Shown: piece by piece, positions 1 through 33,058 of the stretch | Position numbering within the stretch: the stretch's first letter is position 1 | How the letters are laid out: each line of letters opens with the position of its first letter | Assembly (NCBI GenBank): GCA_903948415.1 | Contig: CAJAYO010000189.1 | Location: 1 to 33,058 of the forward strand | Length of the DNA: 33,058 bases | Source: an uncultured Opitutia bacterium | Lineage (GTDB): Bacteria; Verrucomicrobiota; Verrucomicrobiia; Opitutales; Opitutaceae | Direction: 5' to 3' | Program-made: the position numbers and the translations under genes | Notes under the pieces: generated by a model | Told to the model about the DNA's origin: nothing | Seen by the model: only the letters and a program-made list of their open reading frames with translations | Databases searched by the model: none

Positions 1-177
1 CGCCCGCGCCTCGTCCGTCTGCTCCGCGAGGAACTCGTCCTGCGTCTTCTCCGCGACCACCGGCGAGCCGGTGTGATAGGCGATGACACTCGACAGGTCG
101 ACCGGCTTGCCCGAAGCGAGAGCCGCCCGCGCCGCCTTCAACTCCGCGATCCGCTCCGCCTTGTTCTGCTTCGTCAT
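1..177 (-). CDS. Hypothetical protein, C-terminus cut by window edge
   Basis: An open frame of 59 codons runs off the left edge of the window. It begins MTKQNKAERIAELKAARAAL and is rich in Lys, Glu and Ala, which suggests a helical N-terminus; no family is recognisable from the visible part. The start is well supported: the leader contains GAAAGGGAACGAAA just before the ATG, one of the few purine-rich Shine-Dalgarno-like sites in the window, and a good promoter lies about 60 bp upstream. It is transcribed leftwards, away from the gene-poor region that follows. Function unknown. Confidence 0.6.
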   Translation of the reverse strand, partial: MTKQNKAERIAELKAARAALASGKPVDLSSVIAYHTGSPVVAEKTQDEFLAEQTDEARA

Positions 178-235
178 TTTCGTTCCCTTTCGTTCGTGAA
201 CCGCCGCGCGGTCCGTTGTTGCTTTCTTCCCTGTT

Positions 236-263
236 TGTATACTGGCTCGCCGGTACGAGTCAA
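236..263 (-). promoter_or_regulatory. Sigma70-like promoter of the leftward partial gene
   Basis: On the minus strand TTGACT (263-258) is followed after 16 bp by TATACA (241-236). Both match the bacterial -35 and -10 consensus closely and stand out in such GC-rich DNA. The predicted transcript would start near 229 and carry a leader of about 50 nt before the ATG at 177. Confidence 0.65.
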
Positions 264-638
264 GAAAAAAGCGCTGGCTGATGTCGTTTTTTTTCTCCAC
301 CGTTTCCCCGTCTCCGAGAGCCTCCTCCGCGCCCCTCCGGGAGGGCGAGGCGCGGAGGGTAACGCATGACGCAGAGGGAGGCGCCGATGGTGGGATGCGG
401 AGGAAAGGGGGCGAGCACGAACCGTGACGATGCACCGGGTCGTGCCCCGTGCGACGCGGCGGAGAAGGCGCGCCTGCGCGCCGGGCCCGGCGCCGCGGCG
501 GCCGGAGCGCTCCGCCTCGGCCCGGCCCGGGCCTTCGCCCGTGGCGGCAAGCGGGCGCCGAGCATCGTGGAATCCGCTATAGCCGAATCGGGCCACATCT
601 TCATAGGAAGCGCGGGGAACCTCGGCTAGGATGCAGGC
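264..638. other. Gene-poor stretch between partial gene and zinc-ribbon ORF
   Basis: Open frames exist here on both strands, but their translations are Arg/Pro/Ala/Gly-rich with no recognisable domain, as expected from random GC-rich sequence. An A-tract and a T-tract near 264-297 flank no convincing hairpin. I see no RNA gene. A TATAGC hexamer near 578 could be a weak -10 for the ORF at 639, but it lacks a matching -35. Confidence 0.4.
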
Positions 639-872
639 GTGAATAACGCCGAAGCCGAAATCAAAGTCGCGGAGGAAAAGTGTGGGCGGTTCATCTGTGC
701 CTGGTGTGTGCCGCCGCGCGATATGGGCCCGGCTCGCGGTTTTCAAGCCGGTGAGTTTAGCCACGGCATCTGTCCGGGGTGCCGCAACAAATATTTCCCG
801 GTGGGTGGGGGACGTTCAGCCGCCCGCGCCGCCGGCGCCAACGGGGGCGACGGCGGGGGCCGAGTCGGCTAG
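639..872 (+). CDS. Small double-CxxC putative zinc-ribbon protein
   Basis: The 77-residue product has two CxxC knuckles, C20-AW-C23 and C45-PG-C48, the second inside SHGICPGC. That phrase resembles the C-terminal motif of some bacterial signalling proteins (SHGICPDC-like, after an ICAxC knuckle), so a metal-binding mini-domain is plausible. The last 20 or so residues are Gly/Ala-rich and probably disordered. It starts at GTG 639 with TAGGA about 10 nt upstream. It stands alone; the nearest plus-strand terminator is at 1214-1235. The Cys spacing is seen in the sequence, while the zinc-ribbon reading is inference and a chance ORF is not excluded. Confidence 0.45.
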   Translation: MNNAEAEIKVAEEKCGRFICAWCVPPRDMGPARGFQAGEFSHGICPGCRNKYFPVGGGRSAARAAGANGGDGGGRVG

Positions 873-1063
873 CAGGTGAGCGGCACGGATGGGTGAGCGC
901 TGAACGGGGCGCATGGCCGAGCGGGCGCGACCGGGGCTGGCCCAGGCCGGTGCCAGCGCATTGCTCGGGAGATTTTGGGGGGACCGAGCGCAGGGGGACG
1001 GAAGACCGCCGCAGGGAGCCAAACGCCGGCTCGGGCGCCGTGGCCGGAGGGAGCCGCCCGGGG

Positions 1064-1087
1064 GGTGCGGGCCAGGGTGCGGGCCAG
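1064..1087 (+). repeat. 12-bp direct tandem repeat, two copies
   Basis: GGTGCGGGCCAG occurs twice head to tail (1064-1075 and 1076-1087) and is followed by a decayed partial third copy, GATGCAGG. It lies in noncoding DNA upstream of the terminator at 1214-1235. Role unknown. Confidence 0.6.
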
Positions 1088-1213
1088 GATGCAGGTTGAG
1101 GGTGAGGCCGCGCCCGGTGCCGGAACGGACCTCGGGGCGGAGCACAGCACAGCGCGAAAAGGTCGGGGCGTGGGCGGACCTTGGCCCCGCCGCCTCAGCC
1201 CGGCCCGCTGCAC

Positions 1214-1235
1214 CCCGCGGGCGCGGGCTTTTTTT
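1214..1235 (+). terminator. Intrinsic terminator in the region before mpl
   Basis: CCCGC (1214-1218) pairs with GCGGG (1223-1227) across a 4-nt loop and is followed by C and seven T residues. An alternative 6-bp stem GCCCGC (1203-1208) with GCGGGC (1223-1228) ends at the same T-tract. It points rightwards and would end the transcript of the 639 ORF or of an RNA between 880 and 1210. Confidence 0.65.
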
Positions 1236-1462
1236 GGGTGACTCGCGTGCCCGGTCGCGTTGCCGTTGGCGGATGACTGAACGCATTCAGGGAACCCTCC
1301 GCAGCCTCGGCGCCTCCCGGCGACCCGGGTTCGTTCCCTTGTCGCAGGGCCTGCTGCCGCCCGTGGATGATGGCGGAGGGGAGGGGGGCGAGGTGGGAGA
1401 CGGGCTTTTGCGATTTGCCGCTGGGCGATGCGTTGGGCAACGGCCGGGAAATCGTTGAATTT

Positions 1463-2905
1463 ATGCGGATCTACTTCATGGGAATTTGCGGCACCGCGAT
1501 GGGCAACGCCGCGCTGCTGGCGCGCGCCGCCGGTCACGATGTGCTCGGGGCCGACTCGGGCGTTTATCCGCCGATGAGCCACGTCCTCGCGGCGGCCGGC
1601 GTCGCGCTGCACGAGGGCTACGACCCGGTGCGCCTCGAGAAACTGGCGCCCGATTTGGTCGTGATCGGCAACGCCATGTCGCGGGGCAACCCGGAGGTCG
1701 AATGGCTGCTCGATTCGCGCGCCCTGCGCTTCACGTCGCTGCCGGCGATGCTGCACGACTGGGTGCTGCAGACGCGGCGCAATCTCGTCATCTGCGGCAC
1801 GCACGGCAAAACCACGACGACGGCGCTCGCGGCGTTTCTCCTGCGGGCGGCGGGGCGCGATCCGGGATTCTTGATCGGCGGGGTCCCGCAGGATCCGCCG
1901 GTCGGCGCCCATCTGGGGGCGGCGGGCGACCCGTTCGTGATCGAGGGCGACGAATACGATAGCGCGTTCTTCGACAAGCGCAGCAAGTTCATCCACTACG
2001 CGCCGCACATCGCGGTGTTGAACAATCTGGAGTTCGATCACGCCGACATTTTCCGCGATCTCGCCGATGTGCAGCGGACGTTCACGCACCTGACGCGGAT
2101 TGTGCCGCGCAACGGCTTCGTGGTGCTGAACGGGGACGACACCAATCTGCGCGCGCTCGGACCGATGGCGTGGACCCGGGTCGTGCGTGTCGGAACCGCG
2201 GAAGCGTGCGACACGCGGATCGTGGATTTTGCGGAGTCCCCGCAGGGGGCGCAGTTCAAGCTGCTCTGGCGGGGCCAGCCCTGGGCGGAGGTCAAGTGGG
2301 CCCAGCCGGGGCTCTTCAACGCGCGCAACGCGGCGATGGCGGCGACGGCGGCCGGGCTGGCGCTCGACGGGACGAATCCGACCGTGCTGAAGCCCGATGC
2401 GTTGGCCGCGTTTCGCGGAGTGAAGCGGCGGCAGGAGATCTTGCTGGCAACGCCCAGCCTCACGGTGATCGAGGATTTCGGGCATCACCCGACGGCGCTG
2501 GCCGAGACGCTGCAGTCGTTTCGCGCGCGGTTTCCCGGTGCGACACTGACGGCGGTGTTTGAACCGCGCAGCAACACGGCCCGGATCCGGGCGCTGCAGG
2601 CGGCGTTCATGCGGGCGCTGGGGCTGGCCGATGACGTTTATATCGGGGCGGTAAGCCGGCCGGAAAAACTCCGCGACGACGAGCGCTTCGACCCCGAGTC
2701 CGTCGCGCAACACCTCGAGGCGCAGGGCGTGGAGGCGCACTATGCGCCGACGAACGCGGTGTTGTTCGAAAAACTGGCGGCGAATCTGCTCGGGGCGGCC
2801 AAAGCGCCGCGCCAGAAACCGCGGGTGGTCGCGTTTTTTACCAACGGCTCGTTCGACGGAATTATAGGGAAGTTCGTGGCTGCGGCGAAGGGCGGCGCGG
2901 GTTAG
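1463..2905 (+). CDS. mpl: UDP-N-acetylmuramate:L-alanyl-gamma-D-glutamyl-meso-diaminopimelate ligase
   Basis: This is a cytoplasmic Mur-ligase-family enzyme that joins the recycled tripeptide L-Ala-gamma-D-Glu-meso-DAP to UDP-MurNAc using ATP, returning cell-wall peptides to peptidoglycan synthesis. The 480 residues begin with a MurC-like dinucleotide fold (MGICGTAMGN, residues 6-15). The P-loop GTHGKTTT is at 112-119, the Mpl-typical stretch EGDEYDSAFFDKRSKF at 161-176, NNLEFDHADIF at 187-197, and DFGHHP at 338-343 in the third domain. Length fits the family, slightly long. I chose ATG 1463 because the protein then begins right at the Rossmann fold; the frame is open further upstream to 1367 without conserved sequence. 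It converges on the histidine kinase gene with overlapping stop codons (2902-2905). The MurC alternative is unlikely given the Mpl-specific motifs. Confidence 0.93.
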   Translation: MRIYFMGICGTAMGNAALLARAAGHDVLGADSGVYPPMSHVLAAAGVALHEGYDPVRLEKLAPDLVVIGNAMSRGNPEVEWLLDSRALRFTSLPAMLHDWVLQTRRNLVICGTHGKTTTTALAAFLLRAAGRDPGFLIGGVPQDPPVGAHLGAAGDPFVIEGDEYDSAFFDKRSKFIHYAPHIAVLNNLEFDHADIFRDLADVQRTFTHLTRIVPRNGFVVLNGDDTNLRALGPMAWTRVVRVGTAEACDTRIVDFAESPQGAQFKLLWRGQPWAEVKWAQPGLFNARNAAMAATAAGLALDGTNPTVLKPDALAAFRGVKRRQEILLATPSLTVIEDFGHHPTALAETLQSFRARFPGATLTAVFEPRSNTARIRALQAAFMRALGLADDVYIGAVSRPEKLRDDERFDPESVAQHLEAQGVEAHYAPTNAVLFEKLAANLLGAAKAPRQKPRVVAFFTNGSFDGIIGKFVAAAKGGAG

Positions 2906-4482
2906 CGGGCTGCGGCCTTTTCGGACAGGACCCGGGCGCCGTCGGGCGAGGGCTGGAGGACGGCAATCAGGTTGCCGAGCAGGGTCTTGAATTTCTTCAG
3001 ATCGAGCGGCTTGGTCAGATGTTCGTCCATCCCGGCCGCGAGACATTTTTCGCGGGTGCCTTTCGCAATCGACGCGGTGAGCGCGATGATCGGGGTGCGT
3101 TGGCCGGGCGGTTCATCGGCGCGGATCTGCTTGGTGGCGGTGAAGCCGTCGAGATCGGGCATGTGCAGGTCCATCAGGATCGCATCGTAGCGGTGGTCGT
3201 GTGCGAGCCGGATGGCCTCTTCGCCGCCGGAGGCCAGTTCCGGATCGAAGCCGTTGCGCTGTAGAAAAATTTCGAGCAGGAAGCGGTTCGTTTCCATGTC
3301 GTCGACGACCAAAATGCGTGGTCGGCGGGTCGGGAACACGAGGGCGGGCGGGGTTTCCGTCGGTTGCTCGTCGGGCAGGGCGACCGGGGCGGCGGGAATG
3401 GTGAAGGAAAATTCGGCGCCCTGGCCCGGCTGACTCTTTACGGCGATGGCCCCACCCATGAGGCCGACGAGCCGCTGGCAGATCGCGAGCCCGAGGCCGG
3501 TGCCGCCGAAGCGGCGCGTCGTGGACGCGTCGGCCTGGACAAACATGCGGAAGAGTTTCCGGCATTTCTCCTCGGGAATGCCGATCCCGGTGTCCCGCAC
3601 GCGGAGGTTGAGGGTGCCGGAGGCGAGACCTTCAGCCGGCGGGGTCCACTGCAGAAAGACGGTGACCTGGCCGGACGGGGTGAACTTGATGGCGTTGTCG
3701 ACAAGGTTGACGACGATTTGGTGGAAGCGGAGCGGGTCGCCGGCGACGAGCAGGGGGTTGACGATCTGGGCCTCGAAGCGGAGTTCGATGTTTTTTTCGG
3801 TCGCGCGCGGGTTGAACAAGCGGAGGACCTCGAGGGTGGTTTCCACGGGGGCAAACGGCAGCTGCTCGAGGATCAGCCGGCCTTCCTCGATCTTCGAAAG
3901 GTCGAGAATGTCGTTCATCAGCGAACTGAGCCGGGTGCCCTCGCCGGTGATGGTGCCAAGGTAGCCGCGCTGGGACTCGTCCAGTTTCGTTTCGGCCAGA
4001 AGATTGGCGAAACCCATGACGGCGTTGAGCGGGGTGCGGATTTCGTGGCTCATCACCGCGAGAAAATCGCCTTTGGCGCGGTTGGCCTCGTCGGCCGCGG
4101 CCTTGGCTTTTTGGAGTTCGCGTTCGGTGTCGGCGTGCCGGCGGATCTGGGCGCGCATCAGGGCCACGAGCGTTGAACTCGCCAGGAGTACCCCGATCAG
4201 AAAAGCCGTCCCGCCGAGGGCGATGGCGCGGGCGGCGGCCAAGGAGACGGCGGGAGTGGCGACCGAGAAATCGAGCGCGCCGGACACCCACTCTGCGAGG
4301 AGCGCCCCGCTCGCGGCGAGCAAGGCGACCACACCGCAGGTGGCGGGGGAGAAGTCCCCGCTGGCGTGCCGCCGTTTGACCAGCGTCCGGCAGGCCAAAC
4401 ACGCGGCGACCGCCAGCAGGGCGAGGCACACCGCGTCGAGGCGGTAGTGCAGGAAATTTTTGAGGTGAGGCGCGGCGTGCAT
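2902..4482 (-). CDS. Membrane-anchored hybrid sensor histidine kinase with receiver domain
   Basis: A 526-residue hybrid kinase. The N-terminus has three likely membrane segments (about 16-34, 48-66 and 81-108) with no obvious periplasmic sensor domain. A short coiled coil (about 117-140) leads into HisKA with the phospho-accepting His146 in MSHEIRTPLN. The HATPase domain has its N-box at NAIKFTP (263-269), DTGIG at 297-301 and GGTGLGL at 326-332. A C-terminal receiver follows, with acidic DD 394-395, phospho-acceptor Asp438 in MDLHMPD, Thr469 and Lys491. All catalytic residues are present. No output domain or partner regulator is nearby, so phosphate probably goes to a distant HPt or regulator protein. 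It lies 132 bp downstream of rimO on the same strand, and its stop overlaps that of mpl. A small inverted repeat (GGGTC/GACCC) lies just upstream of the ATG, and no clear Shine-Dalgarno is seen. The signal sensed is unknown. Confidence 0.93.
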   Translation of the reverse strand: MHAAPHLKNFLHYRLDAVCLALLAVAACLACRTLVKRRHASGDFSPATCGVVALLAASGALLAEWVSGALDFSVATPAVSLAAARAIALGGTAFLIGVLLASSTLVALMRAQIRRHADTERELQKAKAAADEANRAKGDFLAVMSHEIRTPLNAVMGFANLLAETKLDESQRGYLGTITGEGTRLSSLMNDILDLSKIEEGRLILEQLPFAPVETTLEVLRLFNPRATEKNIELRFEAQIVNPLLVAGDPLRFHQIVVNLVDNAIKFTPSGQVTVFLQWTPPAEGLASGTLNLRVRDTGIGIPEEKCRKLFRMFVQADASTTRRFGGTGLGLAICQRLVGLMGGAIAVKSQPGQGAEFSFTIPAAPVALPDEQPTETPPALVFPTRRPRILVVDDMETNRFLLEIFLQRNGFDPELASGGEEAIRLAHDHRYDAILMDLHMPDLDGFTATKQIRADEPPGQRTPIIALTASIAKGTREKCLAAGMDEHLTKPLDLKKFKTLLGNLIAVLQPSPDGARVLSEKAAAR

Positions 4483-4553
4483 TGGGTCGGTTACTGACCC
4501 GAGCCTGCCGCCGCCCCGCTCCCACGCAAAAGGCGGATTTACTTATTCATTAC

Positions 4554-4614
4554 CTACCCCCGGCGCAGCTTTTGCTAGGTGTAGTTACGAACCGGGACGG
4601 GTCCCCGTGGGTAG
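4554..4614. other. Structured spacer between rimO and the kinase gene
   Basis: Directly after the rimO stop, CTACCC (4554-4559) and GGGTAG (4609-4614) form a 6-bp closing stem around two smaller hairpins: AGC/GCT with a TTTT loop, and ACGG/CCGT at 4597-4608. There is no T-tract on either strand, so this is not a standard intrinsic terminator. It may be an RNA processing site or the leader of the kinase gene. Confidence 0.3.
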
Positions 4615-6030
4615 TCATTGCGCCTGTTTGGCGGTCTTGCGGGTGGCGGGTTCCTGGCCGGCCGGCAGCGCGAGCAAATCGTAGTCCTCGTAGCCCGTGA
4701 TTTTCACGTCGACGAAGGCCCCGACGGGCAGCGTGAGCGGCACGTAGATGCGGCCGTCGATGTCGGGAGCGTCGGCCTCGCCGCGGGCGACGCCGGGCTC
4801 CTCGATGAGCGCGCGAAGGGTGCGGCCGGTGAAGGTCTTGCTCACCGCGGCGGCGATTTCCTTCTGGAGTTTCATCACGCGGTGCCAGCGGGCTTCCTTC
4901 ACCTTGGGGGCGATCTGGTTTTCCATCTTCGCGCCGCGGGTGCCTTCCTCCTGCGAGTAGCGAAACACCCCGAGGCGTTCGAATTTCGTTTCGCGGATGA
5001 ACTCGCAGAGTTCGTCGACGTCGGCCTCGGTTTCACCGGGGAAGCCGACGATGAACGTGGTGCGGATCGCGATACCGGGGATGCCGGCCCGGATGCGCTG
5101 GACCAGATCGCGAATATACGCGGAGGAGGTTTCGCGCTGCATCAGGCCGAGCATGTGGTCGCTGATATGCTGGAGCGGAATGTCGATGTAGCGGGCGACT
5201 TTCGGGCACTCGGCGATGGTCTTGATGAGTTCGTCGCTCCAGTGCGCCGGATGCGTGTAGAGCAGGCGAATCCAGAAATCGCCCTCGATGGCGTTGAGTT
5301 CGCGGAGGAGGGTGGTGAGGGCGGAGCCGCGCGAGGAGTCGACCGGCGTGCGCGGGTTCGGGCGTTGTTCCCACGTGTCCATGCCGAAGAACGTGGTGTC
5401 CTGGGAAATCAGATTCAGCTCCCGGACGCCTTCTTTGACGAGCTGGCGCGCCTCGGCCACGACGCTCTCGATGGTGCGGCTGCGGTGGCGGCCGCGGATC
5501 TGCGGGATGATGCAGAAGGTGCACGGGTGATTGCAGCCCTCGGCGATCTTGATGTAGGCGAAATGTTTCGGCGTAAGCCGGAAGCGGGGCGTGTCGTAGT
5601 CGGGGATGTAGGTCGACTTGCCCTCGATGAACAGGAGCGGCGCGGCGTTCTTTTCCCGTTCCTTGGCGAAGAGCCCCTCGATGATGGGGGCCACCTTGGT
5701 GACCTGGTCGAGGCCGATGAACGCGTCGACCTCGTCGTGCAGCGAGGCGGAGAGGTCTTTGGAGAAGCGCTGCGACATGCAGCCGGCGACGATGAGTTTT
5801 TGCTCCTTGCGGCGTTTCGTCATGCCGCGGGTCTGGTGGACTTCCAGAATGTGAGCGATGGATTCTTCCTTGGAGGAATCGATAAACGAGCACGTGTTGA
5901 CGATCACGACGTCGGCTTTCTCAGCGTCGGGGATGACGGTCATGCCGGCCTGATGCAGGTGGCCGACCATGATCTCGGAATCGACGAGGTTTTTGGCGCA
6001 GCCAAGGGAGATGAGACTGACTTTGAGCAT
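4615..6030 (-). CDS. rimO: Ribosomal protein uS12 (Asp) methylthiotransferase RimO
   Basis: This radical-SAM enzyme adds a methylthio group to the conserved aspartate of ribosomal protein S12 in the cytosol. The 471 residues show the full MiaB/RimO layout: an N-terminal UPF0004 domain starting LISLGCAKNLVDSE with cluster ligands Cys11, Cys47 and Cys84; the radical-SAM motif C166-x3-C170-x2-C173 in EGCNHPCTFCIIP; then a C-terminal TRAM domain. The LGCAKNLVDSE signature and the IIPQIRG stretch separate RimO from the tRNA enzyme MiaB. Length is a little over the usual ~440. No Shine-Dalgarno precedes ATG 6030. Upstream on the same strand is the 32-residue basic gene, separated by an intrinsic terminator at 6067-6093, so rimO probably has its own promoter or depends on readthrough. 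Confidence 0.95.
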   Translation of the reverse strand: MLKVSLISLGCAKNLVDSEIMVGHLHQAGMTVIPDAEKADVVIVNTCSFIDSSKEESIAHILEVHQTRGMTKRRKEQKLIVAGCMSQRFSKDLSASLHDEVDAFIGLDQVTKVAPIIEGLFAKEREKNAAPLLFIEGKSTYIPDYDTPRFRLTPKHFAYIKIAEGCNHPCTFCIIPQIRGRHRSRTIESVVAEARQLVKEGVRELNLISQDTTFFGMDTWEQRPNPRTPVDSSRGSALTTLLRELNAIEGDFWIRLLYTHPAHWSDELIKTIAECPKVARYIDIPLQHISDHMLGLMQRETSSAYIRDLVQRIRAGIPGIAIRTTFIVGFPGETEADVDELCEFIRETKFERLGVFRYSQEEGTRGAKMENQIAPKVKEARWHRVMKLQKEIAAAVSKTFTGRTLRALIEEPGVARGEADAPDIDGRIYVPLTLPVGAFVDVKITGYEDYDLLALPAGQEPATRKTAKQAQ

Positions 6031-6066
6031 GGCGAAACGGAGGACGATCGGCGGGTGCGGCGAATG

Positions 6067-6093
6067 AAAAAACCGCGGCCGGAAGACCGCGGT
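6067..6093 (-). terminator. Intrinsic terminator after the small basic gene
   Basis: On the minus strand ACCGCGG (6093-6087) pairs with CCGCGGT (6078-6072) over an 8-nt loop and is followed by a run of T residues (6072-6067). It closes the transcript of the 32-codon gene just before rimO. Confidence 0.8.
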
Positions 6094-6121
6094 CAGAATG
6101 AGGGAGCGGGCCGGACGAAGC

Positions 6122-6220
6122 TTACTTCTTCTTCGCGGCGAGCTTGGCGCGCGCCTTCTTGCGTTTGAGGTAGGAGGCGCGGCGTTTACGTTTGATGTGC
6201 TTGTTCAGTTGTTGACCCAT
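6122..6220 (-). CDS. 32-residue highly basic protein, possibly ribosome-associated
   Basis: The product, starting MGQQLNKHIKRKRRASYLKR and ending AAKKK, is about half Lys and Arg with one Tyr and no Asp, Glu or Cys. Its size and charge recall very small ribosomal or RNA-binding proteins such as bTHX-like or COX24/mS38-like peptides, but I cannot assign it to a family. The gene looks genuine: it has a candidate promoter (6245-6272) and its own intrinsic terminator (6067-6093), and rimO, which modifies ribosomal protein S12, lies downstream. The leader before the ATG lacks a Shine-Dalgarno. A ribosomal or nucleic-acid-binding role is inference from composition and context. Confidence 0.7.
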   Translation of the reverse strand: MGQQLNKHIKRKRRASYLKRKKARAKLAAKKK

Positions 6221-6244
6221 GGTGTTTGGAAGTGTGAGCGGGCG

Positions 6245-6272
6245 ATGTTTCAGAGCGCACCGGGGGAGTCAA
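6245..6272 (-). promoter_or_regulatory. Candidate promoter of the 32-residue basic gene
   Basis: On the minus strand TTGACT (6272-6267) is followed after 16 bp by AAACAT (6250-6245), a weaker -10. The -35 hexamer and spacer length are the same as in the promoter at 236-263. It would give a leader of roughly 20 nt. Confidence 0.45.
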
Positions 6273-6365
6273 GCGCCGCGGTTCATCCGTGAAAGCGGCG
6301 AGAGGCGAGAAATGAGCGTGACCGCGGGCAGCGGGGCGGGAAAGCTCGCCGGCGCGCTGCGAGGG

Positions 6366-6387
6366 GCGGTCCGAATTCACGGACCGC
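6366..6387 (+). promoter_or_regulatory. Inverted repeat in the leader of the dehydrogenase gene
   Basis: GCGGTCCG (6366-6373) and CGGACCGC (6380-6387) form a perfect 8-bp stem with a 6-nt loop (AATTCA), ending 25 nt before ATG 6413. There is no T-tract. It could be a leader hairpin or an operator; nothing in the sequence decides between them. Confidence 0.35.
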
Positions 6388-6412
6388 TGCCGGGCGGTGT
6401 CCTACCCCGATT

Positions 6413-9400
6413 ATGATGTCCCACCTCCGAATTCTCCTGCGCGTCGCCTTGGTTGCGACGCTCCATCTGGCGGTCTTGCCCGCGGGCGACGCGCCGGCAC
6501 GGCTGGAGTTGCGCGAGGGGGACCGGGTCGTGTTGCTCGGCGACACGCTGATCGAGCGCGAACAATACCACGGGTGGATCGAGCTCATGCTGACGGCGCG
6601 GTTTCCCGAGCGGAACGTGACATTTCGCAATCTGGGCTGGAGCGGGGATACACCGGCGGGCGACTCCCGGTTTGGCCTGAGTCTGCTGCAGGCGGGCAAG
6701 GAGCCGGCCAACGAAGGCTGGACGCAGCTCGTCAAACAACTCGAGGACGCGAAACCGACGGTCGTGTTCGTGGGCTACGGGATGGCGGCGTCGTTCGAGG
6801 GCGAGGCCGGCCGGGAAAAATTCAGGGCGGACTATCAACGCCTGTTGGACACCCTCGCGAAGATCTCCCCCGGTGCGCGCGTGGTGTTGGTGGGCCCGGT
6901 GCGGCACGAGAATTTGGGTGCACCGTGGGCCGATCCGGCCCGGCACAACGCGGAACTCGAGCGCACGTCCGCCGTCGTGCGGGAGCTCGCGGCGCAGCGG
7001 TCGGCGACGTTTTTTCCGCTGAACGAGGCGCTGCGCGGGCCGATGGAACGGGCCGCCGCGGCCGGCGGCAGCCGGCTGACGGACAACGGCATTCATCTCA
7101 ACGGGGCGGGTTACCGGGTCGCGGCCGAGGCCCTGGAGGACGGCCTGTTCGGCGGTGGCGAGCCGGGAGGCTGGCGGACCAGTGCGGCGGTCGAGCCGCT
7201 GCGGCAGTCGATTCTCCGCAAGAACGAGTGGTTTTTCCACCGTTCGCGGCCGGCGAACATGGCTTATATTTTCGGATTCCGGAAACGGGAGCAGGGGAAC
7301 AACGCGGTCGAGGTGCTGAAGTTCGACGGATTCGTCGCCGAGGAGGAGAAGCGCATCGCGCAGCTGCGGGGATTGAAGGCCGGGGCCACCGTGCCCGAGA
7401 TTCCGCGCCGCGTGGGCAACCTCGTGATGAAATCCACCCCGCAGCCGCATCCGCAGTTCACCGTGGACGACGCGCTGGAGGTCACGTTGTGGGCGGAGAA
7501 TCCGCAGCTGAACAAACCGATCCACATGAATTTTGATCCGCAGGGGCGGCTCTGGGTGGCGAGCTCCGAGGTGTATCCGCAGATCGAGCCCGGGCAGGCG
7601 CCGACGGACAAGATCATCGTGCTCGAGGACACGACGGGCGCGGGGCGCGCGGACAAGGCCACGGTGTTTGCCGAGGGCTTGCTTATTCCCACGGGCGTCG
7701 CCGCGGGCGACGGCGGGGTCTACGTCGCGCAGAGCACGGAGCTCCTGCACTTCCGGGACACCAACGGCGACGGCAAGGCGGACGTGCGGCGCATCGTGCA
7801 GAGCGGTTTCGGCACGGAGGACACGCACCACAATCTGCACTCGCTGCGCTGGGGCCCCGACGGGCGGCTCTATATGAACCAGTCGGTTTACACGCGGACG
7901 GACACGGAGACGCCGACGGGTATCGTGCGCCTGCGGGCGGGCGGAATCTTCCGGATGGATCCGCGCAACCAGGAGATGGAGGTGCTCTACCGGGGCTGGA
8001 TCAATGCCTGGGGTTTTCAATTTGATGAGTTCGGGCAGGCGTTTGCGACCGACGGAGCCGGTGGTTCCGGGGTGAGCTGGGCCGTGCCGGGGGCGACCTA
8101 CCGCACGCTCGCGCCGGCGCGGCGTGAGTTGGAAAGCGTGAGTCCCGGGGCGTATCCGAAGTTTTCCGGCCTCGAAGTGATCCGGAGCGCGCATTTTCCG
8201 GACGACTGGCAGGGCGACATGATCACGGCGGACTTCCGGGCGCACCGCGTGGTGCGCTTCAAGGTCTCCAACCAAGGCTCCGCCTACGTCACGAAGGAAA
8301 TGCCCGACGTGATGCGCACCACGGACAGCACGTTTCGTCCGCTCGACGCGAAGCTCGGGCCCGACGGCGCGCTGTATCTGGCCGATTGGAGCAATCCGAT
8401 CATCCAGCACGGCGAGGTGGATTTCCGCGATACGCGCCGCGACAAGGAGCACGGCCGCATCTGGCGCATCGCCGCGAAGGGCCGGGCGGCGCTCGCGCGG
8501 ACCGATTTCACGAAACTGGCCACGGTGGGGTTGCTCGACCGGCTGCTATCGCCCAACAGCTACGAGCAGGCGCAGGCCAAGCGCGTGCTGGTGGAGCGCG
8601 GGGCCGCGCGCGTGCAGGCGGAGTTGGCGACCTGGACGGCCCGGCAAACGACGCCGGCGGCGCGGTTGCAGGCCTTGTGGGCGCACCAGGCGCTCAACCT
8701 GCCGGTCGCCGCGCTGGTCGCCGAACTCGTCGTGACCGACGATGCGCGGATCCGTGCGGCGGCCGTGCGCGTGTTGCCGGTGGCCGATGCGCTGGCGCCG
8801 TTGACGAAGCTGGTGGCCGATGCGAATCCGCGGGTGCGGCTCGAAGCGGTGCGGGCGGTGGGGAAACTCGGGACGGCGCGGGCGGCGGAGCTGGCGTTGA
8901 CGGTGCTGGACCGGCCGATGGATCCGTTTCTCGACTACGCGCTCTGGCTTACGCTGAACGAGCTCGCGACGCCGTGGCTCGCGGCCGTGCGCTCGGGGGC
9001 GTGGAATTTTCAAGGCCGCGAGGCGCAGCTCGCGTTTGGGCTCAAGGCGGTCGAGCCGACGCTCGCCGGCGGCGTGCTCGCGCAGTTGCTCACCGGGCGC
9101 ACGCTGCCGCGGGACGGTTCCGGGCCGTGGATCGAACTCATCGGCTCGGCGGGCGGGGCGCACGAGCAGCGGCAGTTGTTCGAAGCGCTGCTCGCAAACG
9201 GGTTTGACGAGGCGGCGGCGCCGCGGGTGCTGGCGGCGCTGGCCGATGCGTCGCGGTTGCGGGGCCTGAAGCCCGAGGGCGATTTGGCCAAGCTGGCGAC
9301 GCTGGTGGAGTCGGCGTCGGCTCCGACCCGGGTGGCGGCCCTGCCGCTCGTGGGGGCGTGGAAACTGTCCGCGCTCGCGCCCACCGTGGTGCGGCGCGCC

Positions 9401-10711
9401 GGCGACGGGGCGACCGGCGCGCTGGAGCGCGCGGCGGCGTTTGGGGCGTTGCGGGACTTGGGTGGAGCGACGGTGGTCGCGGCGCTGCAGACGCTCGCGC
9501 GCACCGGGGCGACGCCGGTGATCCAACGCGAGGCGGTGGTGGCGCTCGCGGGCGTGGATCTCGCGGTGGCGATGCCGGACGTGCTGGCCGTGCTTGCGGC
9601 GACGACCGGCGAAGCGGACGCGCAGGCGTTGTGGCGGGCCTTGCTCGCCGTGAAGGGGGCGGCCGCCCGCCTGACGGCGCAGTTGCCCAAGGCCACGCTG
9701 CCGGCGGCGGTGGCGAAGGCGGGCTTGCGGCCCGCGCGCGAAGGCGGGCAAAACCAGCCGCTGGTCCAGGCGTTGATCAAGAGCGCGGGGCTCACGTTGT
9801 CCGAGGCGCAGCTGACGCCGGAGGAGCTGAAGTCGCTCGCCCGCCAGGCGCTCGCGGTCGGTGACGCGGCGCGGGGCGAACGGATTTACCGGCGGCCGGA
9901 ACTGGCTTGCATGGCGTGTCACGCGATCGGCGGCGCCGGGGGAAAAGTTGGCCCGGACATGACCAGTATCGGGGCGAGCGCGCCGACGGACTACCTGGTC
10001 GAGTCGCTGCTTTATCCCAGCGCGAAGATCAAAGAAGGCTACCACTCGGTGATTATCACGACGAAGGATCAGCAGGAGCTGAGCGGGATGATCACGAAGG
10101 AGACGGCGACGGAAATTATTTTGCGCAACGCGGCGAACCAAGAGGTGCAAGTCGCGGTGAAAAACGTCGCGAAGCGGACGAGCGCAGGCTCGTTGATGCC
10201 GGCGGGGTTGATCGACGGACTGCTGCCGGAGGAGCGGTTGGATTTGGTGAAGTTCCTCGCGCAGTTGGGGCGGCCCGGTGATTACGACGCGGCGAAGGGC
10301 GGCGTCGCGCGCGCGTGGAGCCTTTATATGATTGTGAGCAAGAACCAGCACTTGGGCGCCGAACGCGTCGTGCGGGGCGATGAGACGCTGGCGGGCTGGG
10401 AACCGGCGCTTTCGCTCGTGAGCGGGGTGTTGCCGGGCGAACTGATCGCGGGGACTTATCCGGCCCTGGTCAATTCGCGGGGGTTATTTGCGGCGACGCG
10501 ATTCGAGTCGGCGCGCGGCGGCAAGGTCACCTTCACGGTCGGGGGTGGAGTGAAAGACGCGTGGCTGAACGGCGTGCCGGTGAAGGCCGGGGTCTCGGTT
10601 TCCGCCGAGGCGCGCGCCGGGGCGAACACGCTGGTGCTGCAACTGGACGAGGCGCGGGTGCGCGAGGGACTTGTGGTGCGGTCGGGGGACGTGTCGTTTT
10701 TGAGCCACTGA
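6413..10711 (+). CDS. Secreted SGNH / dehydrogenase-like propeller / HEAT / cytochrome c protein
   Basis: A 1432-residue exported multidomain protein. In order: signal peptide (about 1-25); SGNH-hydrolase-like domain (about 31-245); PVC-type membrane-bound dehydrogenase-like beta-propeller (about 340-685, with NFDPQGRLWVASSEVYPQ, HHNLHSLRWGPDGRLY and LGPDGALYLADW); Ala/Leu-rich HEAT-like helical repeats (about 690-1140); a PVC-type cytochrome c domain with C1166-MA-CH1170 and a likely axial Met1183 in GPDM; and a beta-rich tail of about 140 residues. Family knowledge (TIGR02604 with TIGR02603) supports a periplasmic redox enzyme acting on sugars or related alcohols, but no substrate is known. 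The SGNH part looks inactive: block I is GDT with Thr45 instead of Ser, and the final motif is NGIH (225-228) instead of DGxH. It is divergent from the basic-protein gene and converges on the matrixin operon over a hairpin. Confidence 0.88.
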   Translation: MMSHLRILLRVALVATLHLAVLPAGDAPARLELREGDRVVLLGDTLIEREQYHGWIELMLTARFPERNVTFRNLGWSGDTPAGDSRFGLSLLQAGKEPANEGWTQLVKQLEDAKPTVVFVGYGMAASFEGEAGREKFRADYQRLLDTLAKISPGARVVLVGPVRHENLGAPWADPARHNAELERTSAVVRELAAQRSATFFPLNEALRGPMERAAAAGGSRLTDNGIHLNGAGYRVAAEALEDGLFGGGEPGGWRTSAAVEPLRQSILRKNEWFFHRSRPANMAYIFGFRKREQGNNAVEVLKFDGFVAEEEKRIAQLRGLKAGATVPEIPRRVGNLVMKSTPQPHPQFTVDDALEVTLWAENPQLNKPIHMNFDPQGRLWVASSEVYPQIEPGQAPTDKIIVLEDTTGAGRADKATVFAEGLLIPTGVAAGDGGVYVAQSTELLHFRDTNGDGKADVRRIVQSGFGTEDTHHNLHSLRWGPDGRLYMNQSVYTRTDTETPTGIVRLRAGGIFRMDPRNQEMEVLYRGWINAWGFQFDEFGQAFATDGAGGSGVSWAVPGATYRTLAPARRELESVSPGAYPKFSGLEVIRSAHFPDDWQGDMITADFRAHRVVRFKVSNQGSAYVTKEMPDVMRTTDSTFRPLDAKLGPDGALYLADWSNPIIQHGEVDFRDTRRDKEHGRIWRIAAKGRAALARTDFTKLATVGLLDRLLSPNSYEQAQAKRVLVERGAARVQAELATWTARQTTPAARLQALWAHQALNLPVAALVAELVVTDDARIRAAAVRVLPVADALAPLTKLVADANPRVRLEAVRAVGKLGTARAAELALTVLDRPMDPFLDYALWLTLNELATPWLAAVRSGAWNFQGREAQLAFGLKAVEPTLAGGVLAQLLTGRTLPRDGSGPWIELIGSAGGAHEQRQLFEALLANGFDEAAAPRVLAALADASRLRGLKPEGDLAKLATLVESASAPTRVAALPLVGAWKLSALAPTVVRRAGDGATGALERAAAFGALRDLGGATVVAALQTLARTGATPVIQREAVVALAGVDLAVAMPDVLAVLAATTGEADAQALWRALLAVKGAAARLTAQLPKATLPAAVAKAGLRPAREGGQNQPLVQALIKSAGLTLSEAQLTPEELKSLARQALAVGDAARGERIYRRPELACMACHAIGGAGGKVGPDMTSIGASAPTDYLVESLLYPSAKIKEGYHSVIITTKDQQELSGMITKETATEIILRNAANQEVQVAVKNVAKRTSAGSLMPAGLIDGLLPEERLDLVKFLAQLGRPGDYDAAKGGVARAWSLYMIVSKNQHLGAERVVRGDETLAGWEPALSLVSGVLPGELIAGTYPALVNSRGLFAATRFESARGGKVTFTVGGGVKDAWLNGVPVKAGVSVSAEARAGANTLVLQLDEARVREGLVVRSGDVSFLSH

Positions 10712-10715
10712 TCGC

Positions 10716-10751
10716 GCGTCGGCCGGGATCGCGCGCGTTTGCGGCCGACGC
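10716..10751. terminator. Hairpin between convergent genes
   Basis: GCGTCGGCCG (10716-10725) and CGGCCGACGC (10742-10751) form a perfect 10-bp stem with a 16-nt loop, four bases past the dehydrogenase stop and before the convergent matrixin-like stop at 10770. No T-tract follows on either strand, so it may act as a bidirectional transcription barrier or 3'-end stabiliser. Confidence 0.5.
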
Positions 10752-10769
10752 CCGCGCGTGGCCCGGCGG

Positions 10770-13064
10770 TCACGGGAGTTCGTAGACCTCGACCAACGCG
10801 ACGCCGGTCGTCGCGTTGGCGCCGCGGACCTGCGCGGAGTAGGCGCCGGCGGGCAGCGTGAGGATCAACACGGCGTCTTTGCTGCCGATCGGGAGGAAGA
10901 AGGCCCCGACGGTGGCGGCGGAACTTTGGAGATCGGAGGTGCCGGGCCAGTTGTCGTTTTCGGCGATTTTTTCGGCGCCGCGATAAATTTCGAGCAGGGG
11001 ATCGGCGAGGGTTCCGGCGACGCCGAACGAGGCGAGGGTGGGCCCGATGGCGCGGATCAGAAGGGTTTTGGGCGTGGTTCCGGCGAGGGCAAAACCGGCG
11101 ATGAGGATGTCGCCCCCGGTGCCGACGCGCGTGCGGGCGGAGAGGTTGGTGAAGCGCAGCGAGAGGTCGGTGTAGGCGTCCGAGGCGTCGTAGATTTCGG
11201 CGAGCGCCACGCCGGTGCCGGCCCCGGCGACCTGGGCGGAGTAGCTGCCGGCGGCGAGCGATTGGATCAGCGCGGCGTCTTTGCTCGTCGGTCCCGACAG
11301 GGCAAAGGCGCCGATGCGTGAGCCGTAGAGGGAGACGGCCGCGTTGCCGGACCAGTCGTCGTTGGAGACGGTCAGGGTCGGTCCGCTGAAAAGATCGAGG
11401 CGGGGATCGGCGAGGGTGCCGGTGACGCCGAACACCGCGAGGGTGGGACCGACGGCGCGCAGGAGCAGGCGTTGCGGAGTGCCCTGGCCGCCGGCCAAAG
11501 TGAAGCCGACGATGAGGGTCTCGGAGCCGGTGCCGGCGAGGCTGCGGATGGCGAGGTTGAAGAGATGGCCGGCGGTGGAGACGGGGGCCACGAACAAGGT
11601 CGCGGGCGCGCTCGTGGCGGAACCGAAGGCATTCGTGACCGTCACGGTGTAGTTGCCGGCGTCGGACGCGGCCACGCGCGGCAGCGTGAGGGTCGCGGTC
11701 GGGTTGTTCGTCGCGACGGTGCCGGACGCGCCGGCGAGGGGGATCCCGTTGCGTGACCAGCGGTAGGTGGTGGGCGCGGTGCCCGAGACGGTGGCGGTGA
11801 ACGTGGCCTCGAAACCGACGGCGGCGGTGGTGCTGGCAGGCGGCGAGGCAATGGCGGCGGGGGTGTTCGGGAGGGCGACGGCGAGGGTGGCGTCGGCGCT
11901 GGTGACGGAGCCGCCGGCGTTGCGCACGACGACGGAGTAGGCGCCGGCGTCGGTCAGTTGGACGTCGGTGAGCGTCAGGGTTTCGCTGACGGTGGCGAGG
12001 CCGAGGTGGGTGCCGTCTTTGCGCCATTGATAGGTGCGCGGTGTGGACCCGCTGGCCGCCACGGTGAACGAGACGCTTTGGCCGGTGCGGGTGCTGACGG
12101 GGGAAGGTTGGCGCGTGATGGTGGGCGCGACGGCGCGGGTGGTGACGGTGAGGTTCATCGCACTGGTGACGGAGCCGCGGCCGTTGGAGACGGTGACGGT
12201 CCACTGGCCGGAGTGGGCGACGGTGACATTGGCCAGAGTCCACTGGGCGGTGGTTGCGCTCTGCACGACGCCGTTGCGGGCCCATTGGTAGGCGAAAGGA
12301 CCGGTGCCGGACGCCGCGACGGCAAAGTCGACGTTGTCACCCTCGACGGGAAATTGGTCGGCGAGGGCCAGCAAAATGGCCGGGGCAAGGGGGGCCGAGG
12401 TGCCGGCGGTGGAGGCGTAGAGAAAGGCGGCGCCGTCGCGGTCGTCCGCCGTGAGGGCGTCGAGGTTGCCCGCGCGGCTGTTCATGATGGCGGAGACGGA
12501 CTGGCCGGCGACGTCGGGGTGGTCGAGACCGACGAGGTGGCCGAACTCGTGGAGGGCGGTACGGGAAAATTCCGCGTTGTTCGCGCCGGCGCGCAGGGGA
12601 CCGCGGTAGGAGTCCCAGCGAAAGCGGCTGTTGAAGAGCACGTCGCCCTCGATGCGGCGGCCGCCGAGGGTCCAGATGGTCGTGACCGCCAGGGTGTCGG
12701 TGCCGAAGGTCCGGCCGAAGATGGTGGAGGAGAAAAGGACGTTGTTGACGCGGTTGCCGTCGCCGACGCTGACGGAGGAATCGGGGACGGTCGTGAACTG
12801 GGAGCGCGCCATCTGGCTGTTCCATTCGGCCAGCATATCGGTGGCGGCAGTGTTCCAGGTCTTGCCGTCCGAGAGCGTCGTGCCGGGGCCGAGCTGGAGA
12901 TGCATGACGATGTTGCCGTCGGGCCAGACGGGGCTGCCGGCGAGCGGCACGTAGGCGAGGAGGCGCGGGGCGGCGGCCAGCAGCAGACCGCCGACGAGCG
13001 CGAGAAGTCGCGCGGGCAGGGGGCGGGAGAAACAGCGCATGGTGCGATCCGGGCGCGCCGTCAC
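10770..13064 (-). CDS. Secreted matrixin-like metalloprotease with Ig-like and C-terminal repeats
   Basis: The 764-residue product is exported (hydrophobic signal segment about 19-37). It carries a matrixin-type zinc protease domain with HEFGHLVGLDH (His172, His176, His182, Glu173) and a Met-turn SAIMNS around Met194. Three Ig-like domains follow (about 225-312, 315-400 and 400-490), each with YxWxxxG and DAGxYxVxVxN features. Two copies of a ~125-residue domain end the protein; each runs from NLxxR through a GF(T/A)LAG stretch, RA(V/I)GPTLA and LADPxL to a closing GVAL(A/V)E(I/V)Y. Such end domains may hold the protein at the cell surface (inference). The GTG start overlaps the upstream TGA (GTGA, 13061-13064), which favours coupling; an ATG eight codons later (13040) also leaves a good signal peptide. 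Likely role is degradation of extracellular protein; substrate unknown. Confidence 0.85.
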   Translation of the reverse strand: MTARPDRTMRCFSRPLPARLLALVGGLLLAAAPRLLAYVPLAGSPVWPDGNIVMHLQLGPGTTLSDGKTWNTAATDMLAEWNSQMARSQFTTVPDSSVSVGDGNRVNNVLFSSTIFGRTFGTDTLAVTTIWTLGGRRIEGDVLFNSRFRWDSYRGPLRAGANNAEFSRTALHEFGHLVGLDHPDVAGQSVSAIMNSRAGNLDALTADDRDGAAFLYASTAGTSAPLAPAILLALADQFPVEGDNVDFAVAASGTGPFAYQWARNGVVQSATTAQWTLANVTVAHSGQWTVTVSNGRGSVTSAMNLTVTTRAVAPTITRQPSPVSTRTGQSVSFTVAASGSTPRTYQWRKDGTHLGLATVSETLTLTDVQLTDAGAYSVVVRNAGGSVTSADATLAVALPNTPAAIASPPASTTAAVGFEATFTATVSGTAPTTYRWSRNGIPLAGASGTVATNNPTATLTLPRVAASDAGNYTVTVTNAFGSATSAPATLFVAPVSTAGHLFNLAIRSLAGTGSETLIVGFTLAGGQGTPQRLLLRAVGPTLAVFGVTGTLADPRLDLFSGPTLTVSNDDWSGNAAVSLYGSRIGAFALSGPTSKDAALIQSLAAGSYSAQVAGAGTGVALAEIYDASDAYTDLSLRFTNLSARTRVGTGGDILIAGFALAGTTPKTLLIRAIGPTLASFGVAGTLADPLLEIYRGAEKIAENDNWPGTSDLQSSAATVGAFFLPIGSKDAVLILTLPAGAYSAQVRGANATTGVALVEVYELP

Positions 13065-13663
13065 GGCGTGGCGGTGAGCACGGCCTCCTGGCGGATCAGC
13101 GCGGAAAACGCCGCCGGCGTGAGGGGGGCGGCGCGCAGGGGCGCGAGGCGGGCCTCGAGGGCGGGGGACGCGAGCGGGAGCGCGATTTCGTCGGTGGACG
13201 CGAGGGGCGCGCCGTTGTCGCGGGCGACGAACTCGGCGCCGGTCGTGGGGTGACGCTGGATACGGTAGCGGCCGAACATCATGGCGACGAGCGGGCAGAT
13301 CTGGCCGCCGGTTTGGTCGACGAAGAGGAGTTCGGTCTGGCCGACGGAAAAGCGGGGCATGCCGACGACGTCCATCGTGAGTTCGCCGACGCTACCGCCG
13401 AGAAATTCGAGGGTGACGGTGGCTGCGGCGGGCACCGTGCCCTTCAAGACTTCCTGAACGCGGAAGGTAACGTAGGTGAAGATCGCGCGGTTGTCGGCCC
13501 GGGTGACGAGTTCGGTGCGAATGGCGGTGACCTCCCCGCGGAAGATGGTGCCGGCGCGCGAGGTGAGTTGGGGAAAGGTGGGCGGTGTGACGGACGTGGC
13601 GCGGAGGGGCGCCGGGGCGAAGCCGAGCGCCAGCGCGAAGAAGAGCAGCAGAGTGCGAGCCAT
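13061..13663 (-). CDS. Secreted protein of unknown function, first gene of matrixin operon
   Basis: The 200-residue protein starts MARTLLLFFALALGF, a clear signal peptide ending near ATS. The mature part looks globular and beta-rich, with TIFRGEVTAIRTEL, VQEVLKGTVP, VTLEFLGG and VGQTELLFVDQ stretches, followed by an Ala/Leu-rich tail. I do not recognise a named family. The frame is open for another 66 codons upstream, but that part is Ser/Pro/Arg low-complexity and lacks a signal peptide, so ATG 13663 is preferred. Its TGA overlaps the GTG start of the matrixin-like gene, so the two are co-translated. An accessory, inhibitor or substrate-presenting role for the protease is inference from that coupling only. 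Confidence 0.75.
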   Translation of the reverse strand: MARTLLLFFALALGFAPAPLRATSVTPPTFPQLTSRAGTIFRGEVTAIRTELVTRADNRAIFTYVTFRVQEVLKGTVPAAATVTLEFLGGSVGELTMDVVGMPRFSVGQTELLFVDQTGGQICPLVAMMFGRYRIQRHPTTGAEFVARDNGAPLASTDEIALPLASPALEARLAPLRAAPLTPAAFSALIRQEAVLTATP

Positions 13664-13703
13664 GGCGGTGAGACGGCGGAAGGAAGCGAACCGGCCGGAG
13701 AAC

Positions 13704-14720
13704 TCAAGCGGACGGCGGAGCGACGGGGGTGCCGGCGAGAATCTTGTGACCGTCGTGCTGCCAGTGGTAGAGGAGCGGGGCTTTGGTGCGGTCGAGGTGC
13801 TTGAAGAGCGCGGGATCGGTGCGCTTGGGGAGTTCGAGTTCGGCGAGGCCGGAGGAATCACAGTTGAGGAGACGCACGTAGGGCTTGAAATGTTCCGGGC
13901 GGCCGATGACGCGGGCGAGGTCGGCCGGCGGCGAGGGCGCGTCGCGGAGGCGGTCCAGGGCGAGGAAGGCGTAGGGGAGGCTGCGGAGGTCGATGCCGGC
14001 GCGCTGGCCGAATTTCACCCAGTCGGGGTTGGCGAAGATTTCCGAGGGCGGCGGGGCGAAGTGGTGGCACCAGTCGCGGGTGTTGCCGGGGGCGAAAATG
14101 GGGCAGGCGTGCTGGTGGGTGCAGGGGGCGACGACGCGGAAGGAGGGGAGAAGTTGTTCGCGGAGGGCGCCGAGGTGGCGGCTGACGGCGTGGGTGCCGG
14201 GTTCGACCCAGAGCACGGCCTCGGCGCGCGCGACGAGGGCGAGGAGCGAGGCGAGGGCGTCGGGCGGGAGTTCGTTGAGGACGTGGCTGATCAGGAGGAG
14301 CCCGATGGGTTCGGACGAAGCGAGGAGGCCGGGAGTGGCGGCGGCGACGCGCAGGGCGGGGAACTCGGTCTGGGCGGCGGTGGCGGCGTAGTCGGTGGCG
14401 AGGGGCGAGTGATCCCAGACCGTGAGGGCGTCGAAATTTTCCGCGCCGAAAAATGAGATCACGCGGCGGGCGGCGACGCCGCTGCCGCAGCCCCAATCGA
14501 AGACGGAGCGGGTGGCGGGGGCGGGCCGCCAGGCGCGGAGCCGGAGTTCGCGGAGGACGTGGTCCCATTTCCAGCCGATGCGCTCGCCGTAGGTGAAATC
14601 GTAGCTGGCGAGGTCGGAGGGCGTTTCCCAGTAAAGACCGGCGGCCGCGCCGGGCGTGCTGGAGAGGAATTTTTGGCGGAGGCGGTCGAGCGCGGGCCAG
14701 TCGAGGTCGGTCCAGGTCAT
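13704..14720 (-). CDS. Rsm22/METTL17-like SAM methyltransferase with four-cysteine motif
   Basis: A 338-residue class I methyltransferase with the SAM-binding loop FDWGCGSG at 74-81 and a post-strand motif SHVLNELP at 145-152. Downstream it has Cys200, Cys206, Cys218 (in DWCHHF) and Cys287. This order matches the Rsm22/METTL17 family, in which four cysteines in the C-terminal half bind an iron-sulfur cluster and the protein acts in small-subunit ribosome assembly. The four-cysteine set is visible; the cluster and the rRNA role are inference from the family. ATG 14720 is chosen because the 79 upstream in-frame codons are Arg/Pro/Ser low-complexity. It is separated from the matrixin operon by 40 bp on the same strand and may be co-transcribed, although the functions look unrelated. 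Confidence 0.75.
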   Translation of the reverse strand: MTWTDLDWPALDRLRQKFLSSTPGAAAGLYWETPSDLASYDFTYGERIGWKWDHVLRELRLRAWRPAPATRSVFDWGCGSGVAARRVISFFGAENFDALTVWDHSPLATDYAATAAQTEFPALRVAAATPGLLASSEPIGLLLISHVLNELPPDALASLLALVARAEAVLWVEPGTHAVSRHLGALREQLLPSFRVVAPCTHQHACPIFAPGNTRDWCHHFAPPPSEIFANPDWVKFGQRAGIDLRSLPYAFLALDRLRDAPSPPADLARVIGRPEHFKPYVRLLNCDSSGLAELELPKRTDPALFKHLDRTKAPLLYHWQHDGHKILAGTPVAPPSA

Positions 14721-15057
14721 GGGTGGGCCGCAAAGAGGCACAAAAAGGCCGGAAAAAGGAAGCCTGCGTTTGGGGACGGTGGAGGCGTCCCGCGTGGCGG
14801 AGAGGGGCGGTCCGCGCCGACCGCGCGATTTCAGACCCGAGCGGGCGCTGGGGCTGGACCGAAGGTGAAACGCGTGGGGGCGGGCCGTTGGCGGCGGTGA
14901 TCGCGGCGCGGCGCGCGCTGCGACCCGCGCGGGCGAACTCGGCCAGACGAGGCGCAACGCGAGGGCTTCGCGGAAGCGGACGGGGGCCGGGCGGACCGAA
15001 GGAGGTGCGCAGGCGAGGAGCGCACGTCCGCTTTATCGACCAGGGGCCGAGGCCGGT
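14721..15057. other. Gene-poor stretch upstream of the Rsm22-like gene
   Basis: Reading frames here give only Arg/Pro/Ala-rich translations with no recognisable domain. I see no terminator, tRNA or clear promoter. It probably holds the promoter region of the leftward methyltransferase gene and flanks the broken ORF that ends at 15058. Confidence 0.35.
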
Positions 15058-15404
15058 TTACGCCGTGGTCGGGTCGGCGAGGGTGGCGCCGAGCGGTACG
15101 TGGCGGCCGCGCGCGGCTTTTTGGAGGGCCGCGGTGTCGGGGTGACGGAGCGCGAGCCACGCGTTCCACGGGCGTTTGAATTCGCCGCGGTGTGGGGCGG
15201 GGAGCCCGGCGGCGATTATGGGGGCGCATTTGCGGAACGAGTTTTCGCTGGTGATCGCGATCAGCGCGGAGGCCGGATTGTGGACGCGGCGCAGCCTGCG
15301 ACAGAGGGGGCGGGCAGGCGTTCGTCGCGGGCGAATTGCTTGCGGCGGGCCTGGGGCTGCTGAGTCCTGAGGCAGGTGCTGAAGCAGGTGCTGAGGAGGA
15401 TCAC
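15058..15404 (-). pseudogene. Frame-broken ORF remnant, unknown family
   Basis: Two minus-strand frames look protein-like and abut. The first starts at GTG 15404 with MILLSTCFSTCL and runs through ARRKQFARDERLPAP to a stop at 15261. The second, ending at TAA 15058-15060, contains NPASALIAITSENSF, RKCAPIIAAGLP and RPWNAWLALRHPDTAALQKA and has no ATG, GTG or TTG start in the protein-like part. Both use GC-ending codons like the neighbouring genes. One indel in the five-G run at 15306-15310 would fuse them into a protein of about 110 residues. It could be a pseudogene or a sequencing error in that run. No family recognised. Confidence 0.4.
15372..15394 (+). repeat. Short direct repeat, two copies
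   Basis: GCAGGTGCTGA occurs at 15372-15382 and 15384-15394 with a 12-bp period. It falls in the 5' part of the broken minus-strand ORF, where it encodes the repeated STC of STCFSTC. Confidence 0.5.
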
Positions 15405-15682
15405 GGGTCGGGAGACCTGGGGCTCATACCGACGGCTGTGGTGTTCTGGACTTGGTAGGGCTGCCGCTTGTCGGCAGGCCGCGGATCCGCAGACCGCGGC
15501 TCGGCGGCGAGCGCGGGCCGTGCCACGACGGCGAGTGGGTCAAGCGGATCGGAGGAGCCCGGCGAAGGTGCCTGACCGCCCCGCGGGTGGAACGGATCCG
15601 GAGACGGAACCGCAACGCGGGCGCAGCCATTGGCTTTCGATGGGAGCGACGGCCCGTGCGGGCCGCGAAGAACGCGGGCAGA
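15405..15682. other. Intergenic region without a recognisable gene
   Basis: This lies between the broken ORF and the second methyltransferase gene. Frames on both strands are low-complexity and Arg-rich. No terminator with a T-tract is visible after the methyltransferase stop at 15683. Confidence 0.3.
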
Positions 15683-16960
15683 TCAGGCGTCGAGCGGGAA
15701 ACCGAGGTGCTGGGCGAGGCGTTGGGTGCGGATGCCGTAGAAGGCGGCGAAGGCACGGATGCGCTGGGCGGTGGCGTCGTCGGGTGTGCCGGGCGGGCGC
15801 GTGCGGATCGCGGAGATCATGAGGTTCTTCGCGGTGTGTTCGGTGGAGACGAACTCGAAGACTTTCGTTTTGTAGCCGGCCCATTCGAGGAGTTGGGCGC
15901 GGAGGGCGTCGGTGACGAACTCGGACTGGCGTTCCTGGAAGATGCCGTGGCGCAGGGCGTCGGCGAGGACGGGGGGCGCGGAGAGTTGCGGGCGGAGTTC
16001 CTTTTGACAGCAGGGCGAGACGACGAGGAGGCGGGCGCCGGCGGCGAGACCGCGGGCGAGGGCGTCGTCGGTGGCGGTGTCGCAGGCGTGGAGGGCGATG
16101 AGGAGGTCGCAGGCGTCGAGGGGTGTTTCGGTGATGGAGCCGGCGCGGAAGGTGAGGCGCTGGGCGAGGCCGTGTTGCGCGGCGACGCGGTTGCAGAGGG
16201 TGACGAGTTCGGGGCGGGCGTCGACGCCGGTGACGTGGGCGCGGTCGGCGAGGAGGGCGGCGACGGCGAAGGTGAGGTAGCCTTTGCCGCTGCCCATGTC
16301 GACCACGCGGAGCGGCGGGCGCTGAGAGCCGGGAGCCGAGATCGGCGCGCCGGAATCTTGCGACGGGGAATTGGAGGAAAGCGCGGGCCCGTCGGGGAAG
16401 GCTTCGGTGACGAGGTGGGAGAGGAGTTCGGCGAATTTTTGGATCTGGCGGAATTTGTCGGCCATGCCGTCGCGGGGCTGTCCGCGATTAGTGGTGACGC
16501 CGAGGGAATCGAGCCACGGGGCATCGGCGGGGATGAGGTGGTGCTTGGGGGCGTTGTGGGCGGGCGGGGGCAGTGGGGTGGAGGTGCCGGAGGCGGAAAG
16601 CGGGTTGGCTTTCACGCGGAGGCGCGCGGTGCCGTCGGGTTGGGTTTCGAACTGGGCGGTGTGCGTGGCGGTGAACAGGTGGGCGTCGAGGAAGTCGCGG
16701 CCGAGCGCGGCCTCGACGAGGGCGAGGGCTTCGGCGGGCGAATGGTTTTTCGTGACGTCGCGCGTGGCGTGGCGCCAGACGAAGGTGAGGCTCGGGCCGG
16801 TCTTGAGGGCGACGGGGCGGACGAAGACGTTTTGGAGTGTGGGGTCGGTGCGCGCGAGGGCGGGCGCGGGTTTGCCGAGGGTGAGTTTGACCAGCGTGCC
16901 GTCGGTGAGGGCGGAGCGCAGGAGAGGGAGGAAGCGGTCGAGGGCGGTCGGTTGGGACAT
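15683..16960 (-). CDS. SAM-dependent methyltransferase of the Methyltransf_32 type
   Basis: A 425-residue cytosolic protein. Residues 1-130 are a family-specific N-terminal part; a linker rich in Ser/Pro lies near 193-215. The methyltransferase core has VVDMGSGKGYLTFAVA (219-234, SAM loop GSGKGYL at 223-229), the acidic GVDARPEL strand end, HACDTATD at 291-298 and SPCCQKEL at 315-322. The HACDTATD and SPCCQKEL pair is typical of the METTL25-like Methyltransf_32 group, whose bacterial substrates are not established; RNA is a reasonable guess. The leader before ATG 16960 is pyrimidine-rich (CACCTTTCC) with no Shine-Dalgarno. It lies 90 bp downstream of the lipase maturation factor-like gene on the same strand. 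Confidence 0.8.
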   Translation of the reverse strand: MSQPTALDRFLPLLRSALTDGTLVKLTLGKPAPALARTDPTLQNVFVRPVALKTGPSLTFVWRHATRDVTKNHSPAEALALVEAALGRDFLDAHLFTATHTAQFETQPDGTARLRVKANPLSASGTSTPLPPPAHNAPKHHLIPADAPWLDSLGVTTNRGQPRDGMADKFRQIQKFAELLSHLVTEAFPDGPALSSNSPSQDSGAPISAPGSQRPPLRVVDMGSGKGYLTFAVAALLADRAHVTGVDARPELVTLCNRVAAQHGLAQRLTFRAGSITETPLDACDLLIALHACDTATDDALARGLAAGARLLVVSPCCQKELRPQLSAPPVLADALRHGIFQERQSEFVTDALRAQLLEWAGYKTKVFEFVSTEHTAKNLMISAIRTRPPGTPDDATAQRIRAFAAFYGIRTQRLAQHLGFPLDA

Positions 16961-17050
16961 GGAAAGGTGGGCCGCGACAGGGCGGCAACGGGCAGCGTGG
17001 ACAAGCGGCCGGCGAAGGCGAGCTATGCGCGAAACACGGGCAATGGCGGA

Positions 17051-18616
17051 CTACTTCAGCGAGGACGGCGGGAGATAGAAATCGAGCGGGGTGCGGCGCC
17101 AGACCTGACCGGTGGCGGCGCGTTGGGCGGGGTCGGTGAAGTGGTATTCGTAGCGGACGACGCGGAGGTGGCGGGGCGGTGTGGCCGGGAAGGGATTGCG
17201 CGCGAGGAGGGCGAGGACCTCGGGTGTGCCGCGGAGGAGGTGTTCGCCGAGGGACAGGACCCAGCGGTTTTGCGCGGGTGAGCCGAGGGCGGCGAACCAG
17301 AGTTGCCAGTCGAGACGCGGTTGGTGCGGGGCGACCCAGGAGGGTGCGCGGGCGAGGTCGCCGGGCTTGTGCGGAAATTCGTAGGCCAACCAGGTGCGGG
17401 TGTCGTCGCTGCCCTCGAAAATGAGTTCGGTGCGCGGATTGGTCATGACGGCGAAGAGGCCGTAGCGGTTCAAGGACCGGTAGGGCGCGAGGGCGGTGGC
17501 GACGGGGTTGAAGCCGGGGATCGGGCCGAGTCCGCGGATGAGAGCGGGGAGGGTGTCGAGCGTGGTGTAGAGCAGGACGAAAATGGCGAAGACGCGGACG
17601 GACCAACGGTGCCAGCGCCGAGGAGTGCCCGGCGTAAGCGACGGCGCGGGCGCCGACCCAGTGTCACGTAATACGTGACACTGGGTTAAATATCCTGGGT
17701 AGACTCTGTCACGTAATACGTGACAAAGGTGTCGGACGCGGCGGGGGAGGAGGCGGGGGTGGGAGGCGAGGGCGGTGTCGTCGAGGCAGAGGAGGCAGAG
17801 GGCGGCGGTGAGGAAGTTGAAGTAGGTGTAGTTGCCGGTGAGGGCGATGAGGAGCATGAGCGTCAGCGTGAGGAGGGCGGCGCGGTGCCGGAGGGCGCGG
17901 GGGGCGAAGAAGAAGAAGGGCACGATGAGCTCGACGGTGAACAGGCCGGCGCAGGCGGCGCGGTGGAGCCAGGCGGGGAGCTGGTGCGCGTAGTAGGCGA
18001 GCGGGGTGGGCAGGGGCTGGGTTTCGTAGTGAAACGTGAGGGCGGTGAGGTCGCGCCACGCGAGATCGCCGCTGAGGAGTTTGACGGCGCCGGAGAGCAG
18101 CATCAGGCGGAAGAGCAGCCAGACCAGGAGCAAGCGGGCGAGACGGGGCGGTTCGTGCGATGGGGTGTGCCAGAGCGGGACGAGACGCCAGGGGGCGAGA
18201 AAAACGGCGAGGAGGGTGGTTTCGAGGAGGAGCGCGTCCCACTGGAAGTTGAAAAAAATCTGGCCGGCGCCGCAGAGGGAGAGGTAACAGGCCCAGAGTC
18301 CGAGGAGGGCGGGGGCGGGGGCGATGCCGGCGAAGAGGAGGAGCGAGAGAGCGACGCCGGCGGCGCAGAGGGCGGTGAGCGCGGCGGGGCCGGCGCCGAT
18401 GAACCAGCAGAGTGAAGGGAGTTGGTCGCGGGCTTCGGCGGGGCCGAGTTGGCGGAGCACGGCGTCGAAGAACGGCTGCGCCGGAAGCAGGCCGTGCGGT
18501 CCGATCAGGCCGGCGAGTTGGGTCCACGCGGACGCGAACGCGACGAGGTGGACGACGGCGAGGAGGCGGAGGAAGAGCGACGCCGAGAGGGCAAAACGGG
18601 ACGGGGCGGGGCTCAT
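17051..18616 (-). CDS. Lipase maturation factor (LMF)-like integral membrane protein
   Basis: A 521-residue multi-pass membrane protein with about eight hydrophobic helices, from LRLLAVVHLVAFASAW near the N-terminus to VFAIFVLLYTTLDTLPALI around 345. The stretches FNFQWDALLLETTLLAVFLAPW and SGDLAWRDLTALTFHYETQPLP are hallmarks of the lipase maturation factor family, which in animals helps fold lipases in the ER. The bacterial role is unproven; assistance to exported hydrolases is inference. The C-terminal ~150 residues are soluble-looking. Residues about 297-321 (CHVLRD...CHVLRD) are encoded by two palindromes inside the gene, which look like an in-frame insertion in a loop between membrane helices. 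No lipase gene is adjacent. Confidence 0.8.
   Translation of the reverse strand: MSPAPSRFALSASLFLRLLAVVHLVAFASAWTQLAGLIGPHGLLPAQPFFDAVLRQLGPAEARDQLPSLCWFIGAGPAALTALCAAGVALSLLLFAGIAPAPALLGLWACYLSLCGAGQIFFNFQWDALLLETTLLAVFLAPWRLVPLWHTPSHEPPRLARLLLVWLLFRLMLLSGAVKLLSGDLAWRDLTALTFHYETQPLPTPLAYYAHQLPAWLHRAACAGLFTVELIVPFFFFAPRALRHRAALLTLTLMLLIALTGNYTYFNFLTAALCLLCLDDTALASHPRLLPRRVRHLCHVLRDRVYPGYLTQCHVLRDTGSAPAPSLTPGTPRRWHRWSVRVFAIFVLLYTTLDTLPALIRGLGPIPGFNPVATALAPYRSLNRYGLFAVMTNPRTELIFEGSDDTRTWLAYEFPHKPGDLARAPSWVAPHQPRLDWQLWFAALGSPAQNRWVLSLGEHLLRGTPEVLALLARNPFPATPPRHLRVVRYEYHFTDPAQRAATGQVWRRTPLDFYLPPSSLK
17656..17686. repeat. Perfect 31-bp palindrome inside the LMF-like gene
   Basis: ACCCAGTGTCACGTA (17656-17670) and its exact inverse TACGTGACACTGGGT (17672-17686) flank a single central A. 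On the coding strand the core reads TGTCACGTATTACGTGAC and encodes CHVLRD in frame. It is the longest perfect palindrome I noticed in the window and is AT-richer than its surroundings. Confidence 0.9.
17707..17725. repeat. Second copy of the palindrome core inside the LMF-like gene
   Basis: TGTCACGTA (17707-17715) and TACGTGACA (17717-17725) flank a central A. The 19-bp core is identical to that of the palindrome at 17656-17686; the two centres are 45 bp (15 codons) apart, so both encode CHVLRD in the same frame. The spacer repeats CTGGGT. Confidence 0.9.
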
Positions 18617-18695
18617 CGGATTCGGGCCGCGAACAAGTCAGACGCCACGAGGCGAAACCGGAGTCGGAGAGACCGCGGCCCGGCTCACGGAGCGA

Positions 18696-19703
18696 TCACG
18701 GGAGGAACTCGGTCGTGAAGGCGGTGGCGGGGGTGAGTTTGCCCTTGGGGAGGAGACCGAGGTCCTCGAGTTGGGCGATTTGGGTCGCGTACCGGGAAGC
18801 GTCGAGGCGGCCGATATTTTTCGGACCCCCGGTCGCGTCGCGACCGGTGACGAGTTTTTCGTCGATGATCGCCTGGCGCGAGAAGGCGAGGAACGCGTCG
18901 GTGTTGGGGGCGTGGGCTTTTTTCAGGGCGGTGTGTGCCGGGGTCGGATCGCCCGTGAGGTAGTCGTGCCAGCCGCGCAGGTAGGCGCGCGTGAAAGCGC
19001 GGAGTTCGGCGGGGTGGTCGCGGGCGAATTTTTTATTGGTGATCAGCACGGCGTAGGCGCGGAAGCCGGCGTCCCAGGTGGAGAGGAAGCGCGGGGGTTT
19101 GCCGCCGGCCTCGGTGATGTGGTGGGGTTCGGCGATGAAGTAGCCCTGCTGGAGCGCCTGCTTGTTGCCGAGGAAGGCGGTCACGGAGAAATTCTGCGGG
19201 ACCACGTTGAGCTTCAGACGGTATTTTTCCTGGAGAAACGTGAGAAAGGGCCAGCCGGGACGGGCGATGATCGTCCGGCCGTTGAGGTCGGCGAAGGTGC
19301 GGACGGGGCTGTCGGCGTGGACGAGCAAGCCGGAGGGATCGTCTTGGAAGACGGCGGCGAATTGCACGAACGGGAGGCCCTCGGCCTGTTGAAGCAGCGT
19401 GGTGGTGGAGTCGGCCTGGGCGATGTCGACCTTGCCGGTGGCGACGCTGGGCATGACCTGCGCGCCGGGGCCGCCGGGGAGGAGCGTGACGTCGAGGCCC
19501 TCTTCGCGAAAGAAGCCGCGGGCGAGGGCCTGGTAGAGTCCGCCGTGTTCGGGCTCGGGGACCCAGTCGAGTTGGACGGAGATTTTGGTGAGGGGCGCGG
19601 TGGCGGCGGTGACGGAGAGGTGGAGCGCGAAGAGCGGAACGGCGAGCGCGGGAAGCAGCCGGGGGAGGACGGAGGCGAGCGGACGGCGGGTGAGGCGGAT
19701 CAT
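18696..19703 (-). CDS. ABC transporter substrate-binding protein, NMT1/THI5-like
   Basis: The 335-residue exported protein has a signal peptide (about 1-34, ending at VTAATA) and the NMT1/THI5 opening ISVQLDWVPEPEHGGLYQAL, then ARGFFREEGLDVTLLPGG and SVATGKVDIAQADSTT. It is the periplasmic receptor of the importer encoded upstream and would capture a small ring compound such as a pyrimidine thiamine precursor, riboflavin or a sulfonate; the sequence does not show which. The permease stop and this gene's ATG are 7 bp apart, so it is the last gene of a three-gene operon. No thiamine or flavin biosynthesis gene is in the window, so the thi name is withheld. Confidence 0.85.
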   Translation of the reverse strand: MIRLTRRPLASVLPRLLPALAVPLFALHLSVTAATAPLTKISVQLDWVPEPEHGGLYQALARGFFREEGLDVTLLPGGPGAQVMPSVATGKVDIAQADSTTTLLQQAEGLPFVQFAAVFQDDPSGLLVHADSPVRTFADLNGRTIIARPGWPFLTFLQEKYRLKLNVVPQNFSVTAFLGNKQALQQGYFIAEPHHITEAGGKPPRFLSTWDAGFRAYAVLITNKKFARDHPAELRAFTRAYLRGWHDYLTGDPTPAHTALKKAHAPNTDAFLAFSRQAIIDEKLVTGRDATGGPKNIGRLDASRYATQIAQLEDLGLLPKGKLTPATAFTTEFLP

Positions 19704-19710
19704 GGGAAAA

Positions 19711-20502
19711 CTATTGGTCGGTCGTTTCGTAGGAATCGTGCCATTTGTGGAGGGCGAGCCAGCTGAGGGAGAGGACGCCGGCGGTGAAGATGAAGCCGAG
19801 GACGCAGGTGGTGGCGGCGGTGGCGAAGAGCGCGGCGTATTTGGCCTGGCTGGAATAGATGATGGCCTGGAAGCCGAGGCCGCCGCCGTCGCCGGCGGAG
19901 CTGCCGGCGGTGTAGTCGCCGACGAGGGCGCCGATGGGGGCGAGCGTGGCCGAGATGCGAAGCCCGGTGAAGAAATAGGGGAGCGCGGCCGGAACGCGGA
20001 GATGGAGGAGTTGTTGAAGGCGGCTCGTGCGCCACATGGCGAAGAGTTCGACGAGGTTGCGGTCGGTGGAGACGAGGCCCTGGGTGGTGTTTACGACGAG
20101 CGGGAAAAAGCAGATGAGAAACGTGATGATCGTGACGCTCTTGAGGCCGGCGCCGACCCAGATGACGAGGATGGGGGCGAAGACGATCACGGGGGTCATC
20201 TGCAGGATCATCAGGTAGGGGTAGAGGCCGATGCGCACGAGGGGCGAGAGGGAGAGGGCAAGGGCGAAGACGAAGCTGACGACGACGGCGAGGGCGAAGC
20301 CGAGGAGGGCGCCCTCGGTGGTGTTGAGCGCGGCGCGCGCGAGGGCATCAGCGTTGGTGCGGAAGGCCTCGAGGATCGCGACGGGAGTGGGGAGGAGGAA
20401 GCGGAGGTCCTCCGCGAGCAGCGCGTGGACACCATACCACAGGGCGAGGACGAGAGCGCCGGTGGCCGCGGGCAGGAAAATGGATTGGAGGCGACGGGAC
20501 AT
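19711..20502 (-). CDS. ABC transporter permease, NMT1-associated type
   Basis: A 263-residue inner-membrane permease with about six hydrophobic segments. The first spans residues 8-28 (PAATGALVLALWYGVHALL). The cytoplasmic EAA-type loop is present in altered form, MWRTSRLQQLLHLRVPAALPYF around 155-176, where the canonical version would read EAA...G. LKSVTIITFLICFFPLVVNT and the terminal GDYTAGSSAGDGGGLGF are typical of the SsuC/ThiX-like BPD_transp_1 family. It sits between the ATPase (6 bp upstream) and the binding protein (7 bp downstream), so the operon order is ATPase, permease, receptor. Confidence 0.88.
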   Translation of the reverse strand: MSRRLQSIFLPAATGALVLALWYGVHALLAEDLRFLLPTPVAILEAFRTNADALARAALNTTEGALLGFALAVVVSFVFALALSLSPLVRIGLYPYLMILQMTPVIVFAPILVIWVGAGLKSVTIITFLICFFPLVVNTTQGLVSTDRNLVELFAMWRTSRLQQLLHLRVPAALPYFFTGLRISATLAPIGALVGDYTAGSSAGDGGGLGFQAIIYSSQAKYAALFATAATTCVLGFIFTAGVLSLSWLALHKWHDSYETTDQ

Positions 20503-20508
20503 GCGCGG

Positions 20509-21282
20509 TCAGACGGTGATGGTCTCGACGGAGCGGAGAATCCGGGAGACGTCGGTGACGAGGTCGTGGTAGGGGCGGGAGAGGCGGGTTTCCTCGGTGC
20601 GCGGGTAAGGGAAGGGGACGGGGATTTCGGTGTGAACGTGTCCGGGGTTGGCCGACATCACGCAAATGCGGTTGGACAGAAACACGGCTTCGGCGACGGA
20701 GTGGGTGACGAAAAAAGCGGTCCAGGCGTGGCGTTCGCGGATGGCGAGGAGTTCCTCGTTGAGGTGCTCGCGGGTCATCTCGTCGAGGGCGCCGAAGGGT
20801 TCGTCGAGGAGGAGGATTTTGGGGGAGAGGGCGAGGGCGCGGGCGATGGACACGCGCATTTTCTGGCCGCCGGAAAGTTGGCGCGGATACGCGTCGGCTT
20901 TTTCGGGGAGGCGGACGAGATCGAGGACGCGGCGGCGGGTGGCGGTGCGTTCGGCGGGCGCAATGCCGCGCAGGGAGAGCGGGAGTTCGATATTGGCGGC
21001 CACCGTCAGCCACGGGAGGAGGGTCGGCTCCTGAAAGACGAACGCGAGGTCGGCGGCGGCGGCATCCGGCGAGCGGCCGTCGACGGTGAGGGCGCCGGAG
21101 GTGAGCGGGGTGAGTCCGGCGATGAGGCGGAGCAACGTGGATTTGCCGCAGCCGCTGGGGCCGATGAGGGAAACGAAATCACCGGGCTGTGCGGCGAAGC
21201 TGACGCGGTCGAGCACGAGCGGACCGTCGCCGAAGCGTTTGAGGACCTCCTGGAGTTCGACGATGGGCGGCGGCACGGGCAT
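20509..21282 (-). CDS. ABC transporter ATP-binding protein, SsuB/ThiZ-like
   Basis: The 257-residue ATPase powers the importer. It has Walker A GPSGCGKST at 41-49, Q-loop Gln84 in FVFQEPTLLPW, signature LSGGQ at 136-140, Walker B ILLLDEPF at 156-163 and H-loop His194, all intact. EPTLLPW and the LDEMTREHLNEEL tail are usual for the nitrate/sulfonate/thiamine-precursor subfamily. The frame extends 60 codons further upstream, but that part is low-complexity, so ATG 21282 (MPVPPPIVELQEV) is preferred. It is the first gene of the operon. A 585-bp region with no recognised riboswitch precedes it. Confidence 0.9.
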   Translation of the reverse strand: MPVPPPIVELQEVLKRFGDGPLVLDRVSFAAQPGDFVSLIGPSGCGKSTLLRLIAGLTPLTSGALTVDGRSPDAAAADLAFVFQEPTLLPWLTVAANIELPLSLRGIAPAERTATRRRVLDLVRLPEKADAYPRQLSGGQKMRVSIARALALSPKILLLDEPFGALDEMTREHLNEELLAIRERHAWTAFFVTHSVAEAVFLSNRICVMSANPGHVHTEIPVPFPYPRTEETRLSRPYHDLVTDVSRILRSVETITV

Positions 21283-21867
21283 GGATGGGGCGCCAACGTG
21301 GAGTGACGTGCGGCGCGGAGCAAGTGCCGGAGGCAAGATGACGGACGGGCGGCGGAGGGAGCGGATACGCGCGGCGCGCAGGCGCGCCGGGTGACGCGCG
21401 AGTGCAGACCAGCATTCCCAACGAAACAGACTCAAACCCACGGGCGGGGACGACCGTGCCACGCCAATCCGGAGGTCCAGAAATCGACGGACGTTGGTCG
21501 CCCTTGGGCGGGGGCGTCGGCGGGCGGGCGGTTTGCAGGCACGGCGGCGGTGCGCCGGGGGTGGGCGAACCGCGGCGCGGGCGAGACGCTGATATCCACA
21601 TCCTTTGGTTTTTAGACGGTAGGCCCGGCCGGTGGCCGGGTTGCCCGCCCGCCGGGCGCGCCGACAAAGGCAAAGTCTGCAGCATACGGGACGTTGGTCT
21701 CAGCCGGACAGTGCACACGGCACTTGGGCAAACCTCGTGCACGGCGGGCACGGAGCCCAGCCCACAGCGCGCCCAGAACGGACAGGGGGGTTGGCTTCGT
21801 GACCGCGGTTCGGAACTCGATGCGCTGAGTGAAAAAAAATTACGCCGGAAAGCGTGCGTGATGTGGG
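21283..21867. other. 585-bp intergenic region upstream of the ABC operon
   Basis: No convincing gene is visible on either strand; several overlapping frames of 74-190 codons lack any domain. It contains a strong 7-bp hairpin, CCCGGCC GGT GGCCGGG, around 21625-21641, followed by a GC-rich dyad (CCCGCCCGCCGGGCG). It should hold the operon promoter (minus strand) and the 3' end of the 21868 gene. A GGCTGAGA on the minus strand (21705-21698) recalls the TPP riboswitch, but the rest of that riboswitch is absent. Confidence 0.35.
21832..21855 (-). terminator. Weak intrinsic terminator after the TPR/propeller gene
   Basis: On the minus strand ACGC (21855-21852) pairs with GCGT (21845-21842) across a 6-nt loop, followed by AA and a run of eight T residues (21839-21832). 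The stem is short, but the T-tract is the longest near any gene end in the window and lies only 13 bp past the stop at 21868. Confidence 0.4.
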
Positions 21868-23154
21868 CTACGGGAGGGCGGCCTGAAAAATGCGGACGGT
21901 GTGGGCGGGGGGACGGGGGGATTTGGCGGGATCGAACTGGTCCCAGCCGGCGTTGGCGATGAAGGTGGGGCGGCCGTTGACGAGCGTGACGAGAGCGAGG
22001 TCGTCCAAGTGCGGAAGGGCGGCGGCGAGCACGGTGACGCCGGTTACCGTGGCGAGGTCGGGGGTGAGGGCGATGCGGACGAGGCGTTGGGGCGAGACGC
22101 CGTTTTGCACGGCGAAGAGGCCGTCGGGGGCCGGAGCGAGGCCGTCAAGGCCGAGCAGCGTGGCGTGGGGTGGCGGGGCGAGGGCGCGCACGACCGGGGC
22201 GGAGTCGGAGAGGTCGATGGCGAAGAGGCCGTTGGCGTAGTCGGCGACGAGGAGCGTGCGGTGGGTGAGGACGAGGCCTTGGAGGGAAACGAATCCGGGA
22301 TACTCGACGAGTTTGTCCATTTCCTCCGCACCGGGAAGGTAGCGCCAGATGATGGGTGCACTGCTGTCGGTGGCGTAAATGGTGCCGTCGGGGGCGACGA
22401 GGAGATCGCCGAGCACATGATCGCGGCCGTCGGCGGGGACGTCGACGACGCGGCGGAGTTCGCCGGTGACGAGGCTGAAGGCGGCGAGGGCGGCGTGGCC
22501 TTTCTGGTCCTTGGTGAAACCGCTCATCTCGGGGACGGCGGCGGTGGCGGCCCAGAGCGTCTGACGGCTTTCGTCGAGGGCGAGGCCGAAAACGCCGAGG
22601 AGTTCTTCGTCCTCGGCGCTGTAGCGGGTGACGCGGCCGTCGCGGTCGCGGCGCCAGATGCAGCGTTGGTGAACATCGCCGAGAAAGATGTCGCCGGTGC
22701 GGTCGCGAAAAGCGAGGCCCTCGATAATGCCGGCGCGGCCGGGGAGTTCGACGAGCAGGTCGGCCTGGCCCTGCGGCTCGCGATTGGCGGCGAGCGCGGT
22801 GCGGACGGCGTTGAAGGCCGGGGTGCCCTGGAGGGAGGCGAAGTCGGGATCGCGTTCCACGGCCGTCGCGACGCCGAGGGCGGCGAGACGGCGCAAGGTG
22901 GCGAGGGCCTCGTCGGGGCGGTCGGTGAGGGCCTGCGTGGCAGCGAGGTTGTGCAGGTAACGCGGGGAATCGGGGCGCAGGGCGAGGGCGGCGGCGAAGG
23001 CGTCGCGGGCGGCGGCGAAGTCTTTCTTTTGATAGGCGGCTTCGGCGGTGCGGCGGAGGGCGGGGTGCGCGGCGGAGTCGGCGGCGGGTTGGGCGAAGGA
23101 GGAGAGGGGGAGGAGGAGCGACGCGGACAGGAGGCGGAAACAGGCGGGGCGCAT
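21868..23154 (-). CDS. Secreted TPR plus SMP-30/NHL-like beta-propeller protein
   Basis: The 428-residue protein has a signal peptide (about 1-21, ending SSFA before QPAAD). Residues about 33-110 form two TPR-like units (AAYQKKDFAAARDAFAAAL, then LHNLAATQALTDRPDEAL). The rest (about 135-428) is a beta-propeller of the SMP-30/gluconolactonase-like type, with repeated strand motifs such as GLAFRDRTGDIFLGD, GLALDESRQTLWAA, DLLVAPDGTIYATD and GLAPAPDGLFAV. Such propellers bind or hydrolyse small molecules outside the cytosol; no catalytic assignment is possible here. ATG 23154 is chosen because the upstream frame is Arg-rich and unlike a protein. The leader ends TCTCCTCCC, a pyrimidine tract with no Shine-Dalgarno. 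It is transcribed separately from the efflux operon, whose terminator precedes it. Confidence 0.75.
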   Translation of the reverse strand: MRPACFRLLSASLLLPLSSFAQPAADSAAHPALRRTAEAAYQKKDFAAARDAFAAALALRPDSPRYLHNLAATQALTDRPDEALATLRRLAALGVATAVERDPDFASLQGTPAFNAVRTALAANREPQGQADLLVELPGRAGIIEGLAFRDRTGDIFLGDVHQRCIWRRDRDGRVTRYSAEDEELLGVFGLALDESRQTLWAATAAVPEMSGFTKDQKGHAALAAFSLVTGELRRVVDVPADGRDHVLGDLLVAPDGTIYATDSSAPIIWRYLPGAEEMDKLVEYPGFVSLQGLVLTHRTLLVADYANGLFAIDLSDSAPVVRALAPPPHATLLGLDGLAPAPDGLFAVQNGVSPQRLVRIALTPDLATVTGVTVLAAALPHLDDLALVTLVNGRPTFIANAGWDQFDPAKSPRPPAHTVRIFQAALP

Positions 23155-23206
23155 GGGAGGAGAAGGTGGCGCGTTTCCGGTGGGGCGCAGCAAGATTGTG
23201 GGGCGC

Positions 23207-23236
23207 AAAAAAGGGGCGCAGTGGAAACTGCGCCCC
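23207..23236 (-). terminator. Strong intrinsic terminator of the MacAB-like operon
   Basis: On the minus strand GGGGCGCAGT (23236-23227) pairs perfectly with ACTGCGCCCC (23222-23213) over a TTCC loop and is followed by six T residues (23212-23207). It lies 29 bp past the permease stop at 23265. A further GGGGCGCA copy follows on the plus strand on each side. Confidence 0.9.
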
Positions 23237-23264
23237 GGGGGAAAGGGAGGGGACCGGGCGAGGC

Positions 23265-24473
23265 TTACTCGTAGCGGAGGGCGTCGATGGGGTCGAGTTG
23301 GGCGGCTTTGTAGGCCGGGTAGAAGCCGGAGACGATGCCGACGACGGCGCTGCCGGCGACGGAGATGCCGATCCAGAGGGTGGGCACGAGGACGGGCCAC
23401 CCGTTGTAGTACGAGAGCAGTTGAGACCCCCCGACGCCGACGCACACGCCGATCAGGCCGCCGAGGGAGCTGAGGAGAATGGCTTCGATGAGGAATTGGG
23501 TGAGGACGTCGCGGCCGTGGGCGCCGATGGCGAGGCGGATGCCGATCTCGCGGGTGCGTTCGGTGACGGAGACGAGCATGATATTCATGATGCCGATACC
23601 GCCGACGATGAGGGAGACGCCGGCGATGCCGGCGAGGAGGCCGGTCATGGTCTTGGCGGTGGCGGTGGCCGCGGTGGCGAGTTCTTCCTGGGTGCGGACG
23701 GTGAAGTCGGGTTCGCGGCCGCGGCGACGCTGGGTGAGAAGGTCTTCGACGGCGAGTTTGACCGAGGCGATGTCGTTGGCTTCGGCGGCCTGGATGCGGA
23801 TCATGCTGATGTTGGTGCGGCGCGAGACCCGGCGCATGTGCGAGGTGTAGGGGATGAGGACGACATCGTCTTCATCGGAACCGAAGATGCTGAAGCCTTT
23901 GGGCGAGAGGACGCCGAGAATGCGGAACGGGAGATTGCGAATGCGGAGGGTCTGGCCGATCGGGTCTTCGTTGGGGAAAACTTGATCGGCGACGGTCTTG
24001 CCGATGACGCAGACTTTGGCGAGCGATTTGATTTCCTGGTCGGTGAACATCGCGCCGGAGGCCATGGGCCAGTTCCGGACGTAGGGGTAGTCGGGGCCGA
24101 CGCCGTTGACGTTGGTGTTCCAGTTGAGGCCGTTGGCGAGAATCTGGCTGCGGTCGCGCACTTCGGGGCTGAGGCCGTCGATGCCCTTCACGTCGGCGAG
24201 GATGGCGTCGGCGTCTTCGGGGGTAAGGGAGGTTGAGCTGCCGAAGCCGCCGCGCGTGCCGCCGCTGGAAAAACTGCCGGGCATGACGGTGATGAGGTTT
24301 TGGCCGAGGGAGGCGACCTGGGCCTCGACCTGGGCTTTCGCGCCGTTGCCGATGCTGACCATGGTGATGACGGCGGCGACGCCGATGATCATGCCCAGGG
24401 CGGTGAGCATCGAGCGCATGGTGTTGCGGCGGAGGGCGCGAAGGGCGACGCGGAGGGTGTTGGTGAATCTCAT
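23265..24473 (-). CDS. MacB-like ABC transporter permease
   Basis: A 402-residue mechanotransmission permease of the MacB/FtsX superfamily. One membrane helix lies near the N-terminus (about 21-41, TALGMIIGVAAVITMVSIG), followed by a ~240-residue periplasmic MacB_PCD domain (with SFSSGGTRGGFGSS and FTDQEIKSLAKVCVIG) and three C-terminal helices. The junction IVGGIGIMNIMLVSVTERTREIGIR is diagnostic, and the protein ends PAYKAAQLDPIDALRYE as usual. In E. coli MacB the ATPase and permease are one chain; here they are separate genes, the more common arrangement in other phyla. It is the last gene of the efflux operon, 12 bp after the ATPase and before a strong terminator. The exported substrate is unknown. 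Confidence 0.93.
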   Translation of the reverse strand: MRFTNTLRVALRALRRNTMRSMLTALGMIIGVAAVITMVSIGNGAKAQVEAQVASLGQNLITVMPGSFSSGGTRGGFGSSTSLTPEDADAILADVKGIDGLSPEVRDRSQILANGLNWNTNVNGVGPDYPYVRNWPMASGAMFTDQEIKSLAKVCVIGKTVADQVFPNEDPIGQTLRIRNLPFRILGVLSPKGFSIFGSDEDDVVLIPYTSHMRRVSRRTNISMIRIQAAEANDIASVKLAVEDLLTQRRRGREPDFTVRTQEELATAATATAKTMTGLLAGIAGVSLIVGGIGIMNIMLVSVTERTREIGIRLAIGAHGRDVLTQFLIEAILLSSLGGLIGVCVGVGGSQLLSYYNGWPVLVPTLWIGISVAGSAVVGIVSGFYPAYKAAQLDPIDALRYE

Positions 24474-24485
24474 GGCGGGACGGCC

Positions 24486-25265
24486 TCAGGCGTGGGCGGC
24501 GGTGGTGAGCTTGGCGGCGGTCTCGGCTTGCTTGAGGCGTTTCATCTCTTCGGCCGCGATGGAACGGTTTTCGACCGGGGCGTCACGGACGACGACGCCG
24601 TCGCGCAAGATCAGGTTGCGTTTGCAGTAGTGCGCGACGTCGAGTTCGTGGGTGACCATGACGATGGTGATGCCCTGGTCGTTGAGTTTTTGGAAAACGC
24701 CCATGACTTCGACGGAGGTTTTCGAGGCGAGATTGCCGGTGGGTTCGTCGGCGAGGAGGACTGGGGGGGAGTTGACGAGGCCGCGGGCGATGGCGACGCG
24801 CGGCTGTTGGCCGCCCGAGAGCTGGTTGGGCATGTGATCGGCGCGGTTGGCGAGGCCGACGATTTCGAGGCAGTGCATGGCGCGCTCGCGGATTTCGTCG
24901 GAGGAGGCCTTGCGGTGGCGGCCGTAGAGCATGGGGAGCTCGACGTTCTCGAGGGCGGTGGTGCGGGCGAGGAGGTTGAAGCCCTGGAAGACGAAACCGA
25001 GCTTTTGGTTGCGGAGATCGGCGAGTTCGTTGCGGTCGAGTTTGTCGATATCGATACCGTCGAGGAGGTAGGTGCCCTTGGTCTGCCGGTCGAGACAGCC
25101 CAGCATGTTCATGAGGGTGGATTTGCCGGAGCCGCTGGCACCCATGAGAGCGATGAACTCGCCCCGGTGGATATCGAGGCTCACCCCACGCACGGCGTGC
25201 ACCGGGACTTCGCCGGACTCATAGATTTTATGGATGTCCTTAATTTGGACGACGAGAGAGGACAT
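24486..25265 (-). CDS. MacB-like ABC transporter ATP-binding protein
   Basis: The 259-residue ATPase has Walker A GASGSGKST at 42-50, Q-loop Gln94 in FVFQGFNLL, signature LSGGQ at 149-153, Walker B with Asp173-Glu174 in LLADEPTGNL, and H-loop His206. The MNMLGCLD and ADEPTGNL phrases place it in the LolD/MacB group. The residue after the signature is Pro155 in LSGGQQPRVAIARG, where Gln is usual. ATG 25265 starts the conserved MSSLVVQIKDIHK; the frame is open 129 codons further upstream only as antisense-like low-complexity sequence over the next gene. The leader ends TCTCCTCCC, the same pyrimidine tract as before 23154. It lies 31 bp after the membrane fusion gene. Confidence 0.93.
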   Translation of the reverse strand: MSSLVVQIKDIHKIYESGEVPVHAVRGVSLDIHRGEFIALMGASGSGKSTLMNMLGCLDRQTKGTYLLDGIDIDKLDRNELADLRNQKLGFVFQGFNLLARTTALENVELPMLYGRHRKASSDEIRERAMHCLEIVGLANRADHMPNQLSGGQQPRVAIARGLVNSPPVLLADEPTGNLASKTSVEVMGVFQKLNDQGITIVMVTHELDVAHYCKRNLILRDGVVVRDAPVENRSIAAEEMKRLKQAETAAKLTTAAHA

Positions 25266-25296
25266 GGGAGGAGATTCCGGCCGAAATTGGCGCGCC

Positions 25297-26823
25297 TTAG
25301 CGCGGGCCGCGCGACGAGCTACCCATGCTGCTGCGGCCGCTGAAGGGGTTCGAGGCGCCGGGGGGCGCGCCGGCGGCAGCCGGAGCGGCGCCGGGCATGA
25401 TGACGCCGGTGATGATGGTCTCGCCCTCGGCGAGGCCTTCGAGAACTTCGGTCGTAAAGCCATCGGAGACCCCGAGCTTGGCCATGACCTGGGTGACCCG
25501 CTTGTCTTTGTCGGCCGCGGCCGGATCGACGAACTTGTAGAGCGAACGGGTGACGACGGTGCTGTTGAAGCCGCGGTCGCCGCCGGGGCCGCTCGGGCGG
25601 GCGCCGCCGCCGGTGCGACCGCTGTCGCCGCCCTTGCCGCCCTTGCGGGCACCGGGGGTCGCGAGGCGGGCGGCGATGAGATCGGGATCGAGGCCTTTGC
25701 CCTTGGCGAGGAGTTTCGCCTTTTCGATCTGCTCGGGGGAGGCCGGGGTGCCGCGCTCGAAGCCGATTTCGCGCATGATCGCCATGGTGGCCGTCATGCG
25801 TTCGTCATCGGTCATGGTGGAGGAGGCGCCGGATTTTTCGCCGGTTTTGGCCGCGCCCGGAGCGGCGGCGGGGGCGGGGGCGGCGGCGAGTACGTCTTGC
25901 GGGACGCGGACCCGGAGGGCGCCGTTGGCGATCCGGAGGACATTGGGGCGTTGTTGAACGATAATGGAGACGTTGGCGGTCATGCCGGGCTTGAGCTTGG
26001 AGTCGTCGTTGTTGACATCGATGATGGTGGCGTAGGAGACGACGCTTTGGCTGACGCTGGCGGCGTTGCGGACCATGCGGACAGTGCCCGCGAAGGTGCG
26101 GTTGGGAAAGGCGTCGACGGTGAACTTGACCTCCTGGCCCTCGGCGATGCTGCCGATGTCGGCTTCGGCGACGGCGGCGTTGATCTGCATTTTGGTGAGA
26201 TCGTTGACGAGGGTGAAGAGGACGGGGGCGTTCATGCTGGCGTTGACGGTGCGGCCTTTGTCGGTCTTGCGGTCGAGGACCATGCCGTCGATCGGGGCGA
26301 TGATGGTGCAGCGCGAGAGGTCGAGCTTGGCGTTTTCGACGGCGGCGGTGCGGGTGAGCATCGTGGCGTTGGATTGCGCGAGCTGGGCCTCGGCGCTGTC
26401 GAGTTCCGACTGGGAAACGAGTTTCTTGGAGGCGAGATCGCGGGTGCGGTCGGCCCCGAGTTGGAGGAGGCGGTTAGTGGCTTTGGTGGACTCGAGATCG
26501 GCTTCGGCCTGTTTGAGGCGTTGGGTGGGGGTGGCCTCATCGATGCGGGCGAGGATATCGCCGGCTTTGACCTTGGAGTTGTAGTCGACGAACACTTCTT
26601 TGATCTGGCCGGAAACCTGGGCGCCAATGTCGACGGTGACGACGGGCTGGAGATCGCCGGTGGCCGTAACGGTTTGGATGATGTCGCCGCGGGAGACCTT
26701 CGTCACCTGGAATTCGGGCGCTTTGTCGGTCTTGGTATTGAAGTAATACCAAGCGCCGGCGGAGGCGCCGCCGAGGAGGAGGGCGAGAATGACGATACCA
26801 CCGTAGCTTTTCGATTTGGCCAT
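25297..26823 (-). CDS. MacA/HlyD-like periplasmic membrane fusion protein with large insertion
   Basis: The 508-residue protein is anchored by an N-terminal helix (about 8-27, YGGIVILALLLGGASAGAWYY). A lipoyl/barrel-sandwich half-motif VDIGAQVSGQIKEVFVDYN lies near 64-82, a coiled-coil hairpin at about 95-165 and the second half-motif CTIIAPIDGMVLDRKTDKG near 175-193; a beta-barrel follows. Between the barrel and the C-terminal domain sits an extra ~115 residues (about 312-430): an Ala/Pro-rich linker, a helical stretch with DDERMTATMAIMREIGF, and a Gly/Arg-rich linker. Together with a Gly/Ser-rich tail this makes it well over 100 residues longer than MacA. It is the first gene of the operon and links the inner-membrane MacB-like pair to an outer-membrane channel not encoded here. 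Confidence 0.9.
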   Translation of the reverse strand: MAKSKSYGGIVILALLLGGASAGAWYYFNTKTDKAPEFQVTKVSRGDIIQTVTATGDLQPVVTVDIGAQVSGQIKEVFVDYNSKVKAGDILARIDEATPTQRLKQAEADLESTKATNRLLQLGADRTRDLASKKLVSQSELDSAEAQLAQSNATMLTRTAAVENAKLDLSRCTIIAPIDGMVLDRKTDKGRTVNASMNAPVLFTLVNDLTKMQINAAVAEADIGSIAEGQEVKFTVDAFPNRTFAGTVRMVRNAASVSQSVVSYATIIDVNNDDSKLKPGMTANVSIIVQQRPNVLRIANGALRVRVPQDVLAAAPAPAAAPGAAKTGEKSGASSTMTDDERMTATMAIMREIGFERGTPASPEQIEKAKLLAKGKGLDPDLIAARLATPGARKGGKGGDSGRTGGGARPSGPGGDRGFNSTVVTRSLYKFVDPAAADKDKRVTQVMAKLGVSDGFTTEVLEGLAEGETIITGVIMPGAAPAAAGAPPGASNPFSGRSSMGSSSRGPR

Positions 26824-26967
26824 GAGGGGAGAGGGGAGGGGCGATTAAAGGAAGGGAGGAAGGGAGGGGGGAAATCAGGTCGGCGCAATGAAACTCTCGC
26901 GAAACTGGGCGGGCGGGAAACAGGCAGTGCGCGGTTCGGATAGACGCGGGGGTTTCCGAAAGGTGAC

Positions 26968-26979
26968 GGAAATATTTCC
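26968..26979. promoter_or_regulatory. AT-core palindrome between the efflux and amidohydrolase operons
   Basis: GGAAATATTTCC is a perfect 12-bp palindrome midway in the 258-bp divergent region between 26823 and 27082. AT-rich palindromes are rare in this DNA, so an operator shared by both operons is possible. No clear -10/-35 pair could be fixed on either strand. Confidence 0.35.
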
Positions 26980-27081
26980 CCCGCTGTTCGGCGGCGCAAG
27001 CGGCCGCGGGAAAAAGGGATTGCCAGTGTCATATCGCGAGCGTTGCCTGCGCGGGTCGTGCGGTTGCGCGGCGTTTTTCCC

Positions 27082-30000
27082 ATGCCTCTCCCCTCTGTAT
27101 GGAATGGTCTTTCTTGCTCCCGCGCCGGCCGTCAGCTGGCGCTTTTTTCGGTCTGGGCGTGGCCGTGGCTGGGTGTTTGTGGCGGGCTCCGCGGGCAAGT
27201 CGCCACGTCGCCGGTCGAGGGGCTGCGCGAAGCGAGTCCGCGCGTGCACGCGATCGTTGGGGCGCGCGTGGTGCCGGCGCCGGGCGTGGTGATTGAACGC
27301 GGCACGGTGGTGCTGCGGGACGGCCTGATTGTGGCGGTGGGGGCCGAGGCGGCGGTGAAGATTCCGGCGGACGCGCGGGTGTGGACCGCGGAGGGCAAAA
27401 CCCTTTACGCCGGTTTTATCGAGCCGTTGTCGGAGGTGCATCTGCCGGCGGCGTTGAAGGCGGCGGGGCCGGAGAGTGAGAGCGGTGGCGGCGGAGGTGG
27501 GGGGCGCGGGGCGCGGGCGGTGGCGACAGCGGCGGAAACGCTGGCCCCGGCGGCGGCGGCCCGGTCGTGGAACGCGCGGGTCACACCGGAGCGGGAGGCG
27601 GCGAAGGTGCTGGTGGCCGACGACAAGGGGGCGGCAGCGCTGCGGGAGCTGGGCTTTGCGACGGCCGTGGTGGTGCCGGGCCGCGGGGTGTTTCGCGGGG
27701 AGAGCGCGCTGGTGAGTCTGAGCGGCCGGGCGCCGACGGCGTCGTTGGTGCGCGCCCGCCTCGCGCAACACGTGGCGTTCGAGCAGGGCGGGTTTCGCGA
27801 GAACAGCTATCCGAGTTCGCTGATGGGCAGCATCGCGCTGGTGCGGCAGACGTTGCTCGACGCGCAATGGCTGCGCGCGGCGACGGAGGCCTACGCGAAG
27901 CAGCCGGCGGCGGGCGCACAGCGGCCCGAGACCAATGCGTCGCTCGAGGCCCTCGCGGCCGTGGTCGCAGGCGCGGCGCCGGTGGTGATGGAGGCGGCGG
28001 ACGAATTGGATTTGTTGCGCGCCCAGAAAATCGCGGACGAGTTCGCGTTGAAACTGATCTTGCGCGGCCGCGGCACGGAATACCGGGTGGCGGGGGCGCT
28101 CGCGGCGGCGAAGGCCCGGGTGATTGTGCCGCTGAATTTCCCGCCGGTGCCCGAGATCGAAACGCCGGACAAGGCGGTCGATGTGGCGCTCTCGACGTTG
28201 CAGCACTGGGAACTCGCGCCGTCGAACGCGGCGAAACTGACGGCGCGCGGCGTGACCGTGGCGTTCACGACGTCCGGCCTGAAACAGCCGGACACGCAAT
28301 TCTGGCCGGGCGTCCGTCTCGCGGTGAAACGCGGTCTCGCGCCGGCGGATGCGCTCGCGGCGATCACGACTGCTCCGGCCAAGATGCTCGGCGTCGACGA
28401 TCTGACCGGGACGCTGGCCGTCGGGAAACTCGGCCACGTGGTGGTCGCGACCGGCGATCTTTTTGCGGCGGACAGCGCGGCGGAGGTCACGGATATCTGG
28501 GTGGACGGCGATCATTTTGAGACGGAGGCCGCGCTAAAGGTGGACGTGAAGGGCACGTGGAAAATCACGTGGAGCGGCGCGCCGGCGGGGGTGCCGGAGG
28601 AATTGAAAATCGAGGCGCGGACGGGTGGCGCGGGCGGCGGGCGGCCGCGGGCGCGGTTGGGCGACAAGGACGTGACGCTGACGCAGGCGCGCAATCAGAT
28701 CACGGTGCTCGTGCCCGCCGAGGTGGTGCAGGGCAAGGACGCGAAGGGCACCGTGCGGCTCGCGGGCGGGCTGAACGATGGCCGGCTCGCCGGCACGGGT
28801 CTGTTGCCCGACGGCTCGGCGTTGCGCTGGAGCGCGGTTCGCGCCGCGCCCGCCGACCAGAAATCAGACGAGAAGAAACCGGAGAGATCGGAGGAGAAAT
28901 TGCTCGCGAGCGCGGACATTTATCCGGCGGGGGCCTATGGGCGCAACGGCCCGCCGGGGCAGCCCGCGTGGGTCTTGGTGAAGAACGCCACCGTGTGGAC
29001 GAGCGGGCCGGCCGGGCGGATCGCGGGCGGCGACGTGTTGGTGCGCGCGGGAAAAATTGAAAAGGTCGGCCAGGGACTGGTGGCGCCGGCGGGTGCAACG
29101 GTGATCGACGCCAAGGGCAAGCATGTGACGGCGGGTCTGATCGACTGTCATTCGCACGTGGCGATCTCGCGGGGCGTCAACGAGGGCACGAGTGCGGTGA
29201 CGGTGGAAGTCCGCATCGGGGACGTGCTCGATGCGACGGACATCGGTCTCTATCGGCAACTGGCGGGCGGGCTCACGACGGCCAATGTGCTGCACGGATC
29301 GGCCAATCCGATGGGCGGACAGAACCAGGTCATCAAGTTGCGGTGGGGCGGGATGCCGGAGGAGCTGAAGTTTGCGGGGGCAAAACCCGGCGTGAAGTTT
29401 GCGCTGGGGGAAAACGTGAAGCGGTCGAATTTTCAGGCCTCCCTCACCGGGCCCGCGCGTTACCCGCAGACGCGGATGGGCGTCGAGCAGGTGATGGCGG
29501 ATACGTTTGCGCAGGCCCGGGACTACGACCGCAGCTGGACGGAGTGGCAGGCGGGGCAGTCGCCGCTGCCGCCGCGCCGGAATCTGCGGCTCGAGTCGGT
29601 GCGGGAGATGCTCAAGGGCGAACGCGTGATCCACATCCATTCGTACCGGCAGGACGAAGTGCTGATGTTCATCCGGCTGGCGCAGCGGGAAAAGATCACG
29701 GTCGCGACGTTCCAGCATATTTTGGAGGGCTACAAAGTGGCCGATGAAATTGCGAAACTGGGGGCCGGCGGTTCGTGTTTCAGCGACTGGTGGGCCTACA
29801 AATACGAGGTGCTCGACGCGATCCCTTATGCCGGCGCGATGATGCATAACGCGGGCGTGGTGGTGTCGTTCAATTCCGACGACGCCGAAATGGGGCGCCG
29901 CATGAACACCGAGGCGGCGAAGGCCGTGAAATACGGTGGGGTGGCCGAGGACGAGGCGCTGAAATTTGTGACGCTCAACGCGGCGAAGCAGCTGCGGATC

Positions 30001-30390
30001 GACGACCGTGTCGGCTCGCTGGAGGCGGGCAAGGACGCGGACTTTGTGATTTGGAGTGCGAGTCCGCTGTCGACCTACGCGCGCGCCGAGCAGACCTGGA
30101 TCGATGGCCGGCGCTATTTTTCGCTGGAGGACGATGCGGCGATGCGCGGGGCGGCCGCGACCGAGCGCGAAGCCCTGGTGCAAAAGGCCCTGGTCGAACG
30201 GCAGAAGGCGCTGGCGGGCGGTGGCGGAGCGGCCGGCGCCGGTGCCGGCGGCGCGCGCCGGTCCGAGGCGGCGCCGACGCCGGATGCGGTGCGTGCGATC
30301 CAACGGATCGAGGAGCGCGCCGCGCTGGAATACCGGTCGCTTTACCACAACGGCCTCGATGCCAAGAACTGCTCCACCCATGACTTTTAA
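27082..30390 (+). CDS. Secreted double amidohydrolase, N-terminal module lacking metal motif
   Basis: A 1102-residue exported protein with two tandem imidazolonepropionase-like amidohydrolase modules. The leader LALFSVWAWPWLGVCGGLRGQ acts as a signal peptide. Module 1 (about 47-500) opens with VHAIVGARVVPAPG but has FIEPLSEVH (about 113-121) where the HxH metal motif should be. Module 2 (about 620-1040) has GLIDCHSH with His690 and His692, HIH at 851-853, His879 in TFQHILEG and Asp933 in NSDDAE, so its metal site looks complete. A Gly/Ala-rich tail ends the protein. Likely a periplasmic hydrolase of cyclic amides or dipeptides; substrate unknown. ATG 27082 is preferred over TTG 27043. Its stop overlaps the next gene's start by 11 bp. 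Confidence 0.82.
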   Translation: MPLPSVWNGLSCSRAGRQLALFSVWAWPWLGVCGGLRGQVATSPVEGLREASPRVHAIVGARVVPAPGVVIERGTVVLRDGLIVAVGAEAAVKIPADARVWTAEGKTLYAGFIEPLSEVHLPAALKAAGPESESGGGGGGGRGARAVATAAETLAPAAAARSWNARVTPEREAAKVLVADDKGAAALRELGFATAVVVPGRGVFRGESALVSLSGRAPTASLVRARLAQHVAFEQGGFRENSYPSSLMGSIALVRQTLLDAQWLRAATEAYAKQPAAGAQRPETNASLEALAAVVAGAAPVVMEAADELDLLRAQKIADEFALKLILRGRGTEYRVAGALAAAKARVIVPLNFPPVPEIETPDKAVDVALSTLQHWELAPSNAAKLTARGVTVAFTTSGLKQPDTQFWPGVRLAVKRGLAPADALAAITTAPAKMLGVDDLTGTLAVGKLGHVVVATGDLFAADSAAEVTDIWVDGDHFETEAALKVDVKGTWKITWSGAPAGVPEELKIEARTGGAGGGRPRARLGDKDVTLTQARNQITVLVPAEVVQGKDAKGTVRLAGGLNDGRLAGTGLLPDGSALRWSAVRAAPADQKSDEKKPERSEEKLLASADIYPAGAYGRNGPPGQPAWVLVKNATVWTSGPAGRIAGGDVLVRAGKIEKVGQGLVAPAGATVIDAKGKHVTAGLIDCHSHVAISRGVNEGTSAVTVEVRIGDVLDATDIGLYRQLAGGLTTANVLHGSANPMGGQNQVIKLRWGGMPEELKFAGAKPGVKFALGENVKRSNFQASLTGPARYPQTRMGVEQVMADTFAQARDYDRSWTEWQAGQSPLPPRRNLRLESVREMLKGERVIHIHSYRQDEVLMFIRLAQREKITVATFQHILEGYKVADEIAKLGAGGSCFSDWWAYKYEVLDAIPYAGAMMHNAGVVVSFNSDDAEMGRRMNTEAAKAVKYGGVAEDEALKFVTLNAAKQLRIDDRVGSLEAGKDADFVIWSASPLSTYARAEQTWIDGRRYFSLEDDAAMRGAAATEREALVQKALVERQKALAGGGGAAGAGAGGARRSEAAPTPDAVRAIQRIEERAALEYRSLYHNGLDAKNCSTHDF

Positions 30391-31714
30391 GAAATTCTCC
30401 GCGCACTTTGCGCTCCTCCTGGTCGTGGTCGCGGGTGTCCGCGCTTCGGACAACGTGCCGGCGGTCCGGCCCGCAAAACCGGTGCTGTTGCGCGGCGGGA
30501 CCGTGCACACGGTGAGCGGGGCGGATCTGCCCGCGACCGATGTGTTGCTGCGCGACGGCAAGATTGCGGCGATCGGGGCGAAACTCGCCGTGCCGCCCGG
30601 AGCCGCCGTCGTGGACGTGGCGGGCAAGCATGTCTATCCCGGCCTCATCTCGGCCTACACGGGCATGGGGCTCACCGAAATGGGCTCCGTGCGCGGCAGC
30701 GTGGATCTGGCCGAAACGGGTTTGCTCAATCCCAATGCGCGCGCGCAGCCTGCGCTCAACCCCGACAGCGAGCACATCCCGGTGTCGCGCTCGAACGGCA
30801 TTCTCACGGCGTTGAGCGTCCCGCTCACGACGGGACTGGTGGCGGGCACGTCGACGCTGATCCGGATGGACGGTTGGACGTGGGAAGATCTCACGTTGCG
30901 CAGTGCGGCGGCGCTGCACGTGTATTGGCCGAATCTGACGGTGAACCGCGATCCGAGTTTTCCCCGGCCGGCGGCCGAGCAGCAGAAAACGATCGACGAA
31001 AATCTGAAGAAAATCCGCGACGCGTTTGCGTCCGCGCGGGCCTACCTAAAAGCGAAGGAGGGGGCCGGGAAACCGATCGACACCGATTCGCGGTGGGAGG
31101 CGATGATCCCGGCGCTCAAAGGCGAGCTGCCGGTGTTCGTGCACGCGACCGAGGTGAAACAGATCGAATCGGCGGTGGCGTGGGCCACGACGGAGAAATT
31201 GAAAATCACACTGGTGGGCGGACTCGACGCCTGGCGGGTGGTCGATCTGCTCAAGGCGAACGACATTGCGGTGATCGTGAGTCCGGTGACGGCGCTGCCG
31301 CTGCGCCGCGAAGATCCGTTTGATGCGCCCTACACGAACCCGGCGAAGCTCCATGCGGCGGGCGTGCGTTTCTGTATCGCGAACGATGGGGCGAGTGCCG
31401 AGATGGGCACGATGGCCGACCGCAATCTGCCCTACGAGGCGGGCAAGGCGGCGGCGTATGGCCTGCCGCCCGCCGAGGCGCTGAAGTCCATTACGCTCTA
31501 CGCGGCGCAGATTCTCGGCGTCGGTGCGGAGCTGGGATCGATCGAGACGGGCAAGCGCGCGACGGTGATCGTGACGAATGGCGATCCGTTGGAGATTCCG
31601 ACCAAGGTCGAGCAGGCGTATATCGACGGGGCGCGGATCGATCTTTCGAACCGGCACATCCGGCTCTACGAGAAATACCAGAAGAAATACGAGCAGCTGA
31701 AAGCCCCCAAATGA
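30380..31714 (+). CDS. Secreted amidohydrolase-family protein lacking the HxH motif
   Basis: The 444-residue protein has a signal peptide (about 1-23, FALLLVVVAGVRAS) and the amidohydrolase frame: an N-terminal beta part VLLRGGTVHTVSG...VLLRDGKIAAIG, the strand HVYPGLI at 84-90, and a C-terminal LGVGAELGSIETGKRATVIV block. Where family members have HxH after PGLI, this protein has SAYTGMG. It keeps VFVHATE and FCIANDGASAEMG, which align with the later ligand positions. It may be inactive, or a partner subunit of the fused amidohydrolase, whose gene it overlaps by 11 bp (30380-30390). Its own TGA overlaps the ATG of the S10 peptidase remnant (ATGA, 31711-31714). The start is fixed by the signal peptide. 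Confidence 0.85.
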   Translation: MTFKKFSAHFALLLVVVAGVRASDNVPAVRPAKPVLLRGGTVHTVSGADLPATDVLLRDGKIAAIGAKLAVPPGAAVVDVAGKHVYPGLISAYTGMGLTEMGSVRGSVDLAETGLLNPNARAQPALNPDSEHIPVSRSNGILTALSVPLTTGLVAGTSTLIRMDGWTWEDLTLRSAAALHVYWPNLTVNRDPSFPRPAAEQQKTIDENLKKIRDAFASARAYLKAKEGAGKPIDTDSRWEAMIPALKGELPVFVHATEVKQIESAVAWATTEKLKITLVGGLDAWRVVDLLKANDIAVIVSPVTALPLRREDPFDAPYTNPAKLHAAGVRFCIANDGASAEMGTMADRNLPYEAGKAAAYGLPPAEALKSITLYAAQILGVGAELGSIETGKRATVIVTNGDPLEIPTKVEQAYIDGARIDLSNRHIRLYEKYQKKYEQLKAPK

Positions 31715-33011
31715 TGACCACGGCCCGACGCGTTTTCGTTTTCCGGTTTGCCGCGGGCGCGGGTGCGACCGGGCGGGCGGTGGCGCAAGAAGGCCGTCGC
31801 GGGGGCCGGCCCGAGGCGGCGCCGGTCGCGGCTGCGGCGGGAGAATAATCGGCGGCACCCGAGGCGAAAGCGGCGGACAAGAAGGACGAGAAGGAAAAAG
31901 GAGCCGGTGCTGCCGGTCACGGGGGACGCGATCACGCTGGGGGCAAGGTCGTCACCTGCCGGGCGACGGCCGGTTACCCGGCGACGAAGGACGCGAAGAC
32001 AGAGAAGACGAAGGCGAACAGTTTCGTCGTGGCCTTCACCAAGCTCGGCACCGAGCCGGCGAAGGTCGATCCGGCGAAGCGCGCGCTCACGTTTGCGTTC
32101 AACGGCGGCCCGGGCTCCGCGTCCATCTGGCTGCACATGGGTGCCCTCGGGCCGAAGCGGGTCGGGATGAAGGCGAACGGCGAGTCGCTGCCGCCGCCCG
32201 ACCCGAGGGCGGAGATCTGCCGGATACGCTGTTTTTGCCGACCTCCACCGCGGGCGCGTGGTATCACAACAAGCGCGGTGGCGCCCTGGCGGTGGGGCGA
32301 TTTGCGCACGGCGCTCACGGCGGCGGAGAAATTGGTGCAGGACAAGGATGCGCCGGCGCTTATGCGCGGCGACGCGGGGCCCGCGGAGGAAAAGGCGGCG
32401 CTCGCCCAAGAGATTGCGGCGCTCCCGGGGATGCCCGAGGCGTTCGTGCTGCAGCGCAATCTGCGCAACGAGATTGCGACGTTCGCCACCCAACTGCTGG
32501 AAGCGCAGGACGGCTCGGGGGGGCGTTTCGACTGCCGGTTGACGGGCATCCGGTACCCGCCAGGGCGGGCGCCCGACCGGAGTTCGATCCGAGCGACGAA
32601 GCGGTGCTGGGCAACGACACGGCGTGTTTCAACGACGACGTGCGCCGCGAGCTGAACTACGAGAGCGACCTGCCCGACCAGGCGCTGACCGGCGAGGTTT
32701 GCCCGTGGAACTACCGCAACGTGCAGAACGAGGATCTCAACACGGCGGAGCTCCTGCACCAGGCGATGAGCCGCAACACGAGGCGCAAGGTCTGGATCGC
32801 GAACGGCTCGTTCGATCTCGCGACACCTTATTTTGCGACCGACTGCACCGTGCGGCAGATGGGGCTCGCCGCGGCCGTGCGGGGCAACGTCACGCAGACC
32901 GTCTACGAGGGCGGGCCCATGATGGATCGGGTGCCGACGGAACTCGCGAAACGGCAGGTGGACGCGGCGAAGTTTTTCGACCCGACGCTGACGAGCGTGG
33001 GCGTGCGGTGA
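31711..33011 (+). pseudogene. Decayed S10 serine carboxypeptidase
   Basis: Several frames together spell an S10 peptidase. From ATG 31711 the frame reads MMTTARRVFVFRF, hits TAA at 31846, and resumes in the same frame with LTFAFNGGPGSASIWLHMGALGPKR (about 32088-32160). Near 32210 it jumps to another frame at DLPDTLFLPTSTAGAWYHNK; the ~170 residues that normally lie between, including the GESYG nucleophile, are missing. A third stretch, LRNEIATFATQLLEAQDG (frame 1), and then PEFDPSDEAVLGND to the stop at 33011 follow. The catalytic Asp is present in DLATPYF (32814-32816), but the catalytic His of the usual YEAGHMMY is Pro (CCC, 32916-32918). Family members hydrolyse C-terminal residues of peptides outside the cytosol. 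It is coupled to the amidohydrolase gene by ATGA. Confidence 0.85.
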
Positions 33012-33058
33012 GGCCCGGGATTGCGCCCGCGCAGGCGACGGGAATCCGCGGCGGCAAC

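Follow-up and report, generated by a model that had tools for sequence, protein, structure and literature searches.

What would keep a perfect palindrome, present twice and 45 bp apart, inside the coding region of a membrane protein gene? The window considered here, by which we mean the whole stretch of 33,058 nucleotides that was analysed, comes from an uncultured bacterium of the Opitutaceae and contains such a pair (Table 1). Comparison of sequences across the family leads us to consider it likely that the pair belongs to a set of REP-like dispersed palindromes of the Opitutaceae that are putative binding sites of a vertically inherited helix-turn-helix (HTH) protein, itself encoded between copies of that palindrome.

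A palindrome pair within a lipase maturation factor gene

The first copy, ACCCAGTGTCACGTA-A-TACGTGACACTGGGT, is a perfect palindrome of odd length (31 bp), and its 19-bp core, TGTCACGTAATACGTGACA, recurs in identical form 45 bp further on (start to start), both being located where a preliminary description of this DNA had placed them. No chance match to the core was obtained in 100 shuffles of the window with up to 3 mismatches allowed, and the palindrome arm of 15 nt compares with a maximum of 13 and a mean of 8.4 in 60 Markov-1 simulations. The AT-rich contrast with the surroundings was also borne out, GC content being 46% across the pair versus 70% in the flanks. As single-stranded DNA the pair folds strongly (z -8.9), with copy 1 forming a 14-bp DNA hairpin (-16.5 kcal/mol, z -7.9), and no Rfam family matched positions 17000-18700 at its gathering score.

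Table 1. Features of the palindrome pair and its host gene in the window
Feature	Positions	Strand	Remarks
Host gene for a 521-aa membrane protein of the lipase maturation factor (LMF) family	17051-18616	-	Pfam LMF1 and LMF1_C
Palindrome copy 1, 31 bp	17656-17686		core at 17662-17680, the palindrome continuing for 6 nt to either side of it
Inter-core spacer, 26 nt	17681-17706		fast-evolving, of constant length
Palindrome copy 2, 19-bp core	17707-17725		centre base as in copy 1, 45 bp after it

The host ORF matches Pfam LMF1 (E 5.6e-55) and LMF1_C (E 9.8e-47), and the pair lies between these two domains. Each core is translated as CHVLRD within a single open frame, as had been claimed. To follow the site in relatives we used LMF orthologues retrieved by protein rather than by core, and the segment proved to be absent from two of them (G002 and G023), the outcome for which an orthologue alignment had been proposed. 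In G006 the same LMF site is occupied by a pair of another, compensated palindrome (TGTCACTTA-w-TAAGTGACA), G031 has TGTCAACTA-w-TAGTTGACA nearby, and the G007 orthologue carries three units in the 45-bp register. The G007 gene (L188, ~2392-2500) shows the 45-bp unit tandemly triplicated in frame, with one arm mismatch in the first core.

The spacer differs from that of G007 at 6/26 positions and is unalignable with that of G006, whereas the cores are conserved or compensated. The encoded peptide also changes, from CHVLRD in the window to CHLISD/CHLLSD in G006, with the palindrome retained. A decayed LMF gene common to four relatives (L199, L200, L201 and L202, in G004, G001, G008 and G003, respectively) has in all of them the same deletion, starting at about residue 254, with a perfect core at the junction; there are 0 differences in this pseudogene core, as against 6-11% in the left flank. 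The preliminary description had named as its refutation a core found only here, with the peptide kept through other codons; what the orthologues keep is the DNA palindrome and not the peptide.

Dispersal and conservation of the repeat

Pattern searches, on which all genome-wide repeat counts given here are based, located 11 exact copies of the core in the source genome and 0-39 per genome in relatives of the family, many of the genomes compared being fragmented MAGs. None were found in 51 genomes from other families of the order, and every named record carrying the core was assigned to Opitutaceae/Opitutia or Verrucomicrobia (MAGs). These copies are dispersed and frequently paired, which, together with the two LMF orthologues that lack the segment, upholds the earlier view of an inserted palindromic repeat element. 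Three loci in the source genome (the LMF pair and those at C165 and C711) are 45-bp pairs with unrelated spacer sequences, and across the family pair spacings are mostly 45-48 and 54-58 bp. The flanks of 175 copies vary, being chiefly AG/CT or TT/AA. In its general form the repeat consists of a variable arm, a TA-w-TA centre and a complementary arm.

With regard to coding context, neither side gave a coding signal at 68 of 136 loci, whereas 18 of the 136 fell within a frame that stays open. Genes with in-frame copies include LMF, rlmN, UvrA-like, MoeA-like, methyltransferase and DmsC-like genes as well as the linker of a response regulator, these names resting on recognisable motifs and, for some, on searches. 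In four genomes the core occupies one and the same position within the methyltransferase gene. Two stop-free reading phases are used in genes, giving CHV[IL]RD and VTYYVT.

Depending on the genome, the variable loop of RlmN contains one of several palindrome types of the present family or GTAG-type repeats, or is free of both, and the palindrome types differ between genera. This loop (L273-L302) is a hotspot for unrelated in-frame palindromic insertions, which in G003, G032 and G024 include REP dimers of the GTAG type. In four orthologous rlmN pairs the cores changed at 0-4/38 positions, the spacers at 7-14/26 and the flanks at 4-15%, and all of the core changes were centre flips or matched arm changes. 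Because the cores are conserved or compensated while spacers, flanks and peptides diverge, it is the DNA palindrome that is held and not the peptide. Moreover, exact palindromes have persisted in loops that change rapidly and even in a pseudogene, which implies that the site is under selection or that copies convert one another. Both the LMF and RlmN loops are too variable for comparison with empty sites to place the insertion borders.

A small HTH gene among the palindromes

Clustering of the ORFs near cores revealed a small HTH gene. On contig C64 of the source genome, cores at 4370 and 4826 have the HTH domain (4555-4803) between them, and the gene is likewise situated between cores in other genomes. 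An IstA-like cluster near cores, considered as a possible link to IS21, turned out to be this same gene, fused to an IS21 remnant in one contig. In its product of ~120 aa a helix at the N-terminus precedes a compact HTH domain; no family in Pfam, NCBIfam or PHROGs was matched at cut-off, the best weak matches being YdaS and HTH_3. The predicted structure has 4 helices after the N-terminal helix (overall pLDDT 69.6). Foldseek returned E values above 1, with P22 c2, C-proteins and lambda repressor among the matches listed, and structure comparison gave modest scores to lambda-repressor-like DNA-binding domains (VIA Z 4-6.9), the search listing showing nothing closer than the HTH fold in general. 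The model thus points to an uncharacterised lambda-repressor-like HTH protein and putative DNA binder.

The gene is present in 31 of 61 family genomes versus 0 of 34 outside, and in a phylum-wide search it occurred in 18 of 387 genomes, all from this family. A viral origin was discarded, as the viral contigs searched carried neither an exact core nor any relative of the HTH gene. Within the genus the gene is syntenic, and its dN/dS of 0.08-0.36 indicates purifying selection; across genera it has no conserved functional neighbours, local synteny being confined to the genus and to G005-G011. A perfect TA-w-TA palindrome lies within 600 bp of the HTH gene at 29 of 52 loci, on both sides in 18, and ~23 of the 52 have no perfect palindrome nearby. 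Beside the gene in G001 (L307), a 77-bp unit with one core is tandemly duplicated, versus a single unit in G004 (L306). In some genomes (G034, G059, G272) the HTH paralogues number as many as five or eight, and those of G034 and G059 have different palindrome types where palindromes were found, which suggests parallel repeat-protein pairs.

The palindromes beside the HTH gene differ by genome and by paralogue (Table 2), and the commonest dispersed type is the HTH-bracketing type in 11 of 14 genomes. Using counts compiled by hand from the matches listed, with the HTH gene's own bracketing copies removed, the own-type fraction was 0.70 versus 0.125 when shuffled (P<5e-6; 0 of 200,000 permutations as good). 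Thus 36 of 38 dispersed copies in G011 are TTTCACGTA, 18 of 19 in G050 are TGTAACGTA, those of G031 are mostly TGTCAACTA, and all of those in G005 are TTTCAC-like or one step away; in G018, G028 and G017 the main dispersed type is not the bracketing type. All 13 genomes with at least 5 exact cores carry the HTH gene, versus 18 of 48 others (P=3e-5).

Table 2. Palindrome types that bracket the HTH gene
Genome	Bracketing type
Source genome	TGTCACGTA
G006	TGTCACTTA
G005	TTTCACTTA
G011	TTTCACGTA
G050 and G018	TGTAACGTA
G025	TGTCACCTA
G031	TGTCAACTA
G047	TGTAACCTA
G048	TGTAACTTA

In correlations that ignore phylogeny, columns of the recognition helix were the top correlates at 6 of 7 variable half-site positions, with PRQR paired with TGT, PPQR or SPQR with TTT, H with C4, mostly N or Q with A4, and DRQ...A with CAACTA. 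Since the dispersed type of a species usually matches the palindromes that bracket its HTH gene, protein and repeats appear to evolve together. The preliminary description had offered a DNA-binding or RNA-hairpin site; the first part gains indirect support from an HTH protein encoded between copies, and the second received no specific support.

We therefore picture the LMF pair as one copy of a dispersed REP-like Opitutaceae repeat, and the palindrome as an operator-like putative binding site of the small lambda-repressor-like HTH protein, whose gene would be bracketed, and perhaps autoregulated, by its own sites. Each lineage would maintain one or a few HTH genes at a fixed place, each with its own palindrome type and with tens of copies of that type around the genome, often paired. 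Such copies would have spread over evolutionary time in the manner of REPs, surviving in places of low harm, that is, intergenic or, like the LMF pair, in frame within tolerant protein loops. An established palindrome would then be held by selection, probably for binding and presumably with some benefit to the host, or by conversion from other copies, so that both arms change together and a whole genome shifts type with its protein. As the HTH protein has no recognisable catalytic domain, it does not explain the origin of the copies, for which we infer a mobilising enzyme.

Alternatives, parallels and significance

One alternative is a simple regulon, in which the palindromes would be operators of an autoregulated HTH transcription factor, selected for gene control and with little mobility. 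The predicted lambda-repressor-like fold, the sites that flank the gene on both sides, the retention of sites at orthologous places (the pseudogene included) and the covariation of helix and operator all agree with it, and autoregulated Cro/CI-like repressors (lambda, P22 c2, C.Esp1396I) share both the HTH fold, as predicted here, and palindromic sites beside their own genes. Here, however, there are tens of dispersed, insertion-like copies, many of them in frame within the loops of unrelated proteins; the RlmN loop, with a different type per genus, looks insertion-like; and spreading repeats would fit both the tandem units of 45 bp or 77 bp and the pairs of fixed length whose spacers are unrelated. 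The HTH family also differs from these repressors in being unnamed in Pfam and NCBIfam. We regard a simple regulon as unlikely.

Less probable is a non-autonomous DNA transposon (MITE), with the palindrome carried in a short element bounded by terminal inverted repeats. In sister genomes the core does lie centrally in an element of ~119 bp with the ends CTAGTATTACTCTGTTA...TAACAGAGTAATACTAG, but such ends were seen neither at the window pair nor around most copies, and the spacers and flanks of most copies share only the palindrome. MITE-like elements of ~119 bp with CTAGTATTACTCTGTTA ends, a central core and a possible TA target site were seen at L049, L055, L102, L135, L152 and similar loci, and are one possible vehicle for some sister-genome cores.

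It is slightly more doubtful still that a classical REP/BIME or TIR repeat is involved, mobilised by a Y1 (RAYT or TIRYT) transposase and with the HTH protein incidental. The life style is certainly similar, for REP/REPIN systems also consist of short dispersed palindromes, often paired and mostly intergenic, each type being linked to one gene that is inherited vertically, present once and bracketed by the same repeats, as RAYTs are linked to REPINs (PMC8049555). In addition, Y1 genes are common in these genomes, and intragenic GTAG REPs have been described in Opitutus terrae (PMC3733652). Nonetheless, 0 of 70 fetched Y1 regions, taken from core-bearing and related genomes, had a core-like palindrome (up to 4 mismatches) within ~1.5 kb, and the RAYT/Y1 link was accordingly rejected. 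The core repeat is a perfect odd palindrome with a TA-w-TA centre, variable flanks and no GTAG or CGTC tag, and its partner is a small HTH protein instead of a Y1 HUH transposase. True GTAG-type dimers separately occupy the same rlmN loop in other genomes, which makes the two repeats distinct. With neither the tag nor the transposase, the core repeat is REP/RAYT-like in its behaviour and is not a member of that group.

Finally, that CHVLRD or an mRNA hairpin is the conserved entity is scarcely credible despite the strong single-stranded folding of the pair, given the two reading phases, the altered peptide beneath a persisting palindrome, its retention in a pseudogene, the majority of copies outside genes and the lack of an Rfam match.

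For the putative binding-site repeat that we favour, the closest intragenic parallels are the palindromic elements of Rickettsia and the GTAG REPs of O. terrae (PMC3733652), which also lie in frame within conserved genes, where they frequently form dimers that code for 20-30 aa; the present repeat differs in being tag-free and in having a partner protein with species-specific matching. In the open-licence papers searched we found nothing on this repeat or this HTH protein. The partner protein, the species-specific types and their mutual matching are what is new relative to the preliminary description. Although tentative, it is possible that an HTH protein without a transposase domain maintains its own putative binding palindromes as a genome-wide population and perhaps also spreads them, in a system that parallels REP/RAYT but arose independently, with protein specificity and tens of dispersed sites shifting together between species.

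The many natural protein-palindrome pairs would provide a ready set for reading the specificity code, and would allow a test of whether selection for binding is enough by itself to maintain dozens of dispersed sites and to re-tune them. They also illustrate that bacterial genes repeatedly tolerate in-frame paired palindromes. Until now the explanation for REP-like repeats has lain in RAYT transposases, and in the Opitutaceae an unrelated and apparently non-catalytic HTH family would fill that role.
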